Origin: Sphingomonas insulae | GTDB taxonomy: Bacteria > Pseudomonadota > Alphaproteobacteria > Sphingomonadales > Sphingomonadaceae | DNA length: 64,000 nt | Assembly (NCBI RefSeq): GCF_010450875.1 | Contig: NZ_CP048422.1 | Coordinates: 2,515,001-2,579,000, forward strand | Direction of reading: 5' to 3' | Shown here: positions 1 through 64,000 of the stretch, piece by piece | How positions within the stretch are numbered: the first letter of the stretch is position 1 | How the letters are laid out: each line of letters opens with the position of its first letter | Position numbers and translations under genes: made by a program | The notes under the pieces: model-generated | The model's input: only the letters and a program-made list of their open reading frames with translations | What the model was told of the DNA's origin: nothing | Databases searched by the model: none

Positions 1-49
1 GGTCTGACGTTGAACGGGGGTCTGGAGGCGACGGCTTCCAGGCCCCTTT

Positions 50-607
50 TCATGTCCGCGACAATCCGGCGACGAACAGGTCGAGCGCGGCGTGCACGGC
101 AGCGGGTTCGGGCGGCAGGCGGCGATCGAGGATCAGCAGCGTCATGCCGTGGACGATCGACCATGCCGCCATCGTCGCCGTGTCGGGATCATCGGGGTCG
201 AAGGACGCCACCCGCCTTGCAAGGACGCGATAGGCCTCGCCGCCCGTCATGTCTCCGGGCAGGCAGCCATCCTTCGCGGCCGTGTCGGTGAACATCAGCC
301 GGAACAGCGCCGGACGCCGCCGGGCAAAGGCGACGTAAGCGGCGCCCTGTTCCACCAGCGCCCGCCCGATCGTCTCGCGCGCGCCGTGCGTATCGGCGGC
401 GACCAGGTCGTCATGCAAATCGGCAAACGCCCGCTCCGCCACCGCGCGCAGCAGCGCCGCCTTGTCGGGGAAATGACGATATGGCGCCATCGCGGACACC
501 CCGGCCGCGCGGGCGACCGCACGCAAGGACACGTCGTGTTCCCCGGCATCGAGCAATTCGGTGGCGCGTTGTACCAGCAGGTCGCGAAGCGAAGGCGCAG
601 CGGACAT
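50..607 (-). CDS. TetR/AcrR family transcriptional regulator
   Basis: A 185-residue DNA-binding repressor-type protein. The N-terminus has the TetR helix-turn-helix: residues of the form SLRAVARAAGVS, then the recognition-helix signature APYRHFPDKAALL at about positions 40-55. The rest is an all-helical ligand/dimer domain of the TetR_C_13/WHG kind. The start is the ATG at 607, with the stop near the window edge. It is divergent from the DUF4188 gene, and the 58-bp space between them holds a perfect inverted repeat, so autoregulation and control of that neighbour are likely. The ligand cannot be predicted from sequence. Confidence 0.9.
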   Translation of the reverse strand: MSAAPSLRDLLVQRATELLDAGEHDVSLRAVARAAGVSAMAPYRHFPDKAALLRAVAERAFADLHDDLVAADTHGARETIGRALVEQGAAYVAFARRRPALFRLMFTDTAAKDGCLPGDMTGGEAYRVLARRVASFDPDDPDTATMAAWSIVHGMTLLILDRRLPPEPAAVHAALDLFVAGLSRT

Positions 608-611
608 CGTT

Positions 612-652
612 GTTTACACCGTAAGCAAGCAAGGTTAGTATATGGTGTAAAC
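612..652. promoter_or_regulatory. Putative TetR operator and divergent promoter
   Basis: GTTTACACC (612-620) and its exact inverse GGTGTAAAC (644-652) are separated by 23 bp. A plausible plus-strand promoter is nested inside: TTTACA (613-618), 17 bp, TAGTAT (636-641). A repressor bound to the half-sites would cover it. A GGAG ribosome site (654-657) serves the gene starting at 666. The palindrome is seen directly; its role as operator is inferred from its place next to the tetR start. Confidence 0.6.
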
Positions 653-665
653 TGGAGCGAAGCCG

Positions 666-1136
666 ATGCAAAGCCATGCCGCCCGTAGCACCGTCGATCT
701 TGCCGCCTATCCCGATCTCGTCATGGTGCTGTTGGGATTTCGGATCGGAAGCATCCGTGGCCTGCCTTCGCTGATGCGGATCGGACGTGGATTGCGCGAG
801 GTCACGCGCGATCGCCCCGATGGCCTGCTGTGCCACGACCAGATGCTGTTCGGCTGGAACCACCTGGGCATGAAGCAATATTGGCGCGATCTGGACGCCC
901 TTGGCCGGTTCACCCGGTCCGCTCCGCATAGCGGCTGGTGGCGGGAATTCCTCATCGACCGGCATGGCTGCGGATTCTGGCACGAAGCGTATAGTGCGCG
1001 TGGCGGGGTCGAGGCAATCTACGTCGGCATGTCGGAACCGGTCGGCCTTGCCACCTTCGCGCCGGCGCAGCGCCCCGAAGGACTGCTGCTGTCGAGCAAC
1101 GGTAGGTTGCGTGCGGACATCGCGGCCCGCCGCTGA
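666..1136 (+). CDS. DUF4188 domain-containing protein
   Basis: A 156-residue protein resembling the DUF4188 family, small heme-monooxygenase-like or dehydratase-like proteins of unsettled function. The visible pattern is a hydrophobic 'VMVLLGFRIGSIRGLPSLMRIGR' type opening stretch followed by a Trp/His-rich middle (YW, WW, FWHEAY) typical of a dimeric alpha-beta barrel fold. It starts at ATG 666, eight bases after a GGAG site. It is divergent from the TetR gene and probably its regulatory target. Substrate unknown. Confidence 0.75.
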   Translation: MQSHAARSTVDLAAYPDLVMVLLGFRIGSIRGLPSLMRIGRGLREVTRDRPDGLLCHDQMLFGWNHLGMKQYWRDLDALGRFTRSAPHSGWWREFLIDRHGCGFWHEAYSARGGVEAIYVGMSEPVGLATFAPAQRPEGLLLSSNGRLRADIAARR

Positions 1137-1213
1137 GCACATTAGCGCCGGCCATGTACGGAGACGGGAACCGCAGGGGCTCCCGTCCTTATGGCACGGC
1201 GCCGTTGCGGTCT

Positions 1214-1399
1214 TCAGCCGCCGGTTGCATCATGCCGGACATCGCCATGGTTGCCGTAGCCGGCGCCCGATTCGTCGGTGTCGTTACCCGTATCGGGGGC
1301 TTGGCTTGGCGCCTCTTGACCTTCCCGGTCGCGGTCTTGCTTCTGGCCGTTCATGTCGTTGCCCTGCACCTTATCGTCCTGCGTGGTTTCGTCTGCCAT
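1214..1399 (-). CDS. Small hydrophilic hypothetical protein, 61 aa
   Basis: Translates to 61 residues starting MADETTQDD, very rich in D, E, Q, N and G, with almost no hydrophobic residues, so probably intrinsically disordered and soluble. A good ribosome site (GGAGA) lies just upstream of the ATG at 1399. The composition recalls small stress-associated hydrophilic proteins, but I recognise no named family. The 257 bp upstream, up to the next gene, hold no other convincing gene. Confidence 0.5.
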   Translation of the reverse strand: MADETTQDDKVQGNDMNGQKQDRDREGQEAPSQAPDTGNDTDESGAGYGNHGDVRHDATGG

Positions 1400-1656
1400 G
1401 GTCGTCTCCTGTCGCTGCGTCGAAGCCCCGTCGGTGGCGAGGTCACGTTCACAACGAAGGCCGCCCGCCCGATATCCCGCAGGATCGGGACGATCGATCC
1501 ATTCGGTCGTCGAGGCGGGTGCGGCGCACGACATCGTCGCAGGCGCGATGGGTGAGGGTCGCACCGGTGAAGTCCTGACTGTGTTTCCCATGTGGCGGCG
1601 GTATTGGAGCGACCGCTGGTCGCGGCGATGATGGCGCGACGGCCCGCCGGCCTGTG

Positions 1657-3054
1657 TCAATCGACGATCGCGTAGACGGTGACGCCGAGCTGCCGGGCTA
1701 CGGGACGGTAATGCGCCGCGATGGCCCGATCGACGAGCGGCACCGTGCGACTGTCGCCATCCCGTGGCGCACGACCGGTGACGATAACCGAAGGCCTGGC
1801 GGCGAGGATGCGGGCGACTTCCGCGGCCGGGTCGACACCGATCGCCCTCCGCTCGCTCGCCTGGATCAGGTGGGACGGGAAAGGATAAGGGCCCGGCAGG
1901 CAAAAACGGCCGGCGGTGTACAGCGCCGGCGGCGCCTCGAACACGAAGGGGCAATCACGGCCGGCGTGACGGGCAATGGCGGCCGACAACGTCGCGAGGC
2001 GGCGGCGGGCATCCGCCGTTTCGCCCCGATGCGGATAGCCGCTGAGGAGAAGCAGGCCGATGGCGGCGACCGCCATCAGGCCGCGCATCGTCCCGCGATC
2101 GAGCGCAAGCCCCGCGGCGACGCCGATCGGGACCAGCAGCGGCAACGCATAATGGTTGAAGTACGGCGGAATCAGCAGCCAGCCTATAATAGCAACCGCC
2201 AGCCATGCCGCGACGAACGCCCGCGCGACGCCGCGCGTGCCGATCACACCCCGGATCGCGGCCAGAGCCGGGAGCGCCAACACCATCGCCGCGCCGGCCA
2301 ATCGATCGAGGAGGGGTTCGCCCGGCGGGACGTCGCGCAGAAAGATCGAATCGACGTTGGCGAACCACCACGCATCGCCGTGACCGATCGCGGCATAGGT
2401 GGCGTAGGCCAACAGTGTCGGGAGCAGCGCCGCCGCCATGTAGCCTGCCGCCGCGACGGCGACGCGCGCGGCCGATCCCGTGCTCCGCCAGCATGCGACC
2501 AGCAGCGTCACCCCCAGAAACAGCCCTTCGAACACGACGGTCGGCTTCAATTGCAGCGCCAGCCCGACGAGCATCATGGCAAGCGCGCCGGTGCGCTTGC
2601 GATCCGCGATCGCACGCCAGACCAGCGTCGCGGCCGCGGCGACGAGCAGGTTGTAGAAGACCGGCGACTGCCCTCCCCGCCCGCCGATCAGTTCCAGCCA
2701 GACGAGATAGGTGAGGCCCGCCGGCAAGGCGCCGGCCGCCGCGCCGAACCGGCGGACCAGCCCGGCGATCAACCCGGCGGTGGCGACCGCCGCCACCGCC
2801 GCGACCGACTGATAGGCGACCACCGCATCCATCGGCAGCGCCTGCGTCGCCGCATACAGCAGGAATAGCCCGATCGGTTTGCGATCCCAGATGTCGACAT
2901 AGGGGATGGCGCCGTCCCACATGCGCTGGCCTACGAGCAGGTACATCTGCTCATCGAGATCGACGAGTGGATTGCCCAGGTCTAGCAGACGCAATGCGGC
3001 CGCCGCGATCAGGAGGATCAGCCAGATCCGGAATGGGGTCATGCCGCGGGTCAT
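1657..3054 (-). CDS. Membrane glycosyltransferase, ArnT/PMT (GT39/GT83)-like
   Basis: A 465-residue polytopic membrane protein with about ten hydrophobic segments. After the first transmembrane helix the acidic motif DLDEQMY (residues 32-38) lies at the periplasmic-loop position where GT-C enzymes carry their catalytic Asp/Glu. A second loop has WDRKPIG, the 'D-x-K-P' signature of ArnT-like polyprenyl-phosphate-sugar transferases. Such enzymes move a sugar from a lipid carrier to lipid A, protein or glycan; the acceptor here is unknown. ATG codons at 3054 and 3042 are both possible starts. No glycan gene is adjacent. Confidence 0.75.
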   Translation of the reverse strand: MTRGMTPFRIWLILLIAAAALRLLDLGNPLVDLDEQMYLLVGQRMWDGAIPYVDIWDRKPIGLFLLYAATQALPMDAVVAYQSVAAVAAVATAGLIAGLVRRFGAAAGALPAGLTYLVWLELIGGRGGQSPVFYNLLVAAAATLVWRAIADRKRTGALAMMLVGLALQLKPTVVFEGLFLGVTLLVACWRSTGSAARVAVAAAGYMAAALLPTLLAYATYAAIGHGDAWWFANVDSIFLRDVPPGEPLLDRLAGAAMVLALPALAAIRGVIGTRGVARAFVAAWLAVAIIGWLLIPPYFNHYALPLLVPIGVAAGLALDRGTMRGLMAVAAIGLLLLSGYPHRGETADARRRLATLSAAIARHAGRDCPFVFEAPPALYTAGRFCLPGPYPFPSHLIQASERRAIGVDPAAEVARILAARPSVIVTGRAPRDGDSRTVPLVDRAIAAHYRPVARQLGVTVYAIVD

Positions 3055-3096
3055 GCCGCATCGTGATGCCGCAACTTGGTTAGCGGCGCGATAAGA

Positions 3097-4176
3097 TCAG
3101 AACAATTCCCCCTGCGGGCCGGCAGGCGGCCGGAACAGGTCGGTGCGAAGCGGCGCGCTGCGGCGGGCGAGGCCGTGTTTTCGGGTGGCGATCAGGAAAC
3201 GCGTTCGCATCAGCTCCGCCCATGGACCGGTGCCACGCATCCGGCTGAAGAATTCCGGATCATTGTCCTTGCCGCCGCGCAGCGCGCGGATGGTCGCCAT
3301 CACCCTGGCCGCGCGATCCGGAAAATGTGCGTCGAGCCAGGCGCGGAACAGCGGCGCGACCTCATGCGGCAGGCGCACGGGAATGAAGAAACACGCCCGC
3401 GCCCCCGCCTCCGCCGCCCGCTCGACCAGATGTTCCAGTTCATGGTCCGTGATCGCCGGGATGATCGGCGCGATCGAGACGTAGACCGGCACCCCGGCGT
3501 CGGCGAGCGCCCGCACCGCCTTCAACCGCCGTTCGGGATGCGGCGCGCGCGGTTCGATCGTTGCGGCGATCTTCGGATCGAGCGAGGTGATCGACAGGGC
3601 GACACCAGCCAGGCCCTCGGCCGCCATCGGTGCGAGCAGGTCGATATCGCGGACGACGCGATCCGACTTGGTCGTGATGGTCAGCGGATGCCGGGTTTCC
3701 GCCAGCACCTGGATGATGCTGCGCGTGATCCGCCACTCGCTCTCGATCGGCTGATAGGGATCGGTGTTGGTACCGAGTGCGATCGGCGCGACGGTATAGC
3801 CCGGTTTGCGCAGTTCGGCCCGCAACAGCGCGGCGGCGTTGGGCTTGGCGAACAGGCGCGATTCGAAATCGAGGCCGGGCGACAGGTCGTGAAACGCATG
3901 CGTCGGCCGGGCGAAGCAATAGATGCAGCCATGTTCGCAGCCGCGATAGGGGTTGATCGATCGGTCGAAGCCGATGTCGGGCGAGGTATTGCGGCTGATG
4001 ATCGTCCGCGCCTGTTCCACCGTCACGCTGGTCCGCAGCGGTGGCGCCGCACCGTCGATTGCGCCGCAAGCGTCCAGCCAGTCGCCATCCGCCTCGGTAT
4101 GCGGCAGTTTGAACCGTTGGCTTTCGGTGTTGACGGTGGCGCCGCGGACCGGACGCTTGGCGATGGGCTGGGGCAT
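3097..4176 (-). CDS. PA0069 family radical SAM protein
   Basis: A 359-residue radical SAM enzyme. The 4Fe-4S ligand motif CEHGCIYC places cysteines at residues 80, 84 and 87 (CxxxCxxC), after the phrase INPYRGCEHGC seen in the Rv2578c/PA0069 group. It is followed by a TIM-barrel-like region (TKSDRVVRDIDLL, SITSLDP). The reaction of this family is not established; members are often linked to nucleotide or DNA damage only by similarity to spore photoproduct lyase. The gene is divergent from the VOC gene at 4236. Confidence 0.9.
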   Translation of the reverse strand: MPQPIAKRPVRGATVNTESQRFKLPHTEADGDWLDACGAIDGAAPPLRTSVTVEQARTIISRNTSPDIGFDRSINPYRGCEHGCIYCFARPTHAFHDLSPGLDFESRLFAKPNAAALLRAELRKPGYTVAPIALGTNTDPYQPIESEWRITRSIIQVLAETRHPLTITTKSDRVVRDIDLLAPMAAEGLAGVALSITSLDPKIAATIEPRAPHPERRLKAVRALADAGVPVYVSIAPIIPAITDHELEHLVERAAEAGARACFFIPVRLPHEVAPLFRAWLDAHFPDRAARVMATIRALRGGKDNDPEFFSRMRGTGPWAELMRTRFLIATRKHGLARRSAPLRTDLFRPPAGPQGELF

Positions 4177-4235
4177 TGCATCAAGCTAAGTCGCCATGTA
4201 GAACATAGCAAGAACTTGTCGGAGGGTGCAGGCGT

Positions 4236-4568
4236 ATGGCGCGGTTGATGTATCTCGAATTGCCGGTGACGGAGACGGGTCGGGCAAAAGCGTTCTACGA
4301 TACGGCGTTCGGCTGGACGTTCAGCGACTACGGGCCGACCTATGCAGCCACGACGACCGGTGATACGGACGTCGGTCTGGACGCCTCCCCGGATCGGGTC
4401 GCGAAGCCGTTGCCCGTCATCGAGGTGGACGACCTTGAGGCGGCGCTGGCCGCGGTCGAGGGCGCGGGCGGCACGGTGACGGTGCCGATCTTCGCATTTC
4501 CGGGCGGCCGGCGCTTTCACTTCGCCGATCCCGACGGGCATGAACTGGCCGCGATGCAAGCCGGCTAG
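4236..4568 (+). CDS. VOC family protein (glyoxalase/bleomycin-resistance fold)
   Basis: A 110-residue single-unit vicinal oxygen chelate protein. It opens with LMYLELPVTETGRAKAFYDTAFGW, the usual first beta-alpha unit, and closes with GRRFHFADPDGHELAAM, whose final E is a typical metal ligand. Members bind a divalent metal and act in isomerisation, dioxygenation or drug binding; nothing identifies the substrate here. A GGAGGG site precedes the ATG. Confidence 0.85.
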   Translation: MARLMYLELPVTETGRAKAFYDTAFGWTFSDYGPTYAATTTGDTDVGLDASPDRVAKPLPVIEVDDLEAALAAVEGAGGTVTVPIFAFPGGRRFHFADPDGHELAAMQAG

Positions 4569-4602
4569 GACCGTCGCCCGCCCTTTGGCATGAGGCGCGC
4601 CG

Positions 4603-5736
4603 CTATCCCAGCACGCCCGGTCGCCGCATCGCGTCTGCATAGACGGCGCGATAGCGGGCGATCATCACGGCCTCGTCATAGTCCGCCACCGCTTTCGCGC
4701 GGTTCGCGGCGCCGACGCGGGCGCGGAGTTCGGGATCCAGCACCAGCGGTTGCAGCGCGTCGCGCAACAGCACCTCGTCGCCCCCGGCGACGAAGGGCGC
4801 ATTCGCGGCCGCGACCATGCGCGGCACGTCGCCCACGGGGGTGCTGACCACCGGCAGCCCTGCGGCCATGCCTTCGACGATGCTGATCGGGAATTGCTCG
4901 CTCTTCGACGACAGGGCGATGATGTCGAACGCGCCGATGAAGCGGTGCGGCCGGTCGAGGAAGCCCGGCAACACCAGTCGATCCGCGATACCCATTGCCT
5001 GCGCCGCGTCCAGGATCGCCTGCCGCTCCGGTCCTTCGCCGACGATGACCAGCCGGAACCGTCCGGACAATCCGCCGCAGGCTCGCACCAGCAGCGGCAG
5101 GTCCTTGACCGCGCGCAGGCCGGCGAGTGCGCCGATGACGACCTCCTTCGTGTCGCGCACGAAGCCGGGAATCACGCGCGGATCGGGCTTTTGCCCATAC
5201 AGCGCGGTATCGATGCCGTTGGCGATGCGGTGGACGCGCGCCGGCGGCTGTTTCCAGGTGCGCAGGGCGATGCTCTCGAGCACCTGCGACGGCACTACCA
5301 GCGCCTGCGCCGCACCGAGCGCGATCCGCCGATAGACGTTGCGTTCGACCTTCAGGCCCTTCGCCTCGTCGGCGTTGAAGCCGTCCTCGTGATGCACCAG
5401 CGGCGGTGCGCCCTTCGGAAACACCCGGCGCGCCATCGCGCCGTCGATCGCTCCCCAATTATAGGACAGCACCAGGTCGAACCGCCGCATGAACGCCGCC
5501 AGCGCCTCATAGCGTGCGACCGACGGTCGTCCGGTCAGCGATGGCGCATTCTGGGCGATTTCGTAGCGGACGTGCCTGCCGATCGCCGCGCGGGCGCCGA
5601 GCTCGTCGGGAACGCCGCTGACGATGGTATGCCGCGCCGCATCGCCAAAGGCGTTCATCAGCCGGACCGCCCGCGCCTCCTTGCCGCCCAGGCTGAAGCT
5701 CGAATGAAGGTGGAGGATGTGGATCGGCTGCGGCAT
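4603..5736 (-). CDS. Glycosyltransferase family 4 protein
   Basis: A 377-residue GT-B retaining glycosyltransferase. The N-terminal donor-binding glycine loop reads LHSSFSLGGKEARAVRLM. The C-terminal domain has VIGALAGLRAVKDLPLLVRA, then VIVGEGPERQ and a region near SSKSEQFPISIVEGMAAGLPVVSTPVGD that matches the E-x7-E block. The expected EPFG is replaced by SEQFP, common in the GT4 branch acting on lipopolysaccharide or exopolysaccharide. It is convergent with the VOC gene and 39 bp from the DUF418 gene, which may belong to the same transcript. Confidence 0.85.
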   Translation of the reverse strand: MPQPIHILHLHSSFSLGGKEARAVRLMNAFGDAARHTIVSGVPDELGARAAIGRHVRYEIAQNAPSLTGRPSVARYEALAAFMRRFDLVLSYNWGAIDGAMARRVFPKGAPPLVHHEDGFNADEAKGLKVERNVYRRIALGAAQALVVPSQVLESIALRTWKQPPARVHRIANGIDTALYGQKPDPRVIPGFVRDTKEVVIGALAGLRAVKDLPLLVRACGGLSGRFRLVIVGEGPERQAILDAAQAMGIADRLVLPGFLDRPHRFIGAFDIIALSSKSEQFPISIVEGMAAGLPVVSTPVGDVPRMVAAANAPFVAGGDEVLLRDALQPLVLDPELRARVGAANRAKAVADYDEAVMIARYRAVYADAMRRPGVLG

Positions 5737-5775
5737 GCGGGCGGTCTAGCGGCGGCGACGCAGCCAAGGAAGCCG

Positions 5776-6999
5776 TCACCGCCGCATCGGCAGCACGCGC
5801 AAGTCGACCAGCGACCGCCAGGCCCATTCGACCGGCGCGATGCGATACCGGCGCAGCCACAGGTTCGCCCCCCACAGCAGCAGCGCGTTGACGGCGAGGG
5901 CCAGCGCCATCAGCCATGCCCAGCCGAACGCCCCGTACAGCCCCAGTCCGAACGGCGAAAACACCAGCCACGACACGATCACGGTCTGCGCGACATACAG
6001 CGTCAGCGCCGTCCGCCCCGCCGCGACGAAGGGCCGGAGCGCCCGCGCCCCCGCCACCGTGCCGATCGCCAGCGCGATCACCGCGACATGGCCGCAGGTC
6101 ATCGCCAGCCGTGCGACGTCTTCCCAAATCCAGGCGATCTCCACCCGACCGTCGAACCGCGTCGCCTCCCACGCGCCATACAGGCGCAGCGGCACGCCGA
6201 TGCCGTAACCGCCGGCCAGCAACCAGCGATAGCGACGCCGCGACCAGTCGCCCTGCAACGCGCCCCAGCGGAACAGCGCGGCGCCGACCAGCATCGTCGC
6301 CGCCGCTTCCCAGACGAAGACGACCTCGTCGTCCCCCAGCCGGTCGAGCCCGACGCGGCGCTGCCCCGCCACCCAGGCCGCGCCATCGCCATGGCCGAAC
6401 GCATCCTCGGCGCGCACGGCTGCGGCGTCCGCCGCGATCCGGGCCGAAGGTGCGGTGACGGGCGCACCGACCGCGACCGCGCCCGTCGCCAGCGTGAACG
6501 CCGCATAGGACAGGCCGACGGTGAGCAGCGCCCGCGCCGGCAACGTCCGGAACGCGCAGGCCAGCAACGCCGCGAGCGCATAGGTGTGGAGGATATCGCC
6601 CGGCCACAGCAATACGAACATGTGGACCATGCCGAACGCCCAGAGCACGATATTGCGCCAGCCGTAGCGCAGCGGCACCGCGACCACGTCGTCCGACGCG
6701 GCGGCGATCCGTCCGGAGAGGATCAGCATCCCCGCGCCGAACAGCATCTCGAGCAGCGCCCGCGCCGTCCCCTCGACCAGCAGGGTGCGCAGCCACCATG
6801 CACCCTGGTCGGCGGCGGTCCAGCCGATGTGGCGGATGTCCGACCAATTGGCGGTCATCGATGCGCCCATCTCGCTGACGTTCATGAACAGGATGGCGAG
6901 GATCGCCACCCCGCGCAGGATGTCGAGCAACGCGATCCGCGGCGCGCCGTCGGGCTCGTCGTCCGCGACGCCGGCGGGCGCGGCCGGCACCGCCGTCAC
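5776..6999 (-). CDS. DUF418 domain-containing membrane protein
   Basis: A 407-residue inner-membrane protein with about ten transmembrane segments. The hallmark opening RIALLDILRGVAILAILFMNV (R-x-D-x-x-RG) is that of the YeiB/DUF418 acyltransferase-like group, and the C-terminal DUF418 core includes LTLYVAQTVI and GPVEW-type loops. The start is taken as GTG 6999 because its GTGA overlaps the hydrolase stop codon, which indicates translational coupling. Function unknown; possible transport or acyl transfer across the membrane. Confidence 0.85.
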   Translation of the reverse strand: MTAVPAAPAGVADDEPDGAPRIALLDILRGVAILAILFMNVSEMGASMTANWSDIRHIGWTAADQGAWWLRTLLVEGTARALLEMLFGAGMLILSGRIAAASDDVVAVPLRYGWRNIVLWAFGMVHMFVLLWPGDILHTYALAALLACAFRTLPARALLTVGLSYAAFTLATGAVAVGAPVTAPSARIAADAAAVRAEDAFGHGDGAAWVAGQRRVGLDRLGDDEVVFVWEAAATMLVGAALFRWGALQGDWSRRRYRWLLAGGYGIGVPLRLYGAWEATRFDGRVEIAWIWEDVARLAMTCGHVAVIALAIGTVAGARALRPFVAAGRTALTLYVAQTVIVSWLVFSPFGLGLYGAFGWAWLMALALAVNALLLWGANLWLRRYRIAPVEWAWRSLVDLRVLPMRR

Positions 7000-7871
7000 G
7001 TGCGGGCGCGCTCCAGCAGCCGGTCGATCGGGCCGTGCAGCACGTCCTCTGCCAGCGTCGGCGCGTGGCCGACGCCGGGCAGCGTCACGAGCTCCGCCTC
7101 GTCCAGCGCCGCCACCATCCGCTCCGCCACCGGTTGCGCCAGCACATCCGACCGACCGCCCCGCACGATCAGCACCGGCGTGTCGCGCAACGCCGACAGC
7201 GCCGCCCACATGTCGGGCCCGGCATCGTCACCCGGCGTGCGCAGCGGTTCCGCGATCTTCAGATCGTAGTCCAACACGATCCGACCGCTGCTGTTCAGGC
7301 GATAGAGGCGCTTGGCCATCGCCAGCCATTGTTCGATCTGCCAGTCGGGATAGACGTCGCCATGCGCATCGGCGAGGCTGCGCGCCGCGTGCATCCAGGT
7401 CGGGCAGCTGCTGCCCTTGCCGACATAGCCTCTGATCCGGCTCATGCCGGCCGGATCGACCTCCGGCCCGACGTCGTTCAGCAAGGCCGCCGCGATGGTG
7501 GCGCCGCCGCCCACGCCATGGCCCGCCTGGGCGAGCAGCATGGCGACGCTGCCGCCCAGCGAGGTGCCGATCGCGACGAACCGGGCGATGCGACGCTCTG
7601 TCAACAGCGCCTGCATGTCGGCGACATAGGTCGCCGGCACATAGGTCATCGGGTCCCTGGCATGTTCGCTCTTGCCGCGACCGCGAAAATCGACCGCAAT
7701 CACCTGTCGCCGTCCGGCCAGCCGCGCTGCGAGCGCGTCGTAATCGCGGGCATTGCGGGTGAGGCCCGGCAGACACACGACCGGCGGCAACGCCGGATCG
7801 CCCGGATACAGTCGATAATGCAGCTTCAGCCCGTCGGCCGACATCCAATAGCAGTTTTCGTAGGCAGCCAT
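6996..7871 (-). CDS. Alpha/beta fold hydrolase
   Basis: A 291-residue serine hydrolase. The oxyanion strand VVCLPGLTRNARDYD is followed by VIAVDFRGRGKSEH and the nucleophile elbow GTSLGGSVAM (Ser 104). The late LPGVGHAP supplies the catalytic His, and a D in RGGRSDVL the likely acid. The start is ATG 7871, preceded by a GAGGA site. An upstream extension would overlap the divergent selO start and looks non-coding. Its stop overlaps the start of the DUF418 gene. Substrate unknown. Confidence 0.88.
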   Translation of the reverse strand: MAAYENCYWMSADGLKLHYRLYPGDPALPPVVCLPGLTRNARDYDALAARLAGRRQVIAVDFRGRGKSEHARDPMTYVPATYVADMQALLTERRIARFVAIGTSLGGSVAMLLAQAGHGVGGGATIAAALLNDVGPEVDPAGMSRIRGYVGKGSSCPTWMHAARSLADAHGDVYPDWQIEQWLAMAKRLYRLNSSGRIVLDYDLKIAEPLRTPGDDAGPDMWAALSALRDTPVLIVRGGRSDVLAQPVAERMVAALDEAELVTLPGVGHAPTLAEDVLHGPIDRLLERART

Positions 7872-7908
7872 GGTTGCGTCCTCAGGTTGGCGACCTCCAT
7901 ATCCACAC

Positions 7909-9267
7909 ATGCCCATCGACCCGCAAGCATACCGCCCCGAAACCGCCCTGCTCGATCTCGGTCCCACCCTTTGGGATCCCGTGGAGGCGGCGGACTTTCC
8001 GCAGACCATGCTGCGCTTCCGCAACGACAAGGCGGCGACGCAGATCGGCCTCGGCACGCTGACCGACGCCGAATGGACGCAGGCATTCGGCCGTTTCACA
8101 CCCCTGCCCGGCACCCTGCCCCAGCCGCTCGCGCTCCGCTATCACGGGCATCAGTTCCGCCAGTATAATCCGGACATCGGCGACGGGCGCGGCTTTACCT
8201 TCGCCCAGATGCGCGACGATCGCGGGCGATTGATGGACCTCGGCACCAAGGGGTCGGGCCAGACCCCCTATAGCCGCTTCGGCGATGGCCGCCTGACGCT
8301 GAAGGGCGGCGTGCGCGAAATCCTCGCGACCGAGATGCTGGAGGCGCTGAACGTCCCCACCAGCCGGACGCTGTCGCTGATCGAAACTGGCGAGGAACTC
8401 GCGCGCGGAGACGAACCGTCGCCGACCCGCTCGGCGGTGATGGTGCGGCTCAGCCACGGCCATATCCGCATCGGCACGTTTCAACGGCTCGCCTATCTGC
8501 AGGACGAGGATGGCATGCGTACCGTCGTGCGATATGCCCTTCGCCACCTGTACGGCGAGGATTCCGACGACCCCGTCCGCCTGCTCGACCTTGTCGTCAC
8601 CCGGACCGCGACGCTCGCCGCGCGCTACATGGCGGCAGGCTTCGTGCATGGCGTGCTGAACAGCGACAACATCAACGTCACCGGCGAAAGCTTCGACTAT
8701 GGCCCCTGGCGGTTCGCCCCGACATGGGATCCGGCATTTACCGCGGCCTATTTCGATCACGCCGGCCTCTATGCCTTCGGTCGCCAGCCGGAGGCGATCC
8801 ATTGGGACGTGATGCAACTCGCCGCCAGCCTGCGGCTGATCGCCGACAGCGACCCGCTGGTCGCGCTGATCGAGCAGTTCGGCCCGCGCTACCAGCCGCA
8901 GATCACGGCCGCATTGCTCTGGCGGATGGGAGTCCTGCCGCGCTCGCCCGACGAGGATCGCGCCCTCGTCCAGGTGATGGAGCGGGCGCTGCGCACCACG
9001 GCTACGCCGATGGACCGGTTCTTCTTCGACGCATTCGGCGGCGCCTTGCCCGCCGGCTATGGCCCGGAATGGGACGCCGTACGCGCCGCACTGGCACCCT
9101 ATGGGCCGAGAAAGGCGCGAAGCCATGCCTATTGGCAGGGCGAGCCATGCAGCATGTTGATCGACGAGGTGGAGGCGATCTGGGACCCGATCGCCGCGCA
9201 TGACGATTGGTCCGCGCTCCACGCCAAGGTCGCCGCAATCCGGACGATGGGCGCGGCGCTCGGCTGA
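7909..9267 (+). CDS. selO: Protein adenylyltransferase SelO family (YdiU)
   Basis: A 452-residue pseudokinase-fold protein that in characterised members transfers AMP to protein side chains in redox stress. Visible SelO signatures are LRYHGHQFRQYNPDIGDGRG (about residues 65-85), LGTKGSGQTPYSR for the nucleotide loop, and HGVLNSDNINVTGESFDYGPW, the metal-binding and catalytic segment. It is somewhat shorter at the C-terminus than the roughly 480-residue E. coli protein. Start taken at ATG 7909 (MPIDPQAYRPE); an in-frame ATG at 7870 is possible but would overlap the divergent hydrolase start. Confidence 0.92.
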   Translation: MPIDPQAYRPETALLDLGPTLWDPVEAADFPQTMLRFRNDKAATQIGLGTLTDAEWTQAFGRFTPLPGTLPQPLALRYHGHQFRQYNPDIGDGRGFTFAQMRDDRGRLMDLGTKGSGQTPYSRFGDGRLTLKGGVREILATEMLEALNVPTSRTLSLIETGEELARGDEPSPTRSAVMVRLSHGHIRIGTFQRLAYLQDEDGMRTVVRYALRHLYGEDSDDPVRLLDLVVTRTATLAARYMAAGFVHGVLNSDNINVTGESFDYGPWRFAPTWDPAFTAAYFDHAGLYAFGRQPEAIHWDVMQLAASLRLIADSDPLVALIEQFGPRYQPQITAALLWRMGVLPRSPDEDRALVQVMERALRTTATPMDRFFFDAFGGALPAGYGPEWDAVRAALAPYGPRKARSHAYWQGEPCSMLIDEVEAIWDPIAAHDDWSALHAKVAAIRTMGAALG

Positions 9268-9345
9268 CGCCGGACACCCCCGCCACCATCTTGCCGCCAT
9301 GCCACCATTCCCCTAACCCTCCCGCGCAGAGGTCAAAGGGCAAGC

Positions 9346-10758
9346 ATGGCTGAAGCGATCATCTCCTACGAACCCGCCACGGGTGCCGAATTGTGGCGCG
9401 CCGAGGCCGGCGATGCGAATGTCGAGGTCGCCGCCGCCCGCAACGGCTGGGCGGCATGGGCGGCGCTGCCGCTCACCGTACGGATCGAGACGATGCGGCG
9501 GTTCGGCAACGTCGTCCGCCAGCGGCACGAACCATTCGCCGACCTGCTGGCGCGTGAGACGGGCAAGCCACTGTGGGAAGCGCGCACCGAGGTCGATACG
9601 GTGATCGCCAAGGTCGACATTTCGGTCACCGCTTATGCCGAACGTACCGCGCAGCGCCGCCTCGATGCGCCTATGGGCAGTCGCATGGCGCTCCGTCACA
9701 AGCCGCATGGCGTGCTGGCAGTGCTGGGGCCGTACAATTTTCCCGCGCACCTACCCAACGGCCACATCGTCCCGGCGCTGCTTGCCGGCAACGCGGTCGT
9801 CTTCAAGCCATCCGAAAAGACGCCGGCGACCGGCGCCTTCCTGGTGGATTGCTACCGGGCAGCGGGCGTGCCGGAGGACTGCATCCGCATCCTGATCGGC
9901 GGCCCGGCGGAGGGCAAGGCGCTGGCCGAGCATCCGGACATCGATGGCCTGCTGTTCACCGGATCGGCACGTACCGGCCTGGCGCTCAATCGTGCCTTCG
10001 CCGCCAAGCCCGAAAAGATCCTGGCGCTGGAAATGGGTGGCAACAACCCGATCATCGTCTGGGACACGCCCGACCTGCATTCGGCCGCGGTGCTGGTGAT
10101 CCAGTCGGCCTTCACCACCGCCGGCCAGCGGTGCACCGCCGCACGCCGCCTGATCGTGCAGGATCGCCTCTACGATCCGCTGGTCGAAACGATCAACACC
10201 ATGATCGGCCGGCTCATCGTCGGCGCCCCCCATGACGATCCGCAGCCCTTCATGGGTCCGGTGATCGACAATCAGGTCGCCGATCAGCTGACCGAAAGCT
10301 TCCTTGCGCTGTTGATGCGCGGCGGTCGCCCGATCCGCCATCTCGAACGCGTGCGGGACGACCTGCCGTTCCTGATGCCCGCCATGATCGACATGACCGC
10401 GGCGACCGAGCGCCCCGATATCGAGCTGTTCGGCCCGATCCTGCAAATCTATCGCGAACAGGATTTCGACGCCGCGATCGCCACCGCCAACGACACCCGC
10501 TACGGTCTGTCGGCGGCACTCGTCAGCCAGACGCCGGCGCTGTACGACCGGTTCTGGGCGGGCATCCGCGCCGGTATCGTCAACTGGAACCGTCCGACCA
10601 ACGGCGCCTCGTCCTCCGCGCCGTTCGGCGGGATCGGCTGGAGCGGCAATCACCGGCCCAGCGCCTATTATGCCGCCGATTATTGCGCCTATCCGGTGGT
10701 CAGCAACGAAGCCGAATCGGCGCGCGCCAATATCGGCATCGGCATGCGCGACGCATGA
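9346..10758 (+). CDS. astD: Succinylglutamate-semialdehyde dehydrogenase (AstD-type aldehyde dehydrogenase)
   Basis: A 470-residue NAD(P)-dependent aldehyde dehydrogenase. The Rossmann fold has GPYNFPAHLPNGHIVPALLAGNAVVFKPSEKTP, the general base lies in LEMGGNN, and the catalytic Cys in TTAGQRCTAARR. The phrase YNFPAHLPNGHI and the C-terminal WNRPTNGASSSAPFGG are characteristic of AstD, the fourth enzyme of arginine succinyltransferase catabolism. No astA, astB or astE is adjacent, so it may work with distant genes or serve another aldehyde. Confidence 0.85.
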   Translation: MAEAIISYEPATGAELWRAEAGDANVEVAAARNGWAAWAALPLTVRIETMRRFGNVVRQRHEPFADLLARETGKPLWEARTEVDTVIAKVDISVTAYAERTAQRRLDAPMGSRMALRHKPHGVLAVLGPYNFPAHLPNGHIVPALLAGNAVVFKPSEKTPATGAFLVDCYRAAGVPEDCIRILIGGPAEGKALAEHPDIDGLLFTGSARTGLALNRAFAAKPEKILALEMGGNNPIIVWDTPDLHSAAVLVIQSAFTTAGQRCTAARRLIVQDRLYDPLVETINTMIGRLIVGAPHDDPQPFMGPVIDNQVADQLTESFLALLMRGGRPIRHLERVRDDLPFLMPAMIDMTAATERPDIELFGPILQIYREQDFDAAIATANDTRYGLSAALVSQTPALYDRFWAGIRAGIVNWNRPTNGASSSAPFGGIGWSGNHRPSAYYAADYCAYPVVSNEAESARANIGIGMRDA

Positions 10759-10878
10759 CGCCGATCATGGGGTTCCAGGCCGGGGCGGCAGCCGTGGCCG
10801 GACCGCACAAGCTCCCCTAACGCCCGCAAAAGCAACGCTGGCTTGTCCCGCCGGTCGGCACGGCCCATCTCGGCGATC

Positions 10879-11670
10879 ATGGCTACGCTTCTCGATCCCG
10901 GCGCCCGTGGGCGCGTCATCCTGGTCGGTGCAGGTCCCGGCGATCCGGGCCTGCTCACCGTCCGCGCCGTCGCTGCGCTGGAAAGCGCCGACGTCGTCGT
11001 TCACGACGGACTGATCGACCCGCGCGTGCTCGACATCGCACCCGCGACCGCGCAGCGCATCTCCGTCGCCAAACAGCGCGCCCGCCACACCCTGCCGCAA
11101 GAGGCGATCAACGCCCTCATCGTCGCGCATGTGAAGACCGGCGCGATCGTGGTGCGGCTGAAGGGAGGTGACCCCTTCATCTTCGGCCGCGGCGGCGAAG
11201 AGGTGGAGGCGGTACGCGCCGCCGGCCTGCCGGTCGAGGTGATCCCCGGCGTGTCCGCGGCACTCGGCTGCGCCGCCGAAGCGATGCTGCCGCTGACGCA
11301 TCGCGACCATTCCAGCGCCGTCAGCTTCGTCGCGGGCCAGTGCAAGGGGCTGAGCGAACAGGATTGGTCGGGCCTTGCCGGTCAGGGCCGCACGCTCGTC
11401 ATCTACATGGGCGTCGCTACCGCGGCGGATATTGCGGACAAGCTGATGGCGGACGGCGTCGCACCCGACATGCCAGTCGCCGTGCTTGAACGCGGCACGC
11501 TGGCCGGCAGCCGTGCGATCCGCACCCTCCTGGCCGATCTCGGCCCGATGGTGACGCGCGAGGCGGTACAGAGCCCGGCGATCATCGTCGTGGGCGAAGT
11601 GGTCGAACTGTCCGATGCAGAGGACAAGCTCGCCCGTTGGGCGCGCATCGCCGAGGAGACTGCGGCATGA
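10879..11670 (+). CDS. cobA: Uroporphyrinogen-III C-methyltransferase
   Basis: A 263-residue SAM-dependent methyltransferase that makes precorrin-2 for siroheme (the cofactor of CysI) and possibly cobalamin. SUMT motifs are visible: VGAGPGDPGLLTVRA, VVHDGLID, RLKGGDPFIFGRGGEE, and IPGVSAALG. It is the stand-alone CobA form without the CysG dehydrogenase/chelatase half. Start chosen at ATG 10879; an in-frame TTG at 10843 has a weaker case. It opens the sulfur block, overlapping the next gene by ATGA. Confidence 0.92.
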   Translation: MATLLDPGARGRVILVGAGPGDPGLLTVRAVAALESADVVVHDGLIDPRVLDIAPATAQRISVAKQRARHTLPQEAINALIVAHVKTGAIVVRLKGGDPFIFGRGGEEVEAVRAAGLPVEVIPGVSAALGCAAEAMLPLTHRDHSSAVSFVAGQCKGLSEQDWSGLAGQGRTLVIYMGVATAADIADKLMADGVAPDMPVAVLERGTLAGSRAIRTLLADLGPMVTREAVQSPAIIVVGEVVELSDAEDKLARWARIAEETAA

Positions 11671-11963
11671 GGTTGCTGACAGGCAATGATCTGCCGACCG
11701 GCGATGTCGTCTGGTGGACCGGCACGGGCTGGTCCCGCCATGTCGAGGATGCGGCGGATGTCGGCGCCGAGGGCGAAGGCATCCTGCGCACCGAGGAGGG
11801 CGCCCGCCGGGTCAACGTCCCCTATCTGATCGACGCGATCGCCACGCACGAAGGGCCGCGCCCGGCGCATATCAAGGATCGCATCCGCGCCCTGGGGCCA
11901 ACCGTGCGGCCCGACCTGACGCTCAAGCCGGCCGACCCGTCGGCGGGCAGCTGGGTGATCTGA
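11667..11963 (+). CDS. DUF2849 domain-containing protein
   Basis: A 98-residue protein beginning MRLLTGNDLPTGDVVWWTG, the characteristic start of DUF2849, a small family found almost always next to cysI in alphaproteobacteria. Its ATG overlaps the cobA stop (ATGA). The role is unknown; the constant linkage suggests an accessory part in sulfite reduction or siroheme delivery. A 120-bp gap follows before cysI. Confidence 0.88.
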   Translation: MRLLTGNDLPTGDVVWWTGTGWSRHVEDAADVGAEGEGILRTEEGARRVNVPYLIDAIATHEGPRPAHIKDRIRALGPTVRPDLTLKPADPSAGSWVI

Positions 11964-12083
11964 TGCCTACGATTAGCCATGGTGCTCGTCTGTCCTCCGC
12001 ACCGGCGCGCGGCCGGATGACGGCGGGGTCGGGTGCACCGGACATCGCCTCGCGCCACCGCGTGACCACATTCGAGGCCAATC

Positions 12084-13715
12084 ATGTATAGATACGACCA
12101 GTACGACCAGGCCATCGTCGATGCCCGCGTCGATGAATTCCGCGACCAGGTGGAACGTCGCCTGTCCGGCCAGCTGACCGAGGATCAGTTCAAGCCGCTT
12201 CGGCTGATGAACGGCCTCTACCTGCAGCTGCACGCCTATATGCTGCGTGTCGCGATCCCCTATGGCACGCTCGACAGCCGCCAGATGCGGATGCTCGGCA
12301 CCATCGCGCGCGACTATGACCGTGGCTACGGCCATTTCACCACGCGCCAGAACCTGCAGTTCAACTGGATCAAGCTCGCCGACACGCCCGACATTCTCGC
12401 CAGGCTGGCGACGGTCGAGATGCACGCCATCCAGACGAGTGGCAATTGCATCCGCAACATCAGCGCCGATCAATATGCCGGCGCCGCCGCGGACGAGGTC
12501 GCCGACCCACGTCCCTGGGCCGAGCTGCTCCGCCAGTGGAGCACGTTCCACCCCGAATTCAGCTATCTGCCGCGCAAGTTCAAGATCGCCGTGATCGCCG
12601 CGGAGGAGGATCGCGCAGCGATGCGCCTGCACGACATCGGTATCCAGCTGGTAATGCGGGACGGTGAACTGGGCGCTGCGATCTACGTCGGCGGCGGCAT
12701 GGGCCGGACGCCGATGATCAGCCACCTGATCCGCGACTTCGTTACGGCCGACGACCTGATGAGCTATCTCGAGGCGTGCCTGCGCGTCTACAATCGCTAT
12801 GGCCGCCGCGACAACATCTACAAGGCGCGGATCAAGATCCTGCTGCACGAGATCGGTCCGGATGCCTATCGCAGCCAGGTCGAGGAGGAATTCGCCGCGG
12901 TCAAGTTGCTTGGTCTCGATCCGCCCCGCGCTGAGCTTGCGCGCATCACCGCGATGTTCGCCCCCCCTGCCTTCGATACGGACGCGCCGGTCGAGATCGA
13001 TCGCAGCGATCCCGATTTTGCGGTGTGGCTCGACCAGAATGTCGTCGCGCACAAGCAGGCGGGCTATGCGATCGTCAACGTCAGCCTGAAGCCTGCCGGC
13101 GGCATCCCCGGCGATGCGACGGCGGCGCAGATCGACCTGCTCGCCGACCTGGGCGAGCGCTATTCGTTCGACGAGTTGCGCGTAACCCACGCCCAGAACA
13201 TCGTGCTGCCGCATGTCGCGATCCGCGATCTGCGCACGGTGTGGACCGCGCTGGCCGATGCAGGTCTGGCCGAACCCAACCTCGACCTCATCACCGACAT
13301 CATCGCCTGTCCGGGCCTCGATTATTGCAGTCTCGCCAACGCCCGCTCGATCCCCCTGGCGCAGAAGATCGCGGCGCGCTTCGCCGACCGCGACCGCCAG
13401 CGTGACCTTGGCGAACTGAAGCTCAAGATCTCGGGCTGCATCAACGCCTGTGGCCATCACCACGCCGGGCATATCGGCATTCTGGGCGTCGACAAGAAAG
13501 GCGTGGAGAATTTCCAGCTTTCCCTTGGTGGATCGGGTGCGGAGGACGTCAGCCTCGCCAAGATTACCGGTCCCGGATTCTCCGAAGACGGGGTCGTCGA
13601 TGCGATCGAGCGCGTAACCGACACCTATATCGCGGTTCGCAACGACGGCGAACGCTTCCTCGACACCTATCGCCGCGTCGGCTTCGAACCCTTCAAGGAG
13701 GCGATCTATGGATGA
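12084..13715 (+). CDS. cysI: Nitrite/sulfite reductase, assimilatory sulfite reductase hemoprotein
   Basis: A 543-residue siroheme/4Fe-4S enzyme reducing sulfite to sulfide. The cluster ligands form the classic pair C-x5-C (Cys 409 and 415, CPGLDYC) and C-x3-C (Cys 452 and 456, SGCINAC). The GHFTTRQNLQFNWI segment near residue 90 binds siroheme. Two ferredoxin-like half-domains repeat, as in the family. It sits between DUF2849 and DUF934 with cysH following, so sulfite reduction rather than nitrite reduction is inferred. Confidence 0.93.
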   Translation: MYRYDQYDQAIVDARVDEFRDQVERRLSGQLTEDQFKPLRLMNGLYLQLHAYMLRVAIPYGTLDSRQMRMLGTIARDYDRGYGHFTTRQNLQFNWIKLADTPDILARLATVEMHAIQTSGNCIRNISADQYAGAAADEVADPRPWAELLRQWSTFHPEFSYLPRKFKIAVIAAEEDRAAMRLHDIGIQLVMRDGELGAAIYVGGGMGRTPMISHLIRDFVTADDLMSYLEACLRVYNRYGRRDNIYKARIKILLHEIGPDAYRSQVEEEFAAVKLLGLDPPRAELARITAMFAPPAFDTDAPVEIDRSDPDFAVWLDQNVVAHKQAGYAIVNVSLKPAGGIPGDATAAQIDLLADLGERYSFDELRVTHAQNIVLPHVAIRDLRTVWTALADAGLAEPNLDLITDIIACPGLDYCSLANARSIPLAQKIAARFADRDRQRDLGELKLKISGCINACGHHHAGHIGILGVDKKGVENFQLSLGGSGAEDVSLAKITGPGFSEDGVVDAIERVTDTYIAVRNDGERFLDTYRRVGFEPFKEAIYG

Positions 13716-14136
13716 CGCGCTGCTCCGCTTTCGCGACGATGAGCCGCATGACGAACCGGCGGTGACGCTCGATGCCTTCCTCGGCCAAAGCAATGCCACC
13801 GCCGTCCGACTGGAGGCGGGCGAGGATGCGCGTGCGCTGCTGCCGCAACTGGGCCAGCTGGCGCTGGTCGAGGTCAGCTTCCCGACGTTTCGCGACGGTC
13901 GCGGCTATAGCGCCGCACGGGTGCTGCGCGAGGCCGGATATGCGGGCGAGTTGCGGGCGGCCGGCGATGTGCTGGTCGACCAGCTGCCGCTGATGCGCCG
14001 CTGCGGCTTCGACAGCTTCGCGCCCGAGGCACCGATCGATGCCGTTGCGCTGCGCCGCAGTCTCGACCGGTACGACTATCGCTATCAGGCCGCTGCCGAC
14101 GCGACCCCGCCGGTCTGGAAATTGCGGCATGGCTAG
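13708..14136 (+). CDS. DUF934 domain-containing protein
   Basis: A 142-residue protein of the DUF934 family, which accompanies cysI and cysH in proteobacteria. Conserved text includes EVSFPTFRDGRGYSAARVLRE and GDVLVDQLPLMRRCGFDSF. It overlaps the end of cysI by eight bases and the start of cysH by eight bases, so the three are translationally coupled. It is presumed an accessory, perhaps electron-transfer, factor for sulfite reductase; no activity is established. Confidence 0.9.
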   Translation: MDDALLRFRDDEPHDEPAVTLDAFLGQSNATAVRLEAGEDARALLPQLGQLALVEVSFPTFRDGRGYSAARVLREAGYAGELRAAGDVLVDQLPLMRRCGFDSFAPEAPIDAVALRRSLDRYDYRYQAAADATPPVWKLRHG

Positions 14137-14881
14137 CCGCGCGCTGGACATGATCGATGTCGTTCCGCCGTTCACCACCGCGGATGCCGCCGCGATGCAG
14201 ATCCGCTTTGCGGGCGTGGCGGCGGCCGACATGCTACGCGCGCTGCTGACCGGCGAGCTTGCCGGGCGCATCGCGTCGGTGTCTTCCTACGGCGCGGAGT
14301 CGGCGGTGCTGCTGCACATGGTGGCGCAGATCGACAAGGACGTTCCCGTCATTTTCACGAACACGCAGAAGATGTTCGGCGAAACCCTTGCCTATCGCGA
14401 CGAACTGTCCGAGCGGCTGGGGCTTACCGATCTGCGCGTGTTCCGCCCCGATCCGCGCCTGCTCGCCGTGAAGGATGCGACCGGGATGCGCTGGTCCTAC
14501 GATCCCGACGGCTGCTGCGAGATTCGCAAGGTCGAACCGCTGCGCCGCGCGCTGGCGCCGTTCGATGCCTGGATTTCCGGGCGAAAGGGGTTCCAGGCCG
14601 GCACCCGCACCGCGCTGCCGCGGTTCGAGGAGGACGAGGGCCGGTTGAAGATCAACCCACTCGCGGACTGGGACAAGACGCAACTCGACGGCTATTTCGA
14701 AGAGCACGACCTGCCCAGACATCCGTTGGAGGCACAGGGCTATCTGTCGATCGGCTGCGCGCCCTGCACCAGCAAGGTCAAGCCCGGCGAGGATCCGCGT
14801 GCGGGTCGCTGGCGCGGCTGGGACAAGGTGGAATGCGGCATCCACGTGTCCGCGCTGCCGGGCGACGACCCGGCATTCTAG
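14129..14881 (+). CDS. cysH: Phosphoadenylyl/adenylyl-sulfate reductase
   Basis: A 250-residue thioredoxin-dependent reductase releasing sulfite from activated sulfate. The PP-loop-like SVSSYGAESAVLLHM lies at about 47-62. It carries both CC (Cys 129-130) and CAPC (Cys 210-213), the four-cysteine set that binds a 4Fe-4S cluster in APS reductases, plus the C-terminal active Cys in VECGIH. The enzyme is therefore more likely to use APS than PAPS. Start is ATG 14129, overlapping the DUF934 end. It is the last gene of the sulfur block and converges with moaB. Confidence 0.9.
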   Translation: MASRALDMIDVVPPFTTADAAAMQIRFAGVAAADMLRALLTGELAGRIASVSSYGAESAVLLHMVAQIDKDVPVIFTNTQKMFGETLAYRDELSERLGLTDLRVFRPDPRLLAVKDATGMRWSYDPDGCCEIRKVEPLRRALAPFDAWISGRKGFQAGTRTALPRFEEDEGRLKINPLADWDKTQLDGYFEEHDLPRHPLEAQGYLSIGCAPCTSKVKPGEDPRAGRWRGWDKVECGIHVSALPGDDPAF

Positions 14882-14904
14882 GCCCCTTCAAGACGATCGC
14901 GGTC

Positions 14905-15432
14905 TCAGCGTTCGATCAATCTGGGCATCAGTTCGACGAAGTTGCAGGGGCGGTGCCGGCTGTCGAGCTGATCGCGCAGGATGCCGTCCCACCCGTCCTT
15001 CACCGCCCCGGTCGAGCCGGGCAGCGCGAAGATATAGGTGCCCCGGGCGACGCAGGCGCAGGCGCGGGACTGCACGGTGGATGTGCCGATCGTCGCGAAG
15101 CTGAGGTAGCGGAACAGTTCGCCGAAACCGGGGATCATCTTGCTCGCCACGCGCTCGACGGCCTCGGGCGTCACGTCGCGGCCGGTGACGCCGGTGCCGC
15201 CGGTCGTGATGACGCAATCCACGCTGTCGTCGTCGATCCAGCGGTGCAGCTGCGCGACGATCGCATCGGTGTCGTCGCGCAGGATGACGCGATCCGCCAG
15301 GACATGTCCCGCCTCCGTCAGCCGCGCAACGAGGGTATCGCCGGAACGATCCTCGGCCAGGCCACGGGTGTCGCTGACGGTCAGGACCGCGATGTTGACC
15401 GCGCGGAACGGCAGGCTGCTATCGATCGGCAT
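14905..15432 (-). CDS. moaB: Molybdenum cofactor biosynthesis protein B
   Basis: A 175-residue MoaB/MogA-fold protein. Visible elements are [13 protein letters not shown] at the start, the nucleotide-binding [16 protein letters not shown] around 85-100, and [19 protein letters not shown]. The family adenylylates molybdopterin before molybdate insertion. Start ATG 15432, four bases after the dnaE stop, so it is read as the tail gene of a dnaE-moaB transcript. Confidence 0.9.
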
Positions 15433-15436
15433 CGCC

Positions 15437-18400
15437 TCAGCCCACCGAACGCAATTGTGACGCGACGCGATCGAGCGCAACGTCGCTGATGCCGGCGATG
15501 GCCTGGATCGTCTCGACCAATTCCATGTCTAGCAGGAAGTCGCGCCCCAGCAGGACGACTGCTTCGCCATCGTCGCCAACCGGTATGCGCGCCCTCACCT
15601 CGCCGCGCGCCCCGCGATGCTGGGCCAGCAATGCAGACAGCGCCGTCAACGCGGCGGCATCGGCCACCCTGGCCTCTATGGTGAAGCGCGCGATCGAGGC
15701 CAGCGTCTCGAACGGCTGGATGCGCTTGATCGAGACGCGCGGCGTCTCTTCGCCGGGCCGGCGATCCAGTTCGACCGTGATGAGGCCACAGCCACCGCAG
15801 CGCGCCGCCTCTTCCAGCTCGGCAGCGACCGAATCGTCGAAGCAGGTCGCGATGAATTGGCCGCTGGCATCGGACACGGTCGCCATCATGTAGCGCTTTC
15901 CGCGTGCAGAGGTGCGCCACCGCGCATCCTCGACCAGCACCGCCATCGTCGCGCCGGCCCGCGTGCCGTCCTCCGGAATCTTCAGCTCGGTCAGCGCGAC
16001 ATATTGGCGGGCGCCGTGCATTTTGGCGAGGTGCGCGTGGCGGTCGACGGGGTGGGCGGAGAAATAGAAACCGAACGCCTCCTTTTCCTGCTCCATCGCG
16101 TCGGCCATCGACCAACGGACGCTGGTGGGCAGCTTGATCGCATCACCGGCGACGTCTTCCGCACCGAACAGGCCGTGCTGGCCGCTCGTCTTGCCCTCGT
16201 GCGTCCGCGCGGCAACCGCCAGGATCGTTTCGGCGACGGCATGGATGCCGGCGCGATTGGTGTCGAAGCTGTCGAACGTACCGCTGGCAGCGAGCGTTTC
16301 GAGCTGCCGCTTGTTGATCAGTCGAGGATCGACGCGGGTGGCGAGATCGTCGATAGTCTTGAACGGGCCGTTGGTGCTGCGCTCGACGATCAGCCGCTCC
16401 ATCGCGCCCTCGCCGACCGACCTCAGCGCCGCCAGCGCATAGCGCACGGCAAGGCCGTCCGGCGTTTCCTCGACGTCGAACTCCGCATCGCTCTTGTTGA
16501 TATCGGGACCGCAGATGGTTACGCCCAGCCGCCGCATGTCATCCACGAAGATGCAGAGCTTGTCGGTCTGCGCCATGTCGTAGCACATCGACGCGGCATA
16601 GAATTCCTCCGGATGATGCGCCTTCAGCCACGCGGTCTGGTAGGCGAGCAGCGCATAGGCGGCGGCGTGGCTCTTGTTGAAGCCATAACCGGCGAACTTG
16701 TCGATCAAGTCAAACAGCTCGTTGGCTTTCGCCTTCGGAATCTGGTTCACCTTGGCGCAGCCTTCGACGAAGATCGCACGCTGTGCATCCATCTCCGCCT
16801 TGATCTTCTTGCCCATCGCGCGGCGGAGCAGATCGGCACCGCCGAGCGAGAATCCGGCCAGGATCTGCGCGGCCTGCATCACCTGTTCCTGGTAGACGAA
16901 GATGCCATAGGTCTCGGCCAGGATCGGTTCGAGCGCGGGGTGCGGATAGACGATCGGTTCGCTGCCTTGCTTGCGGCGGCCGAAGCTCGGGATATTGTCC
17001 ATCGGGCCTGGCCGATAGAGCGAGACGAGCGCGATGATGTCGCCGAAATTGGTCGGGCGGACGGCGCTGAGCGTGCGACGCATGCCTTCCGATTCCAGCT
17101 GGAAGACGCCGACCGTGTCCCCCTTCTGCAATAGCTTGTAGACCGCTTCATCGTCCCAGAGCAGCGCGTCGAGATCGATCGTGATGCCTCGCTTCGCCAG
17201 CAGCTGGACCGCCTTCTTGAGGACCGACAGCGTCTTGAGGCCAAGGAAGTCGAACTTCACCAGTCCCGCACCCTCGACATATTTCATGTCGAACTGCGTT
17301 ACCGGCATATCCGACCGCGGATCGCGGTAGAGCGGTACCAGCTGCGCCAGCGGGCGATCGCCGATCACCACCCCGGCGGCGTGCGTCGAAGAATGCCGCG
17401 GCAACCCCTCCAGCTTCGTCGCGAGATCAAGCAGGCGGCGAACCTGATTGTCGTTCGAATATTCCTTGGCGAGTTCCGGCACGCCGTTCAATGCGCGCTT
17501 CAGGTCCCATGGGTCGGTGGGGTGGTTCGGCACCAGCTTCGCCAGGCGATCGACCTGACCATAGCTCATCTGGAGGACACGGCCGGTGTCCTTCAGCACC
17601 GCGCGCGCCTTCAGCTTACCGAAGGTGATGATCTGCGCGACCTGATCGCGGCCGTATTTTTCCTGGACATAGCGGATCACCTCGCCCCGCCGGGTTTCGC
17701 AGAAATCGATGTCGAAGTCGGGCATCGACACGCGTTCCGGGTTGAGGAAGCGTTCGAACAGCAGGCCGAGCTTGATCGGATCGAGGTCGGTGATCGTCAG
17801 CGCCCATGCGACGACCGAGCCCGCACCCGAACCACGGCCCGGACCGACGGGGATGTCATGGTCCTTGGCCCATTTGATGAAATCCGCGACGATCAGGAAA
17901 TAGCCCGGAAAGCCCATCTGGACGATGACGTCGACCTCGAAAGCCAGGCGCTTGCGATACACCTCGCGCCAGTCGGGATCGTCGGCCGGCTGTGTGCCGA
18001 GTTGCTCGATGCGATCGAGCCGGGCCTCGAGCCCCGCGGCGGCATCGTCGCGCAGCATCTGCGCTTCGCCCGCCAGGTCGCCGGCGAGCGTCGGCAAGAT
18101 CGGCTTGCGATACGGCGCCATCACTGCGCAGCGCTGCGCGACCACCAGCGTGTTCTCGATCGCCTCCGGCAAATCGGCAAACAACTGTTTCATCGTGTCG
18201 GCGGGTTTGAGCCAGGCGTCGGGGCAGCTGCGGATGCGATCCTCGCTTTCCACATAGGTGGAATTGGCGATGCACAGCATGGCGTCATGCGCATCGAGGA
18301 AGGCGCTGTCGGAGAAGCAGCAGGGGTTGGTCGCGACCAACGGCAGATCGCGTTCGTAGGCGAGGTCGATCAGCGCCTGCTCCGACGCCTCCTCGATCGC

Positions 18401-18937
18401 ATCGCCGCGCCGGGCGATCTCGACATACAGGCGGTCGGGGAACAACGCCTGAAGGCGGTCGACATAGTCGGTTGCGCGTGCCGGCTGATCCTCGTGGTAC
18501 AGACGCGCCAGGGCACCCTCCCCACCCGCGGTGAGGGCGATCAGGCCATCGGTACGGCCCTGCAGCGCAGCGAAGTCGACATGTGCAGGCAGTTCGATCG
18601 GCCGGTCGAGATGCGCCAGGCTGACCAGGGCGCAGAGATTATCGTACCCTGCCGCATCCTGCGCATACAATGCGATCCAGTCGAGCGGCGCAGCGACACC
18701 ATCCGGCATATCCGGCCGCGCCACGCACAGCATCGTGCCGATCACCGGCTGCACGCCGTCCTTCTTGGCGGCATCGGAAAACGCCATGGCCGCATATAGG
18801 CCGTTCCGATCGGTAAGGCCGGCGGCGGGGAAGTGCATCGCCTTCGCCTGCTTGGCGATCGCCTTGGGCTCGATCGCCCCGTCGAGCATCGTGTAGGACG
18901 AGAATATGCGGAGCGGTACGAAACCGGAATGTGCCAT
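15437..18937 (-). CDS. dnaE: DNA polymerase III subunit alpha
   Basis: A 1166-residue replicative polymerase. The N-terminal PHP domain begins [17 protein letters not shown]. The palm carries [17 protein letters not shown] and the catalytic acidic motif PDFDIDFC. The helix-hairpin-helix and OB-fold C-terminal parts are present ([19 protein letters not shown]...), as is [22 protein letters not shown]. Length and order match full-length DnaE1 rather than the shorter error-prone DnaE2. moaB follows; a hdeD-like gene is divergent. Confidence 0.97.
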
Positions 18938-19037
18938 CCCCGCTTGTTAGCCGAGCGCGCGCGATTCGAACAGGCGGCGGGAGGAACCGTCGGTGGATAA
19001 CTCCGTTACGGCCGCTCAACGGAAAGGACCTTCGACC

Positions 19038-19619
19038 ATGACCGACACGCGCGCATTCAACGCCCCCTCCCCGCCGCCGGCGGCGGGCGCGGGTTGGGGC
19101 TGGATCCTCGGTTATGGCGTGCTGTCGGTGGTGCTGGGCATCCTCGCCTTCCTCAATCCGTTCGCTGCGACCTATGCAGCGACACTGGTGATCGGCGCCT
19201 TTTTCATCGCCGCCGGACTGGTCTCGATCGCGGCCGGGTTCGCCGGCAAAGGTCACGAAGGGCGCGGCTATGCGATCGGCTTCGGGCTCTTGTCGCTGGT
19301 CGTCGGCCTGCTGATGGCGTTCAATCCCGTGTCCGGTGCCCTGTCGCTCACCCTGATGGTCGCTGTGTGGCTCGGCGTGCGCGGTGCGCTGGAGATCGGG
19401 CTCGGCATGCGCTTCACGCGCGGCCGCGGCCTGATGATCGCGCTCGGCGTGGTCAATTTTTTGCTGGCACTTTACGTGTTCATCACGCTGCCATCGTCGG
19501 CATTGACCCTGCCGGGCTTCATCCTCGGCATCAGCTTCGTGTTCGGCGGCGTCGCTTCGATCGCAGCGGCGCTGAACCACAAGAAGGGCGCCGCCGCGTT
19601 CGCCGCCCCGGCGCTATAA
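19038..19619 (+). CDS. HdeD family membrane protein
   Basis: A 193-residue integral membrane protein with six predicted helices arranged as repeated GILAFLNPFAA / GLLMAFNPVSGAL units, the DUF308/HdeD pattern. E. coli HdeD is linked to acid resistance; here the function is unproven. Start ATG 19038 follows a GGAAAGGA ribosome site. The gene is divergent from dnaE and convergent with the glutathione peroxidase gene. Confidence 0.88.
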   Translation: MTDTRAFNAPSPPPAAGAGWGWILGYGVLSVVLGILAFLNPFAATYAATLVIGAFFIAAGLVSIAAGFAGKGHEGRGYAIGFGLLSLVVGLLMAFNPVSGALSLTLMVAVWLGVRGALEIGLGMRFTRGRGLMIALGVVNFLLALYVFITLPSSALTLPGFILGISFVFGGVASIAAALNHKKGAAAFAAPAL

Positions 19620-19640
19620 CACGGCCGGCCGATCGCAGCG

Positions 19641-20120
19641 CTACAGCAGCGCCGCGATGTCGGCGGCGATCTGTTCGGGCTTGGTGGCCGGCGCATAGCG
19701 TCGCACCACCTTCCCCGCCCGGTCGACCAGGAACTTGGTGAAGTTCCACTTGATCGCCTTCGATCCGAGCAGCCCCGGTGCCTCCGCCTTGAGCCGTAAG
19801 AATAGCGGATCTGCCCCCGCCCCGTTCACGTCCACCTTGGCGAAGACCGGAAAGGTGACGTCATAGGTCAGCGAACAGAAACGGGCGATGTCCGCCGCAT
19901 CGCCCGGCTCCTGCGCGCCGAACTGGTTGCATGGAAAGCCAAGGACGGCAAAGCCGCGATCCGCAAAACGCCGGTACAGCGCCTCCAGCCCCTCATATTG
20001 CGGCGTGAACCCGCATTTGGAGGCGGTGTTGACGATCAGCAGCACCTGTCCCGCATAGCGGTCGAGCGGCACCGGTCCACCCTGCGCATCCGCCACGATG
20101 AAGTCGGTCGCCGCCGTCAC
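19641..20120 (-). CDS. Glutathione peroxidase family protein
   Basis: A 159-residue thioredoxin-fold peroxidase. The cysteine form of the active site is NTASKCGFTPQYEGLEAL, followed by VLGFPCNQFGAQEPG (Gln of the triad) and IKWNFTKFLVDRAG (Trp and Asn). It reduces hydroperoxides, probably with thioredoxin as is usual for short bacterial members. The start is GTG 20120, with GTGA overlapping the acetyltransferase stop, so it is coupled to the gene upstream. Confidence 0.92.
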   Translation of the reverse strand: MTAATDFIVADAQGGPVPLDRYAGQVLLIVNTASKCGFTPQYEGLEALYRRFADRGFAVLGFPCNQFGAQEPGDAADIARFCSLTYDVTFPVFAKVDVNGAGADPLFLRLKAEAPGLLGSKAIKWNFTKFLVDRAGKVVRRYAPATKPEQIAADIAALL

Positions 20121-20707
20121 GCGTGCCGCGCCAGCAAATGGTCGATGTTCTGCATCACGCCGGGCCATTCGCGATCGAGGATCGAATAGACGACCGTATC
20201 GCGCAGCCGCCCGTCCATGATCTGGTGGCCACGCAGGATGCCGTCCCGCTGCGCGCCGAGCCGCTCGATCGCGGTCTGGCTGCGCTTGTTGAGGAAGTCG
20301 GTGCGGATCTGCACGCACTGGCAACCCAACGTCTCGAAGGCGTGGGTAAGCAGCAGCAGCTTCGCCTCGGTATTGACGCCGGTCCGCTGCACCGCCTTCG
20401 CATAGAAGGTGCCGCCGAGTTCGAGCCGACGGTGCGCCTCGTTCATACGCATGAACCGGGTGGAGCCGACCACCTGCCCGGCGGGATCGCATACCGCGAA
20501 CAGCCGGGCGCGGCCGTATTCCTGCTGCCGGAACGCCGCGTCAAGCCACTCGTCCGCCTGCTTCAGCTGCGATACGTTGGCGTAGAAGGTGTCCCACAGG
20601 TCACCCGCCGCCGCGGCGGCGACCAGCGCGTCCTTGTCGGAGCGATCCAGCGGGCGGAGCGTGACGTGCCGGCCGCGAAGCGTCGGCGTCTCGCGCCAGC
20701 CGCTCAC
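20117..20707 (-). CDS. GNAT family N-acetyltransferase (RimJ/RimL type)
   Basis: A 196-residue acetyltransferase. It has the RimJ/L-type opening [15 protein letters not shown], the strand [24 protein letters not shown], and the acetyl-CoA/recognition stretch [39 protein letters not shown] typical of the ribosomal-protein acetyltransferase group. The acceptor is unknown. It overlaps lolD by four bases upstream and the peroxidase start downstream, within a lolC-lolD-GNAT-gpx chain. Confidence 0.88.
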
Positions 20708-21414
20708 GACAGCACGCCTTCATGCAGGCGAACGATGCGATCCATCTTCTGCGCGAGCCGCTCGTTGTGCGTGGCGATCAGGGCCGCCGATCCTTCACCG
20801 CGCACCAGCCGCAGGAATTCCGCCAGCACGATATCGGCGGTATGTTCGTCGAGGTTGCCCGTCGGTTCGTCGGCCAGCACCAGTGCCGGACGATTGGCGA
20901 GCGCACGGGCGACCGCGACGCGCTGCTGCTCGCCCCCCGACAATTGGCTCGGCCGGTGCGTCAGGCGATGGCCCAGCCCCAGCGCGGTCAGCAGCGCCGC
21001 CGCGCGATCATCCGCGGGCTTGCGTTCGGCGCCATGCACCAGTTGCGGCAGCACGACATTCTCGGTCGCATTGAAATCGGGCAACAGGTGGTGGAACTGG
21101 TACACGAAGCCGAGATGATCGCGCCGCATGACCGTGCGGCCGTGCGCATCAAGCTTCGCGGCCTCCGTCCCGGCAATCCGGATCGATCCCTGAAAGCCGC
21201 CCTCGAGCAGGCCGACCGCCTGAAGCAGCGTCGATTTGCCCGATCCCGATGGGCCGACCAGCGCTACGATCTCTCCGGGTGCGACCGACAGGTCGACGCC
21301 GCGCAGGACGTGGATCGTCTCTCCGCCCTGGGTGAAGCTGCGCGTCAGCCCCCCGGTTTGAAGGACAGCGATGTCCGCCTCGGCAAAGCCGCGCTGCATG
21401 GCAACCTCACTCAT
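20704..21414 (-). CDS. lolD: Lipoprotein-releasing ABC transporter ATP-binding protein
   Basis: A 236-residue ATPase of the LolCDE system, which extracts outer-membrane lipoproteins from the inner membrane and hands them to LolA. Walker A is GPSGSGKST (from about residue 54), the ABC signature [15 protein letters not shown] and Walker [14 protein letters not shown] follow, and an H-loop IATHNE is near the end. The gene start overlaps the end of lolC by eight bases. Confidence 0.93.
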
Positions 21415-22651
21415 AGCGTAGCACCTGTACCGGATCGGTGCTCGCCGCCTTCCACGCCGGGTACAGCGTGGCGAGGAAGCTGAACACCAGCGCCATCGCC
21501 GCGATGACGACGATCTCGACCGGATCGGTCTTCGACGGCAATTCGGTCAGGTACCGGATCGACGGGTCCCACAGGTTCTGGCCGGTGACCAGCTGGACGA
21601 GGTTTACCACCGCCTGTCGATAGAAGAGGAACACGAAGCCGAGCGCTAGACCGGCCAGCGTGCCGAGCGCGCCGATCGTCGTGCCGACGACCATGAAGAT
21701 GCGCATCAACCCGCCCCGCGTCGCGCCCATCGTCCGCAGGATCGCGATGTCGCGCGTCTTGGCGCGGACCAGCATGATGAGGGACGACAGGATGTTGAAC
21801 ACCGCGACCAGGATGATGATCGACAGCACAGTGAACATCGCGACCCGCTCGACCGCCAGCGCCTGGAACAGCTGCGCGTTCATGCTGCGCCAGTCGGCGA
21901 TCACCGCATTGCCCCCCAGCTTGTCCGCGAGCGGCGCTAGGATCGGCCCGACCCGGTCGGCATCGACCGTCTGCAATTCGATCATGCCGACGCTGTCGCC
22001 GAGCAGCAGCAGGGTCTGCGCATCCTCCAGCGGCATGAGGACATACGCCTTGTCGTAATCGTACAATCCGATCTCGAAGATCGCACCGACGCGGTAACTG
22101 ACGATCCGCGGCACCGTGCCGAACGGGGTCGTCTGCCCCTGCGGACTGAACAGCGACACTTCGCTGCCGACCTGCGCGCCCAGCGCTTCGGCGAGCCGCG
22201 ATCCCAGCGCGATCTGACCGCTGCCGGCGCGAACGTTGGACAGCGACCCCATGATGAGCTTGCCGCCGATCATCCGCCGGATGTCCGCATCGCCCAGTCC
22301 GCGCACCAGCACCGCCTCGGCACGACCGTTATAGGTCGCGGCGAGCGGCTGTTCGACCATCGGCACCGCAGAGGTGACGCCGGGTGTCCGCTGCGCCTCC
22401 GCCACGATCTCACGCCAGTCGGGCAGTCGCCCGCCCGCGCTCTGGACGACCGCATGGCCGTTCAGTCCGACGATCTTGTCGAACAGTTCGGCGCGGAAGC
22501 CGTTCATCACGCTCATCACGATGACGAGTGCGGCGACGCCGAGCATCACCGCCACCAGGCTGATGGACGCGACCAGAAAGATGAACGCCTCTCCCTTGCC
22601 CGGAAGCAGGTAGCGCCGGGCGATCATCCGTTCGTAGCGTGAGAGGATCAT
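21407..22651 (-). CDS. lolC: Lipoprotein-releasing ABC transporter permease LolC/LolE
   Basis: A 414-residue permease with one N-terminal helix, a large periplasmic MacB-like domain (about 50-270) and three C-terminal helices. Family text includes [48 protein letters not shown] and [24 protein letters not shown]. As in most alphaproteobacteria a single LolC/E-type (LolF-like) gene pairs with lolD, so it probably forms a homodimer. Start ATG 22651, with an AGAGG site upstream. Confidence 0.93.
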
Positions 22652-23151
22652 GGGTCGAGCCTCTAGGAGAGCCGCGAGCGACACGCAACAAATGTTGCGG
22701 ATTCGACACAGGGCAGCGGCAATCGAAAATGCGACCGCACATAGGCGGTGACAAAGCCGGCACGGCTGCCTAGCAAATACTCATCTGAGACACAGGCAAC
22801 GGCCGTGGTTCGGGGAATAGCCGATCGGCAACGCAGCGAGATACGCGCGTGCCGGGAAGCGACCTAAGGGGGCTGACGGGTTTCTCGTCACGCAGGCGCC
22901 CGGATCGGCAACGGTCCGGGCGTTTGGCGTTTTACCGCATCGCGCTTACCGGACAGGCACCGGGCAGCGGGAGGGAGCTTCCAATTCGCGCCCGCTGTCC
23001 GGCATCGGCTTTATTGCGGATCAATCCTGAATGGTATCATAACACGCATCGGGACGGATCGCCTCGTGTCCCAAAGCCCCCCGTCTGAAGGCCGGAACGG
23101 TCGCACCAAGCCGCCCCTCGAGCGGATCGACCGTCAGCAGCGGTCCAAACG
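22652..23151. other. Intergenic 500 bp without a convincing gene
   Basis: No reading frame here has coding character. The one structure I see is an inverted repeat CGCCCGGA (22897-22904) / TCCGGGCG (22915-22922), with a 10-base loop and followed by TTTGGCGTTTT. It could be a weak terminator or a structured leader on the plus strand, but no gene ends just before it. The segment separates the lolC start from the end of a TonB receptor gene. Confidence 0.4.
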
Positions 23152-25569
23152 TCAGAAGCTCTTCGACAGGGTCAGCCCATAGGTCCGCGGGTCGCCCGGC
23201 TGGCCGACGACCAACCCGGTGCTGCCGCTCTGCGTCGCGAGCACCTCATAATAATCGGTGTCGAACGCATTGCGTAGCCAGCCGAAGACGTTCCAGCTGC
23301 CTTCCTTGCGATAGCCGAGGCGGAAGTTGGTCAGCGCATAGCCGTCGACGTCCGTGTAGATCGAGCGCGACGGATTGGACGAGAATTTCGACCGGTAACT
23401 GCCGTCGACGCCGGCATACAGTTGCCCGTCCGTGCCGAACAGGCGCACCGGCAGGTTATATTCCGCGCCATAGGAAAAGGCCCATTTCGAGATGCCCGGC
23501 AGCATTTGTCCGGAGATGTCGCAATAGGGCAGCGAATTGCCCGGCGTGCCGGCTGCGGCGGGCGTACCGACGATCCGGCCATCGACGACCGGCAGGGCCG
23601 TACCGCCGGACAATTCGGGCGGGCATGGCGCGTTGGTGAAACGCACATATTTGGCGTCGGTAAAGGCGGCATTGCCATAGACGTTGAGACGCGCGGTCGG
23701 ACGGAATGCGGTGTCGAGCTCGAACCCACGGGTGCGGACCTTGGGCGCATTGGCAAGATACCCGCGCAACACGTTGACCTGCAGGTTGTTCACCGTCGTC
23801 TGGTAATCTTGTATCTCGGTCCAGAATGCGGCGACATTCACCGTCGCACGACGATCGGCGAACTGCGTCTTCAGCCCGAGTTCGAAATGATTGACCTTCT
23901 CGGGCTTGACGGTGGCGGTGGCGAGGATCGGGTTGTTGGCGCCATCCAGCGGCAGGCCCGACAGATTGATGCCGCCCGATTTGTAGCTGCGCGCAAAGGT
24001 CGCGTAGGAATGCACGGTATCGCTGACGTCATAGGCGACGGTCAGGTCGCCCGACAGGTTCCAGTTGTCAAAATCGGGCTGGTAGCTTTGCGGCGCGAGT
24101 ACGCCCCGCTGGGCAGAGGTCAGCGTCGTGCTGCCGGTCGCGGTGGTCACCAACGACACGTACGAACCCTTCTTCTTGTCGTAGTTGAGCCGCAGGCCGG
24201 GCGAGATCGACAGTTGGTCGGTAGGGTGCCAGGTCAGCTTGCCGAACAACGCCGCCGAGGTGTTCTTGAACCCGATCGAGTTGCGCGACGTCAGCCCGTC
24301 GACGCCCGCCGCACCGAGGAAGGCGCTGGCCGCCGGCCCCTGTACCTGCAACCCCTGCGTGTCGATCGTCTGATAGAAATAGAAGGCGCCGAACACATAG
24401 TCGAGCGCGCGCGTGCCGTTGGATGCGATGCGCAACTCCTGGCTCACCTGGCTCTGCTGCGACGGATTGGCGGACACGGTCGTGATCGGCAAGCCGATGA
24501 AGTCGCGATCGTTCGACGGATCCCAATGCCAGAACCGCCACGCCGACACGGACGTCAGTGTTGCCGCGCCCAGATCCAAATTGCCGACCAGCGACAGCCC
24601 GCCGAGTTCCTGTTTGGCGCGCAGATCGGTATCGACATCGGTCACCCGATCGAACGCATTGGTCGACGGTACCGTATAGCCCTGCGCGGCCGCCAGCGCG
24701 GCATATTGCCGTGTGATGGGCCTCTGCGTCGCCCCGACGCGGGCATAATATTGGACGCAGCAATTGGGGTTCTGGTGATTGTAATCGCCGTACAGCGTCC
24801 AATCCAGCGCATCCGTCGCTTTCCAATAGATTTGCGCACGCAGCGACTGGTTGTCCTGGCTGTTCTGCCACTCGTTCTGGCGATTGTTGTAGATCGTGCC
24901 GCGGCGCGTGGTGATCGACGTCGACAGCCGGATCGCGACCTTGTCCTCGACCAGCGGCCCCGACACCGACGCCTTGCCCTGAAAGAAATCCAGATTGCCG
25001 CCGGTCAGCTCGACCCGCGCCTCCGGCGTAAAGCTCGGCTTGCGTGTGGTGACGTTGATCGCACCCGCGGTGGTGTTCTTGCCATACAGCGTCCCCTGCG
25101 GTCCGCGCAGCACCTCGATCCGCTCGGTATCGGTGAAATCGAACGTCGCCGACGCGATCCGGCTGTAATAGACCTGGTCGACGTAGATGCCGACGCCCTG
25201 CTCGATCCCGTCGTTGGTCAGGCCGAACGGTGCGCCCAACCCGCGGATGTTCGCGGCGGAATTGCGCGGGTTGGTCGAATAGAATTGCAGCGAGGGTTGC
25301 AGCTGCGTCAGCCGGTTGACGTTGTAGGTGCCCGTTTCCGCCAACGCTGTTCCGCCGATGACCGACATCGCGATCGGCACGCGCTGGACCGATTCGGCGC
25401 GCCGGCGGGCCGTGACCAGAATATCGCCGCCGGCATTGCTCGACGCCGGACCGGTCCTGCCGGTCGCCTCCCGTCCCGTGTCGTCGGCGGTCGTCTGCGG
25501 ATCGACGACCGGCGTGGCCGGTGGCGTGGCGATCTGTCCCGCAAGGAGAAAGGCAAGCGTCAGCGACAT
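23152..25569 (-). CDS. TonB-dependent receptor
   Basis: An 805-residue outer-membrane beta-barrel receptor. A signal peptide (MSLTLAFLLAGQIATPP) is followed by the TonB-box-like GGDILVTARRR at about 37-47, the plug domain (RIEVLRGPQGTLYGKNTTAGAINVTTRKP), and a barrel ending in the C-terminal aromatic TLSKSF. It imports a ligand across the outer membrane using TonB energy; this branch is commonly found with unknown ligands in sphingomonads. Start ATG 25569, with an AGGGAG site. No adjacent transport or catabolic gene hints at the substrate. Confidence 0.93.
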   Translation of the reverse strand: MSLTLAFLLAGQIATPPATPVVDPQTTADDTGREATGRTGPASSNAGGDILVTARRRAESVQRVPIAMSVIGGTALAETGTYNVNRLTQLQPSLQFYSTNPRNSAANIRGLGAPFGLTNDGIEQGVGIYVDQVYYSRIASATFDFTDTERIEVLRGPQGTLYGKNTTAGAINVTTRKPSFTPEARVELTGGNLDFFQGKASVSGPLVEDKVAIRLSTSITTRRGTIYNNRQNEWQNSQDNQSLRAQIYWKATDALDWTLYGDYNHQNPNCCVQYYARVGATQRPITRQYAALAAAQGYTVPSTNAFDRVTDVDTDLRAKQELGGLSLVGNLDLGAATLTSVSAWRFWHWDPSNDRDFIGLPITTVSANPSQQSQVSQELRIASNGTRALDYVFGAFYFYQTIDTQGLQVQGPAASAFLGAAGVDGLTSRNSIGFKNTSAALFGKLTWHPTDQLSISPGLRLNYDKKKGSYVSLVTTATGSTTLTSAQRGVLAPQSYQPDFDNWNLSGDLTVAYDVSDTVHSYATFARSYKSGGINLSGLPLDGANNPILATATVKPEKVNHFELGLKTQFADRRATVNVAAFWTEIQDYQTTVNNLQVNVLRGYLANAPKVRTRGFELDTAFRPTARLNVYGNAAFTDAKYVRFTNAPCPPELSGGTALPVVDGRIVGTPAAAGTPGNSLPYCDISGQMLPGISKWAFSYGAEYNLPVRLFGTDGQLYAGVDGSYRSKFSSNPSRSIYTDVDGYALTNFRLGYRKEGSWNVFGWLRNAFDTDYYEVLATQSGSTGLVVGQPGDPRTYGLTLSKSF

Positions 25570-25822
25570 GGAAAGCTCCCTGGGTTCTATTTTGACCGCA
25601 AACTCCACCGAATTGATGGATGTTCAAAGATGGAGAAGCTTGGGTGCGGCAAAGCGGAGCTTCGGCGGCAATTGAAGCATCGTAAAATTTTCGTCGGCCA
25701 CGCTTGAAGCGTCGGATCTCGAAACCAGATCAGCGCAGCACGGTGCCACTGATGGGCCGTGCCCCGGCATCGCACAGCTGTGGATGCCGTCGGTTCAATT
25801 CGCTTCGTCTGGAGGATTTGAC

Positions 25823-26284
25823 ATGCGACTCGACCTTACCCCCTATCGCCGCTCGACCATCGGGTTCGACCGGCTGTTCGATATGCTCGAAACCAATGCG
25901 CGCGCCGCGACGGCGGAGAACTATCCGCCCTTCAACCTCGAACGCCTCGCAGAGGACCGCTACCGCATCACCCTGGCGGTCGCCGGGTTCGCCCGCGACG
26001 AGATCGAGATTACCGCGCAGCAGAATCTACTGCTCGTCGCTGGCAAGAAGGACGACAAGGCAGCGAGCGCCAATTTCCTGCATGTCGGCATCGCCAACCG
26101 CAGTTTCGAACGGCGCTTCGAACTGGCCGATTTCGTCTTCGTCGAGGATGCGCGGCTGAACGACGGCCTGCTGGTGATCGACCTCGTCCGCGAGGTGCCG
26201 GAGGCGATGAAGCCCAAGAGCATCGCCATCAAGACGGGCGCGCCGCTGGCCGCCATCGATACCGAGGACGCCAAGGCCGCCTGA
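25823..26284 (+). CDS. Small heat shock protein Hsp20 family (IbpA-like)
   Basis: A 153-residue holdase chaperone. The opening MRLDLTPYRRSTIGFDRLFDML and the alpha-crystallin domain (YRITLAVAGFARDEIEITAQQNLLLVAGKK, then LHVGIANRSFERRFELADFV) match IbpA-type class A sHsps of rhizobia and sphingomonads. Start ATG 25823 follows GGAGG. The 253-bp leader toward the divergent TonB gene could hold a thermosensor hairpin, but I could not identify one with confidence. Confidence 0.92.
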   Translation: MRLDLTPYRRSTIGFDRLFDMLETNARAATAENYPPFNLERLAEDRYRITLAVAGFARDEIEITAQQNLLLVAGKKDDKAASANFLHVGIANRSFERRFELADFVFVEDARLNDGLLVIDLVREVPEAMKPKSIAIKTGAPLAAIDTEDAKAA

Positions 26285-26293
26285 TCGTCTACA

Positions 26294-26319
26294 GCCCTCT
26301 CCCCGTGTGGGGAGAGGGC
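26294..26319. terminator. Bidirectional hairpin terminator
   Basis: An 11-bp perfect stem, GCCCTCTCCCC (26294-26304) and GGGGAGAGGGC (26309-26319) with a GTGT loop, sits between the convergent hsp20 and pyrG genes. The downstream T content is low on the plus side (CTTATCGT), so it may be only partly factor-independent. Confidence 0.65.
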
Positions 26320-26328
26320 CTTATCGTA

Positions 26329-27963
26329 TCACACCAGACGGCTCTGCTTCAGCGCAGCCTGGATGAAGCTAGCGAACAAGGGGTGCGGGTCGAAGGGCTT
26401 GCTCTTCAATTCCGGGTGGAACTGGACGCCGACGAACCATGGATGATCCGGCCGTTCGACGATTTCCGGCAGCGTACCGTCCGGCGACATGCCGCTGAAC
26501 ACCAACCCGCCCTTTTCCAGCGCTTCCTTATAGCCCGTGTTCACCTCGTAACGGTGGCGATGGCGTTCGTGGATCGTCGTGTCGCCATAGATCGAGGCCA
26601 CGACGCTATTGCCGTCGAGTGCGGCCTGATAGGCGCCGAGCCGCATGGTACCGCCAAGGTCGCCCTGCTCCTCGCGCTTCTCCAGACCGTCGCGGCCCAT
26701 CCATTCGGTGATGAGACCGACGACCGGCTCGCTGGTCGGGCCGAATTCGGTGGATGAGGCATCGGCGATCCCGGCCAGGTCGCGGGCGCCCTCGACGCAG
26801 GCCATCTGCATGCCGAAACAGATCCCGAAATACGGGATCTCGCGTTCGCGCGCGAAGCGGACGGACTTGATCTTGCCCTCGGCACCGCGTTCACCGAACG
26901 CCCCGGGAACCAGGATCGCGTCGCAGGGCTCCAGCTGGCTCACGATCTCCGAATCGTCGTTTTCGAAGATTTCGGCGTCGATCCAGCGGACGTTGACCTT
27001 GACGCGGTTGGCGATGCCGCCATGCACCAGTGCCTCGTTCAGCGACTTGTACGCATCCTGCAGGCCGACATATTTGCCGACGACGCCGACTGTCACCTCG
27101 CCCTCCGGATTGGTGAGGCGGTCCATGATGTCGGTCCAGCGCGACAGATTGGGCGCGGACGACGGCGTGATGCCAAAGGCGCGCAGCACCTCCGAATCGA
27201 GGCCTTCGCCGTGATATTGCAGCGGCACGGCATAGATGCTCTTCGCATCGAGCGCCGGGATCACCGCGGTTTCCGGCACGTTGCAGAACAACGCGATCTT
27301 GGCGCGTTCCGACGGCGGCAGCGGGTGTTCGCAGCGGCAGACGAGCACGTCGGGCTGCACCCCCAGCGCGGCAAGCTCGCGCACCGAATGCTGCGTCGGC
27401 TTGGTCTTCAGTTCGCCCGCGGCGGCGATGTACGGCACCAGCGTGACGTGGATGCTGATCGCGTTGCCGCGGCCGACCTCGTTCTTCAGCTGACGGATCG
27501 CCTCGATGAACGGCAGCGATTCGATGTCTCCGACAGTGCCGCCGATTTCACACAGGACGAAGTCGAGGTCGTCGGTTTCCGCCCGCGCGAAGGCCTTGAT
27601 GGCGTCGGTGACGTGCGGGATCACCTGCACCGTCGCGCCGAGGTAATCGCCGCGACGCTCGCGTTCGATGATCGTCTTGTAGATGCGGCCCGAGGTGACG
27701 TTGTCCGACTGGCGCGAGGCGACGCCGGTAAAGCGTTCGTAATGACCAAGGTCGAGGTCGGTCTCCGCCCCGTCGTCGGTGACGTAGACCTCGCCGTGCT
27801 GATACGGGCTCATCGTGCCCGGATCGACGTTCAGATAGGGATCGAACTTCCGGATCCGGACGCGGTAGCCGCGTGCCTGGAGCAGAGCTGCGAGAGAGGC
27901 CGCCATGAGGCCCTTGCCGAGCGACGAGACCACGCCGCCGGTGATGAAGATGTACCGCGCCAT
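26329..27963 (-). CDS. pyrG: CTP synthase
   Basis: A 544-residue enzyme making CTP from UTP, ATP and glutamine. The synthase domain begins [32 protein letters not shown] and holds [40 protein letters not shown]. The glutaminase domain has the nucleophile Cys in [13 protein letters not shown] and the final His-Glu in [11 protein letters not shown]. Length is standard. secG lies upstream on the same strand. Confidence 0.97.
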
Positions 27964-28052
27964 GGGAGAAATCGCCTAGCGTGTTTAGGGGTCGAACGAC
28001 AAGAGCGCGCGGGGATCGCCCGCGCGCCGGATACGATGAACGGTGAAACGGC

Positions 28053-28406
28053 TTAGCGCTGGAGCGGTACCGCGCCATTGTCCGCAGGCGCGTTCGGCAC
28101 GGCATCCTGCGCCGGTGCCAGCGGCGCCGCAGCAGGGGCCGCCGGCGGCGTGCGGGCCAGCGACGTATCGATCGTCTGCGTCTGCCGGCTGGCCGCGAAG
28201 AACGCGAGCGCGATCGACATGCAGACGAATACCGTGGCCAGCACCGACGTGGCGCGGGTGAGGAAATCTGCCGCGCCGCGCGCCGACATCAGGCCGGACG
28301 GGCTGCCGCCCATGCCGAGGCCACCACCCTCCGACCGCTGCATCAGGATCACCGTCACGAGCGCAGCGGCGATGATGGCATGTACGACGAGGAGGAAGGT
28401 GAACAT
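28053..28406 (-). CDS. secG: Preprotein translocase subunit SecG
   Basis: A 117-residue two-helix inner-membrane subunit of the SecYEG channel. The N-terminal helix MFTFLLVVHAIIAAALVTVILMQRSEGGGLGMGG carries the characteristic QRSEGGGLG cytoplasmic loop, and the second helix lies at about 52-72. The Ala/Pro-rich C-terminal tail is common in alphaproteobacteria. It is upstream of pyrG on the same strand, the usual order. Confidence 0.93.
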   Translation of the reverse strand: MFTFLLVVHAIIAAALVTVILMQRSEGGGLGMGGSPSGLMSARGAADFLTRATSVLATVFVCMSIALAFFAASRQTQTIDTSLARTPPAAPAAAPLAPAQDAVPNAPADNGAVPLQR

Positions 28407-28606
28407 CTACGGTCCCGAATTTCGGCTGAAGGCGCGCACATAGGCCAGCGTCCGGTCGCGATCAACCGCCCCCGCTCCGACAAGCGGCCCCGTATTTACC
28501 CGACTTATTATCCCCGCCCGTTCATTTGACGGAAACCTGCGCCATCCGGGGGCGTTATGACCGCGAAACAAAGCCCCGAAAACGGTGCAGAAACGGATAT
28601 TTGATC

Positions 28607-28960
28607 GTGGGTACAGCCGCGCAATCACTTGCGACCTGGATGACCGCGCTGGTCGATTACGTGCGGTCGGGAGAACCCGACCTGACCAATCGCCAGATGG
28701 CGTTGCTCCTGCTCGTCTACCTCAACCCCGGTCCGCATACCGTGCGCGGATTGGCCCGTGCGCTCAACGTCTCGAAGCCCGTCGTAACGCGCGCCTTGAA
28801 CAGGCTGGGTGCGCTCGGCTATCTGCGCCGTCAACGCGACGACAGCGACAAGCGCAATATCTTCGTCGCGCGCACTTCCGAAGGGGCAGAGTTTCTTGAA
28901 GAGTTCGGGCAATTCCTTGGTGAAGGCGACGCAAGGTCGCTCCAGCCAGCCCTCGCGTAG
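28607..28960 (+). CDS. MarR family winged-helix regulator
   Basis: A 117-residue DNA-binding protein. The winged helix is clear: LTNRQMALLLLVYLNPGPHTVRGLARALNVSKPVVTRALNRLGALGYLRRQRDDSDKRN, with the R-x-D-x-R wing. The start is uncertain: GTG 28607 is chosen as giving the natural N-terminus; an in-frame TTG at 28601 and one at 28526 are alternatives. It overlaps the SH3-protein gene downstream by 41 bases, so the two are likely co-translated. Confidence 0.8.
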   Translation: MGTAAQSLATWMTALVDYVRSGEPDLTNRQMALLLLVYLNPGPHTVRGLARALNVSKPVVTRALNRLGALGYLRRQRDDSDKRNIFVARTSEGAEFLEEFGQFLGEGDARSLQPALA

Positions 28961-29279
28961 GGCGTTCGCGCTCACCGGCCCCTCGGTTACGCTCGATCCG
29001 CGAACGCACGCCGTGCGGGGCGATCTGGCGGACGTCAGGCTGGCGGAACAGGTGTTCGCACCGCATTATGCCGCGCCGTTGAAGGCCCGTACGCTCCACG
29101 ACATCGCAGTGTTTTCTGATCGCAATCTGTCGGAACCGCTGGCCGATCTGGCGAAGGGCGAGGTGTTCGAGGTGCTCGAACTGGCCGGCAGGCATGCCTG
29201 GGGGGTCGCCATCCGGGCAGGATGCGTCGGATACGTCGACCGCACCGCGCTCGACAAGGTATCGGATTTCGATTCGTGA
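28920..29279 (+). CDS. SH3 domain-containing protein
   Basis: A 119-residue protein with a bacterial SH3-like fold. It contains LDPRTHAVRGDLADVRLAEQVFAPHYAAP, the opening phrase of sphingomonad NlpC/P60 (C40) peptidases, and GEVFEVLELAGRHAWGVAIRAGCVGYVDRTAL, an SH3_18-type barrel. The catalytic NlpC/P60 half is absent: the frame stops at 29279, coupled by GTGA to argC. It may be a free-standing binding domain or a shortened peptidase. Start GTG 28920 overlaps the MarR gene; the exact start is unsure. Confidence 0.7.
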   Translation: MKATQGRSSQPSRRAFALTGPSVTLDPRTHAVRGDLADVRLAEQVFAPHYAAPLKARTLHDIAVFSDRNLSEPLADLAKGEVFEVLELAGRHAWGVAIRAGCVGYVDRTALDKVSDFDS

Positions 29280-30205
29280 GCGTCACGGTCTTCATCGATG
29301 GTGCCGTGGGCACGACCGGCATCGATATCCGCGACCGGCTGGCCGGCCGTGCGGATCTGACCATCGTCACGCTCGACGACGATCGTCGTAAGGATGCCGG
29401 CGCGCGGGCAGAAGCGCTGAACGATGCCGACATCGCCATCCTTTGCCTGCCTGACGATGCGGCGCGGGAAGCGGTCGCGCTGGCGCAGGGCGGCACGACG
29501 CGGATCATCGATGCCTCGTCCGCTCATCGCGTCGCGGATGGCTGGACCTACGGCTTCCCCGAACTTGCCGAGGGCCAGCACCAGCGTATCGCCGGCGCGC
29601 GCTTCGTATCGAACCCCGGCTGCTATCCCACCGCCTTCCTCGCCCTCGTCGCGCCGCTGGTGCGCGCCGGACTGGTACCTGCCGACTGGCCGCTGACCTA
29701 CAATGCGACGTCCGGCTATTCGGGCGGCGGCAAGGCGATGATCGCCGAATTCGAGGAGGGCGGAACCGACACCGCATTCCGTATCTATGGCCTCGGCCTT
29801 GCCCATAAGCATCTGCCGGAAATGCGTCGTCACGCCGGGCTGGCGTATCCCCCGATCTTTGCGCCCGCCGTCGCCCGCCTGAACCGCGGGATGCTCGGCG
29901 AGGTGCCATTGCCGCTGCGACAATTGCCCGGCGCGCCGACGATCGCACAGATCGAAGATAGGCTGGCCGCGGCCTATGCCGATGCCGCGCTCGTCTCGGT
30001 GGCGACCGGCGACGTGGCCGCGGTACGGATCGAGGAAAATGCGGGTACCGACCGGATGACCCTGCGCGTCTGCGGCAATGCAGGCAGCGGCCATGTCCGC
30101 CTGATCGCGACGCTCGACAATCTCGGCAAGGGTGCCGGCGGCGCCGCGGTCCAGAATCTCAACATCATGGCCGGCCTCGATCCGCTCGCCGGCCTCGTCC
30201 TCTAA
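29276..30205 (+). CDS. argC: N-acetyl-gamma-glutamyl-phosphate reductase
   Basis: A 309-residue NADPH-dependent reductase, third step of arginine synthesis. The short (type 2) form is recognised by the nucleotide loop VFIDGAVGTTGIDIRDRL, the catalytic Cys in SNPGCYPTAFL, and YGLGLAHKHLPEM. Start is GTG 29276, overlapping the upstream stop (GTGA). No other arg gene is next to it; zwf follows after 19 bp, too close for an independent promoter to be obvious. Confidence 0.93.
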   Translation: MSVTVFIDGAVGTTGIDIRDRLAGRADLTIVTLDDDRRKDAGARAEALNDADIAILCLPDDAAREAVALAQGGTTRIIDASSAHRVADGWTYGFPELAEGQHQRIAGARFVSNPGCYPTAFLALVAPLVRAGLVPADWPLTYNATSGYSGGGKAMIAEFEEGGTDTAFRIYGLGLAHKHLPEMRRHAGLAYPPIFAPAVARLNRGMLGEVPLPLRQLPGAPTIAQIEDRLAAAYADAALVSVATGDVAAVRIEENAGTDRMTLRVCGNAGSGHVRLIATLDNLGKGAGGAAVQNLNIMAGLDPLAGLVL

Positions 30206-30224
30206 TCACCTGTAAAGGATCGTC

Positions 30225-31688
30225 ATGCAGCGCAATCCCGTCGGCAAGCTGCTCCTGTTCGGAGCCACCGGTGACCTCGCCCAGCGTATGCTGCTGCCCT
30301 CGCTCTACGGCCTGCACGCGGATGGCCTGCTGCCGGACGGGCTGACGATCACCGGCTCGGCCCGCAGCGACCTCAATGACGCCGGTTTCCGCGATTTCGC
30401 GAAGAAGGCGCTGGACGAGTTTCTGCCTGCCGACCGCAAGGACGAAAGCAAGCTCGCCGGATTCCTCGATCGCATCTTCTATCAGTCCGTCGACCTGTCG
30501 GATCAGGCGACCTACGCCGCGCTCGCCGACAAGGTGGGCGACGTATCGGGCGGCCTTGCCATCTATCTGTCTACCGCGCCCTCGCTGTTCGAACCGGCCG
30601 TGAAGGGGTTGGAAAGCGTTGGCCTTGCCGGCAACACCGTACGCATCGGCCTGGAAAAGCCGCTCGGCTACGACCTTGGATCGAGCAAGGAGATCAACGA
30701 CACCGTCGCGTCGGTCTTCCCTGAGGATCGCATCTTCCGCATCGACCATTATCTCGGCAAGGAAACCGTCCAGAACATCCTGGCGCTCCGCTTCGGCAAT
30801 TCGATGTTCGAGCCGATCTGGAACGCGCAAGGGATCGACAACGTCCAGATCACCATCGCCGAGACGGTGGGGCTGGAGGATCGCGCCGGCTATTACGAAG
30901 GCGCAGGCGCGCTGCGCGACATGGTCGCCAACCACATGCTCCAGTTGGTCGCCCTGATCGCGATGGAGCCGCCGGCGCTGTATGACGGCACCGCGATTCG
31001 CGACGAAAAGGCCAAGGTGTTCCGCTCGATGCGCACCATCGCACCCGAAGCCGTGCAGCAATGCACGGTCACCGGCCAATATGAAGAGGGCGCGGTCGGC
31101 GGCAAGGTCGTGAAGGGTTACGACGACGAGCTGGGCTATGACAGCGACGTCGAGACGTTCGTCGCGATCAAGGCCCATATCGACAATTGGCGTTGGCAGG
31201 GTGTCCCCTTCTACCTGCGCACCGGCAAGCGCATGGCGAAGCGGCGCAGCGAAATCGCGATCCAGTTCAAACCCGTGCCGCATTCGATGTTCCGCGGCCG
31301 CGGCGGGTTGCTCCAGCCGAATACGCTGGTGATCCGCTTGCAGCCCGAGGAATATATCCAGCTGCTGGTGATGACCAAGGAACCGGGCCTGGACCGCGAG
31401 GGCCTGCGGCTGCGCGAAGTCCCGCTGAACCTCAGCCTCGACGCGGAATTCGCCGGAGCGCGTCGGCGCATCGCCTATGAACGGTTGCTGCTCGACCTGA
31501 TCGAGGGCGACCAGACGTTGTTCGTCCGCCGCGACGAGGTCGAGGCGCAATGGACCTGGATCGACGCGATCCGCGCCGGTTGGGAAGCGAACCAGACCAA
31601 GCCCAAGCATTATTCTGCCGGCACCTGGGGTCCGGCCGGCGCGATCGCGCTGACCGAGCGCGACGGAGTGACCTGGCAGGACGACTGA
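30225..31688 (+). CDS. zwf: Glucose-6-phosphate 1-dehydrogenase
   Basis: A 487-residue NADP-dependent enzyme, first step of the Entner-Doudoroff and oxidative pentose routes. The coenzyme fingerprint is LLLFGATGDLAQRMLLPSLY, and the substrate-binding active site is RIDHYLGKETVQN. EKPLGYDLGSS and GYYEGAGALRDMVANHMLQ are also conserved. It leads the series zwf-pgl-edd-glk-eda on the same strand. Confidence 0.96.
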   Translation: MQRNPVGKLLLFGATGDLAQRMLLPSLYGLHADGLLPDGLTITGSARSDLNDAGFRDFAKKALDEFLPADRKDESKLAGFLDRIFYQSVDLSDQATYAALADKVGDVSGGLAIYLSTAPSLFEPAVKGLESVGLAGNTVRIGLEKPLGYDLGSSKEINDTVASVFPEDRIFRIDHYLGKETVQNILALRFGNSMFEPIWNAQGIDNVQITIAETVGLEDRAGYYEGAGALRDMVANHMLQLVALIAMEPPALYDGTAIRDEKAKVFRSMRTIAPEAVQQCTVTGQYEEGAVGGKVVKGYDDELGYDSDVETFVAIKAHIDNWRWQGVPFYLRTGKRMAKRRSEIAIQFKPVPHSMFRGRGGLLQPNTLVIRLQPEEYIQLLVMTKEPGLDREGLRLREVPLNLSLDAEFAGARRRIAYERLLLDLIEGDQTLFVRRDEVEAQWTWIDAIRAGWEANQTKPKHYSAGTWGPAGAIALTERDGVTWQDD

Positions 31689-31782
31689 TCGCCTGCGCCA
31701 GCTTCTACCAAACGGAAGCGGAATCCGGGACGAACGACCGAAAATGTCCCTCATCGCTACGCGGGACTACTTACCTTGCGCG

Positions 31783-31804
31783 CGGCCCCGGTCTATCGGG
31801 GCCG
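31783..31804. other. Hairpin in the zwf-pgl spacer
   Basis: A perfect 8-bp inverted repeat, CGGCCCCG (31783-31790) and CGGGGCCG (31797-31804) with loop GTCTAT, lies in the 149-bp gap before pgl. There is no T run, so it is not a typical terminator. It could mark an mRNA processing site or a binding site. Significance uncertain. Confidence 0.3.
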
Positions 31805-31837
31805 GACGATGCGCGCCGAACACGAGAGACCGAACGC

Positions 31838-32542
31838 ATGACCGAGATCGAATGGTGGGACTATGACGACGCGGCCGAACTGGCCGACGCGGTCGCCGGC
31901 GATATCCAGTTCGTCATCGAAAGCGCGATCGAAGCCCGCGGCTCTGCGGTCATCGCGCTGGCCGGCGGCAAGACGCCGTTTCCGGCCTACGAAAAGCTCG
32001 CCAAAGCGAAGCTGGACTGGAAGCGGGTGACGATCGTGCCCGGGGACGAACGCATCGTCCCGCTGGGCGACCCGCTGTCCAACGTGACGCAGCTCGGCAA
32101 GCTGTTCATCCCCAAGGGCGCCCGCGTCATACCGATCGTTCCCAAGCAGACAGAGGATTACAAATCCGCCGGCCGTTCCGCCGATGCGCTCATGCAGGAT
32201 CTCCACTGGCCGCTCGATCTCTGCCTGCTCGGCGTCGGCGGGGATGGGCATACCGCCTCGATCTTCCCCGGCCCCGATTTCGACGAGGCGCTGAACGGAC
32301 CGAAGGAACGCCGCATGCTGGGCGTCATGCCCGATCCGCTGCCGCCCGAAGCTCCGGTCGCGCGTGTCACCCTGTCGCGGCAGGGCATCGTCACCGCCCG
32401 CGCGCTGATGATCGCGGTCACCGGCAAGGACAAGCGCACGGTCATCGAACAGGCGATCGATCAGGGGCCGTCGTCGCCCTATCCGATCGGCCGCGTCCTC
32501 GCCGATGCCGAATTGCCCGTCGACATCCACTGGGCGCCCTGA
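31838..32542 (+). CDS. pgl: 6-phosphogluconolactonase
   Basis: A 234-residue DevB-type lactonase opening 6-phosphogluconolactone. The family pattern is VIALAGGKTPFPAYEKL, VPGDERIVPLGDPLSN (VxxxDER), and LLGVGGDGHTASIFPG with the proposed catalytic His. Start ATG 31838; it feeds edd directly downstream, 34 bp away. Confidence 0.93.
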   Translation: MTEIEWWDYDDAAELADAVAGDIQFVIESAIEARGSAVIALAGGKTPFPAYEKLAKAKLDWKRVTIVPGDERIVPLGDPLSNVTQLGKLFIPKGARVIPIVPKQTEDYKSAGRSADALMQDLHWPLDLCLLGVGGDGHTASIFPGPDFDEALNGPKERRMLGVMPDPLPPEAPVARVTLSRQGIVTARALMIAVTGKDKRTVIEQAIDQGPSSPYPIGRVLADAELPVDIHWAP

Positions 32543-32576
32543 ACCGCCCTCACCGCCCCTCCCCAGGATCAGCGTC

Positions 32577-34388
32577 ATGAACTCCGAAGTCTCCGCCGTC
32601 ACCGACCGCATCGTCGAACGATCGCGTGAGAGCCGTGCCACCTATCTGGCGCTGATCGAACGCGAACGGGACAATGGCGCGCGTCGCCCGCAGCTCGGCT
32701 GCGCCAATCTGGCGCATGCCTATGCGGGGACCGAGGAGGACCGCGACACGCTGCGCGCCGATACCGGCATGAACATCGGCATCGTCACCGCTTATAACGA
32801 CATGCTGTCGGCGCATGCGGTCTATTATCGCTACCCCGAACTGATGAAGGTGTGGGCGCGAGAGGTCGGCGCGACCGCACAGGTCGCGGGCGGCGTTCCC
32901 GCCATGTGCGACGGCGTGACGCAGGGCTATCCCGGCATGGAGCTGTCGCTGTTCAGCCGCGACACGATCGCGCTGAGCACTGCGATCGCGCTCAGCCATG
33001 GCACCTTCGAAGGCGCGGCGCTGCTCGGCATCTGCGACAAGATCGTGCCCGGGCTGCTGATGGGGGCGCTACGCTTCGGTCATCTGCCGATGCTGCTCAT
33101 CCCCGGCGGGCCGATGCCCTCCGGCCTTCCGAACAAGGCGAAGGCAGCGGTGCGCGAAGCCTATGCGGAGGGCAAGGCGGGGCGCGAGGAACTGCTCGAT
33201 GCGGAAATCCAGGCCTATCATGGCAAGGGCACATGCACCTTCTACGGCACCGCCAACACCAATCAGATGATGATGGAGGTGATGGGCCTCCACATGCCCG
33301 GCGCCGCCTTCGTCAATCCGGGTACCAAGCTTCGGCAGGAATTGACGCGGGCTGCGGTGCACCGGCTGGCGGGCATGGGCTGGCGTGGGCAGGATTACCG
33401 CCCGCTGGGCCATTGCGTCGATGAAAAGGCGATCGTCAACGCCGCGGTCGGCCTGCTCGCCACCGGCGGCTCGACCAACCACCTGCTGCATGTCCCGGCG
33501 ATCGCCCGTGCGGCGGGCATCGTCATCGATTGGGAGGATTTCGACCGCCTCAGCCGGGCAGTACCGACCATCGCCCGCGTCTACCCGAACGGCTCGGCGG
33601 ACGTGAACGCGTTCGAGGCGGCGGGCGGCATGCCCTTCGTCATCCGCGAATTGTTGTCGGCCGGGCTGCTGCACGGAGACATTCGGACGGTGAGCGGCGA
33701 CAGCCTGGCGGCCTATGCCGACAAGCCCGCGATCGTCGACGACACGCTCGCATGGGAACCGGTCGGCGACAGCGGCGATACCAGCATCCTGCGTCCCGTT
33801 GCGAAGGCCTTCTCGCCGGACGGCGGCATGCGTATTCTGGCGGGCAATATCGGCCGGTCGTGCATCAAGGTCTCCGCGGTCGATCGCGAACGCTGGGTGA
33901 TCGAGGCGCCGGCACGCGTCTTCCATGATCAGCTCGATGTGATCGAGGCGTTCAAGCGCGGCGAACTGGAGCGGGACGTCGTCGTCGTCGTCCGCTTCCA
34001 GGGCCCGCGGGCCAACGGCATGCCCGAATTGCACAAGCTCACGCCCCCGCTCGGTGTGTTGCAGAATCGCGGGTTCAAGGTGGCGCTGGTCACCGATGGC
34101 CGCATGTCGGGTGCGAGTGGCAAGGTGCCGTGCGCGATCCATTGCTCGCCCGAAGCGCTCGGCCATGGCGCGATCGGCAAGATCCGGGACGGCGATATCA
34201 TCCGCGTCGATGCGGTCAACGGCACGCTGGACGCGCTGGTCGATCCCGCCGAATGGCTGGAACGGCCGCTCTGCGACGCGCCGGGCGCCGCGACCGGCAT
34301 GGGCCGCGAACTGTTCGGCATGTTCCGCGGTCTGGCGGACGAAGCCGAAAAGGGCGCGTCGGGGATGCTGGCGGCAGCGGGGCTGTAG
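32577..34388 (+). CDS. edd: Phosphogluconate dehydratase
   Basis: A 603-residue Fe-S dehydratase (IlvD/Edd family) converting 6-phosphogluconate to KDPG. Cluster and substrate motifs are visible: [81 protein letters not shown] and [15 protein letters not shown]. Start ATG 32577 with the AGGA site before it. Length matches Edd. Confidence 0.96.
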
Positions 34389-34500
34389 CGGAGTAGCGTC
34401 CTCGCTCATCGCCGCCTGCGGCGCTCCTTCTCTCCCATCGGCAGAGGGAAGAGACGGCGCAGTCGGTGATAGGGTGAGGGTGGAACGATAGGAGAGAAGA

Positions 34501-35469
34501 ATGCAACTCGTCAGCGTCGACATCGGTGGCACCCATGCCCGCTTCGCCATCGCGGAGGTGGCGGACGGCCATGTCGTCTCCCTCGGCGAACCGGTCACGC
34601 TGAAGACCGCAGAGCATGCCAGCCTGCAGACCGCGTGGCAGGCCTTCGCCGCGCGCCATGGCGGCGACCTGCCCAGGGCAGCGGCGATCTCCGTCGCGTC
34701 GCCGATCACGGGTGACATCATCCGCCTGACCAACAATCCCTGGGTGATCCGCCCATCGCTAATCCCCGAACGGCTGGGCGCCGACGTCTATACCGTCATC
34801 AACGATTTCGGCGCGGTCGGCCATGCCGTCGCGCAACTGCCCGCGGAGGATTTCGAACACCTCTGCGGCCCTGACACGCCGCTGCCGACTCAGGGCGTCA
34901 CCACCGTCTGCGGACCCGGCACCGGCCTCGGCGTCGCGCAGGTCTTCAAGACCGAGGGCGGTCCCTATCACGTCCTCCCGACCGAGGGCGGCCATGTCGA
35001 CTACGCGCCGCTCGACGGGATCGAGGATGCCTTCGTCAAGCGCCTGCGCCGCACCTACACCCGCGTCTCGGCCGAGCGCATCTGCTCCGGCCCCGGCATC
35101 ATCGCGATCTACGAAACGCTCGCCGAGATGGAGGGCCGCGCCGTCCCCAGCCGCGACGACAAGACGATCTGGACCGAGGCGATCGAGGGCACCGATTCGA
35201 TCGCGCTCGCCGCGCTCGACCGCTTCTGCCTTGCATTGGGCGCGGTCGCGGGCGATCTCGCGCTGGCGCATGGCGCAAAGGCGGTGGTGATCGCCGGCGG
35301 GCTCGGTCTTCGGATCAAGGACAAGCTGATCCGTTCTGGCTTCGACCAGCGGTTCCAGGCGAAGGGCCGGTTCCAGACATTGATGGCGGGCATCCCCGTC
35401 AAGCTCATCACCCATCCGCAGCCGGGCCTGTTCGGCGCCGCCGCTGCCTTCGCCCAAGAACATTCGTGA
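34501..35469 (+). CDS. glk: Glucokinase
   Basis: A 322-residue ASKHA-fold sugar kinase of the bacterial Glk family. The phosphate loop is SVDIGGTHARFAIAEV, the sugar-binding part INDFGAVGHAVAQL, and the second ATP motif TVCGPGTGLGVAQVF. The EGGHVDYAPLDGIEDAFVKRL block is Glk-specific. GGAGAG precedes the ATG. It supplies glucose-6-phosphate to zwf; eda follows with a 12-bp gap. Confidence 0.95.
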   Translation: MQLVSVDIGGTHARFAIAEVADGHVVSLGEPVTLKTAEHASLQTAWQAFAARHGGDLPRAAAISVASPITGDIIRLTNNPWVIRPSLIPERLGADVYTVINDFGAVGHAVAQLPAEDFEHLCGPDTPLPTQGVTTVCGPGTGLGVAQVFKTEGGPYHVLPTEGGHVDYAPLDGIEDAFVKRLRRTYTRVSAERICSGPGIIAIYETLAEMEGRAVPSRDDKTIWTEAIEGTDSIALAALDRFCLALGAVAGDLALAHGAKAVVIAGGLGLRIKDKLIRSGFDQRFQAKGRFQTLMAGIPVKLITHPQPGLFGAAAAFAQEHS

Positions 35470-35480
35470 GGAATCCCAGC

Positions 35481-36086
35481 ATGACCGACATCGCCACCAT
35501 CATGCAGACCAGCGCCGTCATCCCGGTGCTGGTCATCGACGACGCCGCGACCGCCAAACCGCTGGCCGAGGCGCTGGTCGCTGGCGGCCTGCGCGTGCTG
35601 GAGGTGACGCTGCGCACCCCCGCCGCGATGGAGGCGATCGCCGAGATGAAGACGGTCCCCGGCGCGATCGTCGGCGCCGGCACCGTCGTCAGCGAGGCGC
35701 AGGCGCGGGACGTGATCGATGCGGGCGTCGAATTCATCGTATCGCCGGGCCTGACCGAACGGCTCGCCCGTCCGATCATCGATGCCGGCGTTGCCTACCT
35801 CCCCGGCACCGCCACCGCGGGCGACATCATGCGCGGCCTCGACCTCGGCCTCACCCATTTCAAGTTCTTTCCTGCCGAGACCTCCGGCGGGCTGAAAGCG
35901 CTGAAGGCGCTCGCCGCGCCCTTCTACCAGTGCAAATTCTGCCCGACCGGCGGCATCACCGAGGCGTCCGCGCCCGAATGGCTGGCGTTTGACCCCGTCC
36001 TGTGCGTCGGCGGCAGCTGGGTGACCGGCGGCGCGATGGCCGACGTCGAAGCGAAGGCGCGCGCCGCAAGCGCCCTGCGCGGCTGA
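35481..36086 (+). CDS. eda: KDPG aldolase (2-dehydro-3-deoxy-phosphogluconate aldolase)
   Basis: A 201-residue class I aldolase splitting KDPG into pyruvate and glyceraldehyde-3-phosphate. Key parts are EVTLRTPAAMEAI (catalytic Glu), VGAGTVVSEAQARD, and FKFFPAETSGGLKALKAL with the Schiff-base Lys, then CPTGGI. Start chosen at ATG 35481, with GAGGA upstream; the in-frame GTG at 35466 would overlap glk and is less likely. Confidence 0.95.
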   Translation: MTDIATIMQTSAVIPVLVIDDAATAKPLAEALVAGGLRVLEVTLRTPAAMEAIAEMKTVPGAIVGAGTVVSEAQARDVIDAGVEFIVSPGLTERLARPIIDAGVAYLPGTATAGDIMRGLDLGLTHFKFFPAETSGGLKALKALAAPFYQCKFCPTGGITEASAPEWLAFDPVLCVGGSWVTGGAMADVEAKARAASALRG

Positions 36087-36104
36087 CGCGATCATAGGCG
36101 TCCC

Positions 36105-36137
36105 CGCCCGCAATGTCCGAAAGGGACATTGCGGGCG
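36105..36137. terminator. Long perfect hairpin downstream of eda
   Basis: A 14-bp perfect stem, CGCCCGCAATGTCC (36105-36118) with GGACATTGCGGGCG (36124-36137) and a GAAAG loop. It lies 19 bp after the eda stop, so it probably ends the Entner-Doudoroff transcript. There is no T run, and it ends only 25 bp before the next start, so an operator or attenuator role for the downstream gene is also possible. Confidence 0.5.
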
Positions 36138-36162
36138 CGGTCGTAATCCGTATATCGTTCAT

Positions 36163-36552
36163 ATGCGGATCACCAATGTTGCCGGAGCCCATGCGGGTTA
36201 TGATGCGGAACTGACCCCGGACGCGATCCTGACCCTGACGATCCGTGGCGTGTGGACCCGCGATGAGGTCGACGCTTTCTTTGCAGCATTGACGCCCTTG
36301 TATCACGAGGCGCGGCGGCGAAGCGGCACGACCCGGACGCTCGTCATCGTCGAGACGGTGCAATCCCCCGCCATCGCCCTGCACGTTCGCAGCCATGCTC
36401 TGGCGCTGAAGCAACCTGGCGACCGGCGCGCGTTCGTCGTCACCAGCTTCCTGTCGAAATTGCAGATCAGGCGACTGGCGACGACGGAGGCATTCGGACT
36501 GTTCACCGATCGATCGGCCGCGGAACGGTGGCTGCTCGGTCAGGCCGCCTAG
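36163..36552 (+). CDS. Hypothetical protein, 129 aa
   Basis: A compact alpha-beta protein of 129 residues. It alternates beta-like and helical stretches (ILTLTIRGVWTRDEVDAFFAALTPLYHEAR, TRTLVIVETVQSP, RRAFVVTSFLSKLQIRRLA, FGLFTDRSAAERWLLG). That layout recalls SpoIIAA/STAS-like single-domain proteins, and the 'F-x-D-x-x-A-A-x-x-WL' end is common in that fold, but the match is by eye only. No signal peptide or membrane segment. Function unknown. Confidence 0.65.
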   Translation: MRITNVAGAHAGYDAELTPDAILTLTIRGVWTRDEVDAFFAALTPLYHEARRRSGTTRTLVIVETVQSPAIALHVRSHALALKQPGDRRAFVVTSFLSKLQIRRLATTEAFGLFTDRSAAERWLLGQAA

Positions 36553-36663
36553 ACCCGCTTACCGCCCGCCGTCATTGCCAGCAAAGTGGGGCATTCTGGT
36601 GTTCCCAGAAACGCCTTAGGCAGATTGACCTCGAACGCCACGACGGGGTCGCTCCCGTCGACG

Positions 36664-37632
36664 TCACATCTCGCCGCGCTGGCGGCGGATGGCATACCAT
36701 TTGCGCACGTTGGCGTTATGCTGGTCGAGCGTGTCGGCGAAGACATGTCCGCCGGTACCGTCCGCGACGAAGTACAGCGCGTTGGACTGCCCCGGATCGA
36801 GCACCGCGTCGATCGATGCGCGTCCCGGATTGGCGATCGGACCGACCGGCAAGCCTGCCTCGGCATAGGTGTTATAGCCGTTCTTCGCGCGCAATTCGGA
36901 GCGCAGGATGCGGCGACCGAGCGGGCGGCCCCTGGTGATCGGATAGATGACGGTCGGATCCGCCTGCAGCGGCATGCCGCGCTTCAGCCGGTTGGCATAG
37001 ACCGCGGCGACCATCCGGCGTTCCGAGGGCTTGCCCGTTTCCTTCTCGACGATGGAGGCAAGGACGATCGCCTGGGCAGGCGTCGTCACCGCGATACCCG
37101 GCTTTCGCTTCGCCCATGCTGCCGCCAGATAATCGCGCATCGCCTTCTGCATGCGCGCGACCACGGCGGCACGCGTATCGCCGCGCTGGAAGGCGTAGCT
37201 GTCGGGCAGCACCGAACCTTCCGCCGGCACGGGGACGCTGCCGGTCAGGCCGTCCGCCTTGGCCAGCGCGTCATGCACCAATACCGACGGATAACCCTCC
37301 GGCACCACAACCAGCCGCTGGAGCACCTTGCCGCCCTGCAACATCTTGAGGATGTCGGACGGGCTGGTGCGCGCGGGAATGCGATATTCGCCGGCCTTGA
37401 TCGGCTCGCCCGATCCGAACACGCGCGCCAGCAGGCGGAAGCGGCTGGCGGATCGTATCGCGCCGGCCGCTTCCAGCTGCCGTGCCGCCGCGGCCAGGCT
37501 GCTGCCATCCGCAACCTGCACGGTCAACGTGCGCGCGGCGGGCCCGTTGCCGCCCCACCCCTGGACCACCAGGAACGCCGCGACCAGCGCCGCCAGGCCG
37601 ATCAGCAATCCGATACAGCCGACCTTGCGCAC
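36664..37632 (-). CDS. mltG: Endolytic murein transglycosylase MltG
   Basis: A 322-residue membrane-anchored lytic transglycosylase that cuts nascent glycan strands. An N-terminal helix (about 5-25) is followed by a LysM-like region (LTVQVADGSSLAAAARQLEAAG) and the YceG core. The catalytic Glu is in LASIVEKETGKPSERRMVAAVYANRL, then MPLQADPTVIY and GLPVGPIANPG. It follows fabF on the same strand with four bases between them, the usual fab-mltG order. Confidence 0.93.
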   Translation of the reverse strand: MRKVGCIGLLIGLAALVAAFLVVQGWGGNGPAARTLTVQVADGSSLAAAARQLEAAGAIRSASRFRLLARVFGSGEPIKAGEYRIPARTSPSDILKMLQGGKVLQRLVVVPEGYPSVLVHDALAKADGLTGSVPVPAEGSVLPDSYAFQRGDTRAAVVARMQKAMRDYLAAAWAKRKPGIAVTTPAQAIVLASIVEKETGKPSERRMVAAVYANRLKRGMPLQADPTVIYPITRGRPLGRRILRSELRAKNGYNTYAEAGLPVGPIANPGRASIDAVLDPGQSNALYFVADGTGGHVFADTLDQHNANVRKWYAIRRQRGEM

Positions 37633-37636
37633 GGGG

Positions 37637-38896
37637 TCAGATCGCCTTCATCACCAACGACGCATTGGTACCGCCGAAGCCGAAGGAGTTGTTCAGCACC
37701 GCCTTCACCGGCCGCTTCTTGGCCACGTGCGGGACCAGGTCGACACCGACGCAATTGTCGCTGGGATTGTCGAGGTTGAGCGTCGGCGGCACGATGCTGT
37801 CGCGCATCGCGAGGATGCAGAAGATCGATTCGACCGCGCCGGCACCGCCGAGCAGATGCCCGATCGCCGATTTCGTCGACGACATCGACACACCGTTCAG
37901 CGCATCGCCGAACAGCCGCCGTACCGCGCCCAGTTCCAGTTCGTCGCCGAGCGGCGTCGAGGTGCCGTGCGCGTTGATGTAATCGATATCCTCTAGGGCA
38001 AGGCCCGACTTCTTCATCGCCATTTCCATCGACCGGAACGCGCCCGATCCCTCGGGATGCGGTGCGGTGACGTGATAGGCGTCGCCCGATAGGCCATAGC
38101 CGATCACCTCGGCATAGATCTTGGCGCCGCGCGCCTTGGCCCGCTCATATTCCTCCAGGACGACGACGCCGGCGCCCTCGCCCATCACGAAGCCGTCGCG
38201 GTCCTTGTCCCACGGGCGGCTCGCGCGCCACGGTTCGTCGCGAAAGCCGGTCGACAGCGCGCGCGCCTGGCCGAAACCGGCGATGCCGATCGGGCAGACG
38301 GTGCTTTCCGCACCACCCGCCAGCATGACGTCGGCATCGTCCATCGCGATCATCCGTGCGGCATCGCCGATCGAATGCGCGCCGGTCGAGCAGGCGGTGA
38401 CGACCGCATGGTTCGGGCCCATCAGGCCGTATTTGATGCTGACCTGACCCGAAATCAGGTTGATGAGGCGGCCGTGGACGAAATGCGGGCTGACCCGCTT
38501 CGGCCCCTTGGCGGCAAGGACGAGCGATTCGCTCTCGATCCCCGGCAGGCCGCCGATGCCGGAACCGATCGAACAGCCGGCGCGGAAACGCTCGGCTTCG
38601 CTCATCTCGGTCAGGCCCGCGTCCTCGAGCGCCTGTCCCGCGGCATCGATGCCATAGACGATGAAGGGGTCGACCTGGCGCTGGATCTTGTGGTCGACGC
38701 GCTTGCCGGCGTCGAAGCCATATTCGTGGTCCTTGGGCTTTACCTCGCAGGCATAGTTCGACTGGAAGTCGGTCGCATCGAAACGGGTTATCGTCCCCGC
38801 CCCCGACTTGCTCGCGATGATATTGGCCCAGGCCGTCTCGACGTCCGCGCCGAGCGGCGTCACGAGGCCCAATCCGGTTACGACAACGCGCCGCAT
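37637..38896 (-). CDS. fabF: 3-oxoacyl-ACP synthase II
   Basis: A 419-residue condensing enzyme for fatty-acid elongation. The catalytic Cys is in TACSTGAHSIGDA, and the two active His are in INAHGTSTPLGD and STKSAIGHLLGGAGAVE. It begins RRVVVTGLGLVTPLGAD. ATG 38896 is preferred because GGAG lies eight bases ahead; GTG at 38905 gives three more residues. It is downstream of acpP as usual. Confidence 0.95.
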   Translation of the reverse strand: MRRVVVTGLGLVTPLGADVETAWANIIASKSGAGTITRFDATDFQSNYACEVKPKDHEYGFDAGKRVDHKIQRQVDPFIVYGIDAAGQALEDAGLTEMSEAERFRAGCSIGSGIGGLPGIESESLVLAAKGPKRVSPHFVHGRLINLISGQVSIKYGLMGPNHAVVTACSTGAHSIGDAARMIAMDDADVMLAGGAESTVCPIGIAGFGQARALSTGFRDEPWRASRPWDKDRDGFVMGEGAGVVVLEEYERAKARGAKIYAEVIGYGLSGDAYHVTAPHPEGSGAFRSMEMAMKKSGLALEDIDYINAHGTSTPLGDELELGAVRRLFGDALNGVSMSSTKSAIGHLLGGAGAVESIFCILAMRDSIVPPTLNLDNPSDNCVGVDLVPHVAKKRPVKAVLNNSFGFGGTNASLVMKAI

Positions 38897-39053
38897 ACCC
38901 TTCACTCCATCCAGTCCATTACGCCACCGGTCGCATGACCTGCGACCGGCTGTTACGAAAAACGGCCCCCCGCCCTCTTAGCCCGGGGACGGGGAGCCGT
39001 TCAGATCCGGCCCTTGGCGGGCGCGGGCAAGGCGAAAGCCATGCCCCAGGCTA

Positions 39054-39290
39054 TTACGCCTTATGCTCGTCGATGTAGGTGATCGCGTCCTTGACGGTCG
39101 TGATCTTCTCGGCGGCATCGTCCGGGATCTCGACCCCGAACTCTTCCTCGAACGCCATGACGAGCTCGACGATGTCGAGGCTGTCGGCACCCAGGTCGTC
39201 GATGAAGCTCGCGTCCTCGGTCACCTTGTCGGCTTCGACGCCGAGATGCTCGACGACGATCTTCTTCACGCGGTCGGCGGTCTCGCTCAT
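39054..39290 (-). CDS. acpP: Acyl carrier protein
   Basis: A 78-residue acidic carrier protein. The phosphopantetheine Ser is in the invariant [18 protein letters not shown]. The start is ATG 39290, with AGAGGG ahead. It sits between fabG and fabF, its standard location. Confidence 0.96.
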
Positions 39291-39409
39291 GTTCTTGTCC
39301 CTCTTCACGTTGGGGGTGTTTCGTTGTTCCTGGACGCCCGTAGAACGCAGGCGTTCGGGTGGCAAGCGTCTGTTAAGGGTCGGCCGCGTGCGGCCAACCC
39401 GCCGCCTGC

Positions 39410-40149
39410 CTAGATCATGGCCATGCCGCCGTTGACGTGCAAGGTCTGTCCGGTGACATATCCTGCCTCGCGGCTGGCCAGATACACCACCGCCGCACCG
39501 ATATCGTCGCCCGTGCCAAGGTCGCCGGCAGGAATGCGGCCCAGCAGCGCGGCTTTCTGCGCCTCCGGTAGCCCGTCGGTCATGGCCGACCGGATGAAGC
39601 CCGGCGCGACGCAATTGACGGTGATGTTGCGGCTGGCGAGCTCCTGCGCCAGCGCCTTGGACATGCCGACCAGCCCGGCCTTGGACGCGGCGTAATTGGC
39701 CTGGCCCGGGTTACCGGTCTGTCCGACGACCGACGTGATCGAGACGACGCGGCCGAAGCGCTGCTTCATCATCGGCTTGGCGGCGGCACGGATCAGCCGG
39801 AACGCGGCCTCCAGGTTGACGCGGATCACCTGATCCCATTCGTCATCCTTCATCCGCATCGCGAGGTTGTCGCGGGTGACGCCGGCGTTGTTGACCAGGA
39901 TGTCGAGCCGCCCGCCCAGCGCCTGCACCGCCTCCGGCACCAAAGCATCGACCGCCGCGGCATCCGATAGGTTGCACGGCACCGCGACATGATCACCGCC
40001 GAGGGAGGCGCGGAACGCCTCCAGCTTGTCGGCATTGCTCCCCGACACCGCGAGCCGCGCCCCCTGCCCCGCCAGCGCCTTCGCGATCGCGGACCCGATA
40101 CCCCCGACGCCCCGGTGACGAGCGCGGTCATGCCTGTAAGATCGAACAT
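39410..40149 (-). pseudogene. fabG: fabG, 3-oxoacyl-ACP reductase with apparent one-base frameshift
   Basis: The gene should encode a 246-residue SDR reductase acting in every elongation cycle. From ATG 40149 (strong GGAGG site) the frame reads MFDLTGMTALVTGASG and then goes wrong. The run of five C at 40101-40105 (five G in the gene) needs one more G to give the TGASGGIG nucleotide loop, after which the second frame runs intact to 39410. That frame holds the catalytic set: NNAG, Ser in SITSVVG, YAASK and NCVAPGFI. All else looks functional, so a base error or a recent mutation is likely; fabG is normally essential. Confidence 0.85.
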
Positions 40150-40583
40150 TCTTTAACCTCCAAAGGTTTGTTCACGCGGAGGCGCGGAGGCGCGGAGGAA
40201 GAAGAATAGTCATTAACCACCCGCTTCACGCCCTCCTTCAGCGTTTCGCCTCCGAAGTTCACGATCAGCCCTACGGGCTGGTTCAGCAATCTGAGGTACG
40301 TCAGCAATTGCTTGGCGTGAGCGGCGCTCAGCCGCTCGATCGATTTGATTTCGACCACCAGTCGCTCATCGACGAGCAGGTCGATGCGGAACGCGCCGAC
40401 AAATCGCTGGCCATCGAATACGATGTCGACCGGCCGTTGCCGTGCGACACTATAGCCCATCGCGGAGAGGCGACCGGCCAGCACGGTTTCGTACACGCTC
40501 TCGAGCATGCCGGGACCGAGCTCGCGATGCAGACGAAGTGAGAGGTCGAGGACGTCGCCGCTTATCGCGTCAATATCCCTCAC
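40128..40583 (-). CDS. GxxExxY protein
   Basis: A 151-residue member of the GxxExxY family (TIGR04256). The naming motif is GMLESVY at residues 25-31. A PD-(D/E)xK-like pattern follows (FRIDLLV ... LVVEIKS around 66-81), suggesting a nuclease-type fold of unproven activity. Start GTG 40583 has GGAG five bases upstream. The gene lies inside a unit with inverted ends: its last residues read through the left repeat (SSSAPPRLRVN) and out into the fabG leader, overlapping the fabG start by 22 bp. Confidence 0.8.
   Translation of the reverse strand: MRDIDAISGDVLDLSLRLHRELGPGMLESVYETVLAGRLSAMGYSVARQRPVDIVFDGQRFVGAFRIDLLVDERLVVEIKSIERLSAAHAKQLLTYLRLLNQPVGLIVNFGGETLKEGVKRVVNDYSSSSAPPRLRVNKPLEVKECSILQA
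40170..40204 (+). repeat. Left inverted repeat of the GxxExxY unit
   Basis: Thirty-five bases built from three tandem copies of the 8-mer GCGGAGGC (last copy GCGGAGGA) preceded by GTTCAC and followed by AGAAG. It is the reverse complement of the right end apart from one extra G. On the minus strand it encodes the SSSAPPRLRVN tail of the GxxExxY protein. Confidence 0.85.
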
Positions 40584-40616
40584 TTCTTCTCCGCGCCTCC
40601 GCGCCTCCGCGTGAAC
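40583..40616 (-). repeat. Right inverted repeat of the GxxExxY unit
   Basis: Thirty-four bases, the inverse of the left repeat with a single one-base gap. It ends one base before the fabD stop codon and lies immediately upstream of the GxxExxY start, providing the purine-rich GGAG ribosome site. Confidence 0.85.
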
Positions 40617-40617
40617 A

Positions 40618-41577
40618 TCACACCTTCTTAAGCAAATCCTCGATGTCGTCCATCGTGACGACGCTGATCGCCTCGACATCCGGAGCGATGCGCTTGACCA
40701 TCGGCGAAAGCACCTTGCCGCCGAATTCGACGAACTGGGTGACGCCCGCGTCGACCATCGCCAGCACCGATTCGCGCCAGCGGACCATGCCGGTGACCTG
40801 TTGGACCAGCGCGACCCGGATTGCACCGGGATCGGCGATCGCCACCGCATCGACGTTGGCGAACACCGGCACCAGCGGCGCGGCGATGCGCGCGTCGGCG
40901 AGCGCGGCGTCCATCGCATCGGCTGCCGGCTGCATCAGGGAACAGTGGAACGGCGCCGACACCGGCAGCAGCACGGCGCGCTTTGCCCCCAGATCCTTTG
41001 CAAGCGCCACCGCACGCTCGATCGCGGCGCGATGGCCAGAGATCACGACCTGCGAAGGATCGTTGTCGTTGGCGACCGTGCAGACCAGTTCCTCGCCGCC
41101 CTCGGCCAGGATCGCATCGACCGCAGCACCGGCGATCGTCTGCGCCTTGTCGAGGTCCGCACCGAGCAGCGCGGCCATCGCGCCTTCGCCGACCGGCACC
41201 GCCGCCTGCATCGCCCGGCCACGGACCTTCAGCAGCCGCGCGGTCGTCGCCAGGTCGAACGTGCCCGCGGCGCACAGCGCGCTATATTCGCCCAGGCTGT
41301 GGCCGGCGACGTAATCCGCCTTGTCCGCCAGCCGCACACCGCCCTCGCGCTCCAGCACGCGCAGCGTCGCAATGGCATTGGCCATGATCGCGGGCTGCGC
41401 GTTCTCGGTGAGTTGCAGGTCTTCGGCCGGCCCCTCGGTCATCAGCCGGAACAGGTGCTGACCGAGCGCCTCGTCGACCTCGCCGAACACCTCGCGCGCG
41501 GTCGGGCTCGCTTCGGCGAGCGCCTTGCCCATACCGACTGCCTGGCTTCCCTGGCCGGGAAAGATGAATGCCCGCAT
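40618..41577 (-). CDS. fabD: Malonyl CoA-acyl carrier protein transacylase
   Basis: A 319-residue transferase loading malonyl groups onto AcpP. The nucleophile Ser is in GHSLGEYSALCAAG, with FIFPGQGSQAVGMG at the start and the catalytic His in PVSAPFHCSLM. It is the first gene of the minus-strand series fabD-(GxxExxY)-fabG-acpP-fabF-mltG. A 208-bp gap with no gene separates it from the divergent RcnB-like gene. Confidence 0.96.
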   Translation of the reverse strand: MRAFIFPGQGSQAVGMGKALAEASPTAREVFGEVDEALGQHLFRLMTEGPAEDLQLTENAQPAIMANAIATLRVLEREGGVRLADKADYVAGHSLGEYSALCAAGTFDLATTARLLKVRGRAMQAAVPVGEGAMAALLGADLDKAQTIAGAAVDAILAEGGEELVCTVANDNDPSQVVISGHRAAIERAVALAKDLGAKRAVLLPVSAPFHCSLMQPAADAMDAALADARIAAPLVPVFANVDAVAIADPGAIRVALVQQVTGMVRWRESVLAMVDAGVTQFVEFGGKVLSPMVKRIAPDVEAISVVTMDDIEDLLKKV

Positions 41578-41785
41578 CGCGCTCTCCTGTGACGTTTGGC
41601 GTATTATGACAGGAGCGCGCCCCTAGGACCGACACGGCCCTCACGCAACCTGAACGCGCCTTGCCGAGTTGCGACACGTTGCGACCAATCTGTACCGTCG
41701 ATGAGAGAGGGCTGCGACATGTCGGGCCCATATCTCCCTTCGACGCCGGACGGAACGGCGCCTGTAATCGAATGGGAGTTGTGAC

Positions 41786-42145
41786 ATGAAGAAGCTGATC
41801 CTGAGCGCGATCGCCGCCACGCTGGTCGCCAGCCCGATGGCCATCGCGGCCGCCGATGCCGCGCCGGTCCAGCGCGAACGGACGGTCACCACCGTCAAGG
41901 AACGCCCGAACGGCCGTACCGTCGTGACCCAGCGCACCGTGCGCAACAACGGGCCGCGCGCCTGGCGCGCCGGCCAGCGCTTCGATCGCCGCTATGCGAC
42001 CAACTATCGCGTCGTCCGCGACTATCGCACCTACCGCCTCGCCGCCCCGCCGCGCGGCCACTATTGGGCACGCTCGGGCCGCGATGCGGTTCTGGTCCGC
42101 GACAATGGCACCGTCGTTCGCGTGATCCAGCGGTCGTTCCGCTAA
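41786..42145 (+). CDS. RcnB-like periplasmic protein
   Basis: A 119-residue exported protein. It has a clear signal peptide ([25 protein letters not shown], cleavage near 25) and then a very basic, Arg- and Tyr-rich mature part. The end, [27 protein letters not shown], is the RcnB domain; RcnB in E. coli affects nickel/cobalt balance. No metal-efflux gene is adjacent, so the role is unproven. Confidence 0.85.
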
Positions 42146-42208
42146 ACGCCGTCCGGCCCTGATGGCTCGGCCTTGCTATTTGCGGCAGGGCGGGTATGAG
42201 GCCCACAT

Positions 42209-42247
42209 CCGGGGTGGAGAGCCAGTCTCTCCGCCCCGGTTTCTATT
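42209..42247 (+). terminator. Hairpin with T-rich tail before rpsF
   Basis: A 13-bp stem with one G-T pair (42209-42221 with 42227-42239, loop CCAGT), followed by TTTCTATT. It could end the RcnB-gene transcript. Its position in the long rpsF leader also allows an attenuator or autoregulatory r-protein leader; I cannot tell these apart by eye. Confidence 0.6.
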
Positions 42248-42314
42248 GCACGGAAGACAGCCGGAGGGGCGTCGCATGGGGCGGCGTCAGCGATCGGCCA
42301 ACGAAGGACAAGGC

Positions 42315-42746
42315 ATGGCTCTGTACGAGCACACGTTCCTTGCGCGCCAGGATCTGGCACAGGCGCAGGTGGACGCTTTGGCGGAAACCGCCACCAAGAT
42401 CGTCGAGGACAATAACGGCCGGGTCGTCAAGACCGAGAGCTGGGGTCTTCGCAGCCTGGCGTATCGCATCGCCAAGAACCGCAAGGCGCATTACGTCATG
42501 CTCGAGATCGATGCCCCAGGCAACGTGATCGCCGAGCTGGAGCGCCAGACCCAGATCAACGAGGACGTGATCCGCTACATGACCGTCAAGGTCGATGCGC
42601 TGGAAGACGGTCCGACCGTGATGATGCGCAAGCAGGAGCGCGACCGTGAGCGCCGTGGCGACCGCGAAGGTGGCCGTGATGGCGGCCCGCGTGGTGACCG
42701 CGCTGACCGTGGCCCCCGTCGTGACCGTGAAGAGGAGGCCGCATAA
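42315..42746 (+). CDS. rpsF: 30S ribosomal protein S6
   Basis: A 143-residue small-subunit protein. The core [22 protein letters not shown] ... [23 protein letters not shown] is typical. A charged Arg/Asp/Gly-rich tail (residues about 105-143) is the extended alphaproteobacterial form. Its stop overlaps the rpsR start. Confidence 0.97.
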
Positions 42747-42970
42747 TGGCTCGCCCGTTTTTCCGCCGCCGCAAGTCCTGCCCGTTCTCGGCCAAGGATG
42801 CTCCCCGGATCGACTATAAGGACGTCCGGTTGCTGCAGGGCTTCGTGTCCGAGCGTGGCAAGATCGTGCCGTCGCGCATCACCTCGGTGAGCGCCAAGAA
42901 GCAGCGCGAGCTGGCCCAGGCCATCAAGCGCGCCCGTCATCTGGGCCTGCTGCCCTACGTCGTTAAGTAA
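42746..42970 (+). CDS. rpsR: 30S ribosomal protein S18
   Basis: A 74-residue basic protein that partners S6 on the platform. Features are [13 protein letters not shown] at the N-terminus and [25 protein letters not shown]. The ATG shares its A with the TAA stop of rpsF, so the two are translationally coupled. Confidence 0.97.
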
Positions 42971-42982
42971 GGAGTCCGGAAC

Positions 42983-43576
42983 ATGGACGTCATTCTGCTT
43001 GAGCGCGTCGAGAAGCTCGGCGCCATCGGCGACGTGGTGAAGGTCAAGGACGGGTTCGCCCGCAACTTCCTGCTGCCGAACAAGAAGGCGCTGCGCGCCA
43101 ACGAAGCCAACCGCAAGGTGTTCGAGGCGAACCGCGCCCGCATCGAATCGGATAATGCCAACCGTCGCGGCGAAGCCGAGAAGGATGCGGCAGGCTTCAA
43201 GGACGCATCGGTTACCCTGATCCGTCAGGCGTCGAACACGGGCCAGCTGTACGGCTCGGTCGCCGTGCGCGACCTGATCGAGGCGCTCGAGGGCGCCGGC
43301 CACAAGGTCGCCAAGAGCCAGATCGTGCTGGACAAGCCGATCAAGTCGATCGGCGTGTACGACGTGCGCGTCGCGCTGCACCCGGAAGTCGCGGTGACCG
43401 TCAAGGTCAACGTCGCCCGCTCGCCCGAAGAGGCCGAGATGCAGGCGACCGGCGTCGATGTCATGGCATCGATGTTCGAACGCGACGAGGCCGGCTTCGT
43501 CGAGGATTACGATCCCAACGCCGAGCCGGGCGCGACCGCCGAAGCGCAGCCGGACGAGGAGCAGGCGCAGGGCTGA
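42983..43576 (+). CDS. rplI: 50S ribosomal protein L9
   Basis: A 197-residue large-subunit protein with the N-terminal RNA-binding domain MDVILLERVEKLGAIGDVVKVKDGFARNFLLP, a long connecting helix and the C-terminal domain (about 75-150). The extra acidic tail beyond 150 is common in sphingomonads. It ends the rpsF-rpsR-rplI operon; a strong terminator follows. Confidence 0.97.
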   Translation: MDVILLERVEKLGAIGDVVKVKDGFARNFLLPNKKALRANEANRKVFEANRARIESDNANRRGEAEKDAAGFKDASVTLIRQASNTGQLYGSVAVRDLIEALEGAGHKVAKSQIVLDKPIKSIGVYDVRVALHPEVAVTVKVNVARSPEEAEMQATGVDVMASMFERDEAGFVEDYDPNAEPGATAEAQPDEEQAQG

Positions 43577-43608
43577 TCCCCTCGCCGGCCCTTCGCCGAC
43601 ACCCATGA

Positions 43609-43643
43609 AAAAGGCCGCCCGGTGATCCACCGGGCGGCCTTTT
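43609..43643 (+). terminator. Rho-independent terminator of the rplI operon
   Basis: A 15-bp perfect stem, AAAAGGCCGCCCGGT (43609-43623) with ACCGGGCGGCCTTTT (43629-43643), loop GATCC. The T run is built into the stem, so it can work in both directions and also end the small minus-strand frame beyond. Confidence 0.92.
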
Positions 43644-43666
43644 CGCTGTCTATGGTCCGGCAGCGA

Positions 43667-43744
43667 TCAGGGGCAGCTGATGCAGGCGCCGACGACGGCG
43701 GCGAGGGGGATGAGGGCGAGGACGACGGGGAAAATCTGCTTCAT
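43667..43744 (-). CDS. Putative 25-aa hydrophobic small protein
   Basis: A 25-residue frame, MKQIFPVVLALIPLAAVVGA then CISCP. It is a single hydrophobic helix ending in a lipobox-like VVGAC, similar in shape to tiny entericidin-like lipoproteins. No clear ribosome site precedes the ATG at 43744, and the frame is short enough to be chance. The context supports it mildly: it ends close to the bidirectional terminator that follows rplI. Confidence 0.35.
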   Translation of the reverse strand: MKQIFPVVLALIPLAAVVGACISCP

Positions 43745-43849
43745 GATGCGGCAAACCCAAAATGCTCTGTTCGGACGCTGAATGCACGCCGCGCGCAAAG
43801 GTTGCGATTCCGTGAACGGCCCCGCTCCCCCGCAGTAGGCCCCGGCGCG

Positions 43850-43904
43850 TCACCGCCGGCCGAACAGCGTCTCGATATCGCCATGCGCCAGCTTCACCCA
43901 GGTC
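43850..43904 (-). repeat. Duplicate of the mutL 3' end (distal copy)
   Basis: Fifty-five bases matching 53 of the last 55 bases of mutL (44637-44691), in the same orientation and including the stop codon. It encodes TWVKLAHGDIETLFGRR, one residue different from the true MutL tail. Similarity stops sharply at both ends. The two copies flank about 730 bp with the Imm26 gene. Confidence 0.85.
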
Positions 43905-44027
43905 AACCTATGAGACGACCGTGTCAGAATGGCTGAATTTGGGAGGAGAGCGGACCGGCAGCTTTAAGGCGGTGGTCGCTGTTAGCGGACATTGCAACCA
44001 ACGCCGTCCCGAGCGTAGCATGGTCGG

Positions 44028-44516
44028 ATGCAACGCGTCTCCAGGGTCCGCCGTCGTGAAGGCGATCTCCTGAAAATCGATCTTGGCGACGGTTGCCATT
44101 CGTATGCTCAGGTTGCCGCAGAACCGCTCATGGTGTTCTTTGAAGGCGGCAGCGTCGACGATCTTGCCCCGGAAGAACTAAGCCGCCTGCCGGTCCTCTT
44201 CCGGCTTTGGGTTGCAAACCACGCAGTGACGAGTGAACGCTGGCCGGTGATCGGTCGCGCAGCGCTCACCGGTGAAAACCGTGCAGAGCCGTTCTTCTAC
44301 AAACAGGACGCGATCACCGGGCGATTGGCGCTCTATCATTCCAGTTTTGCAGCGACGAACTGGGAGCGAACCGCGACCCTTGCAGACTGCGCCGGATTAG
44401 AAGCTGCCGCCGTATGGGAACCCGAGCACGTTGAGGACCGACTTCGTGACCACCTCACGGCTCGGCCTAACAAGTGGGTCGATAGCTTACGGATTGATGA
44501 GTCTGCGATTCCTTGA
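44028..44516 (+). CDS. Immunity 26 / HocA family protein
   Basis: A 162-residue protein resembling the Imm26 family of immunity proteins from polymorphic-toxin systems, which is also named for phosphotriesterase HocA. Recognisable text is RRREGDLLKIDLGDGCHSYAQVAAEPLMVFFEGG at the start, then LPVLFRLWVANHAV. No toxin gene is beside it, so it looks like an orphan immunity gene. It is bracketed by the duplicated mutL ends, and its codon use is a little less GC-extreme than its neighbours. Confidence 0.75.
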   Translation: MQRVSRVRRREGDLLKIDLGDGCHSYAQVAAEPLMVFFEGGSVDDLAPEELSRLPVLFRLWVANHAVTSERWPVIGRAALTGENRAEPFFYKQDAITGRLALYHSSFAATNWERTATLADCAGLEAAAVWEPEHVEDRLRDHLTARPNKWVDSLRIDESAIP

Positions 44517-44636
44517 GCATTCGCTTGTCGGCACCTTGCTGCGCCTCCTGAATGACTGGCGTTGGGCGTAAGCCGTCATTTATTCAATCACGGCCGTGTG
44601 GGGCGTGACGCATCCTATCAGGCATCACTCAACAAT

Positions 44637-44691
44637 TCACCGCCGGCCGAACAGCTTCTCGATATCGCCATGCGCCAGCTTTACCCAGGTC
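44637..44691 (-). repeat. mutL-proximal copy of the 55-bp direct repeat
   Basis: The functional 3' end of mutL, paired with the copy at 43850-43904 (two mismatches). The arrangement resembles the left and right ends left by insertion at the 3' end of a gene, which keeps the gene intact. Confidence 0.85.
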
Positions 44692-46472
44692 GGGCGGCCG
44701 TGGTTGCACTGGCCCGAATGCGGCGTCACCTCCATCTCGCGCAGCAGTGCGTTCATCTCGGCGACCGAAAGCACCCGCCCCGCGCGGACCGACCCATGGC
44801 AGGCCATCGTCCCCGCCACCGCATCCAGCCGCTCGCGCAGCGACAGCGCTTCGTCGAAGGCGGCGAGTTCGTCGGCGAGATCGGTGACGAGGCCCGTCGG
44901 ATCCGCCTGCCCCAGCAACGCCGGCGTCGATCGCACCAGCATCGCCGCAGGTCCGAACCGCTCGAGGTCCAGGCCCAGCTCGCCCAGCTCGCCCGCCCGC
45001 GCCTCCAGCCGGTCGCATGCCGGCTCGTCCAGCTCGATCACCTCGGGGATCAGCAATGCCTGCGCCGCCACCCGTCCGCCCGCCAGCGCCGCACGCATCC
45101 GTTCCAGCACCAGCCGCTCGTGCGCCGCATGCTGGTCGACCAGCACCAGCCCGTCCTCCGCCTCGGCGACGATATAGGTCTTGGCGACCTGCCCGCGGGC
45201 GACGCCGAGCGGATGCGCGATCGTTTCCGGCGGCGGCGCCCACGCCGGCTCGGCCCGCGCCGCCGGCGGCGTCGTGAAGAAGGTCGATCGATGATCGGCG
45301 ACGCGCCCCGGCGCCATCGCCGCCACCGACGATGGCGTCGCGAACAACGCCGCCTCGCCCATCCCGACCCCTGCGACCGCCGCCGGACCAAGCCCGCCTG
45401 CCGCATCGGGCGCGCCCGGCAAGCGTTCCGGCTGCCACATTTGCAGCGCCGCATCCGTGGGTCGCTGCACGCTGCGATGTCCCGCGGCATCCAGCGCGCG
45501 CCGCAAGCCGGACACGATCATGCCGCGCACCATCGCAGGATCGCGGAACCGGACCTCGGTCTTCGCCGGATGCACGTTCACATCCACCTCGCTCGCCGGC
45601 ATGTCGAGGAACAGCGCGACCACCGCATGCCGATCGCGCGGCAGCATTTCGGCATAGGCGCCGCGAATCGCCCCCATCAGCAGGCGGTCGCGCACCGGCC
45701 GGCCGTTGACGAAGAGATATTGATGGTCTGCCACGCCGCGATTGTAGGTCGGCAGGCTCGCCACCCCGCCCAGCACCAGCACGCCCGCATCGGTCGGCCG
45801 CTCCAGATCGATCGTCACCGCATTGTCCGCCAGCGCCCGGTCGGTCAGCGCCGCCACCCGTCCCGGCCGGTCGTCCGCCTGCGTCGCGGCCAGCGCCCGG
45901 CGCCCGTCGTGTTCCAGCGTGAAGGCGATATCGGGTCGCGCCATCGCGAGCCGTCGTACCACATCCATACAGGCGCCATATTCCGCCCGCGCCGACCGCA
46001 GGAACTTGCGCCGCGCCGGCACCCGCCCGAACAGCGCCTCGACGATCACCCGGGTTCCCGGCGGCAGCGCGGCCGGCCCCTCGCGGACGACGATGCCGTT
46101 GTCGACGGCCCGCGCCCAGCCCTCCGCGCCGCACACGCGCGATTCGATCGTCAGCCGCGCGACGCTGGCGATCGATGGAAGCGCCTCGCCGCGAAAGCCC
46201 AGCGTCGCGACCATCTCGATCGCCTCGTCGGGCAGCTTGGATGTCGCATGCCGTTCCAGCGCCAATGCCATGTCGGCGGGCGTCATGCCGCAACCGTCGT
46301 CCGCCACCTCGATCCGCGACAGCCCGCCTTCGGACAGGCTGATGGCGATCCGACTCGCGCCTGCGTCGATCGCATTCTCGACCAGCTCCTTCAACGCGCT
46401 GGCGGGCCTTTCTACCACTTCACCGGCGGCGATACGGTTGACGAGATGTTCGGGCAGACGGCGTATTGACAC
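44637..46472 (-). CDS. mutL: DNA mismatch repair endonuclease MutL
   Basis: A 611-residue mismatch repair ATPase. The GHKL motifs are ELVENAIDAGAS, VADDGCGM and ATLGFRGEALPSI. The C-terminal domain contains DQHAAHERLVLE, which fits the DQHA-x2-E-x4-E metal motif, so this MutL is probably a nicking endonuclease, as expected for an organism without MutH. Start GTG 46472 (SIRRLPEHLVNRIAAGEVV). Its last 55 bases (44637-44691) are duplicated at 43850. Confidence 0.95.
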   Translation of the reverse strand: MSIRRLPEHLVNRIAAGEVVERPASALKELVENAIDAGASRIAISLSEGGLSRIEVADDGCGMTPADMALALERHATSKLPDEAIEMVATLGFRGEALPSIASVARLTIESRVCGAEGWARAVDNGIVVREGPAALPPGTRVIVEALFGRVPARRKFLRSARAEYGACMDVVRRLAMARPDIAFTLEHDGRRALAATQADDRPGRVAALTDRALADNAVTIDLERPTDAGVLVLGGVASLPTYNRGVADHQYLFVNGRPVRDRLLMGAIRGAYAEMLPRDRHAVVALFLDMPASEVDVNVHPAKTEVRFRDPAMVRGMIVSGLRRALDAAGHRSVQRPTDAALQMWQPERLPGAPDAAGGLGPAAVAGVGMGEAALFATPSSVAAMAPGRVADHRSTFFTTPPAARAEPAWAPPPETIAHPLGVARGQVAKTYIVAEAEDGLVLVDQHAAHERLVLERMRAALAGGRVAAQALLIPEVIELDEPACDRLEARAGELGELGLDLERFGPAAMLVRSTPALLGQADPTGLVTDLADELAAFDEALSLRERLDAVAGTMACHGSVRAGRVLSVAEMNALLREMEVTPHSGQCNHGRPTWVKLAHGDIEKLFGRR

Positions 46473-46596
46473 CGCGCAAGCTCTATACCAAGCGAACGCA
46501 TCCCGCGAGCCTTCCGCACACTATGACGAACTTCGTGGCCGACACGGTGTTGCGGCGGGTCATGCGGACATTCTGCGTCCCGAAAACGGAACCTAG

Positions 46597-47643
<1,047 letters not shown>

Positions 47644-47787
47644 TCCGATCGCGTTTCTGGCGGGCGGGCGTCAGGCCATCCCCCGGTTACGCACGCACGA
47701 CGGTTCCGGACCTTTGCAAGGTTTGGATCGGACGCCGAATGCGCTAAGCGGACGGCAGATATTCTCAAGAGACGGGGGGACCGGCGC

Positions 47788-48666
47788 ATGGCGCCTGCCC
47801 GCGACCGTCGCACGGGTTTCTCGCGGCGGCGGCAATATACGGCGTTTCTCGGCTACGTGCTCGCGGTGGCGGGTGCGGTGGTGGGCGCGGTGCTGCTCGT
47901 CGCCTCCACCTTCAACCCGCCCGCCTTCAGCGCGCTGCGGATGGCCGTGGCCAGCGTCACCACGCCGGTCGCGACGGGCCTGGACGTCGTCGCCGATGCC
48001 GTGACGTCGGTGCCACGTGCCATCGGTACGTGGTTCCGCGTCCATGGCGAAAACGCCGATCTGCGCGCCGAGGTGAAACGCACCCGTGCCATCCTCACCA
48101 CCGCACGCACGATCGCCTATGACAATCGCCGCCTGCGCGCGCTGCTCGCCGTGCGGGAACGCACGCCCGAACCGGTGGTGACCGCCCGCCTCGTCGGTTC
48201 CACCGCGTCCAGCGGCCGCCGATTCGCGCTGCTCAACGCCGGTCACATGCAGGGCGTGCGGCCAGGCATGCCGGTACGCGGTCCCGAAGGGCTGGTCGGC
48301 CGCGTGCTGGAAGCCGGGCCGATCGCGGCGCGCGTGTTGCTCGTGACCGATCCCGACAGCCTCGTGCCCGTCCGCCGCACCCGCGACGGCATGCCCGCGA
48401 TCGCCGCCGGCCGCGGCGACGGGCGCGTCGACATCCGCTCGGTCAACGCCACCAACGTCCGCTTCGCACAAGGCGACATGTTCGTGACCTCGGGCACCGG
48501 CGGTCTCTATGCGCCGGGTGTCCCGGTCGCGCAGGTCGAACGGGCCGGCGCGGACAGCGTTCTGGCCATCCCCTTCGCCGCGCCCGATGGTCTTGATTTC
48601 GCGGTGGTCGAACGCCCGTTCATGCCGCTGCCCCCGCCTCCCCCGCCCCGCCCCACGGCGCCCTGA
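47788..48666 (+). CDS. mreC: Rod shape-determining protein MreC
   Basis: A 292-residue bitopic protein with one helix (about 16-38), a coiled-coil stretch (NADLRAEVKRTRAILTTARTIAYDNRRLRALL) and two periplasmic beta domains (LLNAGHMQGVRPGMPVRGPEGLVGRVLE). It bridges MreB and PBP2. The proline-rich end (PLPPPPPPRP) is common in the group. mreD starts four bases after its stop. Confidence 0.95.
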   Translation: MAPARDRRTGFSRRRQYTAFLGYVLAVAGAVVGAVLLVASTFNPPAFSALRMAVASVTTPVATGLDVVADAVTSVPRAIGTWFRVHGENADLRAEVKRTRAILTTARTIAYDNRRLRALLAVRERTPEPVVTARLVGSTASSGRRFALLNAGHMQGVRPGMPVRGPEGLVGRVLEAGPIAARVLLVTDPDSLVPVRRTRDGMPAIAAGRGDGRVDIRSVNATNVRFAQGDMFVTSGTGGLYAPGVPVAQVERAGADSVLAIPFAAPDGLDFAVVERPFMPLPPPPPPRPTAP

Positions 48667-48670
48667 CGTC

Positions 48671-49195
48671 GTGGCGCCCAACACCATCGACTTTCGGCCG
48701 TTCGAGCCGCCATTGCCGCCAGGCCGGGCGCGGGCGCTGCCCTGGGCGACCGTGCTCGCGGCATCGGCGCTGACGGCGGTCGTTCCGGTCGTCGCCAGCC
48801 TGCCGCTGATGCCGCCGCTCGGCCTCATCACGCTGTTGACTTGGCGGCTGCTCGCGCGTTTCGCGCTGCGTCCCTGGGCCGCCGCGCCGCTCGGCCTGTT
48901 CGACGATCTCGTCAGCGGCCAGCCGCTGGGGTCGGCGGTGCTGCTCTGGTCGTTGTGCTTCATCGCCATCGACCTCATCGAACAACGGCTGGTGTTCCGG
49001 GACTTCTGGCAGGACTGGCTGATCGCCACCGGCGCCATCGCCTTTTGCCTTGCGCTCGGCCGCTGGATCGCGCTGCCGATCGGCGCGCATGTCGATACGA
49101 TGCTATTGGCCCAGATCATGGCATCGGTCATGCTCTTTCCCCTGTCGGCGCGGCTGGTCGCGTGGATCGATCGCAAGCGGGGGCCGACATCCTGA
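48671..49195 (+). CDS. mreD: Rod shape-determining protein MreD
   Basis: A 174-residue membrane protein with about five helices (ATVLAASALTAVVPVV, LGLITLLTWRLLARFAL, PLGSAVLLWSLCFIAIDLIE). GTG 48671 is the start, four bases beyond the mreC stop. It is the weakly conserved MreD of the elongasome, identified by fold and place in the operon. Confidence 0.88.
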   Translation: MAPNTIDFRPFEPPLPPGRARALPWATVLAASALTAVVPVVASLPLMPPLGLITLLTWRLLARFALRPWAAAPLGLFDDLVSGQPLGSAVLLWSLCFIAIDLIEQRLVFRDFWQDWLIATGAIAFCLALGRWIALPIGAHVDTMLLAQIMASVMLFPLSARLVAWIDRKRGPTS

Positions 49196-49224
49196 GGCGC
49201 TCCCCCCGGCTCGTCACCGAAGCG

Positions 49225-51291
49225 ATGCAGGCGTACAGCTTCTCGCGGCGCGCCTGGCTGCTCGGCACGGCGCAGGCGGGCATCGGCGTGCTGCTGGCCG
49301 GCCGGATGGGCTGGCTCGCCATCGCCCAGAACGAAAAATACAACCACCTCGCCGAAAGCAACCGCGTCAACCTGACGATGATCCCGCCGCGTCGCGGCTG
49401 GATCGTCGATCGCCACGGTGCGCCGATCGCCAACAACCGCACCGACTTTCGCGTCGATATCATCCCCGACCGGCTCGAGGGCGGCGATAGCGGACGCGAC
49501 CGCGTGCTCGCCCTGCTCGCCACCCTCCTCGCGCTGCCGCCCGAAGAGGTCGAGCGCATCAAGATCGACCTGAAGGGCGCCGCCGGCTTCCAGCCCGTGC
49601 AGGTCGCCGAGAACATCAGCTGGGACCGGTTCGCCGCCGTCAGCCTGCGCCAGCCCGAATTGCCCGGCGTCGCGCCCACCCGCGGCTTCGCCCGCGCCTA
49701 TCCGGCCGGCGCGGCGGTGGCGCATCTCACCGGCTATGTCGGCGCCGCGAATGCCGAACAGTTCAAGGCGACGCGCGACCCGCTGCTGGTGACGCCCGGT
49801 TTCAAGCTCGGCAAGGACGGGCTGGAAAAGCAGCTCGAACAGCAGCTGCGCGGCACCCCCGGCGCCAAGCGGGTCGAGGTGACGGCGCGCGGCAAGGTTG
49901 TCGCCGAACTGCCGACCCGCGCCGATGTGCCGGGCCAGACCCAGCGGCTCACCATCGATGCCGGCTTGCAGGAATATGCCGCCCGCCGCCTCGGCACCAA
50001 TTCGGGTTCCGCCGTCGTGCTGGATTGCCGCACCGGCGAGATACTGGCGATGGCATCGATGCCCGCCTACGATCCCAACAGCTTCTCGGACGGCATCAGC
50101 CATCTCGAATGGAAGATGCTGTCCGATGACGATCACGTCCCCTTGATGAACAAGGTGACGCAGGGGCTCTATCCCCCCGGATCCACCGTGAAACCGATGG
50201 CGGGCCTTGCCCTGCTCGAAGCGGGGGTCCCGGCCGAGGCACGCGTCAATTGCACCGGCGTCATCCGCATCGGCACCGGCCTCTTCCACTGCCATAAGCG
50301 CAGCGGCCATGGCCCCGTCGACCTCAAGCATGCGATCGAACAGAGCTGCGACGTCTATTTCTGGGAAATGGTCCGGCGGATCGGGTATGACAAGATCGCA
50401 CCGATCGCACGCCTGACCGGGCTGGGGCAGAAATTCGACCTGCCCTTTTCCACCCAGCGTTACGGCACCGTCCCGGATTCCGACTGGAAGATGCGCAAAT
50501 ACAAGGCGCGCTGGACGGTCGCCGATGGCCTCAACGCTGCGATCGGCCAGGGCTATGTCCTCGCCAATCCCCTGCAACTCGCGGTGATGGCGGCGCGCAT
50601 CGCTTCGGGCCGCGCCTTGCAGCCGAGCCTGCTGGCGGATCGCGTCCATCTCGATGCACCGGCACTGCCGATTGCCTCCGAACATCTCGCCAGTGTGCGC
50701 GATGCCATGTTCGGCGTCGTCAACCAGGGCGGCACCGGCGGGGCGGCGCGGCTGCTGGTGCCGGGCGTCGCGATCGCCGGCAAGACCGGCACCGCGCAGG
50801 TCCGCCGCATCACCATGGCCGAACGGCGCAGCACGGGCGTGCTCAAGAACGGGCAATTGCCGTTCAAGATGCGCGACCACGCTTTGTTCGTCGGCTTCGC
50901 ACCGGCCGACAATCCGCGATATGCCATCGCCGTCGTGCTCGAACACAATGGCCATACGGTGCGCAATCTCGATACGCCGATGATCGGGCGCGATATCATG
51001 ACCTGGCTGTTCGACCGCGACCGCGCGATCAAGAGCCTTGCCGATGTCGAACCCACCTGGGGTGGCGACATCGCGACGCGGATGACCGCGCAGGCCGACG
51101 CCTATCGCGCCGCCCAGGCCCCGCCGCCGGCCGCCAATGCGACCAAGACCGACGGCGTGGTGCCGAGCGATTCGGACGCCGTGGAGGCTGCCACCGACCT
51201 TGCCAACCAGGCCCAGGCCGCCTTCGCCGATCGCAGCGCGGCCGGCGAAACCGCGCCCGACGACGGCACCAGCGAACGGAACGAACCATGA
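49225..51291 (+). CDS. mrdA: Penicillin-binding protein 2 (peptidoglycan DD-transpeptidase)
   Basis: A 688-residue class B PBP cross-linking the lateral wall. One N-terminal helix, a dimerisation domain (MIPPRRGWIVDRHGAPIANNRTDFRVDIIPDRL), then the transpeptidase: S-x-x-K at Ser 320-Lys 323 (PPGSTVKP), SCD at 374-376 and KTG at 520-522. The tail past 630 is Ala-rich and charged. The start is uncertain: upstream residues RRSPRLVTEA read naturally, so translation may begin at GTG 49162, overlapping mreD; ATG 49225 is given. Confidence 0.93.
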   Translation: MQAYSFSRRAWLLGTAQAGIGVLLAGRMGWLAIAQNEKYNHLAESNRVNLTMIPPRRGWIVDRHGAPIANNRTDFRVDIIPDRLEGGDSGRDRVLALLATLLALPPEEVERIKIDLKGAAGFQPVQVAENISWDRFAAVSLRQPELPGVAPTRGFARAYPAGAAVAHLTGYVGAANAEQFKATRDPLLVTPGFKLGKDGLEKQLEQQLRGTPGAKRVEVTARGKVVAELPTRADVPGQTQRLTIDAGLQEYAARRLGTNSGSAVVLDCRTGEILAMASMPAYDPNSFSDGISHLEWKMLSDDDHVPLMNKVTQGLYPPGSTVKPMAGLALLEAGVPAEARVNCTGVIRIGTGLFHCHKRSGHGPVDLKHAIEQSCDVYFWEMVRRIGYDKIAPIARLTGLGQKFDLPFSTQRYGTVPDSDWKMRKYKARWTVADGLNAAIGQGYVLANPLQLAVMAARIASGRALQPSLLADRVHLDAPALPIASEHLASVRDAMFGVVNQGGTGGAARLLVPGVAIAGKTGTAQVRRITMAERRSTGVLKNGQLPFKMRDHALFVGFAPADNPRYAIAVVLEHNGHTVRNLDTPMIGRDIMTWLFDRDRAIKSLADVEPTWGGDIATRMTAQADAYRAAQAPPPAANATKTDGVVPSDSDAVEAATDLANQAQAAFADRSAAGETAPDDGTSERNEP

Positions 51292-52397
51292 GCCGTGGCG
51301 GCATCATCCCCGAACCGATCGCCCGCCTGCCGTGGCGCGTGCTCGGCCTCGTGGTGGCGATCGGCATCTTCGGGCAGGTCGTGCTCTATTCCGCCGCCGG
51401 TGGCTCGCTACAGCCCTGGGCACTGTCGCAGGGCGTGCGTTTCTTCGTCCTGCTCGCCGCCGCCCTTGCGCTGTCCTACGTGCCGGAACGGACGTGGCGG
51501 TCGGCAGCGCTGCCGGCCTATGTGGTCATCGTCGTCGCACTGGTCCTCGTCGAACTGGTGGGGGCGGTGCGCGGCGGCAGCCAGCGCTGGCTGGATGTCG
51601 GCATCCGGCTGCAACCGTCCGAATTCATGAAGCCCGCGATCGTCCTCGCCTGCGCCCGCTTCTACGACATGCTGCCGCCGGGTGAGACCCGCCGGTTCGG
51701 CGCGATCTGGCCCGCGGTGCTGCTCATCGGCATTCCTGCGGCGCTCATCATGAAACAGCCCGACCTCGGCACCGCGTTGATGGTCTGCGGCGGCGGGGTT
51801 GTGGTGATGTTCCTCGCCGGCATCCCGATGCGCCTGTTCGTCGGCGGCGCGCTCAGCCTGGCGATCGCGGCGCCCCTCGCGGTAAACTTCCTGTTGCACG
51901 ATTATCAACGCAATCGCGTGCTGATTTTCCTCGATCCCGAAAGCGACCCCCTCGGCACAGGATATCACATCAGCCAATCCAAAATCGCCATCGGCTCCGG
52001 TGGCCTGTGGGGGAAGGGGTTCCTCAACGGCACCCAGAGCCATCTCGATTATCTTCCCGAAGGCCACACCGACTTCGTCTTCGCCACCATGGCAGAGGAA
52101 TGGGGGCTGGTCGGCGGTTGCCTGCTGATCCTCGCCTTCCTTCTGGTCATCCGCTGGGGTGTCAACGTCGGGCAACAGGCCGGCACTCGCTTCGCCCGCC
52201 TGACCGCGGCGGGGCTGGCAACGACGATCTTCTTCTATGTGGCAATCAACCTGTCGATGGTGATGGGCCTTGCGCCTGTCGTCGGCATCCCTCTGCCGCT
52301 GGTCAGCTTCGGCAGTTCGGCACAGATGACCGTATTGCTGTGTCTCGGCATCCTGATGTCGATCGACCGCCAGAACCGTCGTGCCATACGCTGGTGA
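51288..52397 (+). CDS. rodA: Rod shape-determining protein RodA (SEDS glycosyltransferase)
   Basis: A 369-residue polytopic SEDS enzyme polymerising lipid II together with PBP2. Markers include GSQRWLDVGIRLQPSEFMKPAIVLACARFYD, KQPDLGTALMVC, YHISQSKIAIGSGGLWGKGFLNGTQSHLDYLPEGHTDFVFATMAEEWGLVGG, and GIPLPLVSFGSSAQMTVLLCLGILMSI. Its ATG overlaps the mrdA stop (ATGA). Last gene of the mre operon. Confidence 0.96.
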   Translation: MSRGGIIPEPIARLPWRVLGLVVAIGIFGQVVLYSAAGGSLQPWALSQGVRFFVLLAAALALSYVPERTWRSAALPAYVVIVVALVLVELVGAVRGGSQRWLDVGIRLQPSEFMKPAIVLACARFYDMLPPGETRRFGAIWPAVLLIGIPAALIMKQPDLGTALMVCGGGVVVMFLAGIPMRLFVGGALSLAIAAPLAVNFLLHDYQRNRVLIFLDPESDPLGTGYHISQSKIAIGSGGLWGKGFLNGTQSHLDYLPEGHTDFVFATMAEEWGLVGGCLLILAFLLVIRWGVNVGQQAGTRFARLTAAGLATTIFFYVAINLSMVMGLAPVVGIPLPLVSFGSSAQMTVLLCLGILMSIDRQNRRAIRW

Positions 52398-52428
52398 CCA
52401 GAAAAATCGGTGCACTGCAAAAAAGGGT

Positions 52429-52456
52429 TTGCATCAACCGGATCGGCTGCTAATTG
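52429..52456 (+). promoter_or_regulatory. Putative promoter of tRNA-Lys
   Basis: TTGCAT (52429-52434), a 16-bp spacer and TAATTG (52451-52456) lie 57 bp before the mature tRNA, followed by GGCCGCCTCC, a GC-rich stretch usual at stable-RNA promoters in this group. Assigned by eye. Confidence 0.45.
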
Positions 52457-52512
52457 GCCGCCTCCCGACGGGGCCGGCGCCTCTCCAAAGCGCCATCACA
52501 CAGGCCGGTCAT

Positions 52513-52588
<76 letters not shown>

Positions 52589-53218
52589 CCCCTCGCCATA
52601 GTGAATACAAGCATTTCGTTTGCCTTACTGAGGCAGGCGCGAACTCCGATGCGCTAGGCGGACACTAACCGTTCCGTGCTCTTCAGCAGGCTAGCGATGA
52701 CCCCGAGTTTGATATTCGCTGGTCCCGAATGAACCCCGCATCGGATAGTGGCGTTCGATCCCGACCAGCCTTCGTGCGCTCAAGGCTGGCGCGACACCGA
52801 TGTCGCCAGACATCAGTAAATGTCGGGATCGCCGTTGTTCGGTCATCGTCGGCTGGACGATCTCGTGCAGGTTGTCGCACGACTCCCCTTGCACGTTTAC
52901 GCAACACCCCTGTCCAACGGCATCAAACATCGCCAACAGGAATTAACACCACTTTATCGTCAATAGATAAACCCAATCGTCTTTCGAGTATTCAATCTAG
53001 GGGTAACAAACCCCCGCAATCTATTGATAGACGTGTAACTTGAACAAAACTCGAAATAAGTGAATCATGTTGCTTATTGCATCAGTTTTAAGTGTTGCAA
53101 TGTTATTCATACATGATTTATATTCGATAACTATCGATTTATAATCCTTCGATATTGCCGCCTTTCGGCCAAAAGAAATAGAGTCGGCGCCTATCCAACC
53201 GCAACGGGCTCGAATTTA
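52589..53218. other. Gene-poor intergenic region, AT-rich in its second half
   Basis: No credible gene between tRNA-Lys and the sugar cluster. From about 52930 the sequence turns clearly AT-rich against its GC-rich surroundings. It has a nested palindrome: TCAATAGAT (52960-52968) and ATCTATTGA (53019-53027) enclose GGGGT-aacaa-ACCCC (53000-53014). A further palindrome, TCGATA-AC-TATCGA, is at 53124-53137. These may be binding sites or a foreign boundary. Confidence 0.5.
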
Positions 53219-53232
53219 TTGATTCAAATCAA
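53219..53232. promoter_or_regulatory. FNR/FixK-type box 1
   Basis: TTGATTCAAATCAA, an exact match to the consensus TTGAT-N4-ATCAA bound by FNR, Anr and FixK regulators. It is centred 104 bp before the start codon of the first sugar-cluster gene. Confidence 0.7.
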
Positions 53233-53269
53233 CCCTCCCTCCTCCTTTTCCGCCACAAGCTAACCCACG

Positions 53270-53283
53270 TTGATCCACATCAA
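53270..53283. promoter_or_regulatory. FNR/FixK-type box 2
   Basis: TTGATCCACATCAA, a second exact TTGAT-N4-ATCAA site centred 51 bp downstream of the first and 53 bp before the TTG start at 53330. If transcription starts about 41 bases after its centre (near 53318), this would be an activator position. The transcription start itself is not visible. Confidence 0.7.
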
Positions 53284-53329
53284 TATGTCGATCAGTTAAG
53301 AAGCGGGATCAATATGTGCAGGACAAGCG

Positions 53330-55369
53330 TTGCATGATGTCAACAATGGTGGGGACCGGGTGTTCATCTTGCATCTTGCGCTTGGGGGCTGTGTCCATGC
53401 GCCACCGATAACCTTCGGCATAACCGCCGACACAGGCGGTCACATCGCCTATGTCATAGACGCTGCACTGACCCAGGCACGAAGCGCATCGGTGGATCGC
53501 GTGTCGATCGTCACGCGCTTGTTCAGCGACAGCAATCTGTCACCACGACATTCCTGGTCGAGCGAATATGTGGCCGATGGCGTCACGATCGATCGCATTG
53601 CCACCGACGACCAGCGCTATCTGGAGAAAGAGGCGCTTGCCGCTGATCTGGTCGCGTTTACCGAGGCATTCTGCGACCATATCCGTCGATTGCCGAGACA
53701 TCCCGATATCATTCACGCCCATTTCGCCGATGCAGCAGCCGTCGCCATCGAGGCGCAGCGCCGGTTCGGCATACCATTCGTCTACACCCCCCACGCGCTC
53801 GGTATCGACAAGCGTGCGCAAGGGTGTGCGGATGAGAGCGTGGATGCGCGGATCGACGCGGAACGTGCCGCCATCATTGCCGCGGACAGCATCATCGTCT
53901 CGACCCATGACGAAGCCGAACGCCAGCTGCGGGCGTATGGCGTGGCAATCGATGGCCGCATCCATTGCCTGCCCCCCGGCGTGCCGCAACGTCCGGTACC
54001 GCAGGGCGCGGCCACCTTGGCCGATCGGCTGGGCGCTTGGCTGGACCACCCGGAAAAACCCATCGTTCTCGCCATCGCAAGGCCAGTGCGCAAAAAGAAC
54101 CTAGCCGCACTGATCCGCGCTTTCATGCTGACACCGGCACTGCGAGAGCGGGCGAACCTCGTGATCCTCGCCGGGCAACACGACCGGCCCTGCTCGCGGG
54201 AGGAGCAGGACGTGTTGACGGAAATGCGGGCACTCGCTGCGACACCGGCCTTGCGAGGCTCCATCGCCCTGCCCCCCTCGCATGACGCCGACGACGTATC
54301 CGCGCTCTATGCTCTGGCCGCGAAAGGCGGCGTCTTCGTCAATCCGGCCTTGCACGAACCGTTCGGCCTGACCCTGATCGAGGCGGCCGCGATGGGCGTG
54401 CCCGTGATCGCGACGATGAACGGGGGCCCCTGCGAGATTGTCGAGACGATCGGCCACGGCCTGCTCGTCGACCCGCGCGACGAGGATGCGATCGGACGCG
54501 CCTGTCTGGCGATCGTCGGCGATCCTGCACGCCATGCACGCTTGAGCGACGCAGCGACTGCCAATGTCGGCGCCTATGACTGGAAGCGCTACGCCACCGC
54601 CAGCATCGCGGTCTATGCCTCGGTCGGTGCTGCTCAGCCGGCACTCCTGGCATGCGACATCGACAACACGTTGACCGGCTGTGCGGCCGGTGCGCGGGCG
54701 TTTGCGGAGTGGCGCGCGGGCAGTGCGCTCCCCTTCGTCATCGCGACCGGTCGATCGTTCGATGCGGCCCGTGCGGTGCTGCGGCAATGGCGACTGCCCG
54801 AACCCGATGCCTATATCGTCGATGTCGGTACGCGGCTGATGGTCGTGGACGATGCCGGACGATGGCATGCCTGCCCGGATTATGCGGCGGCGCTGGACCA
54901 TGACTGGGACCGCTCGGCTATCGCCCGTGCGCTCGCGCCGCTGGGTATCGAACGACAGCCAGCGGAAACGGACGGCCCGCACAAGCTCAGTTTCTTCGGC
55001 ACCGCAACCGATGCCGCGCACATCCGCGCGGCGTTGGAGACGACAGGACTGAAGGCGCGCGTCATCTTCTCGCACGGGCATCTGATCGACGTGATCGCGC
55101 CGATGGGGGGCAAGGCCGCCGCCATTGCCGCCTATGCCGCGCGCCACGGCCTGTCGCTGAACCAATGCGTCGCCTCCGGTGACAGCGGCAATGACGTCGA
55201 CATGCTGGAGGCATGCGGCCACGCGATCGTCGTGGCCAATGCCAGCGATGAGCTGGCGATGCTGACCCCGCGCGCCGGCTTGCATCGGGTAAGGTCCCGG
55301 CATGCGGCGGGTGTGATGGAGGGGCTGGACCTGCTCGGCCTGACGCACCGCGTCGCGGTTGCGGCATGA
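53330..55369 (+). CDS. Sucrose-phosphate synthase-like glycosyltransferase fused to HAD sucrose-phosphatase-like domain
   Basis: A 679-residue two-domain enzyme. The N-terminal GT4 part has the SPS donor/acceptor loop ADTGGHIAYVID (DTGG at 34-37), HAHFADAAAVAIEAQRRFGIPFVYTPHALGIDKR, and EPFGLTLIE with the E-x7-E pair at Glu 343/351, then ATMNGGPCEIVE. The C-terminal HAD part has CDIDNTLTG (nucleophile Asp 443, Asp 445), the Lys in GPHKLSFF and GDSGNDVDM from 617. By family it would join a hexose from a nucleotide sugar to a (fructose) phosphate and then dephosphorylate the product: sucrose or mannosylfructose-type. Start TTG 53330, AGGA six bases ahead. First gene of the coupled cluster. Confidence 0.85.
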   Translation: MHDVNNGGDRVFILHLALGGCVHAPPITFGITADTGGHIAYVIDAALTQARSASVDRVSIVTRLFSDSNLSPRHSWSSEYVADGVTIDRIATDDQRYLEKEALAADLVAFTEAFCDHIRRLPRHPDIIHAHFADAAAVAIEAQRRFGIPFVYTPHALGIDKRAQGCADESVDARIDAERAAIIAADSIIVSTHDEAERQLRAYGVAIDGRIHCLPPGVPQRPVPQGAATLADRLGAWLDHPEKPIVLAIARPVRKKNLAALIRAFMLTPALRERANLVILAGQHDRPCSREEQDVLTEMRALAATPALRGSIALPPSHDADDVSALYALAAKGGVFVNPALHEPFGLTLIEAAAMGVPVIATMNGGPCEIVETIGHGLLVDPRDEDAIGRACLAIVGDPARHARLSDAATANVGAYDWKRYATASIAVYASVGAAQPALLACDIDNTLTGCAAGARAFAEWRAGSALPFVIATGRSFDAARAVLRQWRLPEPDAYIVDVGTRLMVVDDAGRWHACPDYAAALDHDWDRSAIARALAPLGIERQPAETDGPHKLSFFGTATDAAHIRAALETTGLKARVIFSHGHLIDVIAPMGGKAAAIAAYAARHGLSLNQCVASGDSGNDVDMLEACGHAIVVANASDELAMLTPRAGLHRVRSRHAAGVMEGLDLLGLTHRVAVAA

Positions 55370-56505
55370 TGCGCCCCTTCGGCTATTTCGTTCATCATCA
55401 GGGGCGTGGCCACGCCGAACGGTGCGCCGCGATCGCCAACGCGCTGCCGGCAAGGCGTCCGCTGACGATCTTTTGCGCCCGCGACGATATCTTCCCCGCC
55501 CTGCCCGCGCATGTCGACATCGTCCGCATCCCGTCGCTGTTCGAACCCATGGGGGGCGAGCCGACGACGATGAGCGATATTGCGACGCCGGCGACGCTCC
55601 ACTGCGCGCCGCTCGGCTGGCCGGGCATTCGCCGCGCGATGGCGACGATTACGAGCTGGTTCGAAACCGCGAACCCCGCGCTGATGATCTGCGACGTCTC
55701 CGCCGAGATCGCGCAGCTCGCCCGGATATGCAGCGTGCCGCACGTCAAGGTGCTGCAGCATGGCGACCGGGGCGATCAGGGCCATCGTGCCGCCTATGAT
55801 GGCGCAGCCGGTTTGCTTGCCGCGTTCCATGCGGGTCTGGCCCAGCCGGAATGGGATACGGCGATGCTGGCGAAAACCTGTTTCGCCGGTGGCCTGGGGG
55901 TCGATACCCGCGTGCCGGAGCGCGAACTTGCCCGACAGCGCATCGGTGTCGGCGCGCGGGAGGAGATGATTCTTGTCCTGTCCGGCGGGGGTGGTGACGG
56001 CTTCGGTCAGGCGCCGCTCGGCGTCGGTGCACGGGCGCGGCCGGGCGCGCGGTGGATCACGATCGGCCCGGTGCAGCGCGATTGGCACGCGACCGAACCG
56101 GCGAATATCGAGCATCGCGGCTGGGTGGACAATGCCGCCGACCATGTCGCCGCTGCGGACCTCGTCATCGCATCGACCGGCAACACTACCTGCCAGCAGA
56201 TCCTCGCTGCCGGGAAACCCTGGCTGGCAATCCCGGAATGGCGCTATTTCGACGAACAGCACCGCAAGGCGGATGCGCTGGCCGCCGCCGGCGTCGCGTG
56301 CGTCCGCCCCCATCTTCCCTCGTCGGCCGAAGCATGGCATCACGCCCTGACCGAGACGCTCGCGACGCATCGCCCCGACGCCCAACGGGCGATGATCTCC
56401 GATACCCCCGCGGACGATGTCGCGGCGTGGCTGGAGGCGCTGTCGAAGCGCCTGTGGGCGCCCGCACCGGGCCTCATTCCCTCTCCCGATCTGACCGGAG
56501 CCTGA
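55366..56505 (+). CDS. GT-B glycosyltransferase (GT28/MurG-like)
   Basis: A 379-residue transferase-like protein. It opens with FGYFVHHQGRGHAERCAAIANAL, the GHxxR acceptor loop found in MurG/UGT-like proteins. Later come LVLSGGGGDG, AADLVIASTGNTTCQQILAAGKPWLAIPEWRYFDEQHRKADALAAAGVA, a typical UDP-sugar-binding C-domain. Start overlaps the previous stop (ATGA). Sugar and acceptor unknown; presumably adds to the product of the first gene. Confidence 0.8.
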   Translation: MMRPFGYFVHHQGRGHAERCAAIANALPARRPLTIFCARDDIFPALPAHVDIVRIPSLFEPMGGEPTTMSDIATPATLHCAPLGWPGIRRAMATITSWFETANPALMICDVSAEIAQLARICSVPHVKVLQHGDRGDQGHRAAYDGAAGLLAAFHAGLAQPEWDTAMLAKTCFAGGLGVDTRVPERELARQRIGVGAREEMILVLSGGGGDGFGQAPLGVGARARPGARWITIGPVQRDWHATEPANIEHRGWVDNAADHVAAADLVIASTGNTTCQQILAAGKPWLAIPEWRYFDEQHRKADALAAAGVACVRPHLPSSAEAWHHALTETLATHRPDAQRAMISDTPADDVAAWLEALSKRLWAPAPGLIPSPDLTGA

Positions 56506-56509
56506 CCCC

Positions 56510-57415
56510 ATGAATGCCGTTTCCGTCGTCACGCTCGCCGGGGGTCGCCCGGACCATCTTCACAATTTGGTCCTCGGCCTCGGTCGTCAGACGCAATTGC
56601 CCGTCGAACTGATCGTCGCCGTGATGCAGGACGAGGCCTATGTGCTGCCCGATGCGCCGTTTCCCGTGCGCCAGATGGCGATGGCCTCCCCCGAACTGGC
56701 GCTGGCCGCAGCGCGCAACGCGGCCGCCCGTGCGACGACGGGCGACGCGATCGTCTTCCTCGACATGGATTGCATCCCCACGCCCACGCTGATTGCCGAG
56801 TATGCGCGTCGCCTCGATGAACTCGACGGACTGCTGATGGGCGAGGTGATGTACCTCCCCGGTGGCGCAACGCAGGGCGAATGGTCGTACGATGCCTTCG
56901 CCGGGGTGGCCGTGCGCCATTCCGACCGGCAGGGTCCACCCGCCGATGGCATCCAGCGCTGCGCCGACTATCGCTGCTTCTGGTCGCTGAATTTCGCCAT
57001 GCGCCGCGCGACGTTCATCGCGAGCGGCGGCTTCGACGAACGCTATGTCGGCTATGGCGGTGAGGATACCGACTATGGCAAGACGATCGATCAGGCCGGC
57101 ATTCCGATCGCCTGGATCAGGGGCGGCCTCGCCTATCACCAATACCATCCGCACCACATGCCGCCCGTCCACCACCTCGACAGCGTGGTCCGCAATGCCG
57201 AACTGTTCGAGTCCAAATGGGGCTATCGCACCATGGGCCATTGGCTCCACGCCTTTGCGCTGATGGGGCTGGTCGATCAGGCGCCGGGCCGCCCGATCCG
57301 CATCCTGCGCCGCCCCGATGCCGACGACCTCGCGCTGACCGGTCAGCAGAGCCACCAGCCCTATGCCAATACCGCCAGCGTGATCCGCATACTCGAAGAG
57401 CGGATCGCGGCATGA
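56510..57415 (+). CDS. Glycosyltransferase family 2 protein
   Basis: A 301-residue GT-A transferase. VVTLAGGRPDHLHNLVLGLGRQ opens the Rossmann-like fold, the metal DxD is in VFLDMDCIPTP, and the acceptor-side motif is FDERYVGYGGEDTDYGKTID. A GT2_7-type C-terminal segment is visible. It begins four bases after the preceding stop, and its own stop overlaps the next start. Confidence 0.88.
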   Translation: MNAVSVVTLAGGRPDHLHNLVLGLGRQTQLPVELIVAVMQDEAYVLPDAPFPVRQMAMASPELALAAARNAAARATTGDAIVFLDMDCIPTPTLIAEYARRLDELDGLLMGEVMYLPGGATQGEWSYDAFAGVAVRHSDRQGPPADGIQRCADYRCFWSLNFAMRRATFIASGGFDERYVGYGGEDTDYGKTIDQAGIPIAWIRGGLAYHQYHPHHMPPVHHLDSVVRNAELFESKWGYRTMGHWLHAFALMGLVDQAPGRPIRILRRPDADDLALTGQQSHQPYANTASVIRILEERIAA

Positions 57416-58473
57416 GGATCGCGCTGCTGGCGCATGTCCGCCAGCGGATCGCACAACCCTTCATGGGCGGGATGGAATCGCACAGCTGGTATCTGGCCGA
57501 TGGGCTGATGGCGCGCGGGCATGACGTGGTGTTGTTCGCGGCGGGCGACAGCGACCCCCGCTTTGCGATCGATCCTGTCGTGGCCGAGCATTACGAACGC
57601 ACGTTCCCCTGGGCCGAACACCGCGGATCGGCACCGCTGATCGCCCACCTCGATGCCGGCTATGCGTCGGCGTGCGACCGGATCGCAGCCGGGGGCTTTG
57701 ACGTGGTCCATAACAACAGCCTGCATCGCTTCGCGATCGAGCCGCGCCGCACGGCGGTGGTGCCGACCGTCACGTCGCTGCACGTACCCCCCTACGACGC
57801 GCTTCACTGGTTCGTGAAGGAGAGCGCGACGCCGGGTCATCACCTGACCGTCACGTCGCAGCGGCAGATGGCCGCCTGGTGGCCGGACGGCGCGCCACGC
57901 CGGGCATCGGTATTGCACAACGGCATCGACGCGACGGCATGGCCCTTCGTCGCGAACGGTGACGGCAGCGCCGTATGGAGCGGCCGGATCACGCCCAACA
58001 AGGGCCCGCATCTGGCGATCGAGGCCGCGCGCATGGCGGGCGTGCCCTTGAAGCTGTTCGGACAGATCGAGGACCCCGATTACTGGGACGCGCGGGTCGC
58101 CCCTTTGCTGGGCGGCGACATACGATATGGCGGGCATCTGGACGGCGCGACGCTGGCGGCCGAGATGGGTCGTGCATCGGTGTTCCTGTTCACGCCATGC
58201 TGGGACGAACCGTTCGGTCTCGTCGCGGTCGAGGCGATGGCGTGCGGCCTGCCCGTCGCCGCGTTCGACATGGGTGCCGCGCGCGAGGTGATCGGCGAGG
58301 GTGGCTGCTTCGCCCCCGCGGACGATGCCGTGGCACTGGCGAAGGCGATTGGCGAGGCGATGGCGATTCCGCGCGATATCCCCCGCGAACGCGTCGAACG
58401 CCTGTTCACGCACGACCGGTGGCTGGACGCGTGCGAGGCGTTATACGCGCAGGTCCAGACCGTTTCCGCATGA
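57412..58473 (+). CDS. Glycosyltransferase family 4 protein
   Basis: A 353-residue GT-B enzyme. The N-terminal RIALLAHVRQRIAQPFMGGMESHSWYLADGLMARGHDV has the glycine-rich loop; then VLHNGID, VWSGRITPNKGPHLAIEAAR and EPFGLVAVEAMACGLPVAAF with the E-x7-E pair. The resemblance is to the WcaL/UDP-glucose:tetrahydrobiopterin-type branch, but the substrate is unknown. Coupled by ATGA on both sides. Confidence 0.9.
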   Translation: MRIALLAHVRQRIAQPFMGGMESHSWYLADGLMARGHDVVLFAAGDSDPRFAIDPVVAEHYERTFPWAEHRGSAPLIAHLDAGYASACDRIAAGGFDVVHNNSLHRFAIEPRRTAVVPTVTSLHVPPYDALHWFVKESATPGHHLTVTSQRQMAAWWPDGAPRRASVLHNGIDATAWPFVANGDGSAVWSGRITPNKGPHLAIEAARMAGVPLKLFGQIEDPDYWDARVAPLLGGDIRYGGHLDGATLAAEMGRASVFLFTPCWDEPFGLVAVEAMACGLPVAAFDMGAAREVIGEGGCFAPADDAVALAKAIGEAMAIPRDIPRERVERLFTHDRWLDACEALYAQVQTVSA

Positions 58474-59414
58474 CCGGCATGGCAGACACGATCGTCGCGC
58501 AGCGGGCGATGCTGGACAAGCTGTATCGCCGCCATGTCGGTCAGGGCCAATCGTACGCCCTGGTCGACTTTCCCGACCACGCCAATGTCGGCGACAGCGC
58601 GATCTGGCTGGGAGAGACGCGCATGCTGCGTGCGATAACGGGGCGGGCACCGGATTATGTCTCGACATGGGCGGATTTCGACGAGGCGGCGTTCCGACGC
58701 GCCAGTCCCGACGGCGTGCTGTTCCTGCATGGCGGAGGCAATATCGGCGATATTTGGGCGCATCATCAGACGTTCCGGGAATATATCCTGCGCACCGTCC
58801 GCGACCGGCCGGTCGTGCAATTGCCGCAGTCGATCCATTTCCGTGACATCGCCCGGATCGGCTCGTTCGCGGGCCTCGTTGCGGACCATCCCGATCTGCA
58901 CCTGTACGTCCGGGATCGGCAAAGCCTCGACTTAGCCGCCCGGCACCTGGCCTGCACCACCGACCTTGCGCCGGATTCGGCCTTCGCGCTGGGGCCGCAG
59001 ATACGCAATGCACCGGCAGATTGTAACGTGCTGATGCTGATGCGCACCGACGCCGAACGCCGCCCGCAAGATCGATCGGTGCTGACCAACGTGGCCGGCG
59101 CGGTGATCCTCGATTGGTTGGACGATGATGCGTTGCCCGACACCGGCGGCGATACGACGGCACAGGCATATGATCGAATGGCTGCGGCACGGGTAGAGCG
59201 TGGCCTGCGCCTGCTGTCGCGCGGGCGCAGCATCGTCACCGACCGGCTGCATGCCCATATCCTCGCGACGCTGCTCGGCATCCCGCATGTCGCGCTCGAC
59301 AATGATTACGGCAAGATATCCGCCTATATCACCTGCTGGACGGGCGATTGCGACGGTGTCCGCACCGCCGCGTCCGCGGAAGAGGTCGTCGCTGAACTCG
59401 GCTGCGTCGTATGA
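58470..59414 (+). CDS. Polysaccharide pyruvyl transferase family protein
   Basis: A 314-residue protein of the ExoV/CsaB/EpsO family, which moves pyruvate from phosphoenolpyruvate to form a ketal on a sugar. Signatures are FPDHANVGDSAIWLGE, GVLFLHGGGNIGDIWAHHQTFREYIL, PVVQLPQSIHF and the C-terminal SIVTDRLHAHILATLLGIPHVALDNDYGKIS. The pyruvylated sugar is presumably made by the neighbouring transferases. Start ATG 58470, overlapping the previous stop. Confidence 0.9.
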   Translation: MTGMADTIVAQRAMLDKLYRRHVGQGQSYALVDFPDHANVGDSAIWLGETRMLRAITGRAPDYVSTWADFDEAAFRRASPDGVLFLHGGGNIGDIWAHHQTFREYILRTVRDRPVVQLPQSIHFRDIARIGSFAGLVADHPDLHLYVRDRQSLDLAARHLACTTDLAPDSAFALGPQIRNAPADCNVLMLMRTDAERRPQDRSVLTNVAGAVILDWLDDDALPDTGGDTTAQAYDRMAAARVERGLRLLSRGRSIVTDRLHAHILATLLGIPHVALDNDYGKISAYITCWTGDCDGVRTAASAEEVVAELGCVV

Positions 59415-60304
59415 CCGACATCAGCCTGCTGGTGTGCACGCGCAACCGGTCGCCCCAACTTGCCGCGACGCTTGCCTCCATCGACCGCGCGATCCACGGC
59501 GCGCCGCATCTGAAGATCGAGGTCGTGGTCGTCGACAACGGCTCCACCGACGACACCGCCGACCGGCTGACGGCATGGAGTGCCGAACGCCCCTTCCCCG
59601 TCCACCTGGTCCATGAACCACGTCCCGGCCTCGCGCGTGCCCGCAACATCGCGATGGCGCGGGCGAGCGGCCGCATCGTCGCGATGACCGATGACGATTG
59701 CGTGCTCGACAATGGTTATTTCCGCCAGCTCGCGACCTGTTTCGCCGATGTGACGGGACCGGCGATCATCGGCGGCCGCATCCTGCTCGGCGATCCCGCG
59801 GATCTGCCCGTGACCGTGAAGCTGGAAGATCACCCGATGATCGCGCCATGGGACATGTTTCCCGGCGGGTTCGTCATGGGCGCGAACCTTGCCATGACCG
59901 CCGATGCGATTGCGCGCATAGGTCGGTTCGACGAGCGTTTCGGCGCCGGCGCACGCTTCGTGTCGGCCGAGGACACCGACTTCCTGTTCCGCGCGCTGGG
60001 GCAGAATATCCCGGTCCGTTACGATCCCCGTTTCACCGTCAACCATCACCATGGCCGGCGGTGCCCGGATGAAGTCGTTCGACTGCTCGCCGGATACAGC
60101 TATGGAGACGGAGCCCTCTATGCAAAGCATTTCTTGAGAGATCATCGCGTCGTAAAAGCCATCTACAACGACATCAGGAATTTGATGCCTGGACGCAATG
60201 AGGCCGTTACGTCATTTTCAGGCATACAAAACTTTTATCTTTTTGTTCTTCGTTTCAAGGTAAAAGGTTTTTTTTCCTATCTAAAGATGGCCGTTCCCCT
60301 CTGA
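59411..60304 (+). CDS. Glycosyltransferase family 2 protein
   Basis: A 297-residue GT-A transferase. LLVCTRNRSPQLAATLASID and VVVVDNGSTDDTADRL are the nucleotide-binding start, the DxD motif is in AMTDDDCVLDN, and FDERFGAGARFVSAEDTDFLFRALG is the acceptor region. The last 60 codons switch to AT-rich usage (YNDIRNLMPGRNEAVTSF onward, IQNFYLFVLRFKVKGFFSYLKM), unlike the rest. It is the last gene of the coupled cluster. Confidence 0.88.
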   Translation: MTDISLLVCTRNRSPQLAATLASIDRAIHGAPHLKIEVVVVDNGSTDDTADRLTAWSAERPFPVHLVHEPRPGLARARNIAMARASGRIVAMTDDDCVLDNGYFRQLATCFADVTGPAIIGGRILLGDPADLPVTVKLEDHPMIAPWDMFPGGFVMGANLAMTADAIARIGRFDERFGAGARFVSAEDTDFLFRALGQNIPVRYDPRFTVNHHHGRRCPDEVVRLLAGYSYGDGALYAKHFLRDHRVVKAIYNDIRNLMPGRNEAVTSFSGIQNFYLFVLRFKVKGFFSYLKMAVPL

Positions 60305-60321
60305 TACGCATTCCGAGGATT

Positions 60322-60546
60322 TTGCTTAGCGGCCTCAATTTAAGTTATACGGGCATCAGGTCGCGCAATGGCGACAATGATCCGGTCAGTCGCTTCATGA
60401 CCGCGATCAAGGGCCGCAGCGCCAATGTCGCCGACCATGCGGCGGTTGCAGCGGCGATCGCCGCGCGTGATCCGGACAACGCCCGCATCGCGATGCGCCG
60501 CATCATCGGCGACGTGCTGACGCTGATCGGGGCCCAGCCGGACTGA
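60322..60546 (+). pseudogene. Truncated GntR/FCD regulator remnant
   Basis: A short open stretch whose product ends ADHAAVAAAIAARDPDNARI, then AMRRIIGDVLTLIGAQPD. It matches the end of the FCD effector domain of FadR-type GntR regulators (the D/E-H-x-A-I-x-A-A-I-x-A-R-D-P-x-x-A-x-x-A-M pattern). The helix-turn-helix and most of the FCD domain are missing upstream, where the sugar cluster ends. It is read as a leftover of a regulator cut when the cluster arrived. Confidence 0.6.
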
Positions 60547-61061
60547 CGAGAACGCGGTCGCAGAGCTCGACGAGCGGAGGCCGATTGCCTCTGTGACAGC
60601 GGCTTGGACCGGGCGCAGCACATGAACCGATTTGGCACGCACTGCACCGGACCCACGCCCGGTCGCCGGGATCCGCACCGTGAGAGACGATTGTCGGTTC
60701 GACGCCATGGTCGATGTGCGTCTGAGTCTCATCGAACGGTGAGGTTCGCGATGTGAAGGGCAGCGATCCGTCGAAGGTCAATCCGGTCCGGCAAGTTTGG
60801 CATTCGACGTATCGACGTTTTGCATCACGGTGGAAGTGTTGACGCCGGCGGACGATCGTTGGCCGGTGCGGACATTTGGCACGAACCCACCCGCCATCCG
60901 CTCCGCCCTAGCCATCCGCTGCGTTACAATGATGTTGCAGTACGGCAACACGTTGCGATCAAACCGGCATTTCGCCGCACGCCGGCTTGCCGCTCGCCAC
61001 GAACGACATAAAGTGTCGCCAACCCGCACGGTAATAAGCCGATCGGGTCAAGGGGAACAGC
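60547..61061. other. Intergenic 515 bp upstream of a TonB receptor gene
   Basis: No gene with coding character. It should contain the promoter of the receptor gene; close to it are several GTTGC/GCAAC repeats (60940-60975: GTTGCAGTACGGCAACACGTTGC) that could form a binding site or hairpin. An AGGGGA ribosome site immediately precedes the ATG at 61062. Confidence 0.4.
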
Positions 61062-63842
61062 ATGAAGCGTGGATACTTGCTTGCGGGCATTTCATTGCCC
61101 GTGTCGATGGCGGCTTGGGCGACGGCGACCACGGCACAGACGATCCAGTCCGCGCCAAGTCAGGAAACGACCACCCAGGCGCAGACCGGACCCGATGACG
61201 ATGCCGGCAACCAGATCGTCGTCATCGGCAGCCGCGTTGCCAATCGCACGGTGTCCGACAGTCCGGTACCGATCGACGTCATTTCCGAAAGCGCGTTGCA
61301 GGCATCGGGCACGGGCGAATTGAACAAGACGCTCAACCAGCTGGTACCGTCGTTCAATTTCCCGCAGCCATCGATCGCCGACGGCTCGGATGTCACGCGC
61401 CCGGCTACGCTCCGCGGCCTCAATCCCGACCAGACGCTGGTGCTGCTCAACGGCAAGCGTCGTCATGTCTCGGCGTTGCTCAACATCAACGGTACGGTCG
61501 GACGCGGTGCCGCCGCGGTCGACATGAACATGATCCCGGCGCTTGCGATCCAGCGGATCGAGGTGCTGCGTGACGGTGCCTCTTCCCAATATGGGTCGGA
61601 CGCGATCGCCGGCGTCATCAACGTCCAGCTCAAGACCGCCTCCTCCGGCGGGCGTGCGCAGGTCAGCTACGGCAAATATGTAACGACGCTGGACGGCGTA
61701 TCCAATTTCGACGGCTTGGTTGGCGGTCAGCCCGCGCTGGACGCGACCGATTCACGCTATCTCCAGGGCAGCAGCTCGGGCGAGCGCAAGGCTCGCGACG
61801 GCGTCTACACCACGTTCGGCGTCAACGTCGGCCTGCCGGTCGGTGACGGCGGGTTCTTCAACTTCACCGGCGAATATCGCGACCGCAATTTCACCAACCG
61901 GCAGGGCTACGACCTGCGGCCCAACTACATCCGTCCGACCACGACGACGTTCGATCCGCGCGAGGCGACCTTCAACCGGCTCGACTTCCGCTACGGCGAT
62001 GCGAAGACCGAGGATTTTAACTTCCTCATCAATTCGTCCGTCCCGCTGGGAAGCGCCGAATTCTACGCTTTCGCGACCTACGGGCATCGCGACGGACTGT
62101 CGGCGGCCAATTTCCGCCAGCAATCGGCCGCGACCAACCGGGACTTTTCGGTGCTGCAACCCAGCACGGCCCCGACCACCGGCAATTTCGTCGGGCTGAC
62201 GCCGGACGGTTACCTGCCCAAGATCCAGTCGAACATCGACGACATGTCGGTGACCAGCGGCCTCCGCGCGGACCTCGCCGGCTTCAAGGGCGACTTTTCG
62301 CTCGGCTTCGGTCGCAACGAACTGAACTATCGGACCGAGGACAGCGTCAACGTATCGTTCGGGCCGCAAAGCCAGCGCTCGTTCGACGCCGGCGGCCTCG
62401 CCTTTTCCCAGATCCTCGCCAATGCCGACCTGTCGCGCCAATTCGACGCGGGTCTCGCCGGCCCGCTGTCGTTCGCGTTCGGCGGCGAATACCGCCACGA
62501 AATCTACCAGATCCGCCCCGGCGATCCCCAATCGTACCAGACGGGACCGTTCTTCGTCGCCGCCCGCACGACGCCCGAGGCGAATTGCAGGGCGCTCGGC
62601 GGGCTGCCCGGCACCAACAATGCCTGCACCTTCCCCGGACGTGCCGCAGCGGCGGGCGCGCAGGGGTTCGGCGGCCTGCCCGCCTCCGCACGCACCAACG
62701 TCGACCGCGACAGCTTTGCAGGCTATGTCGAATTCGACGCCGACCTGTTCACCGGCCTGACCGCAACGGCCGCCGGCCGCTACGAACATTACAGCGATTT
62801 CGGCGATACCGTGAACGGCAAGCTCGCGTTGCGGTATGAATTCGTCCAGGGCTTCGCGATCCGCGGATCGGTGTCCAACGGTTTCCGGGCGCCATCGCTG
62901 CACCAGCAATATTTCACCACCACCTCCACCAACTTCCTCGCCGGCGTGCCGGTGGACGTCTCGACGGTGCCGGTCAGCAGCCCGGTTGCGCGCGCGCTCG
63001 GTTCCCAGCCGCTCGATCCCGAAAAGTCGCTCAACCTGTCGGGCGGCGCCACGCTCAATCCGTTCCGTGGTTTCAACGTCACGGTCGATTACTTCCACAT
63101 CAAGATCAAGGATCGCATCGTGCTGTCCGAAAATCTCGGCGCGGCCGGGGTCGGAACCGCAGCGCAGAACAGCGCAGTGCAGGCGGTGCTGGCGGCGAAC
63201 GGCTTCAGCAACGTCGGTGCCGCGCGCTTCTTCATCAACGGCCTGGACACGACGACCCAGGGCGTCGACGCGGTGGCGACCTATCGCGCCAATCTCGGCG
63301 GCCTTGGCGCATGGAATTTCTCGGCAGCCTATAATTACACGCAGAACCAGATCGACAAGCGGCTGAACAATCTCGGCTCGCTGGCGCAGATCCCGGGCCT
63401 GGTCCTGTTCGGCCGGGTCGAAGGCATCCGCTTCGAACGCGGCCAGCCGCGCACCAAGGTCGTACTGGCGACCGACGGCAAGATCGCCGGCGTCGGCGTG
63501 TCGGCGCGCACGACCCGCTATGGCTCGGTCATCTCACCGGAAACGACCGCGCCGCTCGGTGCCGATGCGACGAGCCTCACCGCGCTGGGGCCGGACGATC
63601 AGGTCCTGCGGCCGAAGTGGATCACCGATTTCTCGCTCAGCTATGAATTGCAGGGCGTGCAACTGACGCTGGGGGTCGACAATGCGTTCGACGTCTATCC
63701 CGATCGTCGTCCGTTCGGCCTGCGCCCATCGAGCGTCGGCGGCAGCTATCCCGCGACGTATCAATTCCTGCCGTACAGCGGCTTTTCGCCGTTCGGCTTC
63801 AACGGCCGCTTCCTGTACGCGCGGGCGGCGATCAATTTCTGA
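61062..63842 (+). CDS. TonB-dependent receptor
   Basis: A 926-residue outer-membrane receptor. A signal peptide (MKRGYLLAGISLPVSMAAWATATTAQ) is followed by a TonB-box-like QIVVIGSRVANRT (about 47-60). The plug has RGLNPDQTLVLLNGKRRH and RIEVLRDGASSQYGSDAIAGVINV, then a long barrel closing with the aromatic end ARAAINF. The ligand is unknown. The GntR remnant upstream suggests it once had its own regulator, typical of carbohydrate-responsive receptors in sphingomonads. Confidence 0.93.
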   Translation: MKRGYLLAGISLPVSMAAWATATTAQTIQSAPSQETTTQAQTGPDDDAGNQIVVIGSRVANRTVSDSPVPIDVISESALQASGTGELNKTLNQLVPSFNFPQPSIADGSDVTRPATLRGLNPDQTLVLLNGKRRHVSALLNINGTVGRGAAAVDMNMIPALAIQRIEVLRDGASSQYGSDAIAGVINVQLKTASSGGRAQVSYGKYVTTLDGVSNFDGLVGGQPALDATDSRYLQGSSSGERKARDGVYTTFGVNVGLPVGDGGFFNFTGEYRDRNFTNRQGYDLRPNYIRPTTTTFDPREATFNRLDFRYGDAKTEDFNFLINSSVPLGSAEFYAFATYGHRDGLSAANFRQQSAATNRDFSVLQPSTAPTTGNFVGLTPDGYLPKIQSNIDDMSVTSGLRADLAGFKGDFSLGFGRNELNYRTEDSVNVSFGPQSQRSFDAGGLAFSQILANADLSRQFDAGLAGPLSFAFGGEYRHEIYQIRPGDPQSYQTGPFFVAARTTPEANCRALGGLPGTNNACTFPGRAAAAGAQGFGGLPASARTNVDRDSFAGYVEFDADLFTGLTATAAGRYEHYSDFGDTVNGKLALRYEFVQGFAIRGSVSNGFRAPSLHQQYFTTTSTNFLAGVPVDVSTVPVSSPVARALGSQPLDPEKSLNLSGGATLNPFRGFNVTVDYFHIKIKDRIVLSENLGAAGVGTAAQNSAVQAVLAANGFSNVGAARFFINGLDTTTQGVDAVATYRANLGGLGAWNFSAAYNYTQNQIDKRLNNLGSLAQIPGLVLFGRVEGIRFERGQPRTKVVLATDGKIAGVGVSARTTRYGSVISPETTAPLGADATSLTALGPDDQVLRPKWITDFSLSYELQGVQLTLGVDNAFDVYPDRRPFGLRPSSVGGSYPATYQFLPYSGFSPFGFNGRFLYARAAINF

Positions 63843-63849
63843 CCGTTAC

Positions 63850-63877
63850 GGGCGCGGGCACTGGTGTGTCCGCGCCC
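63850..63877 (+). terminator. Possible terminator after the TonB receptor gene
   Basis: An 8-bp perfect stem GGGCGCGG (63850-63857) / CCGCGCCC (63870-63877) with a 12-base loop, seven bases after the stop. There is no T run, so it is only a weak candidate. Confidence 0.4.
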
Positions 63878-63895
63878 ATCGGCTATGGTCCGGCG

Positions 63896-64000
63896 ATGGT
63901 CTGGCAGCATCTTTCGACCGTCGATTGCCTCGCGATCGCTATCGTGGTGCTATCGCTGGCGGCGATCGTCCCGCTCCAGCGCCGGGATCGTCGGCTGCGA
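63896..64000 (+). CDS. Start of a membrane or exported protein (partial)
   Basis: An open frame begins at ATG 63896 and runs off the window after 35 codons: MVWQHLSTVDCLAIAIVVLS, then LAAIVPLQRRDRRLR. It has one hydrophobic helix followed by positive residues, as in the first helix of an inner-membrane protein. The family cannot be told from this fragment. Confidence 0.45.
   Translation, partial: MVWQHLSTVDCLAIAIVVLSLAAIVPLQRRDRRLR

Follow-up and report, generated by a model that had tools for sequence, protein, structure and literature searches.

A six-gene cluster in Sphingomonas insulae (g1 to g6) on balance probably directs the synthesis of a small oligosaccharide, cytosolic and negatively charged, which acts as a stress protectant of the compatible-solute type. 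The DNA analysed was a stretch of 64,000 nt, here called the window (assembly GCF_010450875.1, contig NZ_CP048422.1, positions 2,515,001-2,579,000 of the forward strand), and the reading builds on direct observations of gene content, conserved gene order, active-site residues, selection, the mutual exclusivity of pyruvyl- and sulfotransferases, and orthology with genes of S. melonis. Because the same cluster in that species, which has been studied, relies on the general stress response according to the accessible part of the published data, it may encode a protective sugar that has not been described; no description of a pathway made up of g1 to g6 was found in the literature.

Organization and conservation of the gene cluster

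An open reading frame check of the window recovered six intact genes within 53330-60304, all on the plus strand, which confirms that the six-gene cluster of a preliminary description of this DNA is real. Within this cluster, g1 (53360-55369, 669 aa, GTG start) encodes a GT4 domain similar to sucrose-phosphate synthase (SPS) fused to a sucrose-phosphatase-type HAD domain, and the tightly linked g2 (55366-56505) encodes a GT28-like (GT-B) glycosyltransferase of 379 aa. The gene g3 (56510-57415) encodes a "galactosyltransferase-related" GT2 enzyme of 301 aa with a Glyco_transf_7C part, g4 (57412-58473) a GT4 glycosyltransferase of 353 aa whose top solved match is the glucosylsucrose synthase TeGSS, g5 (58470-59414) a Pvg1p-like polysaccharide pyruvyl transferase with retained PEP-site residues, and g6 (59411-60304) a GT2 glycosyltransferase, the second gene of a Sphingomonas-type tail. 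An ATGA overlap joins g1 to g2 (55366-55369), a 4-nt gap lies between g2 and g3 (56506-56509), and overlaps follow at 57412 (g3/g4), 58470 (g4/g5) and 59411 (g5/g6). The start of g1 had been placed at 53330, a less likely TTG; since an identical database protein has 669 aa, g1 probably starts at the GTG at 53360.

The same gene order recurs in many genomes. The proposal that the order is conserved was thus borne out, the contrary outcome that might have refuted it was looked for and not found, and the overlapping genes and recurrent order support the view of g1 to g6 as one unit. Chance reading frames are ruled out by this conservation together with dN/dS values of 0.05-0.15 for each of the six genes in comparison with the nearest relative, and a decaying cluster is ruled out by the intactness of six of six genes. 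What had been regarded as a single set is instead a four-gene core (g1-g4) with a two-gene tail (g5-g6). Among 201 genomes of the genus to which the window belongs, the fusion was found in 75; fusion and g2 (counted at E <= 1e-50) occur together in 74 of the 201 and one without the other in 2. In 28 of 34 close relatives, a pyruvyltransferase (PST) lies 3.1-3.4 kb past the fusion. In 53 of 53 loci, g2 or g3 is no more than 1.5 kb away from the fusion, which rules out a plain sucrose operon as the full account. S. paucimobilis carries the cluster, and the core extends across Alphaproteobacteria, including Loktanella, Paracoccus, Sulfitobacter and Roseomonas, at times rearranged or plasmid-borne. 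In one genome (G271), orthologues of g3-g6 come instead after a front end of myo-inositol-phosphate synthase and an MshA-like protein.

A RodA-family gene and a tRNA-Lys(CTT) gene (52513-52588, plus strand) lie upstream of the cluster, the tRNA between the RodA-family gene and the cluster, and a TonB receptor gene lies downstream. The same RodA gene-tRNA-Lys-cluster arrangement is present in Novosphingobium fluoreni; no tRNA occurs in the 20-kb stretch of the nearest relative, so an island at tRNA-Lys is not claimed. The stretch upstream of g1 (52589-53359) is richer in AT than its surroundings and gave no Rfam match to a regulatory RNA at the gathering score. Since only g1 to g6 were recognised in 53330-60304, this interval lacks nucleotide-sugar genes as well as genes for a flippase, a polymerase, an initiating transferase or an exporter, in agreement with the earlier statement that the cluster holds no lipid-carrier or export gene. 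Single loci have an opposite-strand transporter nearby, of the AI-2E family (L190), MFS (L193) or MATE (L196).

The first enzyme is a phosphatase-fused SPS-like protein

The protein encoded by g1 possesses the Pfam domains Glycos_transf_1 and S6PP (PF05116; 160.5 bits, cut-off 20.3). Its scores stay below the SPS equivalog cut-offs (TIGR02472, 316 against 576 bits; TIGR02471, 126.8 against 209.75 bits), and the MshA model also matches it (131 bits). An alignment of 105 fusion rows, made up of the window and 104 of 114 loci and preselected by the motifs E-x-F-G and D-x-D-x-T, showed H145, R164, R241 and E333, equivalent to the catalytic H158 and E331 and the phosphate-binding R178 and R249 of TeSPS, to be invariant in 105/105 rows, as are D433, D435, K542, D608, N611 and D612 of the HAD domain, although invariance of residues inside the two motifs is partly a product of the row selection. 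We presume these six residues to have their usual HAD roles. Lys90 occupies the position of TeSPS R105. The acceptor-loop motif GGQ reads GGH in the window; at this position, equated with TeSPS Gln51 by motif inference, 72 rows have His, 32 have Gln and one has a gap. GGH is found in each of the 72 alphaproteobacterial rows that have a residue at this position, and the 32 Gln rows belong to Flavobacterium and other distant records. These data support the earlier claim that the first enzyme is of a type that makes a free disaccharide. Sucrose, mannosylfructose or a similar sugar had been named as its product; the disaccharide type stands, and sucrose itself is not assured, given the equivalog cut-offs and the change of GGQ to GGH.

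Cyanobacterial bidomain SPS-SPP fusions have the same domain order as g1, which by description is set apart from them by scoring under the TIGR02472 and TIGR02471 cut-offs. The mannosylfructose pathway of Agrobacterium consists of two separate proteins, MfpsA and MfppB, that yield a free disaccharide osmolyte with no further transferases known, and the likeness to g1, again by description only, lies in the combination of an SPS-like synthase and a phosphatase.

Core glycosyltransferases and the proposed acidic cap

The g2 protein matches Glyco_tran_28_C (29 bits, cut-off 22 bits; its S. paucimobilis orthologue falls slightly under this value) and has a predicted structure with a mean pLDDT of 89.7. 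For g3, a GT2 protein with Glyco_transf_7C, the mean pLDDT is 94.3. In the PDB, g4 matches 8x3q and 7fg9 best (E about 4e-32), with tetrahydrobiopterin glucosyltransferases almost equal (E 8e-31). Entry 7FG9 is TeGSS of T. elongatus, a sucrose-extending enzyme whose gene adjoins that of SPS (tll1590/tll1591) and whose product is linked to stress, as described in the accessible part of PMC9909042. With an inferred numbering offset of 3, the UDP-side residues Arg179, Lys184 and Glu256 of TeGSS align with identical residues in g4, whereas the sucrose-side Trp10 and Tyr18 are replaced by Arg and Met. The cyanobacterial pair resembles the present cluster in combining an SPS-type enzyme with an adjacent GT4 for extending a free disaccharide; the present cluster differs in having four further glycosyltransferases rather than one, a phosphatase fused to the SPS domain, and an acidic cap.

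The g5 protein is a member of PS_pyruv_trans (PF04230; 93.6 bits, cut-off 25.3), and its top solved match is yeast Pvg1p (5ax7; E 4.9e-42), with which it shares the PEP-site residues. R148, R259, H261 and K282 are kept in 44/44 distinct orthologues. The earlier idea of an acidic end group is supported. Pvg1p of S. pombe pyruvylates galactose according to the part of PMC4872226 available, but its substrates are glycoprotein sugars in the Golgi. The tail ends with g6, a GT2 protein. Comparison of 38 loci showed PST in 15 of 22 within the window's clade (clade A) and in 0 of 16 outside it, and a sulfotransferase adjoining the core in 0 of 22 and 9 of 16, respectively. The two are therefore mutually exclusive in these loci, pointing to two alternative acidic caps.

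Link to the general stress response

A link to a stress regulon, absent from the preliminary description, emerged through S. melonis Fr1. Its genes #3505-#3509 were identified, by the printed 24-25-mers and their distances, as the orthologues of g1-g5, and they keep the order of these genes. In the accessible data of PMC6599016, #3506-#3509 (orthologues of g2-g5) are EcfG-dependent with log2 values of -3.3 to -4.3, among the top 50, and the promoter of #3505, the g1 orthologue, is confirmed; #3509 carries the label "Exopolysaccharide biosynthesis protein". These genes are reported there as regulated genes, and the portion available proposes no product or pathway for them. An EcfG promoter in the window itself was rejected, as no EcfG-type motif (GGAAC-N-GTT) was found in the 400 nt before g1. 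The strict motif occurs within 130 nt upstream of g1 in 0 of 39 clade-A sequences; outside clade A, 11 of 38 sequences carry it ahead of g1, against an expectation of 0.27. Expression is likely to be under EcfG, probably directly in some relatives and indirectly in S. melonis.

Proposed pathway and alternative explanations

We propose that g1 would take a hexose (Glc or Man) from a nucleotide-sugar donor and attach it to a sugar phosphate, for which fructose-6-phosphate is the likeliest candidate. Dephosphorylation by its HAD domain would then leave a non-reducing disaccharide in free form, of the sucrose or mannosylfructose type. Subsequently, g2, g3 and g4 would each add one sugar, plausibly galactose in the case of g3, with g4 acting as a relative of the cyanobacterial sucrose-extending enzyme. 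In the window's clade, g5 would place a pyruvate ketal on a hexose, plausibly galactose, and g6 would attach another sugar; in other lineages, a sulfotransferase may take the place of the pyruvyl cap. In this scheme we infer the substrates, linkages, order of steps, solubility and protective role of the product, as well as regulation in the window strain. A role as a signal, mentioned earlier for the product, is not supported.

Several observations weigh against a soluble protectant: g1 scores under the SPS cut-offs, Trp10 and Tyr18 of TeGSS are not kept, clade A lacks the EcfG motif, polysaccharide machinery exists elsewhere in the genome, single loci have transporters, and orthologues of g3-g6 occur with a different front end. 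The operon could instead make or decorate an exopolysaccharide or capsule unit, with other loci supplying the initiating enzyme, the flippase and the polymerase. Sets of GT2, GT4 and pyruvyltransferase genes are common in exopolysaccharide loci, the label of #3509 and the MATE transporter close to the core in L196 fit this explanation, and a genome-wide search covering Bac_transf, Polysacc_synt (flippase-type) and Wzy_C found three Bac_transf initiating transferases, two Wzy_C proteins and, above the cut-off, four Polysacc_synt proteins. Because of this machinery a surface glycan has to be weighed, and the earlier caveat of a polymerase and exporter elsewhere keeps some weight in that flippase-type, polymerase-type and initiating proteins exist, but none is near the cluster: on the same contig, about 370 kb separate it from the nearest match. 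Moreover, among 27 compared stretches no neighbour family besides g1-g6 occurs in more than nine, and the part of these families that was scanned contained no exporter; the core is found in varied surroundings and on plasmids, and a phosphatase-fused SPS-like first enzyme fits a lipid-linked start poorly. We therefore consider a surface polysaccharide unlikely, though still deserving attention.

A decidedly unlikely variant is that the acceptor of g1 is not fructose-6-phosphate but an inositol phosphate or some different sugar phosphate, so that a glycosyl-polyol or other disaccharide core would be extended as proposed above. The relatedness of MshA, the His that replaces Gln in the acceptor loop and the front end in G271 would agree with this, but the SPS models score best on g1 and the remaining tested SPS residues are conserved. 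Given that sphingomonads make tetrasaccharide glycosphingolipids and that S. paucimobilis carries the cluster (L086), the glycosyltransferases might also assemble a glycosphingolipid head group; this is very improbable, as the fusion is missing from most genomes of the window's genus and the core is shared with the four genera named above, which to our knowledge are not glycosphingolipid makers.

If the soluble acidic oligosaccharide is the true product, Sphingomonas and its relatives would, as part of the general stress response, produce a charged protective sugar that has so far gone unrecognised, which would account for the strongly EcfG-dependent operon of S. melonis that has no named product in the accessible part of its description. 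More tentatively, and with some doubt, the cluster may represent a modular family of acidic oligosaccharides that Alphaproteobacteria make in response to stress, with a core of about five sugars made by the fused SPS-like enzyme and three transferases, lineage-specific caps, and g3-g6 also coupled to a separate scaffold of the inositol/YcaO type. We know of no other sugar-osmolyte class with exchangeable anionic caps, and the present cluster would then define one, carrying a pyruvate ketal in some lineages and a sulfate in others.

Gene cluster and its conservation

The cluster consists of six same-strand ORFs (g1–g6) between a tRNA-Lys gene (52513–52588) and a TonB receptor gene (61062) in a genome of 3.74 Mb, and of the junctions between them four are 4-nt overlaps and one is a 4-nt gap. 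According to Pfam and NCBIfam, g1 is a fusion of a sucrose-phosphate synthase (SPS)-like GT4 domain and a sucrose-phosphatase HAD domain, g2 is weakly GT28-like, g3 is a GT2 with a Glyco_transf_7C part, g4 is a GT4, g5 is a polysaccharide pyruvyl transferase and g6 is a GT2. The preliminary description placed the g1 start at TTG 53330, and GTG 53360 is likelier because a database entry identical to the g1 protein has 669 aa. A 19-residue hydropathy scan of g1–g6 gave no convincing membrane segment; the highest values (g1, 1.66; g4, 1.67) both fell in the conserved GT-B stretch around E-P-F-G-L, and the others were at most 1.33. The upstream tRNA is tRNA-Lys(CTT), which takes the same position in Novosphingobium fluoreni (L094:8256–8331) although the g1 proteins of the two loci are only about 61% identical, and it is possibly a repeated insertion site.

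Among 201 genus genomes, drawn evenly from a larger group and including the window's own, 75 carry the fusion (E ≤ 1e-60) and 54 the pyruvyltransferase (E ≤ 1e-20), and g2 is present in 85 at E ≤ 1e-30 or 75 at E ≤ 1e-50. At the stricter g2 threshold, which drops ten fusion-less genomes with weaker relatives (best E 9e-46 to 5e-41; 37–47% identical), the fusion and g2 occurred together in 74 genomes and apart in one each (G421, and G392 with a fragment at a contig edge). In the window's own clade (clade A; here 34 genomes whose fusion shows at least 61% identity), the pyruvyltransferase lies 3.1–3.4 kb beyond the fusion on the same contig in 28. As for the six exceptions, it is on another contig in G362, the fusion contig ends early in G365 and G282, and g4 is present with no pyruvyltransferase after it in G395, G285 and G324. 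In loci L003–L055, with flanks of at most 1.5 kb and genomes partly the same as in the genus count, g2 lies beside the fusion in 51/53, g3 in 51/53 and one or the other in 53/53; the g2 match of L033 (3528–4555; genome G264) is split in two pieces, perhaps by a frameshift or an assembly error. Conserved gene order elsewhere, the check set by the preliminary description, was found as the complete g1–g6 order in 14 named loci (L086–L093, L095–L098, L105 and L193). In nine named S. paucimobilis-like loci (e.g., L086:213–7838), the cluster is preceded upstream by genes for GH3, GH125, GH92 and alpha-L-fucosidase proteins. In a class-wide sample of 289 genomes, the fusion and g2 were both found in the same three, and the system is therefore rare outside some lineages.

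Core without the pyruvyltransferase and alternative acidic groups

The core g1–g4 occurs without g5–g6 in N. fluoreni, Loktanella, Roseomonas, Paracoccus marcusii, Sulfitobacter, Croceicoccus, Erythrobacter, Aurantiacibacter and N. indicum; in some of these loci g4 is in reverse orientation or at another position. Rearranged sets are present in Notoacmeibacter and Methylobacterium bullatum, and of the set only g1 and g4 were seen in Paracoccus yeei. On 28 plasmid records, a single place covers at least 80% of g1, and this region was examined in eight of them. A M. bullatum plasmid (L192, 7900–15089) is a mosaic, in which a divergent core (g1 43%, g2 41%, g3 42%, g4 30%) is followed by a second g3–g4 pair with 76% and 73% identity to that of the window. 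Seven loci (L099–L104, L196) have a Crp/Fnr-type regulator close to the core. Flavobacterium SPS–phosphatase-like fusions (L107–L133, L135, L136, L144, L153) are about 28–30% identical and keep the GGQ of the acceptor loop, and no g2–g4 matches were found in their fetched flanks.

A sulfotransferase of one family was found near the core in 9/16 loci outside clade A and 0/22 clade-A loci, and a pyruvyltransferase in 15/22 clade-A loci and 0/16 outside it, with flank lengths varying and some contigs ending early. In a quick 42-row tree of g1, four rows of which have long branches, both labels were clustered (pyruvyl, 6 changes vs 13.1 shuffled; sulfo, 4 vs 8.2); all 16 pyruvyl rows fell inside a 23-member clade (support 100) that also holds seven rows without the label. 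Either group, pyruvyl or sulfo, would make the product negatively charged.

Orthologues of g3–g6 without g1–g2 were also found in other Sphingomonas (L166–L170, L172, L173; g3 76–79%, g4 75–77%, g5 59–65%, g6 58–67% identical), with no g4 found in L167. In G271 (L178:10008–17001 with L168:468–8596), they follow genes for a myo-inositol-phosphate synthase, a methyltransferase, an unassigned ORF, a YcaO protein, a xylose-isomerase-like TIM barrel, a MshA/BshA-like GT4 and a PIG-L deacetylase, an arrangement that resembles a mycothiol-like scaffold bearing this glycan tail. The full myo-inositol-phosphate synthase/YcaO set was found in G271 only, with parts in L166, L169, L170 and L173. The tail can therefore serve another scaffold.

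Enzymatic evidence

Both halves of g1 look active, because the catalytic His, Glu and two Arg of the cyanobacterial synthase TeSPS and the HAD residues are invariant in an alignment of 105 fusions; these rows came from 104/114 loci passing length and motif filters that themselves required E-x-F-G and D-x-D-x-T. Sucrose is not assured as the product, since g1 falls below the SPS equivalog cut-offs and all 72 alphaproteobacterial rows that have a letter at this position read GGH instead of the acceptor-loop GGQ (Gln is present in 32 Flavobacterium and other distant rows), and g1 possibly uses a different acceptor.

The top solved structures matching g4 are 8x3q and 7fg9, the latter being the glucosylsucrose synthase TeGSS (E about 4e-32). 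Judged by alignment, g4 is a relative of this enzyme and not a proven one, because Arg179, Lys184 and Glu256 are kept but Trp10 and Tyr18 are not, and tetrahydrobiopterin glucosyltransferases are only slightly weaker matches (E 8e-31 and 2e-29). For g5, the sole PDB match at E ≤ 1 is Schizosaccharomyces pombe Pvg1p (5ax7, E 4.9e-42), which puts pyruvate on galactose (PMC4872226); the PEP-site residues named in the Pvg1p (PMC4872226) and CsaB papers were found in 44/44 distinct g5 orthologues. Several g3 relatives carry the source name "galactosyltransferase-related", which would fit galactose as the pyruvate acceptor.

Link to the general stress response

In Sphingomonas melonis Fr1, genes #3506–#3509 (three glycosyltransferases and an "Exopolysaccharide biosynthesis protein") are among the top 50 genes regulated under low stress by EcfG of the general stress response (PMC6599016). 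Their log2 values are −3.3, −3.4, −3.7 and −4.3, and for each an overlap with the preceding gene is noted. The table gives a 24–25-base string and a distance to the start for each gene. All four strings are present in genome G391 (L032, L083) with 1–3 mismatches, and the g2, g3, g4 and g5 orthologues start at exactly the printed distances (92, 51, 400 and 171). Across the seven loci scanned, 9/11 placements were exact and two were one codon off, and ten control strings from the same table gave no match. Because the strings match at the printed distances and the control strings do not, we assign #3506–#3509 as orthologues of g2–g5, and the preceding #3505 as that of g1. The g6 orthologue is absent from the top-50 table, and the passages of PMC6599016 on #3505–#3509 propose no product.

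The region upstream of #3505 was assayed there with a reporter as a putative indirect target, and its EcfG dependence was reported as validated (PMC6599016). A strict EcfG-type motif (GGAAC-N15-18-[CTG]GTT in the 130 nt before g1) was found in 11/38 alphaproteobacterial sequences outside clade A, where shuffling predicts 0.27 (at most 3 in 300 shuffles), and on the reverse strand in 7/38, some with a divergent gene; among control ORF upstreams, a set that includes g1s, 22/664 have it. Clade A sequences have no strict motif (0/39) and, as a weak signal, a relaxed one in 5/39 vs 0.96 expected (maximum 6). Scanning 400 nt gave 4/52 clade-A loci; two of these motifs extend into the start codon, and the other two come from a single genome, at −284. 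No EcfG-type motif was found upstream of g1 in the window; its lack there and in clade A agrees with PMC6599016 treating #3505 as a putative indirect target.

Surface polysaccharide or cytosolic oligosaccharide

The operon might instead make a surface polysaccharide, a conceivable role given that, away from the cluster, the genome encodes two Wzy_C proteins, four Polysacc_synt proteins over the cut-off, three Bac_transf initiating transferases and, in addition to g1 and g4, another 16 Glycos_transf_1 matches. However, this machinery is absent near the cluster, the nearest lying about 370 kb away, and the first enzyme is SPS-like and phosphatase-fused. Besides g1–g6, no neighbour family occurred in more than 9/27 stretches; the common ones scanned were glycosidases, patatin, dehydrogenase, FecR, YdjC, TonB receptor, Crp-type regulator and sulfotransferase, and two more shared families, one resembling sigma factors and one small, lie outside this list. 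In single loci (L190, L193, L196), a transporter gene is located close by on the opposite strand.

A full-text literature search, with most subscription papers outside its scope, found no description of the pathway. The preliminary description was right in its observation, and the cluster is more interesting than it stated, since the core is conserved and its acidic caps alternate between lineages. In a relative, S. melonis, the core is linked to the general stress response through the genes tabulated in PMC6599016, and a cytosolic acidic oligosaccharide with a protective role is what the sequences lead us to predict.
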